A stretch of 64,000 bases of DNA, taken from the NCBI RefSeq assembly GCF_002233755.1, contig NZ_NIFO01000012.1, positions 1 to 64,000 of the forward strand. The letters run 5' to 3'. Of the stretch, positions 1 to 64,000 are shown one piece after another (position 1 is the first letter of the stretch; each line of letters starts with the position of its first letter). The notes beneath the pieces are model-generated. The model had not been told where the DNA came from and searched no databases. It was given only the letters and a program-made list of their open reading frames with translations. Source of the DNA: Acinetobacter piscicola (GTDB lineage: Bacteria; Pseudomonadota; Gammaproteobacteria; Pseudomonadales; Moraxellaceae). Made by a program: the position numbers and the translations under genes.

Positions 1-59
1 AGCGATTTTTATCAAATTTCCAAAATAGTTTACCCACAGTATTTTGGTATCGAACGCAG

Positions 60-431
60 GTGGTCTATCGTTTTTATCGGATTGTGCGTGATGATGTTCA
101 GCAGCGCTATGTGATTCACTTTTATCTGAGCTTTAACCGATCACTCTATTCTGACCCTTTGGGATATTGCAATGAGATCAGAGAGCACTGGATGAGAGCG
201 ACTGGATATTTGGGCACATGCGTTTATCCAGAAATGCATCATCAGCTTTCCGATGCTGATGCACAAAACGCGCTGCGGATTGACCGGATCATGCAAGAAG
301 AAGCGGGCTGTCCTTTGGGTGCATTAAATAGCATGCCGGAGAATCAAACGGGTCAGTTTGGGCTTCCGAGTAGAATCTGCATCTACCCGAAAGGATTTAA
401 ATGGTTTGATGGAGCCCCAGTACGGCGCTGA
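60..431 (+). CDS. Hypothetical protein, possibly 5'-partial
   Basis: I do not recognise this protein. The frame is open to the left edge of the window, so the GTG at 60 may be internal and the real start may lie outside. The 123 visible residues are rich in aromatic and charged residues and show no signal peptide or membrane segment. A different frame (positions 1-114) also reads as plausible protein ending in a hydrophobic stretch and a TGA, so either two genes overlap here or there is a frameshift. It stands at the edge of the accessory block, with a non-coding stretch downstream. Confidence 0.4.
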   Translation: MVYRFYRIVRDDVQQRYVIHFYLSFNRSLYSDPLGYCNEIREHWMRATGYLGTCVYPEMHHQLSDADAQNALRIDRIMQEEAGCPLGALNSMPENQTGQFGLPSRICIYPKGFKWFDGAPVRR

Positions 432-579
432 AAATTCATATTGCATTCCAGCACTTGCTTGACGCTCTACACCGTGCAGATTATCCTTAGCCTGCTGACC
501 TACATCGTCAGCGGGTTTTAGCAGACCCATTAACAAAGACAATATGCGAAATCTGATTTTGCATGTTGTGGACCCGTTC

Positions 580-626
580 GTCCCCCTTTCTTTGCGGTAG
601 GGCGGAGGGGGGACGCGCTTGCGCGT
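580..626. repeat. Two abutting GC-rich inverted repeats
   Basis: Positions 580-587 pair with 606-614 (one bulged G), and 613-626 is the perfect palindrome ACGCGC-TT-GCGCGT. The base composition is far from the AT-rich surroundings. It could be a transcript end, a small structured RNA or a remnant of a mobile element; there is no T-run directly after it. Confidence 0.5.
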
Positions 627-725
627 GCTGGTTTCTTTGTTACCAGTCTGCTAACCCTTCTTCGTTCTGCCACCATCATATTAGCAGTGAATTGGCAGAA
701 TTCTTTTAAAACAAAGGAGTACGCC

Positions 726-791
726 ATGCGCTTACATCAATATCATCCCTTATTTTTCTCTTTTTCAGTATTTGTGCCGATGGGTCATTAG
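726..791 (+). CDS. Possible 21-residue small protein with a strong ribosome site
   Basis: An ATG at 726 follows AAAGGAG (713-719) at a spacing of six bases, which is close to an ideal ribosome binding site. The frame runs 21 codons to a TAG at 789. The peptide begins MRLHQYHPLF and has a hydrophobic phenylalanine-rich middle, so it could insert in a membrane or act as a leader peptide. No family is recognised; the support is the ribosome site and start geometry alone. Confidence 0.4.
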   Translation: MRLHQYHPLFFSFSVFVPMGH

Positions 792-971
792 GCCCGCGTG
801 CTGTGCATAGCTGTGTTTATAGCTTTTTAAGAATAAAACTTTTTCAAATACATATTACCGATATGAAGATGAATCTCTAATGCTGTTTTGAGCTAAGTAG
901 ATCTGTACGCTTTATCGTCTATAAAAAATTCAAAACTTAGATATTCATTCCAACAAAGATTGCATGGGGGA

Positions 972-995
972 CACCGGATCTGCTGAAGACCGGTG
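972..995 (+). promoter_or_regulatory. Hairpin in the leader of the 1015 gene
   Basis: CACCGG (972-977) pairs with CCGGTG (990-995); the flanking GCAT (962-965) and ATGC (997-1000) can extend the stem. It ends about 20 bases before the start codon at 1015 and could influence translation or be the end of an upstream transcript. Confidence 0.35.
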
Positions 996-1014
996 ATGCC
1001 TGTAAAAAGAGAAA

Positions 1015-1281
1015 ATGACTATGTTAAAAACTTTCCTAAAAACTGCCCTGATTTCATCACTTCTTGCAGGCGCGTCATGGGCGCAGGCAGGCTGGTTTGC
1101 GCAAGCCAGTGAATCCTATTTTGTGCAGGCTCGAAATTTAGGTGGAGGCGTGTATCAGTGCATGTATAAAACCAATCCGGGCAACCGCGGCTGGCGTAAT
1201 TTCACGGTGAACTTTCAGGGCGGCTGTCCGCGCGTTGTCCACTATAACGCCAATAATGGCCAAGTCTCTGTACCGAACTAA
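1015..1281 (+). CDS. Small secreted hypothetical protein
   Basis: 88 residues. The N terminus has basic residues, a hydrophobic core and an A-x-A type site (about residues 23-26), as expected of a Sec signal peptide, so the mature protein of about 60 residues should be periplasmic or secreted. The mature part is rich in Gly, Asn and aromatic residues and has two cysteines (CMY and GGCP) that could form one disulfide. I recognise no family. It is followed 17 bases later by a second small envelope gene and then a lipoprotein gene, so the three probably form one operon. Confidence 0.6.
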   Translation: MTMLKTFLKTALISSLLAGASWAQAGWFAQASESYFVQARNLGGGVYQCMYKTNPGNRGWRNFTVNFQGGCPRVVHYNANNGQVSVPN

Positions 1282-1298
1282 AGTACAGGAGATTTGAG

Positions 1299-1865
1299 AT
1301 GAACCAAAAAACCATTTTGGGTTTGGCAGCTATTCTGGCTTTGACGCTTATTATCGTATCCGGATTCTATTTTTTCAGTGCCAATTCCAGCGTTCAGAAA
1401 CCTGTGCAAACTGCAGCTGGCACGAGTGATATTCCAGCGTCAGAAGCTGCTGCTTCGGAAGGCATTCCTGCTGCGGAAGTTGATGGCATTGATGTAGAGG
1501 AATTGACTGCTGGCAGCAAGGGCTCAAGTTCGGCGCAGCATGAACCTGAATTGCTGAGCTTTGAGTTTGATCAAAATTTGAAAGCTGCAGATACCTTGCT
1601 GTCCATGCTTCCTTATGCAGACCTGCCTGAATTTGAGCAAAAAAATATAGACAAGTATCAGCAGCTGGTTTTTGCCAAAGCTGCGAAAGATACGGGTAAA
1701 CCCGTGAGCGGCTTTAGCTTGCAGGAACACGGCGCATTAGAGTCAGAGCAGGCGGGCAACCGTTACTACGTTTATAAATTTGATAATGGTACAGATTGTG
1801 AAATTCATCTGGTCAGTATTGATTTAGAGACCGGTGATTACGGCGTCAGCTACAACTACTGCTGA
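1299..1865 (+). CDS. Membrane-anchored hypothetical protein
   Basis: 188 residues with one N-terminal membrane segment (about residues 8-27), then a low-complexity Ala/Ser/Glu linker (about 35-85) and a soluble C-terminal part with two cysteines. The likely topology is an inner-membrane anchor with a periplasmic domain. The ATG follows GGAG at a good spacing. No family is recognised. Its position between a secreted protein and a lipoprotein gene suggests a common envelope role, but this is inference. Confidence 0.6.
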   Translation: MNQKTILGLAAILALTLIIVSGFYFFSANSSVQKPVQTAAGTSDIPASEAAASEGIPAAEVDGIDVEELTAGSKGSSSAQHEPELLSFEFDQNLKAADTLLSMLPYADLPEFEQKNIDKYQQLVFAKAAKDTGKPVSGFSLQEHGALESEQAGNRYYVYKFDNGTDCEIHLVSIDLETGDYGVSYNYC

Positions 1866-1876
1866 GGATGATTGCT

Positions 1877-2257
1877 ATGAATAAATATTTTAAATCGATC
1901 CTGCTGGCAGTAACGGCTGCTGCAGGCATGATGCTGTACGGGTGCGACTCCAGCCTTGATCCCAATACTTTTAGTGTTGAAATGAATGTAGAAGATACCA
2001 GCAACTGGTATGCACAAAACCAAGTGGCGCATGTCATCACCATTCGTTCCAACAGCCCAGATCCCATCGATGTCACCAACGTTTTAATCAACAATGGTGA
2101 ATGCAGTTATGAAGGCTACCGCAGATCACTGGAATACCCGCAGCATTTTAAAATGGGCTTGCGTTTAAGGCTGAAATTAACCGGCTGCGGTTACGATAAT
2201 GTTGTGCGTGTTGATGTTGAAACACAGCAGGGAACAGCGAGCTACAGCTTTAACTAA
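1877..2257 (+). CDS. Putative lipoprotein
   Basis: 126 residues from the ATG at 1877, which is preceded by GAGG at a better spacing than the ATG at 1868. The N terminus has a lysine, a hydrophobic core and a lipobox LYGC (about residues 20-23), so it should be lipidated by Lgt and cut by LspA. The remaining domain is beta-rich in appearance, has two cysteines and resembles no family I can name. It is the last gene of the three-gene envelope cluster and is followed by a hairpin with a T-run. Confidence 0.6.
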   Translation: MNKYFKSILLAVTAAAGMMLYGCDSSLDPNTFSVEMNVEDTSNWYAQNQVAHVITIRSNSPDPIDVTNVLINNGECSYEGYRRSLEYPQHFKMGLRLRLKLTGCGYDNVVRVDVETQQGTASYSFN

Positions 2258-2292
2258 GCGTATTTAATCTAAACATTAATCTAGAACTGACT

Positions 2293-2324
2293 AAACCGTG
2301 TCCTAAAGGGATGCGGTTTTTTTA
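2293..2324 (+). terminator. Hairpin terminator with T-run and ATGCC boundary
   Basis: An ACCGTGTCC...GGGATGCGGT stem with a short A-rich loop is followed by seven T and ATGCC. It ends the lipoprotein transcript. The same T-run-ATGCC boundary recurs before the next two genes of this block. Confidence 0.6.
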
Positions 2325-2372
2325 TGCCTTCACTTTAGCTTTTGTCAGGGTACATCTGACAAGGAATATACC

Positions 2373-2678
2373 GTGTCCATCATTCAATGTCCCTACTGCA
2401 AGTCGGGCAATGTCAGACAAACCGCATCTGGCAAATCAAACGCAAATTACTTTGAACAGCTTCAGCGCAATATCTCACCTGCACAAATGGCTGTGCTGGG
2501 AGCAAGACTTGCTAAGAAGGTCGGCTTTTCACCTGCGGCAGGTGCTGCTGTAGGTGTAGTGATTGGCGGTGTGCTGGTGGTTGTCAGCCAATTCTGCTAC
2601 GAAAAATATTATCGCAATGAAGATCAATATATTTGTCAGGACTGTCAGCAGCATTTTGTTTGGGTCAAAAAATCATAA
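2373..2678 (+). CDS. Zinc-ribbon protein with a central hydrophobic helix
   Basis: 101 residues from a GTG start preceded by AAGGA. There is a CPYC pair at the N terminus (residues 6-9) and a CQDC pair near the C terminus, the usual layout of a split zinc ribbon. Between them is a Gly/Ala/Val-rich stretch (about 55-75) that could cross the membrane. Such small proteins are found near plasmid and island genes, but no precise function is known to me. It precedes the DUF932 gene by 74 bases and may be cotranscribed with it. Confidence 0.6.
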   Translation: MSIIQCPYCKSGNVRQTASGKSNANYFEQLQRNISPAQMAVLGARLAKKVGFSPAAGAAVGVVIGGVLVVVSQFCYEKYYRNEDQYICQDCQQHFVWVKKS

Positions 2679-2752
2679 AGCTCAAGCCACAAACCTTAAA
2701 CACATTTAATCAACAACATGAATTTCAACATACATTTATAGGAAATATAAAC

Positions 2753-3787
2753 ATGGCGCATCAAATTGAACAAATGGCTTATGTCGGTGACACCCCTTGG
2801 CATGGCCTCGGCAACCAGCTTACGCATAATCAGCCGATTGAAGTATGGGCACAGCAGGCCGGCATGGACTGGCGCATTGAATCTTCTGATGTCAGCTATA
2901 TGGCGCAAAATGAACGCGGGCAAAACATCATCATGCCTTATGAAGAACAGCGCGTACTTTATCGCTCGGATACCCATGCACCTCTATCGGTGGTCAGTCA
3001 GCGTTATCAGGAAGTGCAGCCTGCAGAGGTGTTGGAGTTCTACCGAGATTTAACAGAGCAATCAGGCTTTGAACTGGAAACCGCAGGCGTATTGAAAGGC
3101 GGAAAGAAATTCTGGGCTTTAGCCAGAACAGGACAAAGCGCGGCACTCAAAGGTAAAGATGTTAGTAATGGCTATATATTGTTGGCAACGGGCTGTGACG
3201 GAACGCTGGCGACCACAGCGCAATTTACTTCAATCCGCGTAGTGTGCAACAACACTTTAGCCATTGCCCTAAAAGGACAGAACAGCAGTGCAGGCGTGGT
3301 CAAAGTCCCACACAGTACCCGTTTTGATGCAGATAAGATCAAACAGCAGTTGGGAATCTCAGTACGGCAATGGGATGAACACATGTATGAAATGAAGCAA
3401 CTCAGTCAACGTAAAGTCACTCAACAAGAAGCGGCTGCTTATTTTGACGCGGTATTTAACAATACCAGCCTCAGTCCAATGCAGCAGGATGAAGGCATTA
3501 TCCAGTTCTACCGCAATGTAGCCAGTAAATCACAAAGCAAAGACAAGGTTGAACCGAATGGCCGAGCCATGTCGAAAGTCATGACTATGTTTAACGGGCA
3601 TGGCCGAGGGGCAGAACTCAGCTCAGCCAAAGATACGGCTTATGGGTTGCTGTGCAGTATCACGGAATTTGCAGATCATGAACGTCGAGCCATGAGTCAG
3701 GATCACCGGCTGGATTCAGCATGGTTTGGAGCAGGGGCAGGCTTAAAACAACGTGGACTGGAACAGGCGCTACTGATGTTGTCCTAA
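2753..3787 (+). CDS. DUF932 domain protein (phage/plasmid-like TIGR03299 type)
   Basis: 344 residues from the ATG at 2753 (MAHQIEQMAY). The opening with GDTPWHGLG and the long middle region match the DUF932 family of proteins found on phages, plasmids and integrative elements. Their biochemical role is not established; they commonly sit beside recombination and single-strand-annealing genes, which fits the YqaJ-type exonuclease downstream. Length is normal for the family. The first 40 codons of the longer open frame overlap the preceding gene and are not used here. I am confident of the family, not of a function. Confidence 0.8.
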   Translation: MAHQIEQMAYVGDTPWHGLGNQLTHNQPIEVWAQQAGMDWRIESSDVSYMAQNERGQNIIMPYEEQRVLYRSDTHAPLSVVSQRYQEVQPAEVLEFYRDLTEQSGFELETAGVLKGGKKFWALARTGQSAALKGKDVSNGYILLATGCDGTLATTAQFTSIRVVCNNTLAIALKGQNSSAGVVKVPHSTRFDADKIKQQLGISVRQWDEHMYEMKQLSQRKVTQQEAAAYFDAVFNNTSLSPMQQDEGIIQFYRNVASKSQSKDKVEPNGRAMSKVMTMFNGHGRGAELSSAKDTAYGLLCSITEFADHERRAMSQDHRLDSAWFGAGAGLKQRGLEQALLMLS

Positions 3788-3884
3788 TCTGTGTATTTAC
3801 AATTATTTGAACACTTCTTATTGAAATCCTGATTTCTAAGCTCCACTAACTATTTGCAAGATAAATAGTAAAACGGAGAGTACA

Positions 3885-4100
3885 GTGAGTATCATTTCAA
3901 TTAAGAAATTAGGGGATGAAAGTTTTTTATTAAAAATGAAAGATAAGAAATCTTTCGATGTTTTAGTAGAAACGATAAAAGGTAATTTTGGCTATTCCTT
4001 TAATCAAGGTCTTCAATTAAATGCAGACATTTTAGAAATTGTAATAGCTGGCGTTTCTGAAGAAAACCTAAAGCGCCATTTAGCAGTCGTCTCATTTTAA
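3885..4100 (+). CDS. Small hypothetical protein
   Basis: 71 residues, GTG start with GGAG upstream. It is acidic/basic mixed with no cysteines, signal peptide or membrane segment, and predicted mostly helical. It lies between the DUF932 gene and the exonuclease gene and is ended by its own hairpin terminator, so it may be expressed as a separate unit. No family is recognised. Confidence 0.55.
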   Translation: MSIISIKKLGDESFLLKMKDKKSFDVLVETIKGNFGYSFNQGLQLNADILEIVIAGVSEENLKRHLAVVSF

Positions 4101-4124
4101 AATAGATTCATTTAGAAATATCAG

Positions 4125-4150
4125 ACCATATCTTCGGATGTGGTTTTTTT
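4125..4150 (+). terminator. UUCG-loop terminator with ATGCC boundary
   Basis: ACCATATC (4125-4132), loop TTCG, GATGTGGT (4137-4144), then a run of seven T and ATGCC. A UUCG tetraloop with a T-run is a strong intrinsic terminator. It lies before the exonuclease gene. Confidence 0.75.
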
Positions 4151-4181
4151 ATGCCAAAAATTTAAAATTGAGGAATTCACA

Positions 4182-5225
4182 ATGAATAATTTATCAAATC
4201 CATCTGCAGCATCTAAACAACCTATAGGATTCAGGTCACCTAAACTTATTACCGCCAAACGCTTTGTAGAAACCAAAAATATGAGCCAAGCCGAATGGCT
4301 GGAAGTACGCAGGCAAGGTATCGGCAGCAGTGACTGTGCTGCAGCTTGCGGACTCAATCCTTATATGTCGATGCTGGAACTGTGGATGATCAAAACAGGT
4401 AGGATCAAGCAATCCATCGAAGATGAAAGCGAAGGCCATGCGCCTTTATATTGGGGCAAGCGACTTGAACCGCTTGTTGCTGAATACTACAGCATGCATA
4501 CCAACTATAAAGTCCGCCGCGTGAATGCTGTGCTGCAGCATCCTGACCCAGACAAGCATTTCATGTTAGCTAACTTAGATTATTCCGTAGTGGGTGATGC
4601 AGATGTGCAGATTCTGGAATGCAAAACTGCTGGTGAACATGGCGCCAAGCTGTGGCGGGATGGTGTGCCGTTATATGTGCTGTGTCAGGTACAGCATCAA
4701 TTGGCCGTAACGGGAAAGAAAGCAGCGCATATCTGTGTACTGCTCTGCGGACATGAAACGCGGATTTTTAAAGTGACCCGCAGTGAATCGGTCATTCAGC
4801 ATATTGTGAATGCAGAACGTTACTTCTGGGAATGTGTCGAGAAGGATACACCGCCTGATGCAGATGCCAGCGCATCGGCAGCCAAGGCTTTACAGCAGCT
4901 GTATCCCGAACATGTGCCATTGAGCACTGCAGACTTATCTGGGGATGAGCAGGCCAACCAGCAGTTTGAACAGCTGATTCAGGCACGTAATCAAATCGAC
5001 AAGCATCAGGAGCAGTTTGATCTGCTGAAGCACCAGCTGCAAGCCAAGATGCAGCAGGCGGAGCGTGCCACTTTTAAAGCAGGCTCAGTGACGTGGAAAA
5101 AGGCTAAGGATTCAATCAGCTTAGATGCCAAGGCTTTGCTGAAATCACACCCTGAATACCTCAGCCAATTCCCGCAAAGTAAAACAGGTTCACGGCGTTT
5201 TAACATCTATACCAATGATGGTTGA
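4182..5225 (+). CDS. YqaJ-family phage-type recombinase exonuclease
   Basis: 347 residues from the ATG at 4182, which follows GAGG; the open frame starts 14 codons earlier inside the terminator. Residues about 40-200 carry the YqaJ/lambda-exonuclease fold: the WLEVRRQGIGSSD start motif, a conserved acidic region with D in 'ANLDYSV', and ECK in 'ILECKT', which supplies metal-binding Glu/Lys of the PD-(D/E)XK core. Known members resect DNA 5' to 3' for single-strand annealing. The C-terminal 90 residues form a helical extension that may be coiled coil. No annealing protein (RecT/Bet) is visible next to it. Confidence 0.85.
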   Translation: MNNLSNPSAASKQPIGFRSPKLITAKRFVETKNMSQAEWLEVRRQGIGSSDCAAACGLNPYMSMLELWMIKTGRIKQSIEDESEGHAPLYWGKRLEPLVAEYYSMHTNYKVRRVNAVLQHPDPDKHFMLANLDYSVVGDADVQILECKTAGEHGAKLWRDGVPLYVLCQVQHQLAVTGKKAAHICVLLCGHETRIFKVTRSESVIQHIVNAERYFWECVEKDTPPDADASASAAKALQQLYPEHVPLSTADLSGDEQANQQFEQLIQARNQIDKHQEQFDLLKHQLQAKMQQAERATFKAGSVTWKKAKDSISLDAKALLKSHPEYLSQFPQSKTGSRRFNIYTNDG

Positions 5226-5263
5226 AAGTAATTTAGCCTAAGCAAAATATCCAACCAGCCTAG

Positions 5264-5294
5264 AAATCCCATGCCTCAGCACATGGGATTTTTT
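5264..5294 (+). terminator. Intrinsic terminator with ATGCC boundary
   Basis: AAATCCCATG (5264-5273) pairs perfectly with CATGGGATTT (5282-5291), followed by T residues and ATGCC. It closes the exonuclease transcript. Confidence 0.75.
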
Positions 5295-5352
5295 ATGCCC
5301 ATTTCATTTTTAATCAATACAGCAATTTATTTAAAGATAAGAGGAAAGGACC

Positions 5353-6246
5353 ATGATTAAAGGTCTAGCAATCACACCGCCAATACTTGGCAGAATCAGT
5401 ATCGGCAAAGTTGTGGAAAAGAACGGCAAACGTCTGCCTGAAAAGGATGATCAATTTACCATTACCAGCCAAATCCAAAATAAGGACAGTGGTTGGGTGA
5501 AGCACCCACTGGATGAACAGCTGCGGGCCAAAGCACCCAATCAAAAACTGCGAAGCATACCCGTCCGGATGATCTTCAATGATCCTGAACTGAATCTAAG
5601 GGCAGAGTACAGTCTATTTGATCGACAAACAGGGCGCCCCGTGTGTATAGGCAATGGTGAAACTTGTCAGCGCTTAACCAATCAAGGGGTTGAACATCAC
5701 CCCTGTCCTTCACCTGATCTATGTCCATTGGCACAAGGTAGATTGTGTAAGCCCTATGGTCGTCTGTATGTGAATCTTGATGAATCGGATGAGTTTGGGA
5801 CTTTCGTTTTTAGAACAACAGGCTTTAACAGCATTCGAACCTTGGCAGCGAGACTGAGTTATTACCATGCAGCATCGAATGGTTTATTGTCATGTCTGCC
5901 TTTACAGTTAACACTTCGAGGAAAGTCCACCACACAAAGCTATCGAACCCCAGTCTATTACGTGGATTTGACGTTACGTGAGGGTGTTCATTTACAAGAG
6001 GCGATTCAAACGGCGAAAGAGATTGATCAGAAAAGTAAGCTGTGTGGATTTAATCAGGCAGCTTTAGATCAGATGGCACGGCAAGGCTATGGCAATACAC
6101 GGTTTGAAGTAGATGTAGAGGAGGGATTGGATAAAATTGAAGAGTTTTACCCAGAAGAAAATAAATCACAGCAACAAGTTCCAGACTTTCTTCAGATGCA
6201 AGATATTCAGAAAGGCCTACAGCAATCGGTACAAGCTTTGAACTAA
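5353..6246 (+). CDS. 'Hydrolase or metal-binding' protein, recombination-directionality-factor-like
   Basis: 297 residues, ATG preceded by GAGGAAAGGA. The opening (IKGLAITPPILGRISIG) and a cysteine-rich stretch (residues about 98-136, with CIGNGETC, CPSPDLC and GRLC) match a conserved family on integrative elements of Pseudomonas and Acinetobacter that is annotated either as a metal-binding hydrolase or as a recombination directionality factor. The cysteines probably bind zinc. The FRTTGFNSIRTL block follows. Its neighbours (DUF932, YqaJ exonuclease) are the usual companions, so a role in DNA recombination or element mobility is inferred. Confidence 0.75.
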   Translation: MIKGLAITPPILGRISIGKVVEKNGKRLPEKDDQFTITSQIQNKDSGWVKHPLDEQLRAKAPNQKLRSIPVRMIFNDPELNLRAEYSLFDRQTGRPVCIGNGETCQRLTNQGVEHHPCPSPDLCPLAQGRLCKPYGRLYVNLDESDEFGTFVFRTTGFNSIRTLAARLSYYHAASNGLLSCLPLQLTLRGKSTTQSYRTPVYYVDLTLREGVHLQEAIQTAKEIDQKSKLCGFNQAALDQMARQGYGNTRFEVDVEEGLDKIEEFYPEENKSQQQVPDFLQMQDIQKGLQQSVQALN

Positions 6247-6271
6247 AGTAGGAGGCATCTGTTGATGCCTT
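6246..6271 (+). terminator. Hairpin after the metal-binding protein gene
   Basis: AGGCATC-TGTT-GATGCCT forms a tight seven-pair hairpin just after the stop codon, followed by a T-rich stretch. It is probably a transcript end and again contains GATGCC. Confidence 0.55.
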
Positions 6272-6384
6272 GTATTTTAAATTTTCTTAATCTATAAATG
6301 TAAGATTAAGCTTATGTACGTTAAAAGATATTCTAAAAAAGATTTAAAATTTTGAATATTATAATTTATTTAGATGGGGGTTTT

Positions 6385-9003
6385 ATGGTTCGGGTGGAAT
6401 ATTTAAATTTTTTACAGACTTTGAATAATACTGACTCTGTAGAGATACGTAAGATAGCAAACCTTGTTTTAGAAAATTTGGATGAGTTAATTCCATTAAA
6501 GACTGCTCAGGGGCAACGGATAAAAAAAATAGTATCGTTTGCTCAGTTAAAATGGGAACGTGTTGGTTCAGAAATCAGTCCTTTACCTGCGACATTGGGA
6601 GAGCCGAAAGCGAAAATTGCAAAAATTAAAAGTATGACTGTAGGCCCATTTCGAGGATTTTCTAAACCAGAGCATTTTGATTTAGATAGTAACTTAGTAT
6701 TGATATATGGTCCTAATGGAACAGGAAAATCAAGTTTTTGTGAGGCTTTAGAATACTGCTTATTAGGTAATGTCGAAGATGCTGAAAATAAACGTTTCCG
6801 TAACCAAGTTGAGTATCTAAAGAATGCTCATGTTAATCGATTCTTAGCACCTATTCTTCAGGCTGAAGATAGCCAAAATAACATCTTAAGTGTTCAGCCT
6901 GATGAGCAAATATATAGATTCTGTTTTGTTGAAAAGAATCGTATAGATAATTTTTCACGTATTGCAGCCCAAGTTCCATCTAAACAAACAGAACTAATTT
7001 CTACGTTATTTGGATTAGAGTCTTTCACGGAGTTTGTCAAAAATTTTACTCCTGATATGGATGGTAGATATATTGATATTATTGGAGAAAAGTCTAAAGA
7101 GCTTGGTGAAAAGCGTTCACAATTATTAGGTAGTGAACAACAGATTAAAATACACACGCAACTGCTAAGCGACATTCAATCAGAGGAGATAAATTTAGCT
7201 ACTCGATATAAAGAGAATATAAGTTTTGATCAAATGGTAATTGAGCTAAATGGTAATGAAGCTGTCTCAGGGCGTGTACAAATACTTGAAACATATCTTC
7301 AGTCGCCTTTAGGTACTAAAAGTAACCTTTCTCAAAGTGTATTAAATGCATTAAAGCAGAAAATAACTGAGTTGCATTCAGCTTTAATAATTGAAGAGGG
7401 GAAACTAGCACAAGCAAGTTATCAGGTCTCATTTAAACAACTTTATAATGCAATTATTGAATTACAGGATGGTAATCCAAATCAGTGTCCAGCTTGTCAA
7501 ACACCCCTAGGTCAGACTACTGTTAATCCTTATATTTATGCTAGAGATGAGTTGTTGAAGTTGCAAGAGTTGGCAGGTATACAGAATAAAATTCAATTTT
7601 TACAAAAGCAAATCCAAGATTCCTTAACAGCTCTTTCTCAGATTATCCAAACTTGTTTATCTTTTTATCAAAAAGAAAATTGCTTGGAGGCATATAGATC
7701 ATTTACAAGCGAAAAAACATCTTCTGAGTGGTGGGGGTACTTAACAGAAATGCTACCTGATGGTACAACCATTTGGATGAATATTGAGGTGCAAGTTCAA
7801 GCTCTTGAGGCATGTGATCTAAAAATAAAACAAGAAGAAGAGGTGAGAGTAATTAAGGCTAAAGAGCTTTTGATGTGTCGTGATTTTGTAAAAGAAATAA
7901 CTATACTTCAAACACGTAGACAATCAGCGACTCAGGCTATAAGTATCGCTCAGTCCATGATTAGTACATTTGAAGAACAAAATGAGCAGCTTATTACAGA
8001 TGTTGAAACTGAAAAATTAATAGTTAGTCGAAATAAGATTATATCCAACGCTTATGCTGACTTTGTTAAAAAGTTGGAAACATACTGCAATGAATTACCT
8101 CTGCGTTTAGTTAAAGATTTAGGAGGAGTGATTATTGATCTTTACAATGCTTTTAATCGAAACGATACGGATAGTGAATTGCTAGCAGAAGTAAGACTAC
8201 CAATAAACCAGAATCAGAGAATGGAAATTGCATTTAAAAGCAATCCAGAAGTTTTTTTTGATGCGCTGCATATACTTAGTGAGGGGCATATTCGATGTTT
8301 AGGACTAGCAATTTTATTGGCTAAAAATCTTAAAGAAGAGTCACCATTATTGATTTTTGATGACCCTGTTAATGCCATAGATGATGAACATCGTGAAGCA
8401 ATCCGAAAAACACTCTTTGAAGATAAGTTCTTTGCTAATAAGCAAATATTATTAACTTGCCATGGGGAAGAATTCTTCAAAGATATTCACAATCTACTTT
8501 CAGTGGAACGAGTGAAGTTAACAAAATCATTTAGTTTTCTACCAAGATTGGGTGAGCCGCATATCAATATTAATTTTAATTGTGCACCTCGTAATTATAT
8601 TGTTGCTGCTAGAGAGCACATTAATCAAAATGAAATTCGTGATGCTTTAACAAAGTCAAGACAAGCTTTAGAAGCAATAACTAAAGGGAAAGTTTGGAAG
8701 TATGTAAGTAAGCATGGTGATGGAAATTTGAGTTTAAAATTACGATCTGCTACCTCTTCAATAGAGTTAAGAAATCTTACTGAACAATTGAAAACTAGAA
8801 TTGAAAAAAAAGATTTTGTTCATGCTCAAAAAGAAAGTGTTTTTAAACCATTAGAAGCTTTGTTAGGGATTAGCGGGGAGTGTCGAGAATGGAGATATCT
8901 TAATAAGGGAGTTCATGAAGAGCAGGATCGAGTAGAGTTCGATAGAAGCGTAGTGAGTTCGATAGTTTTGAATTTAGAAAATTTGGATCAAGCTTTGAAG
9001 TAA
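6385..9003 (+). CDS. Rad50/SMC-like ATPase with zinc hook and possible HEPN-like C terminus
   Basis: 872 residues from the ATG at 6385, which follows GGGGG. A helical N-terminal region (1-80) precedes an ABC-type ATPase: Walker A GPNGTGKS (about 109-116), a signature-like LSEGHIRCL (about 631), Walker B LLIFDDP (about 653-659), D-loop NAIDDEH and H-loop CHGEEF. Long coiled-coil-like segments flank CPAC (368-371), the Rad50 zinc-hook motif. A C-terminal domain (about 710-872) holds ALTKSRQALE and R837-x6-H844 (RYLNKGVH), which fits the Rx4-6H motif of HEPN ribonucleases, though this is only a motif match. The family is close to single-gene AAA ATPases found in defence islands. It could also be a DNA-repair ATPase. 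Codon use is AT-rich compared with the genes before it. Confidence 0.75.
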   Translation: MVRVEYLNFLQTLNNTDSVEIRKIANLVLENLDELIPLKTAQGQRIKKIVSFAQLKWERVGSEISPLPATLGEPKAKIAKIKSMTVGPFRGFSKPEHFDLDSNLVLIYGPNGTGKSSFCEALEYCLLGNVEDAENKRFRNQVEYLKNAHVNRFLAPILQAEDSQNNILSVQPDEQIYRFCFVEKNRIDNFSRIAAQVPSKQTELISTLFGLESFTEFVKNFTPDMDGRYIDIIGEKSKELGEKRSQLLGSEQQIKIHTQLLSDIQSEEINLATRYKENISFDQMVIELNGNEAVSGRVQILETYLQSPLGTKSNLSQSVLNALKQKITELHSALIIEEGKLAQASYQVSFKQLYNAIIELQDGNPNQCPACQTPLGQTTVNPYIYARDELLKLQELAGIQNKIQFLQKQIQDSLTALSQIIQTCLSFYQKENCLEAYRSFTSEKTSSEWWGYLTEMLPDGTTIWMNIEVQVQALEACDLKIKQEEEVRVIKAKELLMCRDFVKEITILQTRRQSATQAISIAQSMISTFEEQNEQLITDVETEKLIVSRNKIISNAYADFVKKLETYCNELPLRLVKDLGGVIIDLYNAFNRNDTDSELLAEVRLPINQNQRMEIAFKSNPEVFFDALHILSEGHIRCLGLAILLAKNLKEESPLLIFDDPVNAIDDEHREAIRKTLFEDKFFANKQILLTCHGEEFFKDIHNLLSVERVKLTKSFSFLPRLGEPHININFNCAPRNYIVAAREHINQNEIRDALTKSRQALEAITKGKVWKYVSKHGDGNLSLKLRSATSSIELRNLTEQLKTRIEKKDFVHAQKESVFKPLEALLGISGECREWRYLNKGVHEEQDRVEFDRSVVSSIVLNLENLDQALK

Positions 9004-9028
9004 ATTTATATTTTTAGACTTTCTAGGG

Positions 9029-9051
9029 GGGCTAATTTTTTTAGCCCTTTT
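9029..9051 (+). terminator. Intrinsic terminator after the ATPase gene
   Basis: GGGCTAA (9029-9035) pairs with TTAGCCC (9041-9047) and is followed by TTTT. It separates the ATPase gene from the arsenic operon. Confidence 0.7.
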
Positions 9052-9072
9052 ATAAAAATATACGGAGTTGCA

Positions 9073-9110
9073 TATATATGTTTATTCGTATATAAGTATA
9101 TATAAAGATT
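9073..9110 (+). promoter_or_regulatory. AT-rich dyad region upstream of arsC
   Basis: The stretch between the terminator and the arsC start is built of repeated ATATA/TATAT steps with imperfect dyad symmetry around a TTTATTCG core. It resembles the AT-rich dyad before arsR and is the likely promoter/operator of the operon; the exact boxes cannot be fixed by eye. Confidence 0.4.
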
Positions 9111-9127
9111 CAATTGAGTTTGAGCAA

Positions 9128-9562
9128 ATGACTGCTATTCCAAAAGTTAAGATTTATCACAACCCTGAATGTGGTACATCACGCAATACGTTGGCGTTAA
9201 TTCGTAATGCCAACATTGAACCTGAAGTGATCGAATATCTTAAAAATCCTCCATCTAAAAGTGAGCTCATTCAGCTGATTGCGGATGCAGGTTTAACTGT
9301 GAGAGAGGCCATCCGTAAGAATGTTGATCCTTATCGTGATCTAGAGTTAGACCTTGAGGTTTGGAGGGATGAGAAACTGCTTAACTTTATGCTTCAGTAT
9401 CCAATTTTGATTAACCGCCCATTCGTGGTGACTGAACTAGGAACTCGTTTAAGTCGCCCGTCAGAACTGGTTTTAGAAATTCTGCCACTCCCACAAAAAG
9501 GTGCATTTAGCAAAGAAGACGGTGAACAAGTGCTGGATGCAAATGGGCAGCGATTGAAATAA
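9128..9562 (+). CDS. arsC: Arsenate reductase, glutaredoxin-coupled type
   Basis: 144 residues from the ATG at 9128; an upstream in-frame ATG at 9068 lies in the AT-rich promoter region and is unlikely. The family reduces arsenate to arsenite using glutathione and glutaredoxin. The catalytic Cys15 sits in HNPECGTSR, and the anion-binding arginines are present in the INRPFV and LGTRLSRP segments. The length matches the R773-type ArsC family. It is the first gene of the arsenic operon and stands upstream of arsR, which is an unusual order. A second, unrelated arsenate reductase follows two genes later. Confidence 0.93.
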   Translation: MTAIPKVKIYHNPECGTSRNTLALIRNANIEPEVIEYLKNPPSKSELIQLIADAGLTVREAIRKNVDPYRDLELDLEVWRDEKLLNFMLQYPILINRPFVVTELGTRLSRPSELVLEILPLPQKGAFSKEDGEQVLDANGQRLK

Positions 9563-9569
9563 AAATTTC

Positions 9570-9599
9570 ATGGATATATGTGAATATTGATATATCCAT
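9570..9599 (+). promoter_or_regulatory. Candidate ArsR operator
   Basis: ATGGATATAT (9570-9579) and ATATATCCAT (9590-9599) form a perfect 10-base inverted repeat with a 10-base spacer, one helical turn between arms. It lies between the arsC stop and the arsR start, where ArsR repressors commonly bind AT-rich dyads. It lacks a T-run, so a terminator is less likely. Confidence 0.55.
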
Positions 9600-9620
9600 A
9601 TGTTTGAGTGAGTAAAAAAT

Positions 9621-9941
9621 ATGGATCAAATCAATTTCTTTAAATGCTTAGCTGATGATACGCGATTCAATATCGTGATGTTGGTTCTTGGAAATAATGA
9701 ACAGTGTGTTTGCGATTTGACTGAAAAATTAGAGTTGAGCCAACCCAAGATTTCACGGCATTTAGCCTTATTACGCTCTTCTGGTCTTTTACAAGATCGA
9801 CGTCAAGGGCAATGGGTCTATTACAGTCTCAATCCCAATTTACCCACTTGGTGTATAGACGTACTTAACACCCTTAAAAATGCTGATTTACAGCCAAAAG
9901 TTGCTCCATCATTTCAACAAATCAATAGTTATTGCGAGTAG
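9621..9941 (+). CDS. arsR: ArsR-family arsenite-responsive repressor
   Basis: 106 residues with a winged helix-turn-helix (LSQPKISRHLALLRSSGLL, recognition helix about 41-60). The pair Cys29 and Cys31 in the CVCDL motif is the classical arsenite site at the end of helix 3. Binding of As(III) or Sb(III) releases the protein from DNA. It should repress its own operon, probably through the dyad at 9570-9599. It is followed six bases later by the second arsenate reductase gene. Confidence 0.93.
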   Translation: MDQINFFKCLADDTRFNIVMLVLGNNEQCVCDLTEKLELSQPKISRHLALLRSSGLLQDRRQGQWVYYSLNPNLPTWCIDVLNTLKNADLQPKVAPSFQQINSYCE

Positions 9942-9947
9942 AACAAT

Positions 9948-10421
9948 ATGAAATTCCTTTTTTTGTGTACTGGAAATAGTTGTCGTAGCATCCTGTCAGA
10001 AGTGCTGTTTAATAGTCGTGCCCCAGAGGGTTGGAAAGCATACAGTGCAGGTAGTAAGCCATCAGGGCAAGTACATCCATTGACCATTGAAACATTAGAA
10101 AATTTGGGTCTTTCAACAGATGGTTTGTGGAGTAAAACCATTGATGATTGTGAACAATATCAACCTGACGTGGTGATTACGGTTTGTGATTCGGCAGCGC
10201 AAGAAGCGTGTCCACTGTATTTAGGCGGAGCAATCAAGGCACATTGGGGCTTGGCTGATCCTTCGCATTTAGACTTGCCGAAAGAAGAGAAGCTCAAAGC
10301 ATTCCAAGTGACTGTAGACCATGTCAATCGTCGTTTAGATGCATTGTTGGCACTCGATACAGCGCACATGTCTCGTCCTGAATTGATTGCTGCAATCAAT
10401 CACATCTCAGATATTGAATGA
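9948..10421 (+). CDS. arsC2: Arsenate reductase, thioredoxin-coupled (LMW phosphatase fold)
   Basis: 157 residues of the low-molecular-weight tyrosine-phosphatase fold. The P-loop is C7-T-G-N-S-C12-R13-S and the redox relay Cys80 and Cys88 lie in [12 protein letters not shown], matching pI258-type ArsC that passes a disulfide to thioredoxin. The general-acid Asp is in LADPSH. With a dedicated thioredoxin reductase gene in the same operon, the electron path NADPH-TrxB-thioredoxin-ArsC is likely. The gene name is my label for the second reductase. Confidence 0.92.
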
Positions 10422-10428
10422 GAACATC

Positions 10429-11472
10429 ATGGCTCAACAAAGACTGTCATTTTTAGATCGTAACCTCACGCTATGGATTTTCATTGCGATGGGGTTGGGA
10501 ATTGCGATCGGTGTGTTCTTTCCACAAGCCTCAGTGGCATTGGATAAAATGAGTGTGGATTCCGTCAATATTCCAATTGCGATTGGTTTGATTCTGATGA
10601 TGTATCCACCATTAGCTAAAGTGGATTATGCCGCGCTACCACAAGTGTTTAAAGACAAAAAAACCTTAACTTTGTCTTTGGTACAGAACTGGGTGATAGC
10701 ACCAGTATTAATGTTTGCATTAGCCATTATTTTTCTACATAGCTATCCTGAATACATGACAGGCTTGATTTTGATTGGTTTAGCGCGCTGTATCGCCATG
10801 GTCTTGGTGTGGAATGGTTTGGCCTGTGGGGATAATCAATATGTTGCTGCATTGGTGGCCTTTAACAGTATCTTCCAGATCTTATTCTTCAGTACTTATG
10901 CTTGGCTATTCTTAACCTTCTTGCCACCTTATTTTGGTGTTGCAGGGCAAGTGATCAATGTCGATTTCTGGACCATTACCCATGCGGTACTGGTGTACTT
11001 AGGGATTCCATTTTTCCTTGGCTTTATGACGCGATTCACTCTAGTGAAAGCTAAAGGTCTGGATTGGTATCAAAATGTCTTCTTACCTAAGATTAGTCCA
11101 CTGAGTCTACTGGCTTTATTGTTCACGATTGTGGCGATGTTTAGCCTGAAAGGGAACGATGTGGTGAGCTTACCGATGGATGTCTTGCGTATTGCGATCC
11201 CATTGACCATTTACTTTATCGTGATGTTCTTCATCAGCTTCTTCATGAGCAAATGGATGGGGAACGATTATCCTAAAACCACAGCAATTTCTTTTACTGC
11301 TGCGGGAAATAACTTTGAATTGGCGCTGGCCGTCGCGATTGCGACCTTTGGTTTAGCTTCACCAGTCGCATTTACCACGGTAATCGGCCCATTGGTTGAA
11401 GTACCAGTGTTAATTGCTTTAGTCAGTGTGTCTTTGTGGCTCAGAAAAAAGTTTTTTAAAGCAGAGGTGTAA
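10429..11472 (+). CDS. acr3: ACR3-family arsenite efflux permease
   Basis: 347 residues from the ATG at 10429, eight bases after the previous stop; a longer frame that starts at 10387 overlaps the preceding gene. About ten hydrophobic segments are visible. The signature [13 protein letters not shown] (about residues 115-127) contains the cysteine essential for arsenite transport in ACR3 proteins, and the later [14 protein letters not shown] block is also typical. It exports arsenite across the inner membrane using the proton motive force. It replaces ArsB in this operon. Confidence 0.95.
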
Positions 11473-11477
11473 TTTCT

Positions 11478-12182
11478 ATGACTCTCCCAAATGTAGATAT
11501 GAATCTTTTGGATCAACCGACTTTAGAAAAGGTACAAGCTAAAGAATTGGATCATCCACCCCGTATTTTGCTGCTGTATGGTTCTAACCGTGAGCGTTCA
11601 TACAGCCGATTGGCGGTGATGGAAGCTGGTCGTATCTTGGAGCAGTTTGGTGCCGAAGTAAAAATCTTTCATCCTAAAGGGCTGCCTTTACCTGAAGATG
11701 CGGACACTGAACATCCAAAGGTTAAAGAGTTGCATGATTTACTCGCTTGGGCAGAAGGAATGGTGTGGTGCTCGCCTGAGCGTCATGGCTCCATGAGTTC
11801 AATCTTTAAATCGCAAATAGATTGGATTCCACTGGCAGGCGGTGCAATTCGTGCAACCCAAGGTAAGACTTTGGCTTTGATGCAGGTCAGTGGTGGTTCA
11901 CAGTCTTTTAACAGCTTAAACCAGATGCGTATTTTAGGCCGTTGGATGCGGATGATCACCATTCCAAACCAATCGTCTATTCCCAAAGCTTTTTTAGAGT
12001 TTGAAGAAGATGGACGGATGAAACCTTCATCCTTCTATGATCGAATTGTCGATGTAATGGAAGAACTATATAAGTTCACCTTGCTCACTCGTGGGCAGAG
12101 TCAGTACCTCACGGACCGTTATTCAGAGCGAAAAGAGTCGGCAGAAGAATTATCTAAGCGTGTCAATCAACGTAGCTTATAA
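11478..12182 (+). CDS. arsH: ArsH NADPH-dependent FMN organoarsenical oxidase
   Basis: 234 residues with the flavodoxin-like fold of the NADPH:FMN reductase family. The phosphate loop [11 protein letters not shown] (about 35-45) and the [18 protein letters not shown] block are characteristic of ArsH. The family oxidises trivalent organoarsenicals to less toxic pentavalent forms. It starts five bases after the acr3 stop and belongs to the same operon. Confidence 0.93.
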
Positions 12183-12193
12183 ACTTTAGGTGA

Positions 12194-13153
<960 letters not shown>

Positions 13154-13189
13154 AAGGCTCATTTAAACGCTTGAAAATTTTATAAAATA

Positions 13190-13219
13190 CGCCCAGTCTG
13201 TTGAGTAGACTGGGCGTTA
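13190..13219 (+). terminator. Strong terminator after trxB
   Basis: CGCCCAGTCT (13190-13199) pairs perfectly with AGACTGGGCG (13207-13216) around a seven-base loop, followed by TTATTTTG. It ends the main arsenic operon and separates it from the monooxygenase gene. Confidence 0.85.
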
Positions 13220-13254
13220 TTTTGATTATGACTATAAATAATGGGAGAGAAGCT

Positions 13255-14328
13255 TTGACTCAATTACAAACTGAAGTCGATGTAATCATTATTGGTGGTG
13301 GTCAGGCAGCCCTTGCCACAGCTTATTTCCTCAAACGTAAGAAAATTCCATTTATTATTTTAGATGACCAATCTCAGGCAGGTGGTGCATGGTCACATGC
13401 TTGGGAATCTCTTCGTCTTTTTTCTCCAAATACTTGGAGTTCATTGTCAGGTTGGATGATGCCCACAACTGAGCAGACTTACCCAACGCGAAATGAAGTG
13501 ATTGGCTACTTGTCAGCATACGAGCAACGATATCAATTTCCAATTATTCGACCAATTCATGTCGACCATATAGAACAAAAAGATGGCTATTTAGATGTGT
13601 ATGCTGGCGATCAATATTGGCGAGCTAAAGCGGTGGTCAGTGCTACTGGGACATGGAGTCAGCCTTATATTCCCCATTATGAAGGATATGAACGATTTGA
13701 AGGATTACAAACGCATTCAGCACATTATGTAAATCCAGAGCCTTTTATCAACAAGAAAGTGATTGTAGTTGGTGGTGGTAACTCAGGGGCACAAATTCTT
13801 GCCGAAGTCTCAAAAGTTGCAGATACCACTTGGGTCACAGTAACACCACCTCAATTTTTATCGGATGATGTTGATGGGCGTGTTTTATTTCTTCGGGCAA
13901 CTGAACGTTTAAAAGCCCAACAGGAAGGTCGTGTGATTGATCAACCCGTTGGTGGTCTGGGTGATATTGTCATGATAGACAGTGTCAAAGAGGCCCGCGA
14001 ACGTGGCGTACTACATAGTAGAGAGCCTTTTACCTCATTTGAGGAGCATTCCGTTGTTTGGGCTGATGGTACAAGACAAGCAGTAGATGCTGTGATTTGG
14101 TGTACAGGGTTCAAAGCTTCATTGACTCACTTAAGAAGTCTTGATGTGGTAGAGCCTGATCAGACAGTTACTGTGAATGATGGGCGCTCAGTAAAAATAA
14201 ATAACCTTTGGTTGGTTGGCTATGGGGAATGGACAGGCATGGCATCCGCAACACTCATTGGGGTTTCTAGAACAGCAAGAGCAACTGTAGATCAAATAGC
14301 TGCTTATTTGGCTAGGATCAATTACTAA
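13255..14328 (+). CDS. ArsO-like flavin-dependent monooxygenase
   Basis: 357 residues from a TTG at 13255 that follows GGGAGAG at five bases; an ATG at 13228 in the same frame lacks a ribosome site, and the frame's first TTG at 13201 lies inside the terminator. It has the FAD loop [10 protein letters not shown], a second Rossmann loop [12 protein letters not shown] and the WCTGF motif of class B flavin monooxygenases. Proteins of this kind (ArsO, a putative flavin-binding monooxygenase) often close arsenic operons. The exact substrate is unknown. Its stop codon directly abuts a helicase fragment. Confidence 0.8.
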
Positions 14329-14339
14329 AGTTAAGGACT

Positions 14340-14850
14340 GAAGGAACTATTGGTCAAGTGATAGATCATTTAAAGACTACAAAACGGCCATTACCACCAG
14401 ATCGAATAATTAGAAGGGAGGAGGAGCTTCTTTCATTTATAGATACACCTAAAGAGGAATGGTCTTCAACACTACAACGTTATAATAAATTAAGAGAAAT
14501 CGAATATAAGGAAGTTATCGAGGTTACAAGGTTTATTGAAAAACAGACTCCTTTTGCAACGCAGCATAGTGTAAAGGGGGCTGAGTTTGAGAATGTATTA
14601 GTGGTCTTAGGTGGTGGCTGGAATCACTATAAGTGGCCACAGCTTTTAGAGTTACTTGAGACTAAAAAATTGACTAAAGCAAATACGAAAGGTTTTTTAT
14701 AGAGCACGTAATCTTTTTTATGTTTCCATTTCTTGCCCAATGACGAGGCTAGCTGTGTTAGCTACTCAAACACTATCTGATACAGCTCTTGTAACTGTGA
14801 ATAATCTATTGGGGAGTGAAAATATTGAAGATTTATGTTTTGATACATAA
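14340..14850 (+). pseudogene. 3' fragment of a UvrD-like helicase with a frameshift
   Basis: The frame from about 14340 reads EGTIGQVIDHLKTTKRP and continues to HSVKGAEFENVLVVLGGG, the motif V region of UvrD-type helicases. It stops at 14700. One frame over, from about 14697, the text continues RARNLFYVSIS and LATQTLSDTAL to a stop at 14850, the usual helicase C terminus. A run of six T at 14694-14699 holds one T too many, which explains the frameshift. The N-terminal two thirds, including Walker A, are absent. It is a relic and cannot be active. Confidence 0.75.
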
Positions 14851-15125
14851 AAATAAAGTTTACTCCAAATTTACACCTTAACTTAATTTTTTTATTTTAA
14901 GTTGCTGTAAATTAATGGATTATTTTATCTTGTTGTCCAATCCATCATAGGCGCAACGGATATACGTGGGAGCTTTGATATATCTACGTTTTTTTTCAAA
15001 TCAGTCATTTAGACACCTATGAATAATTGCAACTTTCATGCACATTTAGCAACTTTCTAGTGTTTATTGTATATAACTGCAACTATACTGCTACTAAATT
15101 ATTTCATAAAAAAAATAGTAGCAAA
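14851..15125. other. AT-rich stretch between helicase relic and integrase
   Basis: No gene is visible. GATATA...TATATC with flanking AACG/ACGTT (about 14957-14992) could form an imperfect hairpin. An integrase usually lies close to its attachment site, so the element end may be here, but no direct repeat could be confirmed by eye. Confidence 0.3.
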
Positions 15126-15680
15126 ATGAGCTATATCACAGAGCTAAAGTCAAAGACCAAAGGCACCCGCTATAAAGCAGTTATAAAAATTCGGAAGAAA
15201 GGAGTAGATTTTTTCGAGACTGAAACATTCAGTACCCGTGCACTTGTGAAAAATTGGATTAAAAAAATTGAAGACAAATTAGAAAAGAATCCTGAGCTTT
15301 TGTCAAATAATAAACTATCTTCCCCAATGTCACTTGGCAGTGCAATTTCAAAATATATGTCAGAAGTAACAAACTATGGTAGGACGAAAAAATTTACACT
15401 TTTACAAATTCAAAAATTTGATATTGCAGATCAGCATTTAAATCATTTAAAACGTTCAGATTTTGGAGATCATGCACAACGTAGGGCACAAGGCTATAGT
15501 AATCATAGTTATGAATTAAAACCTGTAGTTGGAGCAACAATTAACTTTGAATTTCAATGCATAAAATCAGTTTTGGATTATGCAGATCTAGTTTGGGGTA
15601 TAGAGATAGACCTGCATGAATATGAAAAAGTTGTAAAAGGATTACGTAAAGCGAGAATTATTGGTAGGTTGGGGATATGA
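15126..15680 (+). pseudogene. C-terminally truncated tyrosine integrase
   Basis: 184 codons from the ATG at 15126. The N terminus (KTKGTRYKAVIKIRKKG, then an F-x-T-x-x-x-A segment) is the arm-binding domain of phage/island integrases and is followed by the helical core-binding domain up to about residue 180. The catalytic domain with the R-H-R-Y residues is missing. The gene breaks at about 15657, where it joins a truncated amidohydrolase and picks up a chance stop at 15678. It is probably the remains of the integrase of the island, and a second decayed copy lies at 21796. Confidence 0.75.
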
Positions 15681-16950
15681 CGATAATTTAATGCCGAATG
15701 GTCAGGCCTTATCACGAGCTATCTTAGACAAAGCTTTTCCTGAAAATCCTGTTGTCATTGTGCATGTCTCGATGCATGGAGCCGTGTTGAATTCTAAAGG
15801 TTTTGAAAAATACGGCTATAAAGATGGAATGCCGACACCTGAAGGTGGCGTTATTCTTCGTGAGGAAGATGGGAAAAGACTACAGGGTTTAGTCATGGAA
15901 ATGGCGTATCTTCCGATATCCGTTAAACTCCCTGGTCCAACGCTTGCTAACGAGGTTGAAGCAGCCAAAGCTGGACAAGCCATGTATGCCGCAGCTGGTA
16001 TTACAACAGCACAAGAAGGGTTAACACATTCAGCGCAGCTTAAACAGCTTACGCGTATAGCAAGCAAAAATGGCTTATATATCGATGTGGTTGCATATCC
16101 TTTTGTTACCGATTTGGATGAAATATGGAAAACACATCCACCTAAAACTTTTGGAAAATATGATCATCGTTTGAAGTTAGGCGGATGTAAGATCACGGCA
16201 GATGGTTCGCCACAAGGAAAAACGGCTTGGTTTACAACGCCGTATTTAACAGGTGGACCTGCAGGACAAAAAGATTGGAAGGGGGAGCCTGGTGTTCCAC
16301 CTGCCCAAATGAAAGCAGCAATGCAAAAATGTTATGACAAAGACTTACAAGTACAAATGCATGCGAATGGTGATGCGGCCATAGATTATCTGTTGAAAAC
16401 ACATGCTGAAGTTGCGGGTCAGAATGTGTCGAAAGATCGTCGAACAGTTTGTATTCACTGTCAGTTTGTGCGTCCAGATCAGCTTAAATTGTTAGCGAAA
16501 TACAACATTATTCCAACCATGTTTACTGACCATACTTTTTTCTTTGGTGATACGCATATTAAAAACCGAGGCATGGAACAAGCAAGCTTTATTAGCCCAA
16601 TGAAATCAGCCTTGGCAGCAGGACTCAAACCGACTAATCATACAGATGCATTTGTAGTACCCATAGATCAAATGATGACAGTTTGGACAGCAGTGAATCG
16701 CCCATTGCGCAGTGGTGGCGTGCTTGGTCCTGACGAGCGAATTAGTGCTTTTGATGCGTTGAAGATGATTACCACCAATGTGGCTTATCAATACCGAGAA
16801 GAAGATACGAAAGGAACCATTAAAGTTGGTAAGTTGGCTGACTTTGTCGTTCTTTCAGCAGATCCAACAAAAGTTGAACCGATGACGATCAAAGATATTA
16901 AAGTTGTTGAAACCCTTAAAGAAGGGAAGACAATTTATTCTGCGAAATAA
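15661..16950 (+). pseudogene. 5'-truncated YtcJ-like amidohydrolase
   Basis: 429 codons of the amidohydrolase-3/YtcJ family: VVIVHVSMHGAVLNS, a TIM-barrel with ITADGSPQGK (metal/carboxylate region), QMHANGDAA, a CIHCQF histidine and NHTDAF, then the C-terminal cap KLADFVVLSADP. Full members have about 550-600 residues with a signal peptide and an N-terminal HxH metal site; all of this is absent. The coding text begins at the integrase junction, with no ribosome site. It is therefore probably inactive, though its remaining frame is intact, which implies a recent break. Confidence 0.8.
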
Positions 16951-16970
16951 TCGTTTGATGTGATTTACAT

Positions 16971-17002
16971 ACCTAATCTTGATCACAAGATTAGGTATTT
17001 TT
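16971..17002 (+). terminator. Intrinsic terminator after the amidohydrolase relic
   Basis: ACCTAATCTT (16971-16980) pairs perfectly with AAGATTAGGT (16987-16996), followed by ATTTTTTT. Confidence 0.8.
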
Positions 17003-17276
17003 TATGATAGTTGTTTGAATAACAATAGAAAATTCAAGTGTATAAAAGAAATGGAGAAATACAGAAAATAAAAGAAATATAGCCAAAATATTTTAGATGA
17101 TGTCATTCTTAAATAGTTAATTTATATAATAATTAAGCTGAGTTCAGGATAAGATATGTTCCCAACTATATGATACGCGGAAACGTCAGTCGCATTGTTT
17201 GAGGCAGGGCTGCATCTGTAATGTACTGTTTTTGCGATATATTAGGTACTTGATAGTATTTGTCGAGTTGGCGACT

Positions 17277-17378
17277 CTTGCGCTGCTTTAATCACAGCTC
17301 AGGTTTTGCCCTTGCGTGGCAGTGCCACTCATCCCGAAAGCCTTGCGAGGTAATACCTCTCAGGTCGAACCGAAGGTT
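17277..17378. repeat. Three CTTGCG-palindrome-CTCA hairpin units in tandem
   Basis: Unit 1: CTTGCG (17277) with CTG...CAG and CTCAGG (17298-17303). Unit 2: CTTGCG (17311), core TGGCAGTGCCA, CTCA. Unit 3: CTTGCG (17342), core AGGTAATACCT, then CTCTCAGG. The palindromic cores differ in sequence but keep base pairing, while the flanks are conserved. AACC-GAA-GGTT (17368-17378) and GAGT-tggcg-ACTC (17265-17277) are further hairpins beside them. Confidence 0.6.
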
Positions 17379-17618
17379 AATCCTTGCATTTGACTTTAAA
17401 CGGTAAGACTCCGCTGTGCCTGATCTATCTTTTCAATAACTTACATCAAAGTGTATCCCAAACTGACGTTAATTAAAGCATGCATTTTTCTATACTCCTT
17501 AGAAAAGAAGGTTTATAGGATTTGTATTGATGAAAAATAGTTTAAAACTGAGAAAATAGCTCAAATTTAATTGGGTACATATGACACTTTGCCACATGTA
17601 CTCAATCGCAATCATGGC

Positions 17619-19109
17619 TTATGCGGCTTTAGATTTTCCTTTAGATTTTGATTGTTGGCCTTCTTTGACCCAAACTAAATGCTGGCTTTCAATTGGCAAA
17701 CTATACATTTCGGCATCTTTTTCAAAGTTATGGCTGACAAACCATTCTGTAGATTTACCTTGACGAGGTAATACCCAATCACCACGCTGTACATAACCTG
17801 ATCGCATACCGTAAACGATACTGTTGCCCGTATTTTCATTCGTTGGCGCAATAGGTTTTACTGCAACCATTTGACGAATATCTAACTCATTAATTAAACG
17901 ACAAATATAATCGGTAGATAAATCAATTTTTAAAGTCCAAGGTGCATTGGTATAACCAAATAAGTAGGCAAAGTTAGGTACATCTTCAATTAATGTCCCT
18001 TTATAGCTCATTTTTTCATTTGGTTTTATTTGCTCTTGATCTACAGAAATTTGAATACCACCAAACAATTGTAATTCGAGACCTGTTGCAGTCACAATGA
18101 TGTCTGCTTCAAGTGTTTTACCCGATTTGAGTAAAATACCATTTTCAGTAAAACGCTCAATTTGATCGGTCACAACAGAAGCTTTACCGTCACGAATTAC
18201 ATCAAATAAATCGTTGTCAGGAATCGCACATAAACGTTCATCCCAAGGCATATATTCTGGAGTAAAATGAGACATATCATACTGATTCCCCAACGCTTTC
18301 TGAACATTTGAAAGGAGGAATGAACGCATTTGTTTAGGGAAGCGGCGAGACACTTTATAAATACCGCGCTGCATAAAAATATTACGCTTACGGAAAATTT
18401 TATAAACCAATTCTTCTGATAATACTTTTCTACACGCGTTAACCAATTTATCGGTATTTGGTATATTAATCACGTAGCTTGGTGAACGCTGTAACATGGT
18501 GATATGTGCAGTATCATTCGCCATCGCAGGAATCAAAGTAACTGCTGTTGCACCACTTCCAATGACGACAACGCGCTTATTGCTATAGTCTAAATTTTCA
18601 GGCCAATGTTGTGGATGAACAACTAGACCTTTAAAGTTTTCAACACTCTCAAACTTCGGTGTATAGCCTTGGTCATGGTTATAGTAACCTGTTGCAGCAA
18701 CAAGATAATTACAAGTAAATTGGCAAGATTCACCATTTGCCTCATTAATCGTTTCTATAGTCCATTTATTGGTTTGGGTTGAAAAATTTGCAGAAATAAT
18801 CTTAATACCGTAACGGATTTTTTCATCTACGTTAAATTTTTGAGCAGTTTCTTGCAAATATTGCTTGATCGAATCGCCGGCAGCTAAAACTTTATCACTG
18901 TTCCACGGACTAAATTTAAAACCAAAGCTGATCACATCCGAATCTGAACGGATGCCAGGATAGCGAAACAGATCCCACGTTCCACCTAAAGCTTGGCGGC
19001 GCTCCAAAATCGTAAATGATTTATTTGGATTCTGCTGTAAAAGTTGGCATCCCATGCCAATTCCAGCCAGACCTGCTCCGATGATAACGACGTCATATTC
19101 CATACTCAT
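17619..19109 (-). CDS. almA: AlmA-like flavin monooxygenase (Baeyer-Villiger type)
   Basis: 496 residues. FAD loop GAGLAGIG (11-18), GGTWDLFRYPG block, and the Baeyer-Villiger fingerprint F159-x-G-x3-H165-x3-W169-P170; a second Rossmann loop GSGATAV (184-190) binds NADPH. The N-terminal layout (GTWDLF, GIRSDSD) is that of AlmA, the long-chain alkane monooxygenase first described in Acinetobacter, but other BVMO-type ketone monooxygenases of this genus look similar, so the substrate is uncertain. The C terminus is a lysine/serine tail. It diverges from an oxygenase gene and is probably controlled by the nearby AraC regulator. Confidence 0.8.
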   Translation of the reverse strand: MSMEYDVVIIGAGLAGIGMGCQLLQQNPNKSFTILERRQALGGTWDLFRYPGIRSDSDVISFGFKFSPWNSDKVLAAGDSIKQYLQETAQKFNVDEKIRYGIKIISANFSTQTNKWTIETINEANGESCQFTCNYLVAATGYYNHDQGYTPKFESVENFKGLVVHPQHWPENLDYSNKRVVVIGSGATAVTLIPAMANDTAHITMLQRSPSYVINIPNTDKLVNACRKVLSEELVYKIFRKRNIFMQRGIYKVSRRFPKQMRSFLLSNVQKALGNQYDMSHFTPEYMPWDERLCAIPDNDLFDVIRDGKASVVTDQIERFTENGILLKSGKTLEADIIVTATGLELQLFGGIQISVDQEQIKPNEKMSYKGTLIEDVPNFAYLFGYTNAPWTLKIDLSTDYICRLINELDIRQMVAVKPIAPTNENTGNSIVYGMRSGYVQRGDWVLPRQGKSTEWFVSHNFEKDAEMYSLPIESQHLVWVKEGQQSKSKGKSKAA

Positions 19110-19603
19110 TTGGGAAATCCTTGTCTTTGTTATTTGGATAATTTAAATCTTATCGACAAATCGAGTTTAAACTTGACCTTATGAGACAGATATTTAACTC
19201 TATGAGACATCACGACTAAGCTCTATGTACGGAATACTCTTAATTGATTTATTTTTAATTAAAGTTTTGATTTATATGTTATTAGTATTTTTATCTATCA
19301 ATCAAATTAGAAAAATATGAGTAAAATCAGGCTTGATCGTGCTTTTAAATGGGTCTAAATCTGTTGAAACCGCTCTTTAGAGCTAAAATATTGGATATTG
19401 AAATAGGCTGATTTTCAATTGTTTCGATACTGTACAAAGTGTAAGTGCCATTTTTATTTTTGAAACACCACCAAAATTGTATTAAAAGTCAAAAATTCCT
19501 TTTTATGGTCAAGATTATTGGTTAAGGAGGAGCTATTTTAAAGTGAGATGGATCTAGAAGGCTAACCATCATTTTTTAATTAGGTCGATGGAAGGGTTAG
19601 TAC
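19110..19603. other. Divergent promoter region, almA / oxygenase gene
   Basis: 494 bases without a gene. It must hold the promoters of both divergent transcripts; the clearest element is the pair of TATGAGACA direct repeats near almA. A GGAGGAG stretch (about 19527) near the plus-strand gene is too far from its start at 19604 to be the ribosome site. Confidence 0.6.
19180..19209 (-). promoter_or_regulatory. Candidate AraC-type operator (direct repeat)
   Basis: TATGAGACA occurs at 19180-19188 and 19201-19209, 21 bases apart, which is two helical turns on the same face of DNA. AraC-family activators bind such paired direct repeats. The site is about 70-100 bases upstream of the almA start, and an AraC regulator gene lies 1.4 kb away. 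Confidence 0.5.
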
Positions 19604-20563
19604 ATGTCAGATTCAAATATACATTTTCAAATGGATATAGATACGAATTTAATAAAAGATCAAGGGTTGTTTGGTCCTTACTCTATCGCATGGAAAGTTT
19701 GGTCACATCCAGCGGCATTTATTGGTCTTACTCGATCTTTTTATATCGAAGTTTTAGGAAGTATTGATGCTGCGGCAGCTTTAGCAGATCGGGCAACATA
19801 TAAATCTGATCCTGTAGGTCGGTTAAGTCGTACAATGTCTTATTTCTTAACAGTAATATTCGGTGATACTGAAACGGTTAGAAAAGCAAATCTAAGACTT
19901 TTTAAATTACATTCTCATGTTAAGGGAAGTATTCCTCTAACGGGTAAAAGTTATAGTGCTCATGATCCTCTTCTAGTCGTTGGGACGCATCTTATCACAT
20001 GGCATTCTGTATATTATGCTTATGAGAAACTAGTAGGAAAATTGTCATTAGAAGAAGAAAACCAATATTTTAAAGAAAGTGTTAGATATCTTGAATGTTT
20101 AAAAGAAGTTTATCCTGATTTAAGTATTGAGACCGTAAAAGAAAGCGCATTGAGTCATGGTTATAACTTAGAAAGCCTCCAAAATATAACACGACTTCCC
20201 GAAACACGTGAAGAGTTCAGTCGTTATATTCAACTTACTAATTCAAAAGCAGTTATTACCCAACAAACTCGCGCTATTATCAACACTTTATTAGATCCTT
20301 CTACGATTGATACTGATGACAAAGCTATGCGTCTTGTGCTTAAATTTTACCCAGTATTAAAAACAATCGTGGTCGCATTAACACCGAAAGAAATTTGTGA
20401 TTTAGCTGGATTATCGCGTTCACCAAAAAAAGATAATTTGGCAATATTACTCGGTAAAGCATATGTACGAATCGCCTCAACAGGAACAGTTAAGACGTTT
20501 TTTGAGAGTAAAATTGGAACGAATGGATACGCACTTATGAATAATGCGATGTCAAAAGAATAA
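19604..20563 (+). CDS. MpaB/latex-clearing-type oxygenase (DUF2236)
   Basis: 319 residues of the DUF2236 family, which includes fungal MpaB' and the bacterial latex clearing protein and binds b-type haem. Family marks visible are FGPYSIAWKVWSHPAAFIG near the N terminus, the DPVGRLSRT segment and HDPLLVVGTHLITWHSV with candidate haem-ligand histidines. There is no signal peptide, so it is probably cytoplasmic. The substrate cannot be told from sequence. It diverges from the flavin monooxygenase gene and precedes the AraC regulator by 92 bases. Confidence 0.8.
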   Translation: MSDSNIHFQMDIDTNLIKDQGLFGPYSIAWKVWSHPAAFIGLTRSFYIEVLGSIDAAAALADRATYKSDPVGRLSRTMSYFLTVIFGDTETVRKANLRLFKLHSHVKGSIPLTGKSYSAHDPLLVVGTHLITWHSVYYAYEKLVGKLSLEEENQYFKESVRYLECLKEVYPDLSIETVKESALSHGYNLESLQNITRLPETREEFSRYIQLTNSKAVITQQTRAIINTLLDPSTIDTDDKAMRLVLKFYPVLKTIVVALTPKEICDLAGLSRSPKKDNLAILLGKAYVRIASTGTVKTFFESKIGTNGYALMNNAMSKE

Positions 20564-20655
20564 TCTAGTGAATAATCTTATTGTTACTGTCATTGTGATT
20601 CTACATGGATTATCATTTTATGACGTTATAATTTAAAAAATTCCTATGATACGTT

Positions 20656-21705
20656 ATGAGCAAAAATAATCCGACTATCAATGGTTCTATTTCTGGAATG
20701 TTTTGCGACTTCATTTTAGCCAATCATTTAGATGTTCCTTTAAGTAAATCGTATCTTAAAAGCTGGAAAGTTGATGGTAGAGTCTCAATTCTAGAATTAG
20801 GACTGTGTTTGCGTTTAATACAAGATAAATGTCCAGAACCAGGTCTTGGAATAAAAATAGCCGAGTTTTTTCAACCAGCGTATTCAGGATTGTTGGGTTA
20901 TTTAATACTACCTTGTCAAAATCTGAATCAAGCAATTCTACAATTTAAAAAATACTATGCATTAATGTGGGATGGGTTTTCTATTGATGTCATTGAAAAG
21001 AATGAGATTGTTACAATCACTTGGGATGTTCCATTATTTGAACCCTTAGAAATGCATGATGATCTTTTAGAAACGCTCAGGGTCGGCTATGAACTAGGAA
21101 TAAGCTGTTTTATAAAAATGTTGCAACAAATTACGAATGAACATAATCTCTTGCAACCTATTTCTATTAGTCTCCCAGGAAGTAAACCTGAAAATTCTAA
21201 AATTTATAGTGATTTTTATAAATGTCCAGTCAGTTTTAAATCAAAACTTGGTGCAGTCAGTTTTAATATTTGTAGTTTAAATATACCAATTGATTTAAAA
21301 AATATATATTTTATAGAACTATTGGATAGGCAAGCAGATGCTTATCTAAAATCGATAAATATCAATACAAAAACGATTAATAATGACTTTGTCCTTAAGT
21401 TTCAAAAGGCCCTGGGTCGAGGGATTGAAGAAGGTAAACCAACATTAGATTTTGTAGCTCGAGAAATGGCAATGTCTAAATCGACTTTACAAAATAGATT
21501 GGTTGAGCAAGACCTAAATTTCCAAAGTATGTTAGATAGGATTCGGTTAGAGTTAGCTAAAATGTATATGGAAGATAAACTTCTTTCTTTGACAGAAATC
21601 TCAGAATTATTAGCTTTTTCTGAGCAAAGTGCTTTTAATCGTTACTTTAAAAGAGTAACTGGGTTAAGTCCAAACCAATATAAAAAGACGTTAGTGCAAA
21701 TATAG
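20656..21705 (+). CDS. AraC-family transcriptional regulator
   Basis: 349 residues. The N-terminal 200 residues resemble the arabinose-binding-like domain of the OruR/ArgR-type AraC regulators (LGLCLRLIQDKCPEPGLGIKIAEFF); the C-terminal 100 residues carry the two helix-turn-helix motifs, ending in LSLTEISELLAFSEQSAFNRYFKRVTG, the AraC signature, and LSPNQYK. The location suggests that it controls the almA and MpaB-like genes, with the TATGAGACA pair as a likely site. The inducer is unknown, perhaps a lipid-like substrate. Confidence 0.85.
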   Translation: MSKNNPTINGSISGMFCDFILANHLDVPLSKSYLKSWKVDGRVSILELGLCLRLIQDKCPEPGLGIKIAEFFQPAYSGLLGYLILPCQNLNQAILQFKKYYALMWDGFSIDVIEKNEIVTITWDVPLFEPLEMHDDLLETLRVGYELGISCFIKMLQQITNEHNLLQPISISLPGSKPENSKIYSDFYKCPVSFKSKLGAVSFNICSLNIPIDLKNIYFIELLDRQADAYLKSININTKTINNDFVLKFQKALGRGIEEGKPTLDFVAREMAMSKSTLQNRLVEQDLNFQSMLDRIRLELAKMYMEDKLLSLTEISELLAFSEQSAFNRYFKRVTGLSPNQYKKTLVQI

Positions 21706-22366
21706 ACCACTTTTTTCTGACAACAACATTTCAGAAATCTCTAGCTGAAATTTCTACTTTTTATTTAACAATAATCAAAATAGATCCAAACATGGCATTA
21801 AAGTCGAAAGCGCAAGGTATAGGCTTGATAGCAGAATAAAAATCAGAATAAAAAGATTGAGTTTTTCGAAACTGAAAATATTCAGTTCTCATGTATCTGT
21901 GAAAATCGGATTAAAAAATTGAAGACAAATTAGAAAAGAATTCAACATTTTTTGCTAAATCCTAAAGTTTCTTTATCAAACTCCAAAGAGAGTAGAATTT
22001 CTAAGTATAACGTTGAAGTCTATGTTTTATAGTGAATGTTAAACCTGATCAATTAAAGAAATATTGTTGTTTAAGGTTTTTTCTACGCTATTACTATATT
22101 TGTGCGAAGTATCTTGAAGTTGAATATCAAAGCTGTATATAGTTTCAAGTGTTCAAATCTTTTAAGTAATTTGACTAAGTTCTCAAATAGTGGCAATTAA
22201 AGTAACTTAACTTGAGTGTGTTAAATGTAAATTTTAGCGCTTGGTCATGAACAGAAAAATGACCATAGAAGTAAAAAGTAAGATCAGTTTTGAATGAAAT
22301 ATATTGAATAAACTCAAGACATTCGTGGAATTTATGATGATGACCACAAGCTAAGATGGGAAGAAG
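21706..22366. other. Degenerate stretch containing an integrase relic
   Basis: No intact gene in 660 AT-rich bases. It contains the decayed integrase copy at 21796-21990; the rest shows nothing that I can identify. It marks the right edge of the accessory region. Confidence 0.5.
21796..21990 (+). pseudogene. Decayed second copy of the integrase 5' end
   Basis: This DNA aligns with codons about 9-65 of the truncated integrase at 15126. Shared blocks include TTTTTCGA-ACTGAAA, ATTCAGT, the CTGTGAAAA/CTTGTGAAAA segment and the 20-base block GAAGACAAATTAGAAAAGAA (15271 and 21921 regions). It carries several insertions, deletions and stops, so it is much older or less constrained than the first copy. 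Same orientation as the first copy, 6.6 kb away. Confidence 0.75.
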
Positions 22367-24214
22367 ATGAGTACGGAAGCAGATTCAATCAGTTTAATTG
22401 GGCCAGTCGTATTATTGAGTGCAGCCGTGATTGCTGTGCCTATATTCAAACGTATTGGCTTAGGATCCATTTTAGGTTATTTAATCGCAGGGTTAATTAT
22501 TGGCCCATTTGGTTTTGCTTTTTTTAACGATCCTACCTCAATTCTGCATATTGCTGAGCTAGGGATTGTGATGTATCTCTTTATTATTGGATTGGAGATG
22601 CAACCTTCACATTTATGGAGCTTAAGAAAAGAAATTTTTGGATTAGGTAGTTTGCAAATTCTAATCTCTATTTTTGCATTGACTGGAACGGGGATGTTAT
22701 TTGGCTTTAGCTGGCAAATCGCATTTATTGGTGCTGCAGGTTTTGTACTGACCTCTACCGCCATTGTCATGCAATTGTTAAGCGATAACGGTGAGCTGCA
22801 TCAACCCCGAGGTCAAAAGATTGTTGCAATATTATTATTTGAAGATTTGCTGATTGTCCCATTATTAGCATTGGTTGCTTTTATGGCACCAAACAAAGCC
22901 GTTGAAAGTGCATCGGTAGGTATGCAAGGGATTGGTATAGGACTTCTTGCAATTGCTGCATTAATTATTGCAGGGCATTGGTTGTTAAATCCTTTATTTA
23001 GAATTTTGGCAGCAGCCAAAGCTAGAGAAGTTATGACAGCTGCGGCACTTTTAGTTGTATTAGGTGCTGCTTTATTGATGCAATTAAGTGGTCTATCTAT
23101 GGCACTTGGCGCTTTTCTCGCAGGCGTACTGCTTTCAGAATCAACCTTCCGTCATCAAATTGAAGCAGATATAGAACCTTTTCGAAGTTTATTACTCGGT
23201 TTGTTTTTCTTAGGCGTAGGTATGTCCTTAGATTTAGCGGTGGTTGCAAAAAACTGGCCGCTCATTCTCAGTGGTGTCGTTGCGTTGATGTTAACCAAAG
23301 CACTCATGATCTATGTGGTTGCACGACTCACTAAAAGTAACCATTTTGAGGCATTAGACCGAGCTTTATTGATGGCTCAAGGCGGGGAGTTTGCATTTGT
23401 TCTATTCAGTGCAGCAACCACAGCACAAATTATAGATAATACAATTAAGTCAAATTTGACTGCAGTCGTTATCTTATCCATGGTGTTGACGCCCATCATC
23501 GGTATTATCTTTAAACGTTTTACAATGTCAGCGGATGAAAATTTATTAGATCAAGTGAAAGTGGCGAACGGGTTAACAGGTAAAGTGTTGATTATCGGTT
23601 TTGGTCGTTTTGGTCAGGTCGCGAGTCAATTATTATTGGCACGTAGTGTAGACGTCACGATTATTGATACTGATGTTAATATGATCCAAAACGCTGAAAA
23701 ATTTGGATTTGATGTTTATTATGGTGATGGATCTCGTTTAGATATTTTACATACATCAGGTGCTGCTACGGCAGAAGCAATTTTAATTTGTGTCGATAAA
23801 AAAGAAACAATCAATAAAATCGCAGAGTTAGTGAGTTTAGAGTTTCCTTTAGCAAAACTGATTGTGCGTTCTTATGATCGTGAGCATTCATTGTATTTAT
23901 CAAAACACAATGTTGATTTTATGGTTCGAGAAACCTTTGAGTCTGCTATGGCTTTTGGGCAGATTGCCTTACAACAATTAGGTGCAAGTCCAGAAGAAAT
24001 TCAACAGCTTTGTGAAGATATTCGAACATTAGATAATCAGCGCTTTGAAACAGAAGTTGCTGCTGATGATGTCTATGCAGGTGTGGGTATGCAATATACG
24101 CAACGTCATCCTCGTCCAACTGCACCTTTAATAAAGCCGCAACACAGTGGACAACTTTTAAATAATATTGAGGTGGAAAATCAGGAAACAGGTGATAAGG
24201 GTAGGTGGAACTGA
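22367..24214 (+). CDS. CPA2-family monovalent cation:proton antiporter (KefB-like)
   Basis: 615 residues. The first 400 form a 12-13-segment Na+/H+ exchanger domain (GLGSILGYLIAGLIIGPFG, FLLFIIGLEM-like IIGLEMQPSHLW, and LLFEDLLIVPLLAL), followed by an RCK/TrkA-N domain with the Rossmann loop IIGFGRFGQVASQLL (about 408-422) and ID in VTIIDTD for NAD(H) binding. The family exchanges K+ or Na+ for protons and KefB/KefC members are gated by glutathione adducts; whether this one is cannot be seen. The gene stands alone and begins the conserved chromosomal part. Confidence 0.88.
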   Translation: MSTEADSISLIGPVVLLSAAVIAVPIFKRIGLGSILGYLIAGLIIGPFGFAFFNDPTSILHIAELGIVMYLFIIGLEMQPSHLWSLRKEIFGLGSLQILISIFALTGTGMLFGFSWQIAFIGAAGFVLTSTAIVMQLLSDNGELHQPRGQKIVAILLFEDLLIVPLLALVAFMAPNKAVESASVGMQGIGIGLLAIAALIIAGHWLLNPLFRILAAAKAREVMTAAALLVVLGAALLMQLSGLSMALGAFLAGVLLSESTFRHQIEADIEPFRSLLLGLFFLGVGMSLDLAVVAKNWPLILSGVVALMLTKALMIYVVARLTKSNHFEALDRALLMAQGGEFAFVLFSAATTAQIIDNTIKSNLTAVVILSMVLTPIIGIIFKRFTMSADENLLDQVKVANGLTGKVLIIGFGRFGQVASQLLLARSVDVTIIDTDVNMIQNAEKFGFDVYYGDGSRLDILHTSGAATAEAILICVDKKETINKIAELVSLEFPLAKLIVRSYDREHSLYLSKHNVDFMVRETFESAMAFGQIALQQLGASPEEIQQLCEDIRTLDNQRFETEVAADDVYAGVGMQYTQRHPRPTAPLIKPQHSGQLLNNIEVENQETGDKGRWN

Positions 24215-24270
24215 GTGGTTTTTAAATCAGCTATTTTCAAGCTCATAACGCTAATTTTTAAGACTGAGTA

Positions 24271-24304
24271 AATTGCCCTATAAGATGAATTTTATAGGGC
24301 AATT
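24271..24304. terminator. Perfect 13-base inverted repeat after the antiporter gene
   Basis: AATTGCCCTATAA (24271-24283) and TTATAGGGCAATT (24292-24304) pair completely around an eight-base loop. It is the probable transcript end, though the T-run is poor. Confidence 0.6.
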
Positions 24305-24507
24305 ACATTGATATTTACCAATCAACGCGTTTTAGTAAAATGTCTTTGTACATTTTAAAATCGCAGATCAAACTGAAGATCGGTTGTTTAAATGTGGCAG
24401 GTTTGAAAGCATTTAATCAAGATGATAAAAGTCAGAAAACAACTTGCTCAAAATAATAGCCTTGAGTATGTTACTGACTAGAAAAAATAATTCTTTTGAG
24501 AAAATGA

Positions 24508-25152
24508 ATGTTTGTTTTAGAAGAAATTTATAAAAGTAAAAAGCCAGAAAATTCAGATCAATTTAACTTACGTATTCAGCGCAGTCTCAGTTGGTTAAAA
24601 AAAGCGACCCAATTAGATGAGGATATTGATCTTAAATTTATCAGTCTATGGGTCAGTTTAAATGCAGCCTATGCACAAGAAATAGGGGGAACACCAGACA
24701 ATCAAGGCTTTAAGCTATTTTTAAGTGAAGTTCTACAATCAGATCATGAGCATAAAATCTATCATTTAGTTTGGGATAAGCTCAGCCAATCGATGGGGCT
24801 AATCATAGAAAGTTCATATACTTTTCAACCATTTTGGGATTACCAAAACAAAAAAATGAGCCAAACGGCTTGGAAAGATGCTTTTGAAATAGAAAAAAAG
24901 CAAATTCATCAAGCTGCGCAATCTAAAGATACACTCGCTTTAGTTTTCGTTGTTTTTAATCGATTAAGTACGTTGAAAAATCAGCTCCAACAAGGTGGTT
25001 CAACCTATAATAGTGCGATGAATCGTAAGCAACTTTATGAAGGCTGCACGATTTTGAGCGCAATTTTACCGACAATGATGTATATCATTTTAGAAAATCC
25101 TACCAAATTTGACTTAGGTAAACCGTTCTATCCTGTGCAACAAATGTCTTGA
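24508..25152 (+). CDS. HEPN-domain-like hypothetical protein
   Basis: 214 residues, all helical in appearance. The N-terminal RIQRSLSWLKKA...D-x-D-x-KFISLWVSLNAAYA pattern is that of apHEPN-type proteins of unknown function found widely in gamma-proteobacteria. A catalytic Rx4-6H motif is not evident, so ribonuclease activity is doubtful. It is a single gene between the antiporter and a convergent MFS gene. I infer the fold from pattern only. Confidence 0.6.
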   Translation: MFVLEEIYKSKKPENSDQFNLRIQRSLSWLKKATQLDEDIDLKFISLWVSLNAAYAQEIGGTPDNQGFKLFLSEVLQSDHEHKIYHLVWDKLSQSMGLIIESSYTFQPFWDYQNKKMSQTAWKDAFEIEKKQIHQAAQSKDTLALVFVVFNRLSTLKNQLQQGGSTYNSAMNRKQLYEGCTILSAILPTMMYIILENPTKFDLGKPFYPVQQMS

Positions 25153-25185
25153 GTATTAGAATTTTAAAATAAGAGAGCTATAAAA

Positions 25186-25214
25186 AAATCCCTCGATGTT
25201 CGAAGGATTTCTTT
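25186..25214. terminator. Bidirectional terminator
   Basis: AAATCC (25186-25191) and GGATTT (25205-25210) flank TCG-ATGT-TCGA and are bordered by A-run and CTTTT, serving both convergent genes. Confidence 0.6.
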
Positions 25215-25233
25215 TATTCAGTTCTTAAAGTAT

Positions 25234-26424
25234 TTAAGCAGTTTGAGTTTTTGGTAAAAGCAAACGGTCTAATAATGCAAACAGTGCAGAGCCAGCCACT
25301 AAGCATAAACCTACAATACAGGTCATTGTCCAACCACCATGATGCCATGCGTAAACACCTAAGGCAGAACCACATGCGCCACCCGTAAAATACACAGTCA
25401 TGTAAATAGAATTAATGCGTGATTTGGCATTTGGACGTAGTCTAAAAATAATGTTTTGATTGCTGGTATGTACGATGGCTAAACCTAAACTAATGATGCC
25501 GTAACCTAAGATATAGCTGATCAGTGACTTTCCACCAAAGTATAAAAATATCCAACTTGTTGCTAAAATTGCAATGCCAATCCAAGTCAGTAAAGAGGTA
25601 TAGCCTTGGTCTGCGATTTTCCCAATTTTAGTCGTGCTGAGCGCGCCAAATACGCCAATGAGTGTGGCAACGCCGACCATAACATCTGGGAGTTTAAAGG
25701 TTTCTGATGTCAGTAAAACCGCAATGGTTGAAAATAAGGTACTCATTGCGGCAAAGGCAAAACCACCAATCAACGAGCGGTAAATAAGACGTTTTTCTTC
25801 CGATAACAGGATTGCCATAGAGTGGAAAATTCTGCCATAGCTCATTTTTACTGTAGGTACATGAGGCAAACGTTTTTTTAGCATAAATGCTAAAATCAAC
25901 ATCAAAATAGAACTCACGATGTAGATCAATTTCCAATTGACTAAATTTGAAAATAAACCTGCCAAACTGGTGGAAAGTAATAGTCCAACCAAAAGCCCAC
26001 TCATTAAAAAACCAACAACTTCACCTGTTTTTTCAGGTTGTACCGCCATTGTTGCTAGTGGAATCAAAACTTGTGCAGCAACAGAAAATAGACCGACCAG
26101 AATCGTACCGATCCATAGCATTGGAAGATTGACAGCAAAGGCACAGATTAATAACCCGATTGCGGCAAAAAACATAAGAAGTGGAATGAATCTGGTTTTA
26201 TTAACAATATCTCCCATTGGAACAATAAATAATAATCCGAGGGCGTAAGACACCTGAGCAAAAGTAACGGTTAAAGCGACTTGTGACTCAGGGACTTGAA
26301 AATATTGTTGAATTGAATGAATCAACGGTTGGCAATAATAGTTTGCTCCTGCACATAAACCACAGGCAATCGCCATTAACCAAAGCAATGCTTTATCTTG
26401 GCTAATATCGAGTTGAGCATTCAT
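25234..26424 (-). CDS. MFS transporter, drug-exporter type
   Basis: 396 residues with 12 predicted membrane segments and the MFS motif A-like stretch VPMGDIVNKTRFIPLLM between segments 2 and 3. The opening (LLWLMAIACGLCAGANYYCQPLIHSI) is typical of the YgaY/NepI-like DHA exporters. It starts 22 bases after the ridA-like gene and so shares the SoxR-controlled promoter at 26914-26944. A role in exporting redox-cycling compounds is inferred from that control. Substrate unknown. Confidence 0.85.
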   Translation of the reverse strand: MNAQLDISQDKALLWLMAIACGLCAGANYYCQPLIHSIQQYFQVPESQVALTVTFAQVSYALGLLFIVPMGDIVNKTRFIPLLMFFAAIGLLICAFAVNLPMLWIGTILVGLFSVAAQVLIPLATMAVQPEKTGEVVGFLMSGLLVGLLLSTSLAGLFSNLVNWKLIYIVSSILMLILAFMLKKRLPHVPTVKMSYGRIFHSMAILLSEEKRLIYRSLIGGFAFAAMSTLFSTIAVLLTSETFKLPDVMVGVATLIGVFGALSTTKIGKIADQGYTSLLTWIGIAILATSWIFLYFGGKSLISYILGYGIISLGLAIVHTSNQNIIFRLRPNAKSRINSIYMTVYFTGGACGSALGVYAWHHGGWTMTCIVGLCLVAGSALFALLDRLLLPKTQTA

Positions 26425-26446
26425 AAAGGTTTCCTAGTTCTTGGAG

Positions 26447-26878
26447 TTACATACAGTAAGCGGTTGCTTCAATTTCAATGAGCATCCCTTGTAAAGCAAG
26501 ACACGGGACAGGAATGAGGGTACAAGCTGGAAAAGCGTGACCTTTCCAACGCTGTTGCATTTCCTGAATTAAAAACTGATGTTTTTTAGGGCTGTGATCA
26601 ACCACGAGTATTCTTAAAACAGCAATATCCAATATTGATGCATCGACTTCATCTAAAACATGTTGAACATTTGAGAAAGCTTGATGAACTTGTTGCGCAA
26701 AATCTTTGGATAGTTGTCCTTGTTGGTTTTCACCACCTTGTCCAGATATGTGAAGAATACGCAAATAATGACGCACTTCAGCGACATGACTATACGCAAA
26801 TGCATTTGGATTATAAAGTGTATTTGGGTTAAACATTTCGAATGGTTTGATTTGCCACAATTCAGATTTTGAATTCAC
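26447..26878 (-). CDS. RidA/YjgF-family protein
   Basis: 143 residues from a GTG start. The middle (residues about 35-60, LRILHISGQGGENQQGQL) and the end (VPVPCLALQGMLIEIEATA) fit the RidA/YER057c/YjgF trimeric fold. The catalytic Arg of imine deaminases, expected in the second half, is not evident, and the N-terminal 30 residues are unusual, so it may not be a true RidA deaminase. It is the first gene of the SoxR-controlled operon with the MFS exporter. Confidence 0.75.
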   Translation of the reverse strand: MNSKSELWQIKPFEMFNPNTLYNPNAFAYSHVAEVRHYLRILHISGQGGENQQGQLSKDFAQQVHQAFSNVQHVLDEVDASILDIAVLRILVVDHSPKKHQFLIQEMQQRWKGHAFPACTLIPVPCLALQGMLIEIEATAYCM

Positions 26879-26913
26879 GTTGTTATACTCACAAGGGCTT
26901 TAAAATATTTGTT

Positions 26914-26944
26914 AGTATCAAAGCTCAAGTTAACTTGAGGTCAA
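26914..26944 (-). promoter_or_regulatory. SoxR-controlled promoter of the ridA-MFS operon
   Basis: On the minus strand, -35 TTGACC (26944-26939) and -10 GATACT (26919-26914) are separated by 19 bases. The palindrome CTCAAGTTAACTTGAG (26924-26939) lies in the spacer, one base short of the classical 18-base SoxR box. A 19-base spacer with a SoxR/MerR dyad inside is the hallmark of a SoxR-activated promoter. The dyad also lies just upstream of soxR, so it may set soxR expression. Confidence 0.85.
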
Positions 26945-26951
26945 GTGCAAA

Positions 26952-27470
26952 TTGGAATCACACAATGAAAAAGAAAATGAAAAAGGGTTACAGCAATGGT
27001 TAACCATTGGAGAATTGGCACAGCGCAGTGATGTTAGTGTCCCAGCAATCCGTTTTTATGAAGAAAAGGAATTGATTTGGAGTACACGTACGCAGGGCAA
27101 TCAGCGGCGTTATCAACGGGCAATGTTACGCCGTGTTGCCATTATCAAAATTGCGCAACAGGTGGGGATTAGCCTACAACAAGTGAAAGATGCTTTTCAG
27201 GTCTTACCTAAACATCAAGTGGCGAGTAAAGCCGATTGGCAAAAGATGTCACAGACATGGCAAGCTCAATTGGATCAGCAGATTATCAATTTATTAAAAT
27301 TGCGACAGCAATTGGATAAGTGTATCGGTTGTGGTTGTTTGTCTTTACAACAATGTCCTTTGCGTAATCCTGATGATCAGTTAGGGCAGGAATCTGCGGG
27401 GGCTCATTTTCAAGATGTTTTGATGACTTTGTTAAACTCGCCAATAGACGAACAGCTAGATGAGAGTTAA
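26952..27470 (+). CDS. soxR: SoxR redox-sensing regulator
   Basis: 172 residues from a TTG start. N-terminal MerR-type winged helix (LTIGELAQRSDVSVPAIRFYEEK, residues 17-39), a dimer helix, and the [2Fe-2S] cluster binding motif Cys124-x2-Cys127-x-Cys129-x5-Cys135, which is exactly the SoxR spacing. Oxidation or nitrosylation of the cluster by redox-cycling compounds turns it into an activator. There is no soxS gene; the adjacent promoter shows that it controls the ridA-MFS operon, as in many non-enteric bacteria. Confidence 0.93.
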   Translation: MESHNEKENEKGLQQWLTIGELAQRSDVSVPAIRFYEEKELIWSTRTQGNQRRYQRAMLRRVAIIKIAQQVGISLQQVKDAFQVLPKHQVASKADWQKMSQTWQAQLDQQIINLLKLRQQLDKCIGCGCLSLQQCPLRNPDDQLGQESAGAHFQDVLMTLLNSPIDEQLDES

Positions 27471-27570
27471 GATTATAGATAGATATTTGAAATTTATATA
27501 AATATATGACTTTTATTGCAAATTTTTGACTAAAGTATAGAAATACATAATCAATGAATGGGGGCATAAA

Positions 27571-28167
27571 TTGTTGATTTTGGGTGTGTTGGTCTTTGGT
27601 GTATTCTTAACGCTTGCTGTTTTTTTTGTTTTTTTCATAGCCAAAGAAAAAGTGACTGAAATAAAAAAAATCCTAGAAAAAATTGAGCAGGACATCGTAT
27701 TACTCAATGCTGTTTTAAATGAAATAAGGTTAAAGCATCTGAAAAAACTAGGATTAAAGTATCTATTTAGTATTGCTTATGGACTAAATAATCAGTCTAT
27801 GTCACTCAGTACATTGCAAGAAGTCGCCTTAGAAGAAGGCTTTCCAATTTTAAAGGTGTTTAAGAGTGCACATGAATATCGCAATGATATTGATGTTCAA
27901 GACATAAGCGATCAATTGAAAATGCGCAGAAAGGTTCAAGAAGACTTACAGTTCAATGCAAATTACAGCAAAGCCCCTTTTTTATTCTTGGGTATTTGGT
28001 GGTTAATCACGATATCGATGGTTGTATCAACGCAAAATTCACTGCATTTTACTGCTTTCTGGTTTTGGTTGATTGCGCTGTATTTCACGATCAGTAGCAC
28101 TCTAACTTATTATAAAGATATTGATCAATTTATAAAAAAGCTAAAAAGGCGTTTTTCAGCAGAATGA
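27571..28167 (+). CDS. Membrane protein of unknown function
   Basis: 198 residues from a TTG at 27571 preceded by GGGGG. One N-terminal membrane segment (about 2-26), a helical cytoplasmic middle (about 27-130) and two closely spaced C-terminal membrane segments (about 133-180). The middle part is charged and helical and could form a coiled coil. No family is recognised. It stands alone between soxR and the convergent peptidase gene. Confidence 0.55.
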   Translation: MLILGVLVFGVFLTLAVFFVFFIAKEKVTEIKKILEKIEQDIVLLNAVLNEIRLKHLKKLGLKYLFSIAYGLNNQSMSLSTLQEVALEEGFPILKVFKSAHEYRNDIDVQDISDQLKMRRKVQEDLQFNANYSKAPFLFLGIWWLITISMVVSTQNSLHFTAFWFWLIALYFTISSTLTYYKDIDQFIKKLKRRFSAE

Positions 28168-28182
28168 ATATTACATTGAATA

Positions 28183-28202
28183 ACACCGCACTTTTGCGGT
28201 GT
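28183..28202. terminator. Hairpin between convergent genes
   Basis: ACACCGC (28183-28189) pairs with GCGGTGT (28196-28202). No clear T-run on either strand, so its termination activity is uncertain. Confidence 0.4.
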
Positions 28203-28253
28203 ATTGGGCGCAAAATCCATGTGCTAATGAACGATCAGAGCAAAGCCTCAGCC

Positions 28254-29126
28254 TTATAAAATCAATTGTGAATCAATAATCTTTCCATTTTTACCAATCC
28301 AAAATGGACGATTATGTTCCCCATGTCCAAACCAATCACATTGATACAGCGCTATGCCTAAAGGTTCTAAATGCTCATTGGCAATTTCAGCAATACTTTG
28401 CGGTACATTTTTTTGTGGACATTGATAAAAGTCACCTAAAATCACCGCTTTTAAATGAGATGTATCAATGCTTTGTAAAAGTTGAGTCAGACAACGTTCA
28501 ATTTGATAATACGGTTCACCGACATCTTCTATCAATAATACACTGGGTTGACGAAGTTGAAGATTGTATGGCGTTCCTTGTAGCGTACATAAAACAGTTA
28601 AATTTCCACCTAAGATTTTTACATCTTCAAGTGCTTGATCTTGAGCAAAACCATTCAAACTGGTTAATGCATAATGCTGTACTTTATTTTGATCGGTATT
28701 TAATAAACTGATGGTTTTTAACGCATCATAAGACAATGGACTACTGTCTAAATTTTTAACAGCTATTTCTTGAAAAACAGGTGCATGCAATGCTGTCCCA
28801 CCATGCATTGCGACATAATTTAACAGTACCGTTGTATCTGAATAGCCAATGATCGGTTTATTTAAAATCCATTCATCTAAGTAGGGGAGTAACATTGCTG
28901 CCCCTGTACCACCACGGCCACACCAGACCGCATCGACTGTTGGGTCTAAACAAGCTTGTTTTAAATCCTCAATACGCTGCTCAATTGTTCCCGCCAAATA
29001 TCGGTATTGGGAAAATACGTGTTGCCCTAAACTGACTTGATGTCCTAATGATTCAAGATGAGATTGAGCCAATTGAATATTTTCAATATCGACACATGCG
29101 CTTGGCGATACAATTTTGAAGTGCAT
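28254..29126 (-). CDS. ldcA: LD-carboxypeptidase, peptidase S66 family
   Basis: 290 residues with the S66 fold: the nucleophile Ser96 in IIGYSDTT, preceded by AVWCGRGGTGAAMLLPYLD, and the later catalytic Glu and His in the ILIEDVGE and GHGEHNRPF regions. LdcA removes the terminal D-alanine from muropeptide tetrapeptides in murein recycling; the related MccF cleaves microcin C. There is no signal peptide, as expected for a cytoplasmic enzyme. Length is close to the family's usual 300. It is followed by a DMT exporter gene on the upstream side. Confidence 0.85.
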   Translation of the reverse strand: MHFKIVSPSACVDIENIQLAQSHLESLGHQVSLGQHVFSQYRYLAGTIEQRIEDLKQACLDPTVDAVWCGRGGTGAAMLLPYLDEWILNKPIIGYSDTTVLLNYVAMHGGTALHAPVFQEIAVKNLDSSPLSYDALKTISLLNTDQNKVQHYALTSLNGFAQDQALEDVKILGGNLTVLCTLQGTPYNLQLRQPSVLLIEDVGEPYYQIERCLTQLLQSIDTSHLKAVILGDFYQCPQKNVPQSIAEIANEHLEPLGIALYQCDWFGHGEHNRPFWIGKNGKIIDSQLIL

Positions 29127-29189
29127 ATTTGTTCCGATTCATTTATTGGGGTACATATAAAAAGTACATCGAAGTACGTATAAATAGTC

Positions 29190-30116
29190 TTAATGTGCAA
29201 GTTTCTTTTTAGACAAGGTGATCATCATGACACCGATAATATTTAACAAGCAACCGAACCATTGTACCGCATTCATGTGCTCGCCTAACAAAGCAACTGC
29301 TAAAATAATGGTGAGAATAGGGCCAATTGAACCGATCATGGCAGATTGAGCAGCACCTAAACGAGAAATACTTTGTGCAATAAATATCGTCGGTAAAACA
29401 GTCACCAATAAACCCAAGGCTATGCCATACCACAAAACTTGAATCGGTAATTGAGTGAGTAGTTGAATTGGGTGTGGGATTGCGATCATGAAATGGATCA
29501 ATGTCCCGAAGCAGGCGATGCTTAGAGCTAACCCTGTATAATTCCAAGAGCCGAATTTTTGAATCAAACGTGGAGTCATTAACAAATAGCTGGCAAAACA
29601 TACCGCACTGGCAAAGACTAGACTAACACCCAACCAAAAACTGCCTTCATGCGATACTGTATTTTGCTCCTGTAGCATTACAATCACAGTACCACCGTAG
29701 CTTAAAGCAATAGCAATGATGGTTTTCAAACTTAGTTTTTGCTTATAAATAACACTGGTCAGTACGACTGTAAGTGTTGGATATAAAAATAGAATAATTC
29801 GTTCTAATGATGCACTGATATACATTAAGCCTGCAAAATCCAACCAACTGGAAAAGTAGTAACCAATCAAACCGGCTGAAATCAGCATTCCCCAATCTTT
29901 TGCTTTGATGTTTTTATTATGATGGCGATTAAACCAACAGAGCAGTAAAAAGAAAGGAAGCGCACTCGCCATTCTTAAAGCCATTAATACAGTTCCATCC
30001 ACCAGTGGAGACAGTGCATAGGTTTGCTTAATGAAAATAGCTTTGGTGCTAAATAGAAATGCAGCACCAAGTGCGAACAGCGAACCAACTTGAGTGCTGG
30101 AGAGGGTGAGTTTCAT
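29190..30116 (-). CDS. EamA/DMT-family exporter
   Basis: 308 residues from the ATG at 30116 (MKLTLSSTQVG); a longer frame starts from TTG at 30149 but no better ribosome site is seen. Ten predicted membrane segments arranged as two EamA repeats, the second beginning near SHEGSFWLGVSLV. The family exports amino acids, metabolites or drugs; the substrate of this one is unknown. It lies 64 bases upstream of the carboxypeptidase gene on the same strand, so both may be cotranscribed. Confidence 0.82.
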   Translation of the reverse strand: MKLTLSSTQVGSLFALGAAFLFSTKAIFIKQTYALSPLVDGTVLMALRMASALPFFLLLCWFNRHHNKNIKAKDWGMLISAGLIGYYFSSWLDFAGLMYISASLERIILFLYPTLTVVLTSVIYKQKLSLKTIIAIALSYGGTVIVMLQEQNTVSHEGSFWLGVSLVFASAVCFASYLLMTPRLIQKFGSWNYTGLALSIACFGTLIHFMIAIPHPIQLLTQLPIQVLWYGIALGLLVTVLPTIFIAQSISRLGAAQSAMIGSIGPILTIILAVALLGEHMNAVQWFGCLLNIIGVMMITLSKKKLAH

Positions 30117-31028
30117 GTGAGCTACTTTGTTGATAGAGGAGTAAATCAAAATCTATAGAGAAGTATAGTTGTAGGTGGAGCAGAGGGAAAATGCAAAAAA
30201 AGAATCAATTCAATCAAAAAATGTAATAGGTCTATATTGAGCGAATAGAAAATATTTAAAATGCAATTAATATGTATCAAAATAATAAAAACATGAAAAA
30301 TACAGGAAAACATCTGGGAAATGCTGAAAATAACTTCTTCATTGTCATAAAAATAGCACAAAAATGGTGCATTTTTATTTTAAGCCAAAAATATTCCATT
30401 ATGGTATTACTAGATAAAATGATTAGAGCGTTAAAATACATTTTTTATGTATTTAATCTAGTGTTATCGATGTGTTGTACGGGAGTATATTCCAAGTACT
30501 TTTTTTTATTAATTAAATCAAAAAAAGGAATGAATTTAACTTACACTTCTGACATGACTGATACCATAAATAGCCAATTTAGATTTGTAAAATAATGGTA
30601 TATCTTGTCAGAAAGGCGAATTTAATATTTTATCATCGCGAATACGCTTGTTTTCTTAGCGATTTGAAGATTAAAAATTGAAGCCAAATAAAGGGTGGTA
30701 TGCCTAAAATGCCAATCTACGATCCATTATAAGCAAAGTACAGCTCAAAGCTGAGCGCAAAAAAACAGCATTTTAATGCTTGGAAATACCGATCTCTCAG
30801 AAAAAGTGAAAAATTGTTTAAATAAAGTGCAATAAAAATGAATACCTAGTATGTCGTAGAATGATATTTGTGAATCATTAGTTCAAAATATGGGTATTTA
30901 TTAAATAAATATTGGGTAGCATTTTATTTAAGTTCAATTAGAATCCGAAAATACATAAGAACACGTCCTGAGGAAAACATCGTGTTTCACGATGTTTACT
31001 TGAAGAAAAATTAGCTTGAGGAACGCTC
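30117..31028. other. Long non-coding stretch upstream of pntA
   Basis: About 900 AT-rich bases. The plus-strand frame at 30272-30595 has biased composition and no ribosome site, and is probably not a gene. The only clear structures are the 10-base hairpin at 30975-30997 and pntA's promoter, which is not identified. Position 30850-30940 is very A/T-rich and may hold the promoter. Confidence 0.5.
30975..30997 (+). promoter_or_regulatory. Stable hairpin in the pntA leader
   Basis: AAACATCGTG (30975-30984), loop TTT, CACGATGTTT (30988-30997): a perfect ten-base-pair hairpin 32 bases before the pntA start. It is not followed by a T-run. It could affect mRNA stability or translation. Confidence 0.5.
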
Positions 31029-32156
31029 ATGCAGATTGGTATCCCAACAGAAACTGTTACTGGTGAAAACCGTGTTGCTGCTACACCAGAAACAGTAAAA
31101 AAGTTGATCAGCGCTGGTCATAGTGTAGTCATTGAACGTGGAGCTGGTAAAAAAGCTGCGTTTATTGACAGTGCTTATGAACAGGTTGGTGCAAAAATTA
31201 CAGACGATGCTTATACAGGCAGTCAGATGATTTTGAAAGTTCGTGCGCCGTATGGTGATGAAATTCAAAAGCTTGTAGCAGGTACAACCATCGTTGCAAT
31301 GTTTGACCCTTACCGCAATACTGAACTTGACCAATTTGCATCACAACAAGTGTCTGCATTTGCGTTAGAGCTTTTGCCACGTACCTTATCTCGTGCGCAA
31401 AACATGGATGTATTGTCTTCTCAAGCCAATCTTGCTGGTTATAAGTCAGTACTTTTGGCTGCTGCGGAATATCAACGCATGTTCCCAATGCTGATGACTG
31501 CTGCGGGTACGGTTAAACCTGCTCGTATCGTGATCATGGGTGTTGGTGTTGCCGGTTTACAAGCGATTGCAACGGCTAAACGCTTAGGTGCAGTAGTAGA
31601 AGCAACAGATTTACGTCCAACGGCACGTGACCAAGTTGAATCACTCGGTGGTAAGTGGTTAGACGTTCCAATGTCTGATGAAGAGAAACAGAAAGCTGCT
31701 GATGCTGCTAAAAACGGTTATGGATGGATGCCAGGTGAGCAATACATCAAAGACCAAGCAATCATCGTAGATAAAGCTGTTTCAAATGCAGACATCGTGA
31801 TCACAACGGCACTTTTACCAGGTCGTGATGCACCTCGCTTAATTAAAGCTGAAACTGTTGCCAAAATGAAACCAGGTTCAATCATCCTCGATATGGCGGT
31901 TGAATCAGGCGGTAACGTTGAAGGTTCTAAAAATGGTGAAAACGTTGTCACTGACAATGGTGTAACGATTTTAGGTATTCCAAATATTCCTTCGACAGTT
32001 TCGACTGAAGCATCGTCACTGTATGCACGTAATGTCTTTAATTTCATTGAAACTTTATTTGATAAAGAGAAAAACTTCGCGATCAATCAAGAAGATGAAA
32101 TTCAAAAAGCACTTCTAGTAACTCATGGCGGTCAAGTACTGCTCAAGCGTGGTTAA
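31029..32156 (+). CDS. pntAA: NAD(P) transhydrogenase subunit alpha part 1
   Basis: 375 residues, the soluble NAD(H)-binding domain I only. It opens [20 protein letters not shown], like alanine dehydrogenase/PntA proteins, and has the Rossmann loop [19 protein letters not shown] (about 165-183) and the RDQ loop '[10 protein letters not shown]'. In this split arrangement the alpha subunit is cut into PntAA and the membrane part PntAB. The enzyme couples the proton motive force to hydride transfer from NADH to NADP+. First gene of the three-gene pnt operon, start preceded by GAGGAA. Confidence 0.95.
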
Positions 32157-32167
32157 GGAGAGTTATC

Positions 32168-32488
32168 ATGGTTGAAACTATTACAATTTTCGTCTTAGCC
32201 ATTTTTGTTGGTTACTACGTGGTTTGGGGTGTTACACCTGCATTGCATACGCCATTGATGGCGGTAACCAATGCATTGTCATCCATTATTGTGGTTGGTG
32301 CGATGATTCAAACTGTGGGTATTCCGGGTGTTGTTGATGCAAGTGTGCAATTCCAATCAGTGAATGTTGTGAGTGTACTTGGTGCATTCGCAGTGTTCTT
32401 GGCGAGCATTAACATTTTTGGTGGTTTCGCAGTAACTGCGCGTATGCTTGAAATGTTTAAGCCAAAACAAAAGAAAAAAGAGGGCTAA
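32168..32488 (+). CDS. pntAB: NAD(P) transhydrogenase subunit alpha part 2
   Basis: 106 residues with about three to four membrane segments. It corresponds to the C-terminal membrane part of the long PntA of E. coli; the [20 protein letters not shown] stretch is the conserved core of this domain. Eleven bases after pntAA and three before pntB, so it is in one operon. It forms the proton channel together with PntB. Confidence 0.93.
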
Positions 32489-32491
32489 TAC

Positions 32492-33946
32492 ATGGAATTT
32501 ATTCGAGACTATGCGGATTGGTTCTACCTAGTAGGCGCTGTCCTTTTTATCTTAACTTTGCGTGGTTTATCCGGTCCTAAAACTGCAATTCAAGGTAACC
32601 GTTACGGTATGATCGCAATGGCGATTGCTGTAATCACCACCTTCTTTGTTGCAGATCATCCTGTGATTTGGATGATTGGTGGAGCAATGGTGCTGGGTGC
32701 GATCGTAGGTATTGCTCGTGCACGTACAGTTCCAATGACGCAGATGCCTGAAACAGTTGCTTTAATGCACTCACTGGTTGGTTTGGCTGCTGTGTTAATT
32801 GCAATCGCTGCCATTTTGCATAATAACCAACTGACTGCATTATTCGCAGAAAATGAAACTGCTTTAACTGCTGCGGGTGTACAACATGCGCATATGAGTA
32901 GTGTACATTTATTTGAATTGTTTGTAGGTTGTTTCGTCGGTGCAATTACTTTCACAGCATCTGTCTTTGCTTATGGTAAGTTGGCTGCGAAAAAATGGGC
33001 AAAAACCATTTCTGGTGCATGGGTTAAACCTGTTCAAGCAATTATTTTCCTTGCAATGTTGGCGTGTGGTATTTACTTCTTCACCACAGGTAACATGAAT
33101 GCATTCTGGGCAATGACTGCACTTGCACTTGTATTCGGTTGGGTTTGGATTGCTCCAGTTGGTGGTGGTGATATGCCAGTTGTGGTATCTCTACTCAACT
33201 CATTCTCTGGGTGGGCTGCTGCGGGTATTGGTTTCACACTTGAAAATAACATGTTGATCGTTGCTGGTTCGCTTGTAGGTTCTTCGGGTGCGATTCTGTC
33301 TTACATCATGTGTAAAGCAATGAACCGTTCTATCATCAACGTATTGTTTGGTGGTGCAATGGGTGGTACAGCAGTTGCATCAGCAGATAAAGGCGAACAA
33401 GTTCAACGTAACTATCGTTCAGGTTCTGCGGATGATGCTGGCTTCTTGATGTCAAATGCAGACAGCGTTGTGATCGTACCTGGTTATGGTATGGCGCAAG
33501 GTCGTGCACAGAATGCTGTTAAAGAATTGTGTGAAATCTTGAAAGAACAAGGCGTAAAAGTTCGTTTTGCGATTCACCCAGTTGCAGGTCGTATGCCTGG
33601 TCACATGAACGTATTACTTGCAGAAGCAGATGTTGCTTATGAAGACATCTTAGAGATGGATGAGATTAACTCAGACTTCCCTGCAACTGACGTCGTTCTT
33701 GTCATTGGTGCGAATGATGTTGTGAACCCTGCTGCTAAAGATGATCCAACTTCACCAATTTACGGCATGCCAATCCTTGAAGCACATAAAGCACGTACCA
33801 TTATGGTGATCAAACGCTCTATGGCTACAGGTTATGCAGGCTTAGACAATGACTTGTTCTATAATGACAAGACTATGATGATCTTTGGTGATGCCAAGAA
33901 AGTTGTTGAAGAAATGACAAAAGCAATTAACGGTGGCGGACACTAA
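32492..33946 (+). CDS. pntB: NAD(P) transhydrogenase subunit beta
   Basis: 484 residues. The N-terminal half has about nine membrane segments with the proton-channel His in LMHSLVGLAA. The C-terminal 180 residues are the NADP(H)-binding domain III, with VIVPGYGMAQGRAQNAV, the GAND motif (VIGANDVVNPAA), and IMVIKRSMATGYAG. Normal length. Ends the pnt operon, followed by a strong terminator. Confidence 0.95.
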   Translation: MEFIRDYADWFYLVGAVLFILTLRGLSGPKTAIQGNRYGMIAMAIAVITTFFVADHPVIWMIGGAMVLGAIVGIARARTVPMTQMPETVALMHSLVGLAAVLIAIAAILHNNQLTALFAENETALTAAGVQHAHMSSVHLFELFVGCFVGAITFTASVFAYGKLAAKKWAKTISGAWVKPVQAIIFLAMLACGIYFFTTGNMNAFWAMTALALVFGWVWIAPVGGGDMPVVVSLLNSFSGWAAAGIGFTLENNMLIVAGSLVGSSGAILSYIMCKAMNRSIINVLFGGAMGGTAVASADKGEQVQRNYRSGSADDAGFLMSNADSVVIVPGYGMAQGRAQNAVKELCEILKEQGVKVRFAIHPVAGRMPGHMNVLLAEADVAYEDILEMDEINSDFPATDVVLVIGANDVVNPAAKDDPTSPIYGMPILEAHKARTIMVIKRSMATGYAGLDNDLFYNDKTMMIFGDAKKVVEEMTKAINGGGH

Positions 33947-33965
33947 TTCCGTAACGTAATTGGAT

Positions 33966-33993
33966 AAAAACCACCTTCGGGTGGTTTTTTATT
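33966..33993 (+). terminator. UUCG-loop terminator after pntB
   Basis: AAAAACCACC (33966-33975), loop TTCG, GGTGGTTTTTT (33980-33990) gives a strong intrinsic terminator for the pnt operon. Confidence 0.9.
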
Positions 33994-34052
33994 TGGATAT
34001 TTTGTTAAGATCATTGATATGTCTTGAATCAGTACATTGGGTGAAAATAAAT

Positions 34053-34745
34053 ATGAAGCCGTTCAATCTTATTCTGACTTGTAGCGTATTAATGTTGAGC
34101 CAAAATACAATTGCTCAAATTTTTGAAATTAAAAAAGCATCAAAACACTATGATGTAGTTATTGATGTGCCATGCGATCGCAATGAATGTGGTGGTCAGG
34201 CGAAAATTGATGTGTACAAAAAAGGACAAACCAAGAAGTTTCAGCATTTTTTATCGACAGATCTGACGACTTATTTAGGCAAAGATTTCAAACCCTCTGT
34301 AAATGTCGTGCAACTCTATGGTGAGCAAAGTCCTTTAATTTTTGATGATTTTAATTTCGATGGTCAAGAAGATATAGCCATCCGCAATGGAAATGAGGGT
34401 GCTTATGGTGGGCCAACCTATGATATTTATATCTTTAACCGCACTCGAAATAAATTTGTTTTTAGTGATGAATTATCAGCATTGACTCATGAAAATTTGG
34501 GCATGTTTAAGCTGGATGCAGACAAAAAAAGAATTTTGACGTTTAATAAAAGTGGTTGTTGCTATCACATACGTTCTGAATATGTTGTTGTTCCACAAAA
34601 AGGTTTGCGCTTAGTCAAAGAGTTTATAGAAGATGCAACTGTGGCGGAAGGGGATAAAGTAAAAGTTACGGAAAGAACATTGAACAAGGGGCGTTGGGTG
34701 GAAAACACAAAATATTATCCAATAAAGCAATACTATAAAGATTAA
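34053..34745 (+). CDS. Secreted XAC2610-related protein
   Basis: 230 residues from the ATG at 34053; a longer frame begins inside the pntB terminator and is unlikely. A Sec-type signal peptide (MKPFNLILTCSVLMLSQNTIAQ) is followed by a beta-rich domain with an FG-GAP-like repeat (FDDFNFDGQEDIAIRNGN, about 104-121) as in XAC2610-like proteins. Two Cys pairs (CDRNEC, CC) may form disulfides. Probably periplasmic; function unknown. It stands alone. Confidence 0.7.
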   Translation: MKPFNLILTCSVLMLSQNTIAQIFEIKKASKHYDVVIDVPCDRNECGGQAKIDVYKKGQTKKFQHFLSTDLTTYLGKDFKPSVNVVQLYGEQSPLIFDDFNFDGQEDIAIRNGNEGAYGGPTYDIYIFNRTRNKFVFSDELSALTHENLGMFKLDADKKRILTFNKSGCCYHIRSEYVVVPQKGLRLVKEFIEDATVAEGDKVKVTERTLNKGRWVENTKYYPIKQYYKD

Positions 34746-34828
34746 GAGCCATAAAGATTAAGTGCGATAAAAATTAAGAGCTATAACGATTAAGAACGAT
34801 AAAAGTAAAAGCTATAAAGATGAAGACT
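34738..34828. repeat. Degenerate tandem repeat of about 16 bases
   Basis: Five or six imperfect copies of a unit like ATTAAGAGCTATAAAG follow one another directly after the stop codon of the preceding gene (e.g. ATTAAGAGCCATAAAG, ATTAAGTGCGATAAAA, ATTAAGAGCTATAACG, ATTAAGAACGATAAAA). Confidence 0.8.
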
Positions 34829-34932
34829 GCGGACAGAAGGATCTGCATTTTATTGTTTTTTCTAAATTTTTAAATAAGTGTAAATATACTTATCATTTGC
34901 AGTAATAAGTTTAGAATATGTTAATATTATAA

Positions 34933-34951
34933 ATAATAATGATAATTATTT
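34933..34951 (+). promoter_or_regulatory. Fur box upstream of the TonB receptor gene
   Basis: The sequence ATAATAATGATAATTATTT fits the 19-base Fur consensus GATAATGATAATCATTATC at most positions (GATAAT-type hexamers). It is 23 bases before the receptor start, so iron-bound Fur should block transcription. Confidence 0.7.
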
Positions 34952-34973
34952 TTATTAACTGGAATATTTTAAA

Positions 34974-37226
34974 ATGTTAGTTTTATATAAGAGAAATGCA
35001 CAAGAAAAAATATTTAAAAAGCTGCCTGATCATTCTAAGGCGTATTCCTGTCTTTCAGTGTCTCTGATATTGGGTATTGTGACCGTGTTAGGCTACAGCA
35101 CAAGAAGCTTTGCTGAAAGCAGTGGGGAAATACAGGAGATAAATCAGAATGCAGTGACACAATTGCCCAATCTTGTTTTCCAAGCCGAATCAAGACAGGG
35201 AACAGCAGAACAAGGCTATTTAGACAATCAAATTTCTCAGGTTGGGCCTTGGCAAGGAAGGGATTTACAGGACACACCATATACCGTAACAGTATTTACT
35301 GAAGATTTGCTCAAAAATATTCAGGCAACGACACCAGATCAAATTTATCGGATTAATCCTTTAACCCAACTCACACGACAGCAACGTGAAAATGATCAGC
35401 CGCATGTACAGATGCGAGGATTCCCAGTGCGAGCATCCTATCGTGATGGTGTGCCGAGTGACCAATATAATCACAGTACTACCACTGAAGATACGGAACG
35501 TGTCGAAATCCTCAATGGTTTATCGGGTTTTCTCTATGGCGTGAATAATATTGGCGGTGTGATCAATTATGTGACTAAACGCTCGACAGCTGAACGATTG
35601 AATGAAATAACAATCAGTAGTTTGGGGAATGAAAGCTGGAATGTTCATGGTGATTTTGGTGGGAAATTTGATGAAGCAGGCAAGTTAGGCTATCGGCTGA
35701 ACATTGCTAAACAAGGTGGTGACAGTGTAATCCAAGGCGAGGAGATCAAAATACGTTTTATGAGTTTGGGGTTGGATTGGCAACCACTGGATAATTTATG
35801 GTTACAGATCAATGGAATGAATCGCAAGTATGAGGTTAATGGTGGACAGGCTGCATGGTCTTTTGAAGAAGGCATGTCTCGGCTCAATGCCAGTAAAATT
35901 CAGAATGATGTTTCTTGGGGGCAATCGTGGACACATCGTTGGTACGATGCTGAGCGTTATGGCGCAAATGTAAAATGGGAGGTTAATGATGATATCGCCA
36001 TTCGATTGAATTATTTACAAAGTCATGGTACACGTAGCGTTCCCAATGCACGAAATACCATCACTTCAGCACAAAGCTATGATCAAACTCTACTTAATGT
36101 TTTTGCGAATGGTACCAATGCGATTCAAAGTGAACAAGAAGATGAACGTAGTGCAATTTATGCAGATTGGAAATTCAATACAGGTCAGATACAACATAAA
36201 CTCACCACAGGATTTCAGTGGAGCGATACGGTGCAGTTACGTCCAGCCAAAGGCAATAGCACCGAAAAAGTTACGTTTACCGATCTATCTTTACAACAAC
36301 CAACACAGATGCCTTTCCCGCAACTCAACTCAATAGACCGTGGAGAGATGCAAGTCATCCGAAATAATCGTCATGAAAATATCTTGCTCGGTAATGATGT
36401 GCTGTTCAATGAACGATGGTCAGCATTATTGGGTATTGCATATGCGACAGTTCAGACCAAGCAAGGTTCAACTTATAAAGAGTCTGCAGTTACGCCGTCA
36501 GTATCTGTGATATTTAAACCTTTGGAACAGCTAACAACTTATGCAAGTTATATTCAGGCCTTGGAACAAGGTGAGGTTGCTGCTGATACCTATAAAAATG
36601 CCATTGTTGTAAATGCAGGACAGGTGTTTAAACCATTGGTGAGTGAGCAATATGAGCTTGGATTAAAATATTCATTTGAGCGAGGTTTGCTGTTCAGTGC
36701 TGCACTTTTTAATATTGAAAAAGCTTTACAATACTACGATGTACGTGATCCCAACGCGCCTAAATATGTGCAAGATGGACAACAAGTACATAAAGGATTT
36801 GAACTGACAGCGATTGGTAAATTGACAGAGCATGTCAGCGTGATGGGTGGCTATACATGGCTAGATACAAAGATTAAAAAGCAAAAACAAAATGTCTTGT
36901 TAGAAGGTAAACGCCCTGTCGATGTTGCCGACCAAATATTTAAAGTACGTATGGAATACACAGTACCAGAAGTTGAAAATCTGAGCCTATCGGGTGCGGT
37001 GAATTATAATGCATCCAGTTTTGCAGATCAGATGAATACGGATATTGTGCCGAGCTATGTTTTATTTGATCTTGGTGCAAGATATGTTCTCAATCGAGAG
37101 CAACGCCCCATCACGTTACGAGTCGATTTGCATAATGTACTGAATAAGCATTACTGGAATGGTAATGGTGGATCGACACTGGGAGCACCCCGAACATTGA
37201 CTGTTTCCAGTAGTTTTAAATTCTAA
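34974..37226 (+). CDS. TonB-dependent siderophore receptor
   Basis: 750 residues. A long signal region (hydrophobic core about 26-45, cut after SFA) precedes the plug domain (PYTVTVFTEDLLKNIQA, then RGFPVRASYRDGVPS and the RVEILNGLSGFLYGVNNIGGVINYVTKR pattern of siderophore receptors) and a beta barrel ending in FKF with the terminal phenylalanine required for outer-membrane assembly. It should import a ferric siderophore with TonB energy. The siderophore cannot be named; no biosynthesis genes are adjacent. A Fur box lies just upstream. Confidence 0.9.
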   Translation: MLVLYKRNAQEKIFKKLPDHSKAYSCLSVSLILGIVTVLGYSTRSFAESSGEIQEINQNAVTQLPNLVFQAESRQGTAEQGYLDNQISQVGPWQGRDLQDTPYTVTVFTEDLLKNIQATTPDQIYRINPLTQLTRQQRENDQPHVQMRGFPVRASYRDGVPSDQYNHSTTTEDTERVEILNGLSGFLYGVNNIGGVINYVTKRSTAERLNEITISSLGNESWNVHGDFGGKFDEAGKLGYRLNIAKQGGDSVIQGEEIKIRFMSLGLDWQPLDNLWLQINGMNRKYEVNGGQAAWSFEEGMSRLNASKIQNDVSWGQSWTHRWYDAERYGANVKWEVNDDIAIRLNYLQSHGTRSVPNARNTITSAQSYDQTLLNVFANGTNAIQSEQEDERSAIYADWKFNTGQIQHKLTTGFQWSDTVQLRPAKGNSTEKVTFTDLSLQQPTQMPFPQLNSIDRGEMQVIRNNRHENILLGNDVLFNERWSALLGIAYATVQTKQGSTYKESAVTPSVSVIFKPLEQLTTYASYIQALEQGEVAADTYKNAIVVNAGQVFKPLVSEQYELGLKYSFERGLLFSAALFNIEKALQYYDVRDPNAPKYVQDGQQVHKGFELTAIGKLTEHVSVMGGYTWLDTKIKKQKQNVLLEGKRPVDVADQIFKVRMEYTVPEVENLSLSGAVNYNASSFADQMNTDIVPSYVLFDLGARYVLNREQRPITLRVDLHNVLNKHYWNGNGGSTLGAPRTLTVSSSFKF

Positions 37227-37808
37227 TTTTTGTTTAAAGTAACTTAGTTTACACAAGTAAATACTAATTTTATTGAGGTCTCTTGGTTTGTCATTTTTAC
37301 AAATCAAGGGACTAACTTAAACCTATATTTCAATAATAAAATTGAAAATAGACAGCCCAAATCTTGATTTAAATCTATTGTTATCAAAATATTCGGAAGT
37401 TTATATTAAGATTCATATTTTACTGATGAGAATGTTTAGGCTTGATATAAATTGAGTGTGATTGAGTAATGTAAGAAATAAATAAGACAGCATTATTGGA
37501 GCTATCTTTAAGCCTAATTTTTAGTCACATATCATAGGTGATAAGATTTTTTTAACTATTCGTAATGCCATATATAATATATCACAATATTTATTAAGTT
37601 ATATTTCATACGATTTAAGCGTGTTCTGGCTAAAAATAACAAAATAAATTGTTTAAAAACAATTATTAATGTGCTATCCGATGTAAAAAGTTTTTTTATT
37701 TTTTGAGACGCTTTATACTTGCTAACATAAGTGATACATAGTTATCGAAATTAATAATTATTGTGAAATTTTATAAATGGAAAAGTCACAGTAACTTTGG
37801 ATGTAAAT
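37227..37808. other. AT-rich intergenic stretch
   Basis: About 580 bases without a gene. The inverted repeat GGTCTCTTGGTTTGT / ACAAATCAAGGGACT (about 37277-37313) may end the receptor transcript. A very AT-rich part (37540-37760) should hold the promoter of the Amt gene; I could not fix its boxes. Confidence 0.5.
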
Positions 37809-39053
37809 ATGGTGAAATTAAAGTGTTTGATAGGTTTAATTTTAATCATATTGACCTTTCCAAGTTATGCATTTAGTTCATCGTTAGAAAATGATATTGC
37901 TGCATTTAATTTAATTCCAGACTTTAAAATCCTATTTTATGGTAGTGCTTTTGTCATCCTCATGCAGGCAGGTTTTGCTGTTGCTGAAGGAGGATATGAG
38001 CATAATTTCAAATCTATTTATCGCCTTATTATCAATTATATTTCTGCGATTGTCGGAACCTTACTTTTTGAAATCATATTTTCAAAACTTATCGTTTGGG
38101 GTTTTATTGATAGTCCTAGAACGCTAAGTAGTATTCAAGGATGGCATTGGAATTTACTGTTTTTTTATACGTTGATGGCGACGACAATTACTACAGTTGT
38201 TGGAAGAATTATCCCAAGCACATCATCAATTTTAGTCAATTGGATTACAGGGTTGATGATTGCAAGTGTGATTTTTCCTTTTTTTAGCGGATGGGTTTGG
38301 GGAAATCTTATCTTTGGTGATGGTTGGTTAAAAGCTTTAGGATTTATTGATTTTGCAGGTTCAACAGTTGTGCATTCAACGGCTGCATGGATTGTTTTAG
38401 CTGCTTATTTGTCTTTGAAATCTAAGTATAAACAAGAAATTATAAAAAAAGATATGATCTTTGAAGATTATAGAATTTTATCTCTCGCTTTGGCTGGTTT
38501 TATTCTTTGGTTGGCATGGTCTGGTTTGAATGTGATCTATATTTCCGCGATTCATTTTGATATTGGCATGGTCGTGATCAATGCATTTTTAGCTTTATTA
38601 GGTTCAATCGTTTCTCCATTGTTGTTTTCCTTATTTATAAATCAAAAAATTATTTCATGGTCTGAGTTGATTAAAGCTGCTTTGGGTGGTTTGGTTGCAA
38701 TTACTGCAAGTTGCGCATTTGTCAGTTTATCATCAGCTTTTATTATTGGTTTAGTTTCAGGTTTATTTACCTTATATAGCCCTCGAATTTTAGCACGATG
38801 GATTGATTCTAAATACGTTAGAGATGTTTTGGTTATACATGGTGTATGTGGTGTTTGGGGCACTTTGGCTGTGGCGTTTAACCATAACTCCGCGGTTGAG
38901 TCGATTGGTAAAGTCAGTTTAATCGCTCAGAGTTTTGGTATTTTGGTGAACTTCGTTTGGAGTTTTACGATTGCTTATGTTGTTTTTAAAAGTATTTGTT
39001 GGATAACGACAAGAAAGCAAATGGCAAATTTAGATGTCAGTTTAATCAAATAA
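37809..39053 (+). CDS. Amt-family ammonium transporter
   Basis: 414 residues from the ATG at 37809; a TTG four codons upstream lacks better support. N-terminal signal-like hydrophobic region, then 11 predicted membrane segments. Pore residues: the Asp-Ala-Gly-Ser stretch DFAGSTVVH with the first pore His (about 189) and the twin His in VIHGVCGVWG (about 344). It conducts NH4+/NH3 across the inner membrane. It lacks a glnK partner gene and has a short C-terminal tail without the usual GlnK-contacting sequence, so its control may differ. Confidence 0.85.
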   Translation: MVKLKCLIGLILIILTFPSYAFSSSLENDIAAFNLIPDFKILFYGSAFVILMQAGFAVAEGGYEHNFKSIYRLIINYISAIVGTLLFEIIFSKLIVWGFIDSPRTLSSIQGWHWNLLFFYTLMATTITTVVGRIIPSTSSILVNWITGLMIASVIFPFFSGWVWGNLIFGDGWLKALGFIDFAGSTVVHSTAAWIVLAAYLSLKSKYKQEIIKKDMIFEDYRILSLALAGFILWLAWSGLNVIYISAIHFDIGMVVINAFLALLGSIVSPLLFSLFINQKIISWSELIKAALGGLVAITASCAFVSLSSAFIIGLVSGLFTLYSPRILARWIDSKYVRDVLVIHGVCGVWGTLAVAFNHNSAVESIGKVSLIAQSFGILVNFVWSFTIAYVVFKSICWITTRKQMANLDVSLIK

Positions 39054-39183
39054 ATGAATCGAATAAAAGTAAAGTAAAGATGCTAGGCGAAAAATTGTAC
39101 TTTCTAGTAGCGTGAAGAAATCACTTACTGTGGAAAAATATGGCTTAAATTAAAATGAAGCAAGAACAAACGAAAAGCATTAA

Positions 39184-39207
39184 AAAAGCGACTTTAAAGT
39201 CGCTTTT
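39184..39207. terminator. Bidirectional perfect-palindrome terminator
   Basis: AAAAGCGACTT-TA-AAGTCGCTTTT is perfectly symmetric and serves the convergent Amt and rsfS genes. Confidence 0.8.
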
Positions 39208-39215
39208 CTTTCAAA

Positions 39216-39617
39216 TCAGGCAACACTTTCAGGTGTCGTACGCCATAAACTTTCTAAATCATAAAACTTACGAGCAGTAGGCAGCATTACATGCACTACG
39301 ACTAATCCTAAATCGATTAGAATCCATTCAGCATCTCTCTCACCCTCAACACCAATTGGGCGAAATCCTGCTTTACGTGCTTCTTCAGCAACATTGTCAG
39401 CAAGTGCTTTAACATGACGAGTAGATGTTCCGCTCGCAATAACCATTGCATCTGCAACGTTACTGATCGCGCTTACATTTAGCTCGATTATGTCTTTGGC
39501 TTTTACATCAAGTAGGGCTTCTTGTACGACTTTTAAGCAAGCACGTACATCTTGATTTTCCGTGTTCATTGCAAGTTCGTGAGAATTAGAAGCGCTGGGC
39601 GATGGTTCTAAATTCAT
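39216..39617 (-). CDS. rsfS: Ribosome silencing factor RsfS
   Basis: 133 residues from the ATG at 39617 (MNLEPSPS); the start could also be the ATG at 39569 (MNTENQ) because the first 16 residues are not conserved in the family. The DUF143 domain is complete: DIIELNVSAISNVADAMVIASGTSTRHVKALAD, then GVEGERDAEWILIDLGLVVVHVM. RsfS binds ribosomal protein L14 and blocks joining of the two subunits under nutrient limitation. The gene is the end of a longer minus-strand unit or stands alone; no nadD is seen upstream here. Confidence 0.88.
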   Translation of the reverse strand: MNLEPSPSASNSHELAMNTENQDVRACLKVVQEALLDVKAKDIIELNVSAISNVADAMVIASGTSTRHVKALADNVAEEARKAGFRPIGVEGERDAEWILIDLGLVVVHVMLPTARKFYDLESLWRTTPESVA

Positions 39618-39718
39618 ATAGTGTATATTTTCCAAACAATATCTCACCTTCTAATATAGCGCTTTTGTTCTAAAAATTCAAATTCTAGAACGCTTAGGTC
39701 TATTTAAAATGTGTTGAC

Positions 39719-40513
39719 TTAGTAGGTGTGATTATTAGAGAAATACTTATCTTTCCATGCAAAAGATTGATTTGAATGAGATTGTGGTTTGTATTCAGCA
39801 GCGATATAGCCTGAGTAGGTGCTTTGTTTTAACCATGAAAAAATCGACGGATAATCAATTTGTGCTGTATCAGGTTCATGACGTCCTGGACAGTCTGCAA
39901 ATTGAATATGTCCAATCCAATCTATATTTTCTTTTAATGCTGAAAGGACATCTTCACCCATCATTGCCATGTGATAACAATCGAACTGCATTTTTAATGC
40001 AGAATGATGAACCGCTTCTAACATTTCTTGGGCTTGAGCAATATTCTGAATCAAGAAACGTGGCATATCTGTACCATTGATCATTTCAAAGAGCGGTTGA
40101 ATACCATGATCAGTTAGCATATGGCATGCCAATTTAAGGTTATTGGCTAAGGTGTTTAAGCACGGTAATAGATCGGCATCTTCTGGTTGTTTACCTGCCA
40201 AAATATTGACACTTGGGATATTCAGCGCATTGGCATATTCGATGGCACGTTCTAGTGCTTGATGAAATGCAATTTCTCGTCCAGGAATACCAGCAAGCCC
40301 ATAACCACCTTGCATTAAATCGCCAGCAGGAACATTAATCAGGCAAAGATGCAAATCATATAATTTGAGTTGAGATTGAATATCATCAATACTCAGCTCG
40401 TATGGGAACTGAATTTCAATGTTGTGAAAACCATGTGAATGAGCCAATGCAAATCGTTCAATGAGTGGCACTTCAGTAAATATCATCGATAGGTTTACTG
40501 CGAGTTTAGTCAT
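39719..40513 (-). CDS. Hydroxypyruvate isomerase-like protein
   Basis: 264 residues from the ATG at 40513, which has AAGGAG at seven bases; the ATG two codons before is too close to that site. TIM-barrel of the Hyi/OtnI family: NIEIQFPYE, LINVPAGDLMQGGYGLAG, and metal-binding residues in FEMING, FDCYHM and HIQFADCPGRHEPD. It interconverts hydroxypyruvate and tartronate semialdehyde, or an equivalent in related pathways (OtnI). It is next to the reductase gene below and the two are probably cotranscribed. Confidence 0.85.
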   Translation of the reverse strand: MTKLAVNLSMIFTEVPLIERFALAHSHGFHNIEIQFPYELSIDDIQSQLKLYDLHLCLINVPAGDLMQGGYGLAGIPGREIAFHQALERAIEYANALNIPSVNILAGKQPEDADLLPCLNTLANNLKLACHMLTDHGIQPLFEMINGTDMPRFLIQNIAQAQEMLEAVHHSALKMQFDCYHMAMMGEDVLSALKENIDWIGHIQFADCPGRHEPDTAQIDYPSIFSWLKQSTYSGYIAAEYKPQSHSNQSFAWKDKYFSNNHTY

Positions 40514-40566
40514 CGTCATGCTCCTTGCTTTAGATTTCCTCTACTCCCAATGTAGTTGGCAATCCA

Positions 40567-41448
40567 TTATTTTTCAACTGCTTTATGTTCAACCTGCTGA
40601 ATAATTGTTGCTAAGTCTGATTCTGCAAAACCATGCTGTTGATGATCTTGTAGTTGGGCTAATGCTTTCTTTGCCACAGGAATATCTAAATTAAACTGTT
40701 CAGCGAGTTTGACCGCATTATTCAAGTCTTTTGACAAGGTTTGAACTTTCCACTGTACTGGTTCAAAGCTATGCGTTGCCATGCGTGGTGCTAAAATCTG
40801 AAAAGGTTTAGAGTCTGCAAAACCACCGGCAAGTGCTGGAGCAAGTAGAGCAGTATCTACGCCTGCTTGTCTCGCCAATGCAACAGCTTCAGCAATAAGT
40901 GTACTGTTGGCTGCAACAATCAGTTGATTGCAAATTTTGGTCGCTTGCCCAGTACCTGTGTCACCCATACGGGTCACACGCTGTGAAAGAACATTATAAA
41001 TTAGGCTGAGATCTTGAATGATATCAATATCGCCACCTGCAAAAATAACCAGTGTTCCATTTTCAGCACCAGCAGTCCCACCTGAGACAGGGGAGTCAAT
41101 CCAAGTCACTTGTTTTTGTGCTGCGTGAGTTGCAAGCTGCTTGGTCTTATCTACAGATAAGCTTGAAAAATCGACAATCACTTGTGATGGTTTTAAATGA
41201 TCATAAATCCGATCATAAACCACTTGCACAGCTTGATCATCGGCAAGGCAAGTCAGGATAATCGGGTATTTTGCAATATTGTCTAAATCAAGAGCATGTG
41301 CCCCCATATCAATGAGCGCTTCACAAGCACTTGCTGTTCTATTCCAAACAGCAACATCAAATCCTGCTTGGACTAAACGAGTGACCATGCGGCTTCCCAT
41401 CAGTCCCATACCTAAGAATGCAATTTTACTATTACGGTCAAAATTCAT
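40567..41448 (-). CDS. 2-hydroxy-3-oxopropionate (tartronate semialdehyde) reductase-like
   Basis: 293 residues from the ATG at 41448. A beta-hydroxyacid dehydrogenase: NAD(P) loop FLGMGLMGSRMVTRL (about 10-24), substrate motif DSPVSGGTAGAENGTL, and the catalytic Lys in GTGQATKICNQLI. Together with the Hyi-like gene downstream it resembles the glyoxylate carboligase branch (gcl-hyi-glxR), but no gcl is present. The substrate may therefore be another 3-hydroxyacid. Confidence 0.85.
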   Translation of the reverse strand: MNFDRNSKIAFLGMGLMGSRMVTRLVQAGFDVAVWNRTASACEALIDMGAHALDLDNIAKYPIILTCLADDQAVQVVYDRIYDHLKPSQVIVDFSSLSVDKTKQLATHAAQKQVTWIDSPVSGGTAGAENGTLVIFAGGDIDIIQDLSLIYNVLSQRVTRMGDTGTGQATKICNQLIVAANSTLIAEAVALARQAGVDTALLAPALAGGFADSKPFQILAPRMATHSFEPVQWKVQTLSKDLNNAVKLAEQFNLDIPVAKKALAQLQDHQQHGFAESDLATIIQQVEHKAVEK

Positions 41449-41510
41449 TTTGCAACTCAACGATTTTGAATATTTTTGAAAAAAACGATCAAAAGATGAT
41501 TTATAAAAAA

Positions 41511-42299
41511 TTATTTATATTGGCGAGGTAAGAATTGCACTTCAGGATTTTTATCCTTTTTACGTGCAATTTGACTGTTTTTACCCATAAGTAATTTCAA
41601 TTGCCAAATTTTTTCTAAACGAAGCGATTTTTTTGGCTCATGTTCCATAGCATCTAAAACACGTTTTGCCGCCATCAGCGCATCGGGTGATCGTTGCAAC
41701 ATTTCTTCTGCAATGCTTTGGGCTTTTGCCAAAGGTGCGTTATCGACATGGGTAATCAAGCCAATTTCTTTGGCATAATGACCATCAAAAATTCGTGCAG
41801 TGAGTGTGAGTTCTTTGGCTAAATCGATGCCAATAACACCTTTGATTGAACGGGTTAAGCCCATGTCAGGAACCAGTCCCCAACGACTTTCCATGATCGA
41901 CATTTTTGTGTCTGGGTGAGCAATACGAATATCTGCCGCAAGTGCCAGTTGCATTCCTGCACCAAAACAGAAACCTTCAAGTGCTGCAATGACAGGTACA
42001 GGCAGTTCTTGCCAAATAAGGAATGCTTTTTGAAATAAACTTTGACCCGGTTTAATCAGTTCCCAAGCTGCATAGGCTTTGTTTTTCGGATTATTTAAGT
42101 CTGCTAAGTCAATTCCGGCACTAAAAACATTGGCTTCGCCAGTCAGAATCACACAACGAATAGAACGATCTTGTTTGATTTTTTTTGCTGTGCTGACCAA
42201 TTCACGTAACAGCGCAAAGCTCATTGCATTGCGTTTATCTGGACGGTTTAGGTAAACCGTTGCGATGCCATTATTTTTTTCGATACGTAATAGTGCCAT
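41511..42299 (-). CDS. Crotonase/enoyl-CoA hydratase-family protein
   Basis: 262 residues with the crotonase oxyanion-hole motifs FSAGIDLADL and GFCFGAGMQLALAADIRIA. The second motif has the expected Gly-Ala. The acid/base Glu pair of true hydratases is partly replaced, with E in 'IMESRWGLVPDMG'. It may be an enoyl-CoA hydratase/isomerase; the exact acyl-CoA substrate is unknown. It lies just upstream of the reductase gene on the same strand, 62 bases away. Confidence 0.85.
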   Translation of the reverse strand: MALLRIEKNNGIATVYLNRPDKRNAMSFALLRELVSTAKKIKQDRSIRCVILTGEANVFSAGIDLADLNNPKNKAYAAWELIKPGQSLFQKAFLIWQELPVPVIAALEGFCFGAGMQLALAADIRIAHPDTKMSIMESRWGLVPDMGLTRSIKGVIGIDLAKELTLTARIFDGHYAKEIGLITHVDNAPLAKAQSIAEEMLQRSPDALMAAKRVLDAMEHEPKKSLRLEKIWQLKLLMGKNSQIARKKDKNPEVQFLPRQYK

Positions 42300-42480
42300 G
42301 AGTTAGACTCTTATTTTTCCATAACAATCAGCATAGCATGGACTTTAAAAGAGTTGCATGACACGAGAGTCACGGAAAGTGATTTCAAAGCCATATTTGC
42401 AATCCACTCACATAGATATTTGAAAAGTAGGAACTTCGTTGCTATAGATCAAAATCATGGATCAAACCTTTTCATGAATT

Positions 42481-45288
42481 TTATGATGCAGGCAAAATTT
42501 GTTGCGCTGCTGTTTCAACTTCATGAATCACCAGTTGTAAATGATCTAAGCGCTGTGTGACATCTTGAATAAAGGCTTCATCGGCTTTACGGCGTTCTTT
42601 TCTGAGTGTTGATACGAATTGTTCAAATTCACCAGTCGCACGTTGCAATTTAGGTGTGCCTACATAACGCGTCGCACCATATAAGCGATGCAATACATGT
42701 TCAAGCTGAGGGAAATCCTCAAGCTCAACCAATTGCTGAATTTCATCCAATTCTGTAGGGAAGCTATCGACCAGCATTTTCAATAAATCTTGAGCAAGAT
42801 CTTCCTTATTGGCAGCCAAAGCTAAACTTTGTTTCCAATCTAAAATATCGGAATCAAAGGCTTCAATATAGACAGAATTTTCAACTTGCTGATGTGTTTG
42901 AATGAATGTATCTGAAGTCCAATTGGTTAAAATCTGAATAATTTGTTCAATCTGAATAGGCTTGGTGACATAGTCATCCATACCGACTTTGAGGAGCTTT
43001 TGCTTTTCATCTGCCAAAGCATGTGCTGTTAAAGCAATAATTGGCATACGTAGATCATCTAGCGTTGACTCAAGTGAGCGAATGGCACGAGTGGTATCAA
43101 TTCCAGACATGACTGGCATTTGAATGTCCATGAAAATTAAATCAAATGCTTTTTCATCATGGTCAATGCGCTGTTGAATTAAATTTAATGCTTCTTGGCC
43201 ACTTTGTGCTTTGGTGGTTTTAACATTGAGTTCGCCGAGTAAGGCCTCTAAAACAATAAGGTTCGGTAAGTGATCATCTACAGCCAAAATATGTAAATCA
43301 CGCCCTTTGAAATCTTGATGGTGTTCTTGATCAAATACAGGCTGATTGCTCAATAACTGAATCACTGAGCTACGGCTCAGTGGTTGGTACAATGGACGTG
43401 CTTTATATTCATTTAACATATTTGGATCAAGCGACATCTGATAGCCATAAACGGCTAAATGACCTTGATAGCGATTGCGAATTTCTTTTAATAATGCTTC
43501 AGTATCGCCACTATGATCAACTATGAGCCATGTATTTTCAGACTGCTGATCCAGACTATTCAGTCGACTAAATAGATCTAAAATCGATTGAGCTTCGGTG
43601 TGTTGAACTTGGTAATCTTCTAAATAATGGCGCAATACATTGGCTGTCGCAGGATGTGCCAAGAAAGATACAACCTTCATTTCTTTAAATGATGGATGCA
43701 CAATTTCTTCATCTTCATTGACTACAAATTTTGCAGTAAACCAGAAGGTTGAGCCTTTTTCTGTTGGCGCACGTTCTTGATTATCTTCAAAACCAATTTG
43801 ACCTTGCATTAAATGTACGAGCTGCTTGGAAATGGCTAAACCTAAACCTGTACCACCAAATTGGCGTGTGACCGATGCATCGCCTTGTGAGAATGATTCA
43901 AATAGTTTTTTACGGTCTGTGCCGCTTAAACCAATACCGCTGTCTTGTACACTAAAATGCAATAAGCATTGTCCAATATCGTCATGTTCCATACGCACAC
44001 GGACAATAATTTCACCATCGGGGGTGAATTTGATGGCATTGGAGATTAGATTGGTCAAAATCTGCTTAAAGCGTAGCGCATCACCAACCACATACTTCGG
44101 CACGTTGTCGGCAAAATAGAACGCCATTTCAATATGTTTTTGTGCAGCGAGTGGTGACAGCATATCCATAACATCAAAAATAGCTTCTTCGAGATCGAAA
44201 GGAGCAGTTTCGAGTTCTAATTTACCTGCATCAATCTTAGAAAAATCAAGTACATCATTAATCAGTGCCAATAAGTGCGCTGAAGATTTACGAATGGTTT
44301 GTAAGTATAAACTTTGATCATTACTCAAATTGTCTTGGCGGATCATTAAATGAATAAAGCCATCAATACTATTTAAAGGCGTGCGTAATTCATGACTGAT
44401 ATTGGCTAGAAATACCGATTTCGCTTGATTGGATGAAATCGCTTGGTCACGCGCTTGTTTATAGGTAATGTTTTGGACTTCTAGCGTGTCTAAGGTACGA
44501 CGTAAATCATCTTCAGTTTGTTCGGTATGCTCTTTGAGTTCTAAAAAGCTGAAATGTAAGCGTTTTACTACATTGGCAATATCACGCTGTAATAAACGCA
44601 GCTCACCAGTACTATTGATGATCATATGCTGATCTAATGTATCCGCATTCAAACGCTGTAATTGCATGCGAATCTCATACATCGGTGCAATCCAACGTCG
44701 AGAATAAAAATTCAAACACAATAATAGTAAAAGTAATGTAAATAAGGCGGTTGTAATGAGCACGATCATGACTCGATAACGTGCAATTTCTAAAGGCTGA
44801 TTATCCAATTCAATCACAAGCCACATATTTTTAGCTGTGTCGGTTGGATTGAGTTTTAATCCATAAATATTGTTATGTTTGCTCGATATTGGACCAAAAA
44901 AAGTGCTTGTTTTAGGAATCTCAGGCCAATTTCGTTTATTTTGATAGCCAATACTTAAATGATTGACATTATTTTCATCTAAGACAGCTGCGCTGAGTAA
45001 ATATTTTTCATTAAACATTTTTTGTAAAATATTTTCAGCTTGAATTTTTTGGGCAAGGCTTTGTCCAACGATCACCGTAAGTTGTTCAGCGGTATATTGA
45101 TAGCGACTTAAAATAGCGATCGCCGCAAAGCGTTGTTTGGATTTTGCTGCTGCTGATGTTTCTGAAAGAACCAGTGCTGTTCCTACACATGCCATAATCA
45201 TAATAGGCACAAAAATCATCGCAATAAGTTGCCCATAAGCGTGATTGAGCTTTAAACGTTTAAACAGTTTTTTATTGAAATTCGACAT
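42481..45288 (-). CDS. gacS: GacS/BarA-type hybrid sensor kinase
   Basis: 935 residues: N-terminal membrane segment, periplasmic sensor region (about 40-165), a second membrane segment and HAMP (about 170-260), HisKA with the autophosphorylated His in ANISHELRTPLN (about 300), HATPase_c with DSGIGLS and GGTGLGLAISKQL, a receiver with DD...FMDIQMPVMSG (about 670-790), and a C-terminal HPt with LHRLYGATRYVG. This is the canonical order for GacS/BarA. It controls motility, virulence and secondary metabolism through GacA in related species; gacA is not in the window. Confidence 0.93.
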   Translation of the reverse strand: MSNFNKKLFKRLKLNHAYGQLIAMIFVPIMIMACVGTALVLSETSAAAKSKQRFAAIAILSRYQYTAEQLTVIVGQSLAQKIQAENILQKMFNEKYLLSAAVLDENNVNHLSIGYQNKRNWPEIPKTSTFFGPISSKHNNIYGLKLNPTDTAKNMWLVIELDNQPLEIARYRVMIVLITTALFTLLLLLLCLNFYSRRWIAPMYEIRMQLQRLNADTLDQHMIINSTGELRLLQRDIANVVKRLHFSFLELKEHTEQTEDDLRRTLDTLEVQNITYKQARDQAISSNQAKSVFLANISHELRTPLNSIDGFIHLMIRQDNLSNDQSLYLQTIRKSSAHLLALINDVLDFSKIDAGKLELETAPFDLEEAIFDVMDMLSPLAAQKHIEMAFYFADNVPKYVVGDALRFKQILTNLISNAIKFTPDGEIIVRVRMEHDDIGQCLLHFSVQDSGIGLSGTDRKKLFESFSQGDASVTRQFGGTGLGLAISKQLVHLMQGQIGFEDNQERAPTEKGSTFWFTAKFVVNEDEEIVHPSFKEMKVVSFLAHPATANVLRHYLEDYQVQHTEAQSILDLFSRLNSLDQQSENTWLIVDHSGDTEALLKEIRNRYQGHLAVYGYQMSLDPNMLNEYKARPLYQPLSRSSVIQLLSNQPVFDQEHHQDFKGRDLHILAVDDHLPNLIVLEALLGELNVKTTKAQSGQEALNLIQQRIDHDEKAFDLIFMDIQMPVMSGIDTTRAIRSLESTLDDLRMPIIALTAHALADEKQKLLKVGMDDYVTKPIQIEQIIQILTNWTSDTFIQTHQQVENSVYIEAFDSDILDWKQSLALAANKEDLAQDLLKMLVDSFPTELDEIQQLVELEDFPQLEHVLHRLYGATRYVGTPKLQRATGEFEQFVSTLRKERRKADEAFIQDVTQRLDHLQLVIHEVETAAQQILPAS

Positions 45289-45601
45289 GGATCCAGCTAC
45301 TTATTGCCCATGCAAGGCATATTAACATGCTTTATTCATCCTGCATGACAATATGATTAAAAAGCTTTTGAATTGAGAATAGTTATGCTTATTTAAAGAT
45401 AAGGTTATCACTTCTAATGCTAAGTTATTGAGTTATGATATTATGTGGTTAATTTTATTGAATTAAATATTGTTTATCCATTTGGCTGCAAGTTTTTTGA
45501 AATCGGCTTAGTCTAAGCGTCGTTGTTAAAATGAACTTGAAAGATGTGCAGTCAGACGCTTTTTTTCATACAATACGTCCACCTCAATATAGGTGCAATT
45601 C
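45289..45601. other. Divergent promoter region, gacS / cysM
   Basis: About 310 bases without a gene. It should hold promoters in both directions; a GCGTCGTTGTTAAAATG stretch near 45530 may be part of the cysM promoter, but no boxes are certain. Confidence 0.4.
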
Positions 45602-46525
45602 ATGAGTAATACACAACCTGATTTCTTAGCCAATGAATTTTTATTAGACCATTATGTAGGGAAAACCCCTTTGGTACGTCTACAGCGTTTGGCAAGTCAT
45701 ACTCAAGCAACAGTATTGGCAAAACTAGAAGGGAATAACCCGGCAGGTTCTGTAAAAGACCGTCCAGCATATAATATGATCATGAAAGCAGAACAGCGTG
45801 GTCAGATCAAGCCGGGCGATACATTGATTGAAGCGACAAGTGGAAATACAGGAATTGCACTGGCAATGGTCGCGGCAATGCGTGGCTATAAAATGAAGTT
45901 GATCATGCCGGGGAATTCGAGCCAAGAGCGTAAAGATGCAATGCGTGCTTATGGTGCTGAATTGATTGAAGCGCCAAATATGGAAGCCGCGCGTGATATG
46001 GCTTTGCAAATGCAGGTTGATGGTCAAGGCTTAGTCCTAAATCAGTTTGGTAATCCTGACAATGTTGAAGCACATTATCTAACCACTGGCCCTGAAATTT
46101 GGCAGCAAACAGCGGGAAAAATTACCCATTTCGTGAGTGCTATGGGAACAACTGGCACGATTATGGGGATTTCAAAATATTTAAAAGAACAAAATCCTGA
46201 GATTCAAATTGTAGGTTTACAACCTTCTGAAGGTTCAAATATTGCGGGAATCCGTCGTTGGCCGCAAGAATATTTACCGACGATTTTTGATCCTAAACGT
46301 GTTGATCGTATTATGGATATTCCTCAAATTGAAGCTGAAAAAACGGCACGCCGTTTAGCACGCCAAGAAGGCATTAGTGCAGGGACATCTTCAGGTGGTG
46401 CGGTTTGGGCATCGGTTAAACTGGCTGAGGAAAACCCAGATGCTGTGATTGTATGCATTGTCTGCGACCGTGGTGATCGTTATTTATCGACAGGATTATT
46501 TTCTTTAGATGATGCTGATTCATAA
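45602..46525 (+). CDS. cysM: Cysteine synthase B
   Basis: 307 residues from the ATG at 45602, with AGGTG upstream. PLP enzyme of fold type II: the PLP lysine is in AGSVKDRPAYNM (about residue 46-57), the phosphate loop is EATSGNTGIALAM and the second site is AMGTTGTIMG. CysM makes cysteine from O-acetylserine (or O-phosphoserine) and can use thiosulfate. It is divergent from gacS and followed by the exonuclease gene. Confidence 0.92.
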   Translation: MSNTQPDFLANEFLLDHYVGKTPLVRLQRLASHTQATVLAKLEGNNPAGSVKDRPAYNMIMKAEQRGQIKPGDTLIEATSGNTGIALAMVAAMRGYKMKLIMPGNSSQERKDAMRAYGAELIEAPNMEAARDMALQMQVDGQGLVLNQFGNPDNVEAHYLTTGPEIWQQTAGKITHFVSAMGTTGTIMGISKYLKEQNPEIQIVGLQPSEGSNIAGIRRWPQEYLPTIFDPKRVDRIMDIPQIEAEKTARRLARQEGISAGTSSGGAVWASVKLAEENPDAVIVCIVCDRGDRYLSTGLFSLDDADS

Positions 46526-46588
46526 TAAGCCATATACAATAATGATGAATAATCGGCTTCTATTTTTAGCGTTAGAGTAAATTTGTTT

Positions 46589-47410
46589 ATGCGCCTTCCC
46601 GTTTTAGTGTTCGATATTGAAACCCTGACTGATCTTAAATCAGGGGCGCATTTATATGGTTTAGATTTACCTGAAGATGATTTAGTGCAAGCTTTGGCAA
46701 AATTGCGTCGTCAAGAGTCAGGCATGGATTTTCAACGCTTGGCCTTGCATGAAATTGTATGTATCTCAGGCTTATGGCTCGATGAAAATGGTTCAATGAA
46801 ACTGTTTTCTTTTAGTCGTGAACAATATTCTGAAGCAGAAATTTTACAAAAATTTTTATCTATATTTGATAAGCGTCATCCAACCCTAGTGAGTTGGAAT
46901 GGTTCGCAATTTGATATTCCAGTGATTTTATTTCGTGCCATGTATCATGGACTTTCTGCACCAAGTTTATTCGATCAGGGTGAGATTGATACGCAAAAAA
47001 GGTATAATAACTATCAGAACCGTTACCACACTCGCCATGTCGATTTAATGGACGTGATGGCAATGTTCAACGGACGACATTTTCAGAAGTTGGATGATGC
47101 TGCACATTTACTGGGGTATCCCGGTAAGCGTGGTATTTCGGGGTATTTCGTTCCTGAATATGTGAAAACTCAGCAATGGTTGGCATTGACCAGTTATTGC
47201 GAAGGTGATGTGCTGAATACTTGGTTAATTTATTTAAGATGGTCTTTGTTGAAAGGGCAAGTGTCTTTGAATGACCATGGTCTTTGGATTCAAGCGACGA
47301 TTCACTATTTACAAGGTCAACCGCAACAGCAAGAGTTTTTGAATGTTTGGCGTGAAACTTCACAACGAACGGATTTTACTTCTTCAGATTTTTCTTCTAT
47401 TCCCAATTAG
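46589..47410 (+). CDS. Predicted 3'-5' exonuclease, PolB-related
   Basis: 273 residues from the ATG at 46589. RNase H-like DEDD exonuclease fold: motif I FDIETLTD (about 7-14), motif [20 protein letters not shown], and motif III with a late Asp/Tyr region [10 protein letters not shown]. It matches the family described as related to the exonuclease domain of PolB. There is no polymerase domain. It may trim DNA or RNA; its target is unknown. It ends nine bases before rlmD starts. Confidence 0.82.
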
Positions 47411-47418
47411 GTATTCAT

Positions 47419-48813
47419 TTGAAACATAGAGCTAAAACTCGTCCATCTCAGCTTCCACAGTATATTTTTAAAGTTGAGAGATTGTCACATGAAGGGCGAG
47501 GGATTGCACACTATGATACGGATATTGACCATCCGACTGACAAAGGCGGAAAAAAAGTTTTTATTCGTTATGCTTTACCCGGTGAAACGGTTAAAGCACA
47601 AATTACTCGTCAAGTTTCAAAGCTTGAAGAGGCAGATAGTATTGCCCTAATTAGTGATCCAAATCCAAATCGTGTAGAACCTTTTTGCCCTCATTTTGGA
47701 ATATGTGGCGGCTGTAATATGCAGCATATTCATCCTGATGAGCAAATTCGCTTAAAACAAGAAGTTTTAAAATCGCATCTAAGTCATTTTGCAGGTTTAG
47801 AACCGATGCAATGGCTTGAACCGATTCGCTCACAGCAAACGGATTACCGTCATAAAGCACGGATTGGTGTGCGCTATTTACCAAAGCAAAATAAGTTGTC
47901 AATGGGTTTTCGTGAAGCGCAGAGTAATCATTTAACTGAAATCCAAAGTTGCGGTATTTTGGCTCAAGCCTTGAATCAAGCCTTACCTGAGTTAAAAGTA
48001 TTACTCGAAAGTCTAAAAGGCAAACATGCCATTGGTCATATAGAATTAGCCAAAGGTGATCATGAAATTTCGCTTTTAATTCGTCATACTGAAAAATTAA
48101 AAGCGCATGATGTCAACCTATTGCGCCAATATGCGTTACAGAAACAGTGGCAGTTGTATTTGCAGCCGTTCGGTGTAGAAAGTTTACATCGGGTGGACGA
48201 TGCTCAAGCAGCAATGCATTTACATTATCGTTTAAATGATTTTGATGTTGAATTTGAGTTTAATCCCACAGATTTCACTCAAGTCAATCCAACGGTCAAT
48301 CAGCAAATGGTTAAACTGGCATGTGATTTGCTTGAATTGCAACAAGGCGAAACTGTTTTGGATCTATTTTGTGGATTGGGGAATTTTTCACTTCCTCTTG
48401 CAACACAAGTAGGTGCGACAGGGAAAGTGGTTGCAGTTGAAGGGAGTGAGGAAATGGTTAAACGCGGTACACAAAATGCACTGAACAATCGTTTAACCAA
48501 TGTTAAATTTTATTCACAAGATTTAACAAAAGACTTTTCACATTTTTCTTGGGCAAATCAAGGATTTGATGCATTATTGATTGATCCTCCGAGAGCAGGT
48601 GCTGAACAAGTTATGCATTATGTGCCAAAGTTTGGTGCAAAAAGAATCGTTTATGTGTCGTGTAATCCAGCGACTCTAGCTAGAGATGCTGGAATTTTGG
48701 TACAACATGGGTACCAGTTAAAAAAAGCAGGTGTAATGGATATGTTTACCCATACGGGGCATGTTGAATCCATAGCACTGTTTGAAAAGAAATTAGAGAT
48801 AAACGATTTATAA
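47419..48813 (+). CDS. rlmD: 23S rRNA m5U1939 methyltransferase RlmD
   Basis: 464 residues from a TTG start. An N-terminal TRAM domain ([19 protein letters not shown]), the [4Fe-4S] cysteines in [17 protein letters not shown] (about 89-105), the SAM loop [16 protein letters not shown] and the catalytic [12 protein letters not shown] near the C terminus. It methylates U1939 of 23S rRNA. Followed 27 bases later by relA, so the two may share a transcript, as in other gamma-proteobacteria. Confidence 0.94.
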
Positions 48814-48840
48814 TGAAGTATAGAGTTAGAGGAGACGGGT

Positions 48841-51147
48841 ATGGTCACAGTTCGTGAACAGCTTCCAGATCAACTCAATGAGTTATCAGGTGAAGCGACT
48901 GTAGAGCATGCCGATGAAGCGCAACAAGCTTTGGCGACATGGCTAGATCGCGTGCGTGGAATTTTAGACGGTGCTGAATTAATACAGTTAGAAGAAGTTG
49001 CGCAATTAGTATTACAAAAAGAATTAGCGACAACAGTCAATCATCGAACCAATACCTTTGCAACAGGCATTGGTATGGCGGATATTTTGGCACATTTACA
49101 TGCCGATGAAGATACGCTGGTCGCAGCGGTGCTTTATCGTAGTGTACGTGAGGGCTTAACCACTTTAGATGATATTCAACAACAATTCGGTGAGCAAGTT
49201 TTCAACCTCGTCAAAGGTACTTTGGCGATGGGTAAACTTTCTGAATTGATTGAAAAAAACAAACGCTTAGAAGATCATTTTAATAATAATCAACGTGAAC
49301 ATTTGACAGGTATCTATAAGATGCTGATTTCTGTCACAGAAGATGTTCGGGTTGTATTGATCAAATTGGCGGAACGTACTTTTGCATTACGTGAATTGGC
49401 GCATTCTCCAAAAGAGCGTCAAGAGCGTGTTGCACGTGAAATCTTGACCATTTATTCACCTTTAGCACATCGCCTAGGGATCGCTCAATTAAAATGGGAG
49501 CTAGAAGATTTAGCTTTCCGTTATCTAGCACCTGAACGTTACAAAGAAATTGCATCTTTACTCAACGAAAAACGTTTAGAGCGTGAGCAATACATTCAGT
49601 TCGTAGTTGAACGTTTAAAGCATGAATTGGCTGAACATGATATCGAGGCGGAAATCTCAGGTCGGGTAAAACATATTTATTCGATCTATCGCAAAATGAA
49701 GAGTAAGAGTCTGAGTTTTGATCAGCTTTATGATATTCGAGCACTCCGTGTATTGGTTAAATCTGTTTCTGAGTGTTATCACGCTTTAGGTATCGTACAT
49801 CAGATTTGGCGACATATTCCGCATCAGTTTGATGACTATATTACCAATCCGAAAGCCAATGGATATCGTTCTTTACATACGGCGGTCATTGCTGAAAACA
49901 AATCTTTGGAAATCCAAATTCGTACCAAAGAGATGCATAATGAGGCAGAGTTAGGTGTATGTTCGCACTTCAACTACAAAGAAGGTTCTAAAACCACAGA
50001 TTACTCATTTAATCATCGTTTGCATTCATTACGTGCTGTACTTGAGCATTATCAAGAACGGACTGAAACCAGTGCACATGCCAATGATGATGAACCTGAG
50101 AATTTTGAGCAAATTCAAGATTTTGAAGGTTTTGAAAAGATTTATGTATTTAGTCGTGATGGTGATATTAAAGAATTACCGCGTGGCTCTACCGTTCTAG
50201 ACTTTGCTTATCATGTACATACCGAAGTTGGTAATAAGTGCTATGCAGCACGAGTGAATCAACGCTATGTACCATTAACCTACACCTTGAAAACAGGTGA
50301 GCAAGTCGAGATTTTAACCAAGAAAGATCGTGAGCCGAACCGTGATTGGTTGGTGAATTCTCTCGGTTATATCAAAACTGCTCGTGCTCGTGACAAGTTA
50401 CGCCATTGGTTTAGACAGCAAGATCGTAGTAAGAATTTAGAAGTTGGGCGTGAGATTCTCAATAAAGAGCTTTCACGTTTAGCAATTCATCCAAAAAGCA
50501 TCGATTTGAGTGATTATTGCAATCATTTCAATGTTAAATCTGGCGATGATATTCTTGTTTCTTTGGTCAGTGGTGACATCAGTCTTCATGCCTTGATCAA
50601 TCAAGTCAATCGCCATATGCATTTGGATCAGGATGAGCCTGAGTTGGTGTTAAAGCCAACGCTGAACCCACGTGCAAGTCATACGTTATCTGCTCATGGT
50701 ATTTTGATTGATGGTTTAGATAATGTTGAGCTGCATATTGCGCAGTGTTGTCAGCCTGTACACGGTGAATCAATCGCAGGGTATATCACGTTAAATCGTG
50801 GTGTGAGTATTCACAAAGTTGCATGTCCTGATTATCTGCGAATGATCAAATTGGAACCTGATCGTGCTGTAGAAGCAGATTGGGAAATGCAGCCAACACG
50901 TGGTCAAAGTGTGCAAATTGTTGTTGAAGCTTATGATCGCCGTGGTCTGTTAAAAGATTTAACCCAAGTGATTTTCTCTGATCAAATTAATATTCGCCAA
51001 GTGAATACAATTTCTGAAGCAGATGGTATTGCCAATATGAAATTGTTGATTGAAGTGAAAGGTTTAGCACAACTTTCTCGTCTATTGGCAAGATTAGAGC
51101 AGCAGCCAGGTATTATCAGTGCGCGACGTTTGGTGCAAGGGAATTAA
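48841..51147 (+). CDS. relA: (p)ppGpp synthetase RelA
   Basis: 768 residues. The HD domain is degenerate (VAAVLYRSVREGL in place of the HDxxED motif), which identifies a synthetase without hydrolase activity. The synthetase domain (RVKHIYSIYRKMKSKSLSFDQLYDIRALRV, about 280-310) is intact, followed by a TGS domain, a helical region with CCQPVHGESIAGYIT, and an ACT domain at the C terminus. It makes ppGpp when uncharged tRNA enters the ribosome. Length matches E. coli RelA. Confidence 0.95.
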   Translation: MVTVREQLPDQLNELSGEATVEHADEAQQALATWLDRVRGILDGAELIQLEEVAQLVLQKELATTVNHRTNTFATGIGMADILAHLHADEDTLVAAVLYRSVREGLTTLDDIQQQFGEQVFNLVKGTLAMGKLSELIEKNKRLEDHFNNNQREHLTGIYKMLISVTEDVRVVLIKLAERTFALRELAHSPKERQERVAREILTIYSPLAHRLGIAQLKWELEDLAFRYLAPERYKEIASLLNEKRLEREQYIQFVVERLKHELAEHDIEAEISGRVKHIYSIYRKMKSKSLSFDQLYDIRALRVLVKSVSECYHALGIVHQIWRHIPHQFDDYITNPKANGYRSLHTAVIAENKSLEIQIRTKEMHNEAELGVCSHFNYKEGSKTTDYSFNHRLHSLRAVLEHYQERTETSAHANDDEPENFEQIQDFEGFEKIYVFSRDGDIKELPRGSTVLDFAYHVHTEVGNKCYAARVNQRYVPLTYTLKTGEQVEILTKKDREPNRDWLVNSLGYIKTARARDKLRHWFRQQDRSKNLEVGREILNKELSRLAIHPKSIDLSDYCNHFNVKSGDDILVSLVSGDISLHALINQVNRHMHLDQDEPELVLKPTLNPRASHTLSAHGILIDGLDNVELHIAQCCQPVHGESIAGYITLNRGVSIHKVACPDYLRMIKLEPDRAVEADWEMQPTRGQSVQIVVEAYDRRGLLKDLTQVIFSDQINIRQVNTISEADGIANMKLLIEVKGLAQLSRLLARLEQQPGIISARRLVQGN

Positions 51148-51150
51148 CAC

Positions 51151-51179
51151 AAAAAAGGCTGCTAAATGCAGCCTTTTTT
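51151..51179. terminator. Bidirectional terminator relA / CsgG-like gene
   Basis: AAAAAAGGCTGC (51151-51162) and GCAGCCTTTTTT (51168-51179) pair fully and carry A and T runs on both sides, ending both convergent genes. Confidence 0.9.
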
Positions 51180-51180
51180 A

Positions 51181-52176
51181 TTACCAGTGTATCGGTTTTT
51201 CGCTTGAACCTGGTGTCAAATCGGCATCAGATAAGGGTTCTGATGACTCAATTTGATTGATATTTTGATCGTATATATTTCTTGGTGTTAAAGATAAACC
51301 ATTCAAAATATCATTGCTGATTTGCTGTGCGAGTAAATCAGATGAGGTCGCAGGTTGTGCACTGTGAATAAAGTTACCTAAAGATTGACGTTGCTGTTGA
51401 TTCACTGTTCCTGCAGCGGCAACTTTACCTGTATTGACTTCAATCACTCGCCAATTGAGGCGAATTGCTTGTTGTCCAGCGGGCACAGCGCCGTAAAAGC
51501 GCTCCTGTGTCGCCTTGGCTTCATTTATACGGCCCACTAAAATATAGTCAGCACCGACTTTTTGTCCAAGTCTTGCCATCTCAGCAGGTGCGCCATCCCA
51601 ACGTAGAAAAGCATTTTCACTTGTCATTTCTTCAATATAGTCTCGGCTGACCAAGCTTAATTGGCGTGAATTTGCAAGTTGTGTGCCGACGAGATCAGCG
51701 ACTTCTATAACGAAATCATCTGCATCATTACCATCTGTCAAATGTGTTTTAGCATAGCTAAATTGAAATGGCATGACTGCAATACGACGTAAATGTTGGT
51801 CGGCAACATTCGATTGGAATTTACTAACGTAGGCACGAACTTTAGCACGGTAGTTTTTACCAGAACCTGAAATACTTAAAACCTGAAAACGGTTAATGGC
51901 GTTAGTACCTTGAGTTTCAACGCTAAAAACTGGAGATACTTTACCTTGGTAGCTCCAGTGATTATTGGTCACGACCATATTCACTTCTTCAGCTAAGTCG
52001 GTACGAGAACTAACACTTGTACCATTTACGGATTGTGCTGCAATGAGTAAAGCTTCCGCAATAGCCTGTTGTTGAGTTGGGCCACTGCCTGTTGCTTCTT
52101 TCATAATCTCTTGCAGGGCGGCGTGTGCTGAGCTGATTCCTAAGCAGAATAGGGCAGTACAAATTAAAGATTTCAT
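51181..52176 (-). CDS. CsgG/LpoB-like periplasmic protein
   Basis: 331 residues. Sec signal peptide (MKSLICTALFCLGISSAHA, cut about residue 19) and no lipobox, so the protein should be periplasmic. The middle and C-terminal parts resemble the CsgG/LpoB fold (RRIAVMPFQF, VADLVGTQLANSRQLSLVSRDYIEE, KVGADYILVGRINEA). It is last in the operon with lpoB, and a hairpin between lpoB and this gene may limit its expression. Function unknown, probably in envelope assembly. Confidence 0.7.
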   Translation of the reverse strand: MKSLICTALFCLGISSAHAALQEIMKEATGSGPTQQQAIAEALLIAAQSVNGTSVSSRTDLAEEVNMVVTNNHWSYQGKVSPVFSVETQGTNAINRFQVLSISGSGKNYRAKVRAYVSKFQSNVADQHLRRIAVMPFQFSYAKTHLTDGNDADDFVIEVADLVGTQLANSRQLSLVSRDYIEEMTSENAFLRWDGAPAEMARLGQKVGADYILVGRINEAKATQERFYGAVPAGQQAIRLNWRVIEVNTGKVAAAGTVNQQQRQSLGNFIHSAQPATSSDLLAQQISNDILNGLSLTPRNIYDQNINQIESSEPLSDADLTPGSSEKPIHW

Positions 52177-52191
52177 CATTATGTATCATTC

Positions 52192-52230
52192 TAAAAATCC
52201 TGATAACACAGGGAAAGCTGTATTATCAGG
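52192..52230 (-). terminator. Attenuator-like hairpin between lpoB and the CsgG-like gene
   Basis: On the minus strand CCTGATAATACAG pairs with CTGTGTTATCAGG (positions 52230-52199) and is followed by ATTTTTAG. It could stop part of the transcript before the last gene. Confidence 0.6.
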
Positions 52231-52250
52231 TTTATTGTTTTTGTTAAAAG

Positions 52251-52853
52251 TTATAAACCAAATGTTGCTCGTTTAGCTGACTTGCGAATTTCTTTTTCAC
52301 TTGTCCATTCCACAATACCTGTTTTCAGGTTTTGTAATTTAAACGTAAATTTATAATAAACGTCGCTTTTACCACCTGAGTTTTTAACAATACTAGACAG
52401 GTTACCATTCAACATATATTCGGCAGCGATTTGTGAGCCTGTTTTAACCGCAGTGCGCTTGTCTACCATGCCGCTTTGCTGTTGGTAGGCTAATTGATCC
52501 GCCATAGCACCCACTGAGGTCATATCAACAAAACGGAATTTTCCAGAATTAATTAGCTTATTTTGAATGGTGTCTGTGATTGATTCTGTATCGATATGCT
52601 CTTGAGTTTTATTTTTAATACGATCCACAAAAAGCACAGGGCGGCGAGATTGTGTCATTTCAATCACAGGTGGAAATGCCAACATATCGTCAACCATTTT
52701 TGCTGCAATTTGCTGTAAGTCTGTTGAACCAAAATCTTTGGTCAGTGTTTCTGTTGCTTGAGCATCGCCATAAGATACAGATTGTGAAGCACATCCGCTG
52801 AGTAAAGCAACGCTGCTCATGCTTGCGACTAAAAGTAATGTATTGAGTTTCAT
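52251..52853 (-). CDS. lpoB: Penicillin-binding protein activator LpoB
   Basis: 200 residues. The lipobox LLSGC (about residues 17-21) marks an outer-membrane lipoprotein; the fold region RPVLFVDRIKNKTQEHIDTESITDTIQNKL and KFRFVDMTS matches LpoB, which activates PBP1b for peptidoglycan synthesis. In E. coli ycfL precedes lpoB, as it does here. Length is near the family's 190-210 residues. Confidence 0.85.
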   Translation of the reverse strand: MKLNTLLLVASMSSVALLSGCASQSVSYGDAQATETLTKDFGSTDLQQIAAKMVDDMLAFPPVIEMTQSRRPVLFVDRIKNKTQEHIDTESITDTIQNKLINSGKFRFVDMTSVGAMADQLAYQQQSGMVDKRTAVKTGSQIAAEYMLNGNLSSIVKNSGGKSDVYYKFTFKLQNLKTGIVEWTSEKEIRKSAKRATFGL

Positions 52854-52877
52854 ATATTTCCCCTGAAATTTATCGAA

Positions 52878-53285
52878 TTAATCTTTTTTCATGTAAATAA
52901 GCACATCTACTGCGCTTGGATTTGGTGCAACAGATTGAACCGTTTTAACTTCACGGCCTTGTAAGCTAACAGGTTTCCATGTTGCTCCCTCTGGATTGAT
53001 TTCAGTGCCATCGGCATCAAACCAAACAATCTTGTACTCAAATGCTTGTGCATAGAACCAGCCATTTTTTAACGCCAAAGACGCACGTTTAATGTCACCT
53101 AAAGACGTCATATTGACGCGGGTTACACCAATACGTGTTGCTAAAACAGGGTTACCTGTCATTGTTTTGACATTACTCGCACCTGTTATTGGGTCTGTTT
53201 GTGTGCGCATTGCATTCGGTGCAGTACATGCAACTAAGCTAAGTGTGCAAGCACTCAGCAATAGAGGGAGTAGTAACTTTTTCAT
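52878..53285 (-). CDS. ycfL: YcfL-family lipoprotein
   Basis: 135 residues from the ATG at 53285, six codons inside the longer frame. Signal region with lipobox LVAC (about residues 17-20) and the YcfL domain (LKNGWFYAQAFEYKIVWFDADGTEI and KTVQSVAPNPSAVDVLIYM). Function unknown but conserved next to lpoB in many gamma-proteobacteria. It lies between the COG3014 gene and lpoB. Confidence 0.82.
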   Translation of the reverse strand: MKKLLLPLLLSACTLSLVACTAPNAMRTQTDPITGASNVKTMTGNPVLATRIGVTRVNMTSLGDIKRASLALKNGWFYAQAFEYKIVWFDADGTEINPEGATWKPVSLQGREVKTVQSVAPNPSAVDVLIYMKKD

Positions 53286-53306
53286 CTTTTGTTTTCCTAT
53301 CAAGGC

Positions 53307-54674
53307 TTATTTTGCAATGGTGAAACTGTCAGCAATAATTTGTTGGTTGGTTTCAATACTTCGAATAAAAGTCGTTTGGTTGGGTTTGACTTCGATATTA
53401 ATAGATTGATTGGCATAGCTATTTTGTAGTTGGATGGTGTGAGTGCCTGCTGTAAGGAATAGGCGAGCAACTTGTGCATTGCTGGGTAAGGTATTCCATG
53501 CACGAACATCAGCTTTTTCTGTCGCAGTGTTATATATATTTCCAGCCAATTGACCGAAAGCACCTAAATGATTTCCAAGTTCTTTTTGTATGGCATATTT
53601 TGTTACGGAACGAGCGATTTGCGTCGAAAGGTTGCTTGCAACATTTTCTTTTAAAGTTTTGACTGCGAGTGCGCCAATATCGGTAAGTAGTACAGTATTT
53701 GCAACGGTCTTACCATTGACAACGACATTCATTTGGTTTGGAGAAACATAGGTGTTTGGATCATAGCTTGCGAAAGACAAATTCACTAAACCATTTAATG
53801 TCGGTACAGCTAGGCTTGATGATATTTTCTGCGGAACCAATCCTTGCTCGAAAAAAATAACAACAGGGTATTGTGCAGTATTTTTACTGTGATCTGAATC
53901 TAGACGTTTTACATCATTTTTAATGAATTCATTGGGTTGTAGTTCGTAAGCTTTTTTATAGTCGACCAGAGCATCATTTTTCTCACCTAATGCTTCCCAT
54001 AATGTTGCAGCCATATAAAAGGCATAAGCATTTTGATAGGTATTTTTTACTTTGCTGGCAATGGTATTTAAGCCTGCAGTTGCTTCATCGTATTCAGCGG
54101 GAGGAGTAGCTTCTTTTTGAGCTTTCGCTGCTGCTTTTTCAGTTTCTTTACTATGTGCAACTTCGATTTCTCGTTGCAGGCGCTGAGCCACTCGCATTTC
54201 AACGGCAGCACCTTCAGTATTGTTTAAAGCTAAAAAATTCAAGGCTTGGTAAACATGAGCTAATACTTGTTCATATTCAGGAATTTTATAAGGAACGACC
54301 GTATCATTACTCACGAGAGAAAGTGCTTTAAATCCGAGTTTTGAGGCACTCACTGTTGCTTTGTTGTTTTGCTCATCTAATAGTGTAAATGCTGCTTCAA
54401 AAGTTTGTTTACTGGCTTCGTATTGTTGGCTTGCTTGTTCTAATCGCGCCTTTTCAAGTAAATATAATGCTGCATCATTACTTTTTGCTTTTTTTTCAAA
54501 TAGTTTTTGTGTTGGATCTGAAATAGGTTGTGTAATGGATGAGCGGAAACTTTGCGCGGTATCGGTATAGCTATCGAATAGTCCTGCATGAGTTTGCGAT
54601 GTAATACTAAAAATTGGTAAACTTAATAAACTGATGATGAATGATATTTTTTTAGTTATAAATAAATTTGTCAT
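53307..54674 (-). CDS. COG3014-family secreted protein
   Basis: 455 residues from the ATG at 54674, which follows AAGGGG; the longer frame starts 20 codons earlier. Signal peptide to about residue 29, then a tetratricopeptide-like helical region with repeated QQYEASKQTFEAAFTLL and AAYALWEALGEKNDALVDYKKAYEL-type elements, and a C-terminal beta-rich part. No enzyme motif is seen. It is the first gene of the operon with ycfL, lpoB and the CsgG-like gene, so it probably takes part in envelope assembly. Confidence 0.7.
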   Translation of the reverse strand: MTNLFITKKISFIISLLSLPIFSITSQTHAGLFDSYTDTAQSFRSSITQPISDPTQKLFEKKAKSNDAALYLLEKARLEQASQQYEASKQTFEAAFTLLDEQNNKATVSASKLGFKALSLVSNDTVVPYKIPEYEQVLAHVYQALNFLALNNTEGAAVEMRVAQRLQREIEVAHSKETEKAAAKAQKEATPPAEYDEATAGLNTIASKVKNTYQNAYAFYMAATLWEALGEKNDALVDYKKAYELQPNEFIKNDVKRLDSDHSKNTAQYPVVIFFEQGLVPQKISSSLAVPTLNGLVNLSFASYDPNTYVSPNQMNVVVNGKTVANTVLLTDIGALAVKTLKENVASNLSTQIARSVTKYAIQKELGNHLGAFGQLAGNIYNTATEKADVRAWNTLPSNAQVARLFLTAGTHTIQLQNSYANQSINIEVKPNQTTFIRSIETNQQIIADSFTIAK

Positions 54675-54820
54675 GAAAACCCCTTTGAATAAATAGTCTG
54701 TATAAATTTTTTGTAAATATACAAAAAGTTTCAATCTATTAACAGAAGAAATACATGATTATTTGATCAATATGTGTTTTGTGACATAATTGTTATGCTT
54801 ATTTACAATATTTAATTATT

Positions 54821-54851
54821 AATTAGCCTAAATATTGTATTTGGGCTAATT
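54821..54851 (-). terminator. Terminator-like hairpin of the SDR gene
   Basis: AATTAGCCTAAATA (54821-54834) and TATTTGGGCTAATT (54838-54851) form a long stem just after the SDR stop on the minus strand, with a T-rich tail. Confidence 0.55.
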
Positions 54852-54866
54852 AATTTAGTATGGAAT

Positions 54867-55640
54867 TTATCTTTTTGATAAAAGCATATTCCCCAAACGA
54901 TTGAGAAATTGTGGGCTTATACTGGAAAGTTTATACATGATTTTACTTTTTAGACCCACTGGGGTATGTGTTGCTGTAAGAATAGTGCCCTTGGCTTTAG
55001 CTAAGGCGAAAATTTGTTCAGCAACATCTTGAGCGCTTAAATGTACCCCAATATTTTTGATACTTCCTGCATCCATGTCTTTGACCATTGCTGTTTGTAC
55101 AAACAGGGGCATGACATCCAATACACGAATCCCATACTTTTGCCATTCGATATCTAAGCCTTCGGTAATGCCACGGACTGCAAATTTACTGGCTGAATAA
55201 GATACTAAATCTGCTTGTCCATAAATTGCTGAGGCAGAAGATAAATTAATCACACGTGCAAACTTTGCTTTCTTCAGATAAGGAAGTGCTGCATGACAAC
55301 CATTCAAAACACCATTGACATTAATGTTGATGGTTCGGTGGTGTGCGGCAATATCAGTTTTTTCAAAATCACCTGAATAGAGAATTCCCGCATTATTCAC
55401 CAGAATATTGAGTTCTCCTGCCCATGTGACAAATTCCTCTAAAGCCATTTGCCATTGATCGTATTGGCTGACATCTAACTTTCCAGCTTTAGCATTCGAA
55501 CCTAATTGGTCCGCTAAGATTTGGGCTTGATCGGCATTAATATCATAAATACCAACTTTATAGCCTTGTTGGTAGAATAGGCGGGCAATTGCGGCACCTA
55601 TCCCTTGTGCAGCACCACTAATGAAGATACTTTGACTCAT
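54867..55640 (-). CDS. SDR-family oxidoreductase
   Basis: 257 residues from the ATG at 55640, with AAGGGAAA upstream. Classical short-chain dehydrogenase: cofactor loop GAAQGIGAAIA (about 7-17), NNAG in LNILVNNAGIL, catalytic Ser in INLSSASAIYG and Tyr-x3-Lys in YSASKFA. Asp at the end of the second strand (GIYDINA) suggests NAD preference. Substrate unknown. Divergent from mazG. Confidence 0.85.
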   Translation of the reverse strand: MSQSIFISGAAQGIGAAIARLFYQQGYKVGIYDINADQAQILADQLGSNAKAGKLDVSQYDQWQMALEEFVTWAGELNILVNNAGILYSGDFEKTDIAAHHRTININVNGVLNGCHAALPYLKKAKFARVINLSSASAIYGQADLVSYSASKFAVRGITEGLDIEWQKYGIRVLDVMPLFVQTAMVKDMDAGSIKNIGVHLSAQDVAEQIFALAKAKGTILTATHTPVGLKSKIMYKLSSISPQFLNRLGNMLLSKR

Positions 55641-55744
55641 TGAATTTCCCTTTTCTTGTTTTTGCATGTAGCGAGTTGAACATAAAATATGCATGGGAAC
55701 AAGGGCTGATAAGTCATTTGTTATTGATCTTTAAGGATATAAAA

Positions 55745-56509
55745 ATGGAACAGTTATTGGCGATCATGAAACAACTACGTGCAGAATGCCCTTGGGATCG
55801 TGAGCAAACACCTGAAAGTTTAACGCAATATGCAATTGAAGAAGCCTATGAAGTAGAAGAGGCAGTTCGTTCAGGTGATTTGAATGAAATTAAAAATGAG
55901 TTGGGTGATTTACTGTTGCAGGTGGTGTTTCAATCACAAATGTATAGTGAGCAAGGTGCTTTTGATTTTTCCGATGTTGTTGATGCCATTTGTCAGAAAT
56001 TAATCCGTCGTCACCCACATGTATTTCAAAAAGATCAATTTGAAAACTTAAGTCCTGAACAAGTATCGTCACTATGGAAAGAGATTAAACAACAAGAAAA
56101 ACAGGGTAAACCTCAATCTCGCTTGGATGAAGTGAAACATGGCCCTGCATTAACCCAAGCAGAAGATATTCAAAAAAATGTGGCGAAGGTTGGTTTCGAC
56201 TTTCCAGACGTTGCTCAAGCCTATGACAAAGTCAAAGAGGAATTATTTGAGTTTGAAGAAGCAATACAGTTGCAAAAATCCGATGAAATAATTGAAGAAT
56301 TTGGTGATTGTTTATTTTCATTAATCAATGTTGGGCGTAAACTAGGCATCTCAAGTGAAATGGCGCTTCTCGGCACTGTTCATAAATTTAAATCACGCTT
56401 TGCTTATATTGAAAACCAAATAAATTTAAAAAATAAACGATTAGAAGATGTGAGTTTACAAGAAATGGATCTACTTTGGGATCAAGCAAAGCAAAAATTA
56501 AAACAATAG
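55745..56509 (+). CDS. mazG: Nucleoside triphosphate pyrophosphohydrolase MazG
   Basis: 254 residues from the ATG at 55745. Two MazG domains, each with the EExxE plus ExxD metal motif: EEAYEVEEAVRSGDLNEIKNELGD (N-terminal) and EELFEFEEAI...EEFGDCLFSLINVGRKLG (C-terminal). CPWDREQTPESL is the standard N terminus. It hydrolyses NTPs, and in E. coli lowers the ppGpp response. The following ComEA-like gene starts seven bases later. Confidence 0.94.
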   Translation: MEQLLAIMKQLRAECPWDREQTPESLTQYAIEEAYEVEEAVRSGDLNEIKNELGDLLLQVVFQSQMYSEQGAFDFSDVVDAICQKLIRRHPHVFQKDQFENLSPEQVSSLWKEIKQQEKQGKPQSRLDEVKHGPALTQAEDIQKNVAKVGFDFPDVAQAYDKVKEELFEFEEAIQLQKSDEIIEEFGDCLFSLINVGRKLGISSEMALLGTVHKFKSRFAYIENQINLKNKRLEDVSLQEMDLLWDQAKQKLKQ

Positions 56510-56516
56510 GTTATTC

Positions 56517-56996
56517 ATGATTTTTTCAGAATTAAAAAATATTAAATTGGCTATTAAGTTAGTAAAACTAAATAATATTTCATGGTATTTGATTATCTTG
56601 ATATCATTGTTGAGTTTGTCGTTTGCCTCGCAAGCTCAGCAATTTGATCAAAATTATTTGAAATGGAAAGCGAGTCAACAAGAGCAAGATGCTAAGTTGA
56701 ATAAACAATCCAATAGACAAAATGAAAATTATTATTTGTCACGTCCTTCGGTTGGATCGCAACATAAAACTTCTGTAAATCAAGTGTCGAATGCCAGTTC
56801 CACAAATAAAGTGAGTATTAATACTGCAACTATAGAGCAATTACAGCAACTCAGTGGGGCAGGCCCAAAGAAAGCCCAAGCCATTTTTGATTACCGAAAG
56901 CAAAATGGTCAATTTAGGACAATTGATGATTTACAAAAGGTGAAAGGAATTGGCAGCAAGTTTATTGAAAAGAATCGTTCAATTTTGAGCTTATAA
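56517..56996 (+). CDS. ComEA-like helix-hairpin-helix DNA-binding protein
   Basis: 159 residues. One N-terminal hydrophobic segment (about 24-38) that could be a signal or anchor, a Gln/Asn-rich linker, and a C-terminal helix-hairpin-helix pair VSINTATIEQLQQLSGAGPKKAQAIFDYRKQNG and LQKVKGIGSKFIEKNRSIL, the ComEA motif. In natural transformation ComEA binds incoming DNA in the periplasm; Acinetobacter are naturally competent. The domain architecture fits but the protein could also act elsewhere. Confidence 0.8.
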   Translation: MIFSELKNIKLAIKLVKLNNISWYLIILISLLSLSFASQAQQFDQNYLKWKASQQEQDAKLNKQSNRQNENYYLSRPSVGSQHKTSVNQVSNASSTNKVSINTATIEQLQQLSGAGPKKAQAIFDYRKQNGQFRTIDDLQKVKGIGSKFIEKNRSILSL

Positions 56997-57146
56997 ATTT
57001 TTAATTATGGGTTATTCAACGAGAAATTAAGATGAAAAGCTAAATTTCAAAATAAGATCGTGAGAATCAAATTGCCCTTTAGCTGTGTAAGCGATATCAT
57101 TAGCACAATTATGATTTTTACGTCCTGACGTAGGAGACAGTGTCTT

Positions 57147-58619
57147 TTGCAAACTTTGCGTGCGTCAAAGAGTGGATTATCCACCGCCCAATTACCTTCT
57201 TCCATTTTAGATGTTATTGATTCACTCACCAAAGCTGGCTATCAGGCATATATAGTCGGTGGTGGTGTCCGTGATTTAATGCTGGGTCTAAATCCTAAAG
57301 ACTTCGATGCAGTGACCGATGCAACACCTTCTCAAATCAAGGAAGTGTTTGGTCGTCGTTGTCGAATTATTGGACGACGTTTTGAATTGGCTCATGTTTA
57401 TTCGGGTCGTGAGTTAATTGAAGTTGCAACTTTCCGAGCACCACCAAAGAAAGCGATCACTTCTGCTCAAGGGATGATTTTGCGAGATAATAATTGGGGA
57501 ACCATAGAAGAAGATTTTTCTCGTCGTGATTTCTCGATTAATGCAATGTATTACCAACCGCGTAAAGGCGAAGTTTTAGATTTTTGTAATGCATTTGATG
57601 ATATAAAAAATAAAACATTACGTTTATTGGGTGATCCAACTTTACGTTTTGAAGAAGATCCTGTAAGGATGTTACGTACTTTACGTTTTGCGGCTAAATT
57701 AAATTTCAGTATCGATTCTAAAATTTTGGAAATCTTTACCGAAGACATGACCCAGTTATTGAGAGATGTGTCTCCACATCGTCTTTATGATGAGTCGCAA
57801 AAGCTTTTTACAATGGGGCATTTGCATCGTGTTATGCCAATGTTGATTGAGTTCGGTGTATGGAAGCAGTTATTTGCAGACATTGATACTGAAATCACAC
57901 CATTCATTGAACGTGCAGCGAAGAATACCGATCAGCGCATTCAAATGGGTAAAACCATTAACCCTGCATTTTTCTATGCTGTGTTGTTATGGAATAATTT
58001 CTTAGCACGTTGTGATGTTTATCATGCAAAAGGTGTTGTAGCAGCGGAAGCACGCGCTCAAGCAGGTTTAGATGTGTTAAAACGTCAAGCCACACGTACC
58101 ATTATTCCACGTTTTGCCGAAACCTTTATTCGTGAAGTTTGGGAAATGCAAAGCCGTTTGTTGAATCCAAAACCTCAGCAAATTGAAGCACTTTCAGGGC
58201 ATGCACGTTTCCGTGCAGGTTTTGACTTTTTACTTCTAAGAGAAAAGTCAGGTGATACTTCTACCAATGGCATGGGCGCTTGGTGGGAAGCTTATCAAGA
58301 CATGTCTTCGGATGAAAAAGAACGAGCAATTAGTGTTTATAATCGCCAACGTGCCAAGAGTCGTCGTAAAGTTGCAGAAACTGCTGTAGAAGAGAAAGCA
58401 ACTTCTGCACATATTGAGCCATTGGTGAAAGAGCAAGAGTCTCGCAGTCGTCGTACTCGTAATAAACCAACTGCTCGTACTTCATCGAGTGACTCCCGTA
58501 ATAGAAATGATTTCAAATCATCTGTAAATTCAGGTGAAATCAATGCGGATCATCCGATTACTAAGCGTCGACGTGTACAACGTGACCTTAGTCAAGTTAT
58601 TTTTGGACCTACGCAGTAA
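57147..58619 (+). CDS. pcnB: Poly(A) polymerase PcnB
   Basis: 490 residues from a TTG. The nucleotidyltransferase core has GGGVRDLMLGLNPKDFD (GG-x-VRD and the DxD metal pair at about 40-55) and RRDFSINAM, and ends in a basic lysine/arginine-rich tail typical of poly(A) polymerase I. It adds poly(A) to RNA for decay. A rare start codon for pcnB is known from other bacteria. Its stop TAATG overlaps the folK start. Confidence 0.93.
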   Translation: MQTLRASKSGLSTAQLPSSILDVIDSLTKAGYQAYIVGGGVRDLMLGLNPKDFDAVTDATPSQIKEVFGRRCRIIGRRFELAHVYSGRELIEVATFRAPPKKAITSAQGMILRDNNWGTIEEDFSRRDFSINAMYYQPRKGEVLDFCNAFDDIKNKTLRLLGDPTLRFEEDPVRMLRTLRFAAKLNFSIDSKILEIFTEDMTQLLRDVSPHRLYDESQKLFTMGHLHRVMPMLIEFGVWKQLFADIDTEITPFIERAAKNTDQRIQMGKTINPAFFYAVLLWNNFLARCDVYHAKGVVAAEARAQAGLDVLKRQATRTIIPRFAETFIREVWEMQSRLLNPKPQQIEALSGHARFRAGFDFLLLREKSGDTSTNGMGAWWEAYQDMSSDEKERAISVYNRQRAKSRRKVAETAVEEKATSAHIEPLVKEQESRSRRTRNKPTARTSSSDSRNRNDFKSSVNSGEINADHPITKRRRVQRDLSQVIFGPTQ

Positions 58620-59101
58620 TGATGAAGACCTACATTGGTTTGGGCAGTAATTTAGGTGATTCTGAGCAAATTTTACGTGAAGCCGTAGAAAAGCTCAGAA
58701 CATTAGGTACTGTTTCAGTTTCAAAACTGTATCAAAGTCCGCCAATGGGACCTCAAGATCAACCTCATTATTATAATGCTGTTGTAGAACTAAGCACTCA
58801 GTTAGAGCCATTGGCTTTGTTAGATGAGCTGCAACGTATTGAAAATGAAGCAGGTCGTGTGCGTCTACGTCATTGGGGTGAAAGAACTTTAGATTTAGAT
58901 CTTTTGCTTTATGCTGAAAAAAACATTATAAATGAGCGACTCACAGTACCGCATATTGGTATTTTAGAGCGTGATTTTGTGGTGATCCCCTTATTAGATC
59001 TCGATCCTTCACTGCAAGTGAAAGGGCAGTCATTGCAAAATTTAGATCTCGTGCAACATTCAACACTCAGCGCTCTTGTAGATCAGACTTGGGCAGATTG
59101 A
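58619..59101 (+). CDS. folK: HPPK, folate biosynthesis
   Basis: 160 residues. Conserved 6-hydroxymethyl-7,8-dihydropterin pyrophosphokinase: GLGSNLGD at the N terminus and the RHWGERTLDLDLLLY catalytic loop (about 83-97). It makes the pterin pyrophosphate precursor of folate. The start overlaps the pcnB stop and precedes panB, an arrangement that is standard in gamma-proteobacteria. Confidence 0.95.
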   Translation: MMKTYIGLGSNLGDSEQILREAVEKLRTLGTVSVSKLYQSPPMGPQDQPHYYNAVVELSTQLEPLALLDELQRIENEAGRVRLRHWGERTLDLDLLLYAEKNIINERLTVPHIGILERDFVVIPLLDLDPSLQVKGQSLQNLDLVQHSTLSALVDQTWAD

Positions 59102-59145
59102 TTTTGTGAATATGCAAGAATTCTCATCGATAGAGGAATATCGTC

Positions 59146-59955
59146 ATGATTAGTCTAAGTGATTTAAGGCAGTTTAAATCTCAGAACCGTAAATTTTCAT
59201 GCTTAACTTGCTATGATGCAAGTATGGCAAAGGGTATGGAAGTTGCTGAAATTGATACTATTTTAATTGGCGATTCCTTGGGGATGACCATTCAAGGGCA
59301 TGATTCTACATTGCCTGTGACTGTCGCTGATATGGCATATCATACTGCTGCTGTGCGTCGTGCAAATCAGCATTCATTTATCTTCTGCGATTTACCTTTT
59401 ATGAGTTATGCAACGCTGAATGATGCGTTGATAAATTCTAAAACTGTGATGCAAGCTGGCGCTCAAATGATTAAAATTGAGGGTGGTGCTTGGTTGGCTG
59501 AAACGGTTCAAGTGTTAACACGAAATGGTATTCCTGTTTGTGTACACTTAGGCTTAACGCCACAATCTGTTCATGTATTTGGTGGTTATAAACTACAAGC
59601 CAAAACACGTGAAGCAGCAGATCAGCTTATTGCGGATTGTAAAGCGGTTGTTGAGGCGGGTGCAGCGGTACTTTTATTAGAATGTGTACCTGCGCAATTG
59701 GGTAAAGAAATTACTGAATTATTCCCACATGTACCTGTGATTGGTATTGGTGCAGGTGTGGAAACGGATGGTCAAGTTCTGGTTGTACAAGATATGCTGG
59801 GTTTGACCTTTGGTAAAGTTGCACGTTTTGTCCGTAATTTTATGAAAGAACAAGCAGGTGAAACTGCTATTGTTGACGCATTTAAGGCATATCATGTTGC
59901 TGTGCAAGATCAATCTTTCCCTGCACAAGAACATACTTTCCAAGTCGAGCTGTAA
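59146..59955 (+). CDS. panB: Ketopantoate hydroxymethyltransferase
   Basis: 269 residues. TIM-barrel Pan[28 protein letters not shown] (start), the metal/substrate Asp and Glu in [10 protein letters not shown] and KIEGG, and [18 protein letters not shown]. It makes ketopantoate from 2-oxoisovalerate and methylene-THF, the first step of pantothenate synthesis. The ATG has a good GGAATA region upstream. Two bases after its stop lies panC. Confidence 0.94.
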
Positions 59956-59957
59956 AC

Positions 59958-60803
59958 ATGAAAACAGAAACTACCATTCAAGGATTAACAGCATCGCTTA
60001 ACCCTGCTCGATCATCACGTAAAAGTATTGGATTTATTCCGACGATGGGTAATCTTCATCAAGGGCATTTAAATCTGGTTCGTGAGGCACGTAAGCTATG
60101 TGATGTTGTGGTGGTCAGTATTTTCGTGAATCCAATTCAATTTGGACCGAATGAAGACTTTGATAATTATCCGCGTACTTTAGAACAGGATAGTCATCTT
60201 TTGGCTGAAGTCGGTTGTGACATTGTTTTTGCACCGTCTGTAGAGCAAATGTATGGTAAACACCCACGCTTAACCAATATTAGTGTGAGTGATATCACTA
60301 ATGATTTATGTGGTTTACAACGTGTTGGACATTTTGATGGTGTAGCCGTTGTTGTGACGAAATTGTTTAATATCGTGCAGCCTAATTTTGCTTTTTTTGG
60401 GCAAAAAGATTATCAACAATTGGCTGTGATTAAACAGTTGGTTCGTGATTTGAATATGCCAATTGAAGTGATCGGTGTTCCGATTGCTCGTGCAGAAGAT
60501 GGCTTGGCTTTAAGTTCTCGTAATGGTTATTTATCTGAACAAGATCGTCAAACAGCACCTGTGATTTATAAGTCTTTAAAAACTGCGGAACATGATTTAT
60601 TGGCAGGTCAGACTTTGTCTGAAGTACTTGCTCAAATTCGTACACGCTTGACTGAAGCAGGTTTGGTTGTAGATTATATAGAGGCTCGTAGCCCAATGTT
60701 ACAAAAGGTTGATCAGTTTGACCAAGATGTTGTATTGTTTGTTGCAGCAAAATTAGGCAAAACACGCCTAATTGATAACATGCAAATTAAATTTACTGCT
60801 TAA
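59958..60803 (+). CDS. panC: Pantothenate synthetase
   Basis: 281 residues. Contains the HxGH signature ([16 protein letters not shown]), the [13 protein letters not shown] block and the KMSKS-like loop [11 protein letters not shown]. It joins pantoate and beta-alanine with ATP. Its start is two bases after panB, so panB and panC are translated in one operon. Length is normal. Confidence 0.95.
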
Positions 60804-60830
60804 ACTTTGCTTTTTTAGGATCGCCATGCC

Positions 60831-61682
60831 ATGAAGCGCATACTTATCGTCACGGGACAATCTGGTTCAGGTAAATCGTCTGCTTTGCAGGTGCTTGAAG
60901 ATCTAGGTTATTACTGTATTGATAATCTGCCTTTGGCATTGCTTCCTGAAATTGTTGAAAAACTTGATAAAGAAAATAATTTAGAATTGCTTGCACTGGG
61001 TATTGATGTTCGGAGTGCCAAAGAAGATTTACATGGTTTTGATGATGTTTTTCAACAATTACAAAAACATGGTAGCGTAGATGTTATTTATTTAACGACA
61101 CGTGATCAGGAACTGATTTCTCGCTTTAGTGCTTCGAGACGACCGCATCCATTGTCTAGTCGTTTTCAAAGTTTGAATGAATGCATACAAGAAGAAAAAA
61201 ACTTATTGCTTCCAATTCAATTGAGAGCAACGGTACATATTGATACAACAGATAAAAGTGTACATGATTTAAAGGATACCTTATTGTCCAAATTAGGGCA
61301 GTCCGATAAACTCATTTTAATTTTACAGTCTTTTGGTTATAAACATGGTATTCCATTAGACGCAGATTTCGTTTTTGATGTACGACATTTGCCTAATCCG
61401 CATTGGGATTTAGAATTGCGTAAGTTTTCAGGTTTAGATGAGCCTGTACGTCAATTTTTAGAAGCCAGTGATCAAGCAAATGAGATGTATCAAGACATCT
61501 ATCAGTTTTTAAATAAGTGGTTGCCTGCTTTTGCAGAGGGTCATCGTCATTATATTACGGTGTCTGTCGGCTGTACTGGAGGGCAACATCGTTCGGTTTA
61601 TATTGTGGATCGGTTGAAGAAGGCTTTAGAGTCTCAATGGCCTGTTCAAGTATTACATAGAGAAATGAAGCACTGGTCATGA
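60831..61682 (+). CDS. rapZ: RNase adapter protein RapZ
   Basis: 283 residues. P-loop [14 protein letters not shown] (about 7-20), the SASRRPHPL motif, and the C-terminal [18 protein letters not shown] that are conserved in RapZ. In E. coli it binds GlmZ RNA and steers RNase E to control GlmS and amino-sugar supply. The stop overlaps the start of the HPr gene by 4 bases, an uncommon link that suggests translational coupling with phosphotransfer signals. Confidence 0.93.
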
Positions 61683-61948
61683 TTGACACAACTGTTGACG
61701 TAATTAATAAATTAGGATTACATGCGCGTGCATCTGGAAAACTAATCGAAGTCACGACCAAATTTAAATGTTCTATTCAAATTGGTAAGGGCGATAAATT
61801 AGTCGATGCCAAGAATATCCTTTCTTTACTCATGCTTGGAGCTGGTAAAGGAACCACCTTGCGTTTAGTGGTCGATGGGGTAGACGAAGAAAAAGCTTTG
61901 TCTGAAGTCCTCGCACTATTTGCAGATAAATTTTACGAGGCAGAATAA
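61679..61948 (+). CDS. HPr-family phosphocarrier protein (NPr-like)
   Basis: 89 residues. The phosphorylated His is in [11 protein letters not shown] (about residue 16), and the later region [11 protein letters not shown] is the second HPr motif. The regulatory serine of classic HPr is replaced by Asn in AKNI, consistent with Gram-negative NPr/HPr without HPr kinase control. It may belong to the nitrogen-type PTS. It overlaps rapZ by four bases. Confidence 0.88.
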
Positions 61949-61950
61949 TC

Positions 61951-62490
61951 GTGGCACGTCGTCCGCAACGTTTTACTGAAGATGATTTTGATTCTTTAGA
62001 AGGGCGTGCAAGTAAAACCGAACAGAAGAAAGCTGTGCAACGCATGGCTGCTTTGGGTGAACAACTCGCTGAGTTGTCAAAGAAACAAATTGAAGCTTTA
62101 CCTGTGGAAGAGCGTTTGATTGAAGCATTGCTTGATGTGCAATTGATTACGTCTTTTGAAGCACGCCGTCGTCAGTTTCAGCGTATTGGTAAATTATTGC
62201 GTAATGAAAATGAAGCAACTATTTTATCGTATCTTACACCTAAGCAAGGCATAAAAAAGTTGGCGCAACTTGATCGTTGGGTTGATCGTATGATCGAACA
62301 ACGTGATCCTGCTATTAAAGAATTTTGTAAATCTTATAATGCAGCAGAGAGCCATTCTTTACGTCAACATGTATTGCGCATTCATCGGGATAGAGCACAA
62401 GAACTAACTGAAGAACAATTGGCTGAATCTAAATTAAGATTTCTAAATTATGTTCAGCAAGTCGCTTTGATTTCAGATAATTCAAAGTAG
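61951..62490 (+). CDS. darP: Ribosome biogenesis factor DarP (YjgA)
   Basis: 179 residues, all helical, of the YjgA/DarP family (RRPQRFTEDDFDSLEGRASKTEQKK start, SKKQIEALPVEERL, HSLRQHVLRIHRDRA). DarP helps assemble the 50S subunit by shaping the peptidyl-transferase centre. It starts two bases after the HPr gene and closes the rapZ operon. Confidence 0.93.
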   Translation: MARRPQRFTEDDFDSLEGRASKTEQKKAVQRMAALGEQLAELSKKQIEALPVEERLIEALLDVQLITSFEARRRQFQRIGKLLRNENEATILSYLTPKQGIKKLAQLDRWVDRMIEQRDPAIKEFCKSYNAAESHSLRQHVLRIHRDRAQELTEEQLAESKLRFLNYVQQVALISDNSK

Positions 62491-62505
62491 TTGTTGTTGC
62501 AGTCA

Positions 62506-62533
62506 AAAAAACGACCTATATAGGTCGTTTTTT
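62506..62533. terminator. Perfect-palindrome terminator after darP
   Basis: AAAAAACGACCTAT and ATAGGTCGTTTTTT form a fully symmetric stem (62506-62533) followed by TATTTT; it serves both convergent genes. Confidence 0.85.
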
Positions 62534-62547
62534 ATTTTAAGCTATCC

Positions 62548-62570
62548 CTTGCGAAGCAGTGCTTCTTCTC
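62548..62570. repeat. CTTGCG hairpin unit, plus strand
   Basis: CTTGCG (62548-62553), the 11-base palindrome AAGCAGTGCTT, then CTTCTC. It shares its layout with the units near 17311 and 17342. Confidence 0.65.
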
Positions 62571-62673
62571 TCGTTGGGAAGGAGAGGTAATGCTGATTAG
62601 TTAAGCGTAATTTTATTATTACTGATTGATAAATCTCCCCTAACCCCTCTTTACAAAAGAGGGGAACACTCGT

Positions 62674-62696
62674 GAATTCAATGCGGTATTGAATTC
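62674..62696. repeat. Inverted repeat GAATTCAAT / ATTGAATTC
   Basis: Two perfect nine-base arms with a five-base loop. Part of the composite intergenic repeat; no T-run. Confidence 0.6.
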
Positions 62697-62721
62697 AAGA
62701 TACTCCCTTCTTTTTCAAAGG

Positions 62722-62742
62722 TGAGGAGCATAGCTCCGCAAG
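62722..62742. repeat. CTTGCG hairpin unit, minus strand
   Basis: On the minus strand, CTTGCG is followed by the 11-base palindromic core GAGCTATGCTC and CTCA. It is in inverted orientation relative to the copy at 62548, about 175 bases away. Confidence 0.65.
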
Positions 62743-62850
62743 AGGGAGGATTAAAAATGCTTAACTGACTTGCATTAAGGCGGAGAGGAGATTTAATCCT
62801 TTTAGTAGTACATCCTCTTTGAACGAGAGGGCTTTTACTTTGAGATTGAT

Positions 62851-64000
62851 TTAGCTTAATTCACTTTCAGCACGTTCTTTCGCCCAATCTCGTAAGATAA
62901 ATTTTTGTAATTTACCTGTCGAAGTTTTTGGAATTTCACAAATCACCACATCCTTTGGAACTTTAAAACGAGCTAAATGTTGTTTGCAGAATTCAATAAC
63001 TTCTTCTGTTGTGGTTTCGGCATCTTGTTTTAATTCGATAAAAGCACAAGGAACTTCTTGCCAACGTGAATCAGGTTTCGCAACAACGGCAGCTGTCATA
63101 ATCGCAGGGTGGGTATAGAGCACCTCTTCAACTTCTAAAGATGAAATATTCTCACCGCCTGAAATAATAATATCTTTGGAGCGATCCATAATTTTGGCAT
63201 AACCATCGGGTTGGCTTACGGCTAAATCACCTGTATGGAACCATCCTCCTTTAAAGGCTTCTTCCGTCGCTTTGGTATTCTTTAAATAACCTTTCATCAC
63301 AATGTTGCCACGGAACATGATTTCGCCCATGGTCGTGCCATCATTCGGTACAGGTTGCATCGTTTCAGGATCAAGGACACGCATACTGTCTTGCAAAGGA
63401 TATGGCACACCTTGTCGTGAATGTAACTGTGCTTGTTCCTGAATGGACAAGTCACTCCAGCCTGCTTGGGATGCACAGAGTGCAGAAGGACCATAGGTTT
63501 CTGTTAGACCATAGACGTGATTGACCTGAATACCAATATGATGCATGCCTTCAATAATCGCAGCAGGAGGTGCAGCACCAGCCACCATCACCTCTACACG
63601 ATGAGTAAATTTAATTTGTTTCTCTTTTGGTGTATTGATTAACATGGATAAAACAATTGGTGCGCCACAAAGATAATCAATTTTGTGCTGATCAATCAGT
63701 TGGTAAACCAATTCAGGATCGACTTTTCTCAAGCAAATATTGGTGCCGCCATTGGCTGCAATTGTCCAAGCAAAACACCAACCATTACAATGGAATAAAG
63801 GTAGTGTCCAAAGATATCTACAACGTGGTGTCATGCCACAAGCAATGATATTACTGGCAGCATTGATATATGCACCACGATGGTGATAAACCACACCTTT
63901 GGGATTACCTGTCGTACCCGAAGTATAGTTTAGGCTAATCGCATCCCATTCATCATGTGGTAAGTGCCATTCAAAATTGACATCCCCACCTTTGAGCCAG
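62851..64000 (-). CDS. Acyl-CoA synthetase (AMP-binding), 5'-partial
   Basis: The frame is open to the window edge, so the gene starts outside; about 383 C-terminal residues are visible. The adenylate-binding P-loop YTSGTTGNPKGVVYHH, the core LYGLTETYGPS-like GLTETYGP, the hinge GWFHTGDLAVSQPDGYAKIMDRSKDIIISGGENISSLEVEE and the catalytic Lys in KTSTGKLQKF are all present. It activates a fatty acid as an acyl-adenylate and then a CoA thioester; it resembles medium-chain acyl-CoA synthetases. Substrate not assigned. Confidence 0.9.
   Translation of the reverse strand, partial: WLKGGDVNFEWHLPHDEWDAISLNYTSGTTGNPKGVVYHHRGAYINAASNIIACGMTPRCRYLWTLPLFHCNGWCFAWTIAANGGTNICLRKVDPELVYQLIDQHKIDYLCGAPIVLSMLINTPKEKQIKFTHRVEVMVAGAAPPAAIIEGMHHIGIQVNHVYGLTETYGPSALCASQAGWSDLSIQEQAQLHSRQGVPYPLQDSMRVLDPETMQPVPNDGTTMGEIMFRGNIVMKGYLKNTKATEEAFKGGWFHTGDLAVSQPDGYAKIMDRSKDIIISGGENISSLEVEEVLYTHPAIMTAAVVAKPDSRWQEVPCAFIELKQDAETTTEEVIEFCKQHLARFKVPKDVVICEIPKTSTGKLQKFILRDWAKERAESELS

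Follow-up and report, generated by a model that had tools for sequence, protein, structure and literature searches.

The gene under study occupies positions 6385..9003 on the plus strand of the window, i.e., the whole 64,000-nucleotide stretch of Acinetobacter piscicola DNA that was analyzed, and encodes an 872 aa protein combining a Rad50-like ATPase, a zinc hook, and a HEPN-like C terminus. The ORF starts with ATG at 6385 and ends with its stop at 9003. A longer ORF starting from TTG at 6352 is possible, but the sequence GGGGG (6376..6380, plus strand), a candidate ribosome-binding site, lies 4 nt 5' of the ATG. Terminator-like hairpins fold on either side of the gene on the same strand: the upstream one (6252..6271, fold 6248–6282, z = −5.4) was picked up by the pattern scan, and the downstream one (9024..9052, fold 9020–9056, z = −2.6) was found by folding only. 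The sequence-only reading, according to which the gene stands alone between terminators and beside phage-type recombination genes, agrees with these data, as upstream of it (2633..6246, plus strand) are genes for a DUF932 protein, a small ORF, a YqaJ recombinase, and a Gp3-like factor of the recombination-directionality type. This upstream region had a 99.9% match to a plasmid of A. johnsonii. Downstream (9068..11472, plus strand) there is an ArsC gene identified by Pfam, followed by ORFs that, when read by eye, resemble those of ArsR, arsenate reductase, and ACR3 and look like an ars operon.

A helical extension of approximately 78 residues (residues 1–78; 6385..6618), seen in the secondary structure of the model, precedes the ATPase lobe. 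Conservation was counted over 66 clusters formed at 80% identity, and the following elements, all on the plus strand, were identified: Walker A GPNGTGKS (residues 109–116; 6709..6732; K115 in 66/66 clusters), a coiled-coil insert in the full-length model (residues 235–576; 7087..8112), the CPAC zinc-hook motif (residues 368–371; 7486..7497; C368 and C371 in 66/66), the ABC signature LSEGH (residues 631–635; 8275..8289; kept in 66/66), Walker B LLIFDDP (residues 655–661; 8347..8367; D659 and D660 in 66/66), and the switch histidine H693 within LTCH 690–693 (8461..8463; 66/66). These motifs, as well as RYLNKGVH at residues 837–844, were found exactly where they had been placed earlier. Full-length homologues with 27–58% identity keep all of them except R837, so the pattern is more than chance. 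SMC_N (best stretch 81–710) and AAA_23 (89–331) matched above the cut-off, long helices (235–275, 382–427, 463–532, and 534–576) lie between the two ATPase lobes in the full-length model, and the head of this model matches Rad50/SMC (VIA Z = 20.1 to 9bi4_D, rmsd 5.0, 385 residues aligned). Thus, a Rad50/SMC-type ATPase split by coiled coils, as proposed from the sequence, is present.

The C-terminal domain (approximately residues 731–872; 8575..9000, plus strand) was modeled with AlphaFold2 (pLDDT 84.9, pTM 0.79) and models as a HEPN-like fold. Foldseek ranks 1–3 and VIA ranks 1–9 for this model were entries named HEPN, Csm6, or SsR10 protein, the latter two of which we take to be HEPN proteins. 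VIA Z-scores were 10.1 for 4nqf (the best match, rmsd 3.4, 113 residues aligned), 9.3 for Csm6, and 9.2 for 2hsb; these scores are moderate, since Z < 13 can arise by chance in helical bundles, a designed minibinder also scored 8.6, and the Foldseek E-values were 0.14 or worse. In a Pfam search of the 66 C-terminal domains, weak matches to 40 families were obtained, the best being DUF5113 (5/66, E = 0.00037), followed by DUF4145 (3/66, E = 0.037) and HEPN PF05168 (1/66, E = 0.076), and none of these assignments was accepted. Both the pairing of an ATPase with an effector-like C-terminal domain and the HEPN-like fold of the latter, as put forward from the sequence, were supported. The best matches of the domain to PDB chains by sequence were unrelated helical chains (E = 0.065). 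It was not encountered as a stand-alone protein among 369 genomes of the class, three of which, including that of the strain itself, contained matches within frames of 875–952 aa.

Seven residues of the C-terminal domain, namely, R759, E763, W771, W836, N840, G842, and H844, were invariant in 66/66 clusters. It should be noted that the homologues were collected by scanning with ATPase peptides, so that this invariance was not built into the sample. The residues form two segments on the plus strand: R759-x3-E763 (8659..8673), the candidate counterpart of the R-x3-E of RloC and PrrC, and W836-x3-N840-x-G842-x-H844 (8890..8916), the candidate HEPN active-site segment. The R837-x6-H844 motif put forward earlier survived only in part: H844 is invariant, whereas position 837 is arginine in 21/66 clusters and fails the conservation test that had been set for it. 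Rx6H is present in the protein of the window itself, but the arginine of the canonical Rx4-6H motif is not conserved in the family (at H-6 or H-5 in 0/66 clusters and at H-7 in 21/66), and R837-x6-H844 was ruled out as the catalytic motif of the family. The HEPN-type pattern, consisting of H844 with the polar N840 before it and the acidic E763 upstream, was found in every cluster, and N840, H844, and E763 are probably equivalent to HEPN active-site residues.

The closest design is that of RloC. RloC proteins span 658–897 aa and, together with PrrC, are defined by the triad Arg-X3-Glu-X36-52-His, in RloC R692/E696/H737, each residue of which is needed for activity (PMC2610378), and HEPN has been assigned to RloC (PMC3710099). 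The present protein shares with RloC an ABC ATPase, a coiled-coil split, a CxxC hook (C368 and C371), a similar size, and a C-terminal R-x3-E...H in the order of the triad (R759, E763, H844). The differences include a longer spacer between E and H (71–92 residues in the present family versus 36–52 in RloC/PrrC), the N-terminal extension of about 78 aa, the signature LSEGH in place of LS[ED]GE (19 of 22 readable RloC-type sequences, by eye), the D-loop NAID/NSID in place of SSLD (20 of the same 22, by eye), and a PF13166 (AAA_13) score of 15.9 bits against a gathering cut-off of 36. When the C-terminal profile was compared using hhalign with two RloC-type C-terminal profiles, the probabilities were only 3.3% and 0.1%, and 2.3% with the sister clade; in the 3.3% alignment, H844 was paired with the RloC histidine, and R759/E763 were not paired with the RloC R-x3-E. 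The VIA matches included no structure of RloC or PrrC, and only AriA chains were retrieved from the PDB copy with the RloC profile. Because of the spacer length, the PF13166 score, and the lack of a profile-level C-terminal match, the protein was not assigned to RloC by the published definition. Meanwhile, the earlier statement that no PrrC/RloC nuclease is obvious should be modified: the longer spacer and the profile result agree with it, while the invariant R759-x3-E763...H844 does not, and the likeness to RloC appears stronger than first thought, since R-x3-E...H follows the RloC/PrrC triad order. In the tree of ATPase lobes, 19 of 19 family members were grouped into one clade (support 76), joined by two other PF13166-type proteins (L124 and L126), and with midpoint rooting the whole group fell among the RloC-type sequences, with L119 as its neighbor. 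No separation between the family and proteins of the RloC type was obtained in this tree. Its deep branching was not interpreted, because the tree had no outgroup, the RloC-type C-lobes of L120, L164, and L173 were miscut, and 12 sequences were skipped.

PrrC, the partner of the EcoPrrI type I R-M system, likewise has R-x3-E...H and an ABC ATPase, and its type I R-M linkage is repeated at loci L036, L043, and L059, among others; however, the present family also adjoins BREX and type II, IIG, and III genes. PrrC is also half the size and has no zinc-hook insert (PMC2610378). The protein resembles SbcC/Rad50 in its head, coiled coil, and hook, but SbcC/Rad50 have no C-terminal effector domain and act together with SbcD/Mre11. 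In PADLOC 2.0, no full-length system match was found among the matches listed (the best 25 of 38 families). The APECO1_4465 and ERFG_01251 groups (Anantharaman 2013), compared by description only, also have an ABC ATPase with a C-terminal HEPN, and the first occurs in prophages (PMC3710099). The DefensePredictor study lists a further 31 validated systems, four of them with HEPN and seven with P-loop NTPase domains (PMC13092281). No description of the present family was recognized in the portions of the literature compared, outside of which lay the Krishnan 2020 ABC-ATPase survey and the DefensePredictor supplements, and the family may be one of the groups already described or validated.

Homologues were found on 29 plasmid records, 23 of which were typed as conjugative, and in a prophage of E. 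coli strain 165, E. coli strain A33 also having a homologue; others were located beside arsenic genes, and identical proteins occur in several genera. No match was found among 50,697 phage records. In the analysis of neighbors, in which ORFs shorter than 90 aa were ignored, the next ORF was an R-M or BREX gene in 11 of 64 representative loci, at a distance of ≤122 bp in 10 of them. These neighbors were of the HsdS type at L020, L043, L051, L059, and, by similarity, L036, where HsdR then follows with a 4-bp overlap; BrxL at L024 and, by similarity, L050; type III Res at L047; type IIG at L086; and annotated type II enzymes at L008 and L018 (845 bp away in the latter). In 48/64 loci, part of which were scanned singly, no defense gene was identified as the next neighbor. 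Singly, 30 neighboring proteins (adjacent or up to four genes away) were scanned against PADLOC and 10 against Pfam, whereas all 123 adjacent ORFs entered a bulk tally, in which 25 of 199 families were listed. HsdS models matched at least 5/123 adjacent ORFs versus at least 1/88 distal genes of the same loci; this control is weak, as the loci sit in defense-rich regions and R-M and BREX genes also occur at distances above 5.5 kb, and the enrichment of adjacency over the island background was weak as tested. The defense or mobile surroundings expected of the family were thus present at a good part of the loci.

Taken together, the explanation that we favor, as on balance probable, is that the gene is a mobile backup defense complete in itself, encoding an abortive-infection RNase under the control of a Rad50-like DNA sensor, with an RloC-like design but forming a family of its own. 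The Rad50-like ABC ATPase, acting as a dimer and joined through its zinc-hooked coiled coil, would respond to DNA ends or to failure or inhibition of a partner restriction or BREX system; an ATP-driven rearrangement would then release the HEPN-like endoRNase (R759, E763, N840, and H844), which would cut cellular RNA, most likely tRNA, so that translation would stop and phage or plasmid invasion would be aborted. Our estimate was lowered by the 845-bp distance at L018, by the two of 11 neighbors assigned by similarity only, and by the absence of separation from RloC in the tree.

Regarding the trigger, one version of this explanation holds that the sensor reads phage anti-restriction proteins rather than DNA breaks, with the same HEPN RNase output. 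The dissimilar R-M and BREX types that adjoin members of the family are consistent with it, as are two precedents: AriA of PARIS senses Ocr and fires a tRNase as a backup to restriction (PMC12839542), and a T4 peptide sets PrrC free by blocking its R-M partner (PMC3710099). PARIS similarly couples an ABC ATPase sensor to an RNase effector, but consists of two proteins, with a TOPRIM effector and an OLD-type ATPase. However, RloC, a tRNA-cutting protein with the same zinc-hook Rad50 build, becomes active upon DNA breakage in Acinetobacter baylyi and answers DNA breaks even without R-M (PMC3874168), and many copies, including that of the window, have no adjoining R-M gene. We consider this version possible but rather doubtful.

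Alternatively, the HEPN-like domain could serve for dimerization or for RNA or protein binding, and the protein could be a Rad50-like factor of DNA repair or plasmid maintenance. The Rad50/SMC head, the absence of the Rx4-6H arginine in 45/66 clusters, the recombination genes upstream in the window, and the UmuC and S24 peptidase genes beside the gene at L006 argue for such a role, as does SbcD directly downstream at L024, L050, and L031, with SbcC next at L050. The consistent linkage to repair genes that had been named beforehand as evidence against defense was not observed, since SbcD was found at only these three fetched loci, that of L050 has its own SbcC, and neither SbcD/Mre11 nor any SbcD-like ORF was found in the 64-kb window. 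The invariance of R759, E763, N840, and H844 over 66 clusters, as for an active site, the insertion beside several R-M types and BREX genes, and the patchy spread (4/249 genomes of the same family, the strain's own included, with one match partial) also speak against it, and we regard it as unlikely. Least probable of all is a DNA-targeting SMC-like immunity protein of the Lamassu/Wadjet type, which would block or compact invading DNA with a structural C-terminal domain: it shares the SMC-like head, the best PADLOC matches were to LmuB models (E = 3.4 × 10−22), and an LmuACB complex chain ranked third in Foldseek with the full-length model, but the best LmuB stretch (81–143) covers the head lobe only, and the annotated plasmid regions have no neighbor named as a Lamassu partner, many neighbors being hypothetical.

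Returning to the preferred explanation of a backup RNase, we tentatively propose that the family represents a separate lineage of zinc-hook Rad50–HEPN suicide RNases with an R-x3-E + W-x3-N-x3-H site and no canonical arginine, serving as a portable last defense for type I, II, IIG, and III and BREX operons and also occurring alone on conjugative plasmids and in prophages. The ATPase–RNase build is known from a tRNA-cutting anti-virus protein; here, it would belong to a separate family, sometimes placed inside restriction or BREX operons. If this is true, several primary defenses of different kinds, BREX included, would share one protein family as their backup fuse, and the trigger of the fuse would become testable, as DNA ends (the RloC model) versus loss of the primary system (the PrrC/PARIS model). 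The family would also provide a HEPN RNase whose catalytic arginine is supplied from a different helix and would add a single-gene defense to those carried by conjugative plasmids.

The gene at window:6385-9003 (+) was a single ORF of 872 aa, in which every motif named by the sequence-only reading was found at its given position, and its placement between terminators agreed with the terminator-like hairpins found upstream and downstream. An identical protein was encoded in an Acinetobacter guillouiae record (L019), which was 99.97% identical to window 1-14966. The copy on an A. johnsonii plasmid (L005:12001-14615; 99.5% identity), for which no CDS was listed in the annotation, had a broken frame (longest ORF 560 aa) and is decayed; intact copies occur elsewhere. 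In Pfam, the window protein matched SMC_N (64.7 bits) and AAA_23 (40.5 bits), both above the cut-off. The full-length AlphaFold2 model (mean pLDDT 86.3, pTM 0.63; alignment of 52 rows) had two ATPase lobes with long helices and the CPAC turn between them. Rad50 was its top Foldseek match (E = 2.1e-10), with a chain of Lamassu LmuACB third, and among the 50 VIA matches listed, Rad50, cohesin SMC and RecF matched residues 76-746 at most (Z 17.7-20.1).

At least 302 relatives were confirmed in the GTDB scan, and the 80 best of them were carried forward; 29 plasmid records were matched by tblastn (24 with coverage of at least 80%), and 19 loci came from IMG/VR. From 113 loci with an ORF match, 25 were removed (12 as identical duplicates, 7 because they were partial or broken, and 6 as distant), and the 88 remaining rows were grouped at 80% identity into 66 clusters, on which the conservation counts were based. 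K115, C368, C371, S632, E633, G634, D659, D660 and H693 were among the residues invariant in all 66 clusters, as were R759, E763, W771, W836, N840, G842 and H844 in the C-terminal domain. The spacer E763-H844 comprised 71-92 residues (80 in 38 clusters). The arginine of the R-x6-H motif suggested earlier, R837, did not hold as a family feature: 21 of the 66 clusters had R at this position, 15 had T, 7 had G and the rest had other residues. Besides Pseudomonadota, the source records included genomes or MAGs with the labels Nitrospirota, Verrucomicrobia, Planctomycetota, Acidobacteria, Cloacimonadota and Bacillota, the MAG labels being possible binning errors. The spread was patchy: among 249 same-family genomes, four had a match, the source genome included, and one of these matches was partial. 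Viral contigs L108, L109 and L110 formed a sister clade (942-964 aa) with the same head and hook and a longer C-terminal tail, retaining, as read by eye, R-x3-E and W-x3-N-x3-H.

The C-terminal model (158 residues, pLDDT 84.9, pTM 0.79) contained six helices. Its top three Foldseek matches (E 0.14-0.43, probability 0.91-0.97) were 1o3u and 2hsb, both named as HEPN in their entries, and 2q00 (SsR10), also a HEPN protein. The VIA search was led by 4nqf (HEPN, Z 10.1), Csm6, 2hsb, SsR10 and sacsin HEPN; a designed minibinder ranked 11th (Z 8.6), with unrelated bundles below (Z 5-7). Such scores are moderate for a helical bundle, yet one superfamily, HEPN, heads both searches.

According to PMC2610378, RloC is defined by Arg-X3-Glu-X36-52-His, its R692, E696 and H737 are each required, and a zinc-hook mutant shows higher activity. 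In PMC3710099, the PrrC and RloC nuclease domains are placed in HEPN, whose main motif is given as Rx4-6H, and PrrC is described as embedded with hsdMSR. In the window family the R-x3-E...H order was invariant, the spacer was longer than X36-52 and the arginine of Rx4-6H was not conserved; no link between its C-terminal domain and RloC was found by sequence profiles. A mid-protein CxxC was present in 60 of the 61 distinct RloC-type ORFs gathered, and one RloC-type subgroup had R-R-I-[LIV]-E and N-[DE]-G-S-H, the latter close to N-x-G-x-H of the window family. Many of the viral contigs L173-L210 encoded zinc-hook RloC-type proteins with RRI[LIV]E...W[VI]NDGSH; judging by their sequences, they are a second group without the Rx4-6H arginine. 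We read the window family as sharing the design of RloC, not as a member of it, and the predicted chemistry is probably the same.

Same-strand neighbours within 150 bp (42 adjacent ORFs) were found at 35 of the 64 representative loci. At 11 of the 64, the next ORF of 90 aa or longer was an R-M or BREX gene, within 122 bp in 10 cases: HsdS-type at L020, L043, L051 and L059 (PADLOC) and at L036 (by similarity), BrxL at L024 (match) and L050 (by similarity), type III Res at L047, type IIG at L086, and annotated type II enzymes at L008 and L018, the last 845 bp away beyond a small hypothetical gene. At L036, HsdR lay on the opposite side of the homologue, with a 4-bp overlap. The PrrC gene lies between hsdS and hsdR. 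Five further loci adjoined candidate or other defence families (PDC-S05 at L040, PDC-S39 at L049, SngC at L063, PDC-S73 at L069 and L075), and outside the representative set an annotated restriction endonuclease adjoined the L007 homologue. Since distal genes of these loci also matched R-M and BREX models, the surroundings are defence-rich overall, and enrichment of adjacency itself is not proven. SbcD directly followed the homologue, overlapping by 4 bp, at the BREX-linked loci L024:9001-12233 and L050:9001-16570 (the latter ordered PglZ-BrxL-[window family]-SbcD-SbcC), and an SbcD-like ORF directly followed it at L031:7130-9751 and beyond.

The L009 homologue lay between conjugation genes annotated as of integrative conjugative element type; L014 had such neighbours too, with a DUF6602 ORF preceding its homologue. 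Identical proteins occurred across Tistrella, Achromobacter, Pusillimonas, Stenotrophomonas and Pseudomonas (L014/L091, L088, L092-L095) and in two other cross-genus sets (L089, L097 and L098; L080-L082), which suggests elements that have spread recently. When three subgroup genes were searched for at the DNA level, 2, 16 and 1 of 5426 E. coli genomes matched, which are lower bounds for the family. Relatives in E. coli lay at a prophage edge, near an integrase and beside an ars operon; the prophage is read as Mu-like. All four E. coli proteins examined were full-length and carried both R-x3-E and W-x2-L-N-x-G-x-H. In E. coli strain 165 (L236:7296-18136), a lone homologue near prfC was flanked by phage tail genes and, at its other end, by a DinI-like gene and a broken SOS-peptidase gene, a typical place for prophage cargo genes. 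Arsenic-resistance-type genes adjoined homologues in three hosts (window:9068-11472; L238:9631-13934; L049, +3 and +4, assigned by similarity to the window's neighbours).

The observation of the sequence-only reading was real, and its defence-gene interpretation has more support than it could show. According to PMC3874168, tRNA cleavage by RloC is activated and sustained by linear DNA and bound hydrolysed nucleotide, and DNA breaks activate RloC in Acinetobacter baylyi with no requirement for R-M. From the sensor parts, which are as in RloC, and the position behind restriction or BREX genes at some loci, we propose a putative backup abortive-infection RNase, which would respond to DNA ends or failing restriction. 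The anatomy, conservation and context rest on observation, and the activity, target and trigger on inference. The window family extends the ABC-HEPN theme already known.
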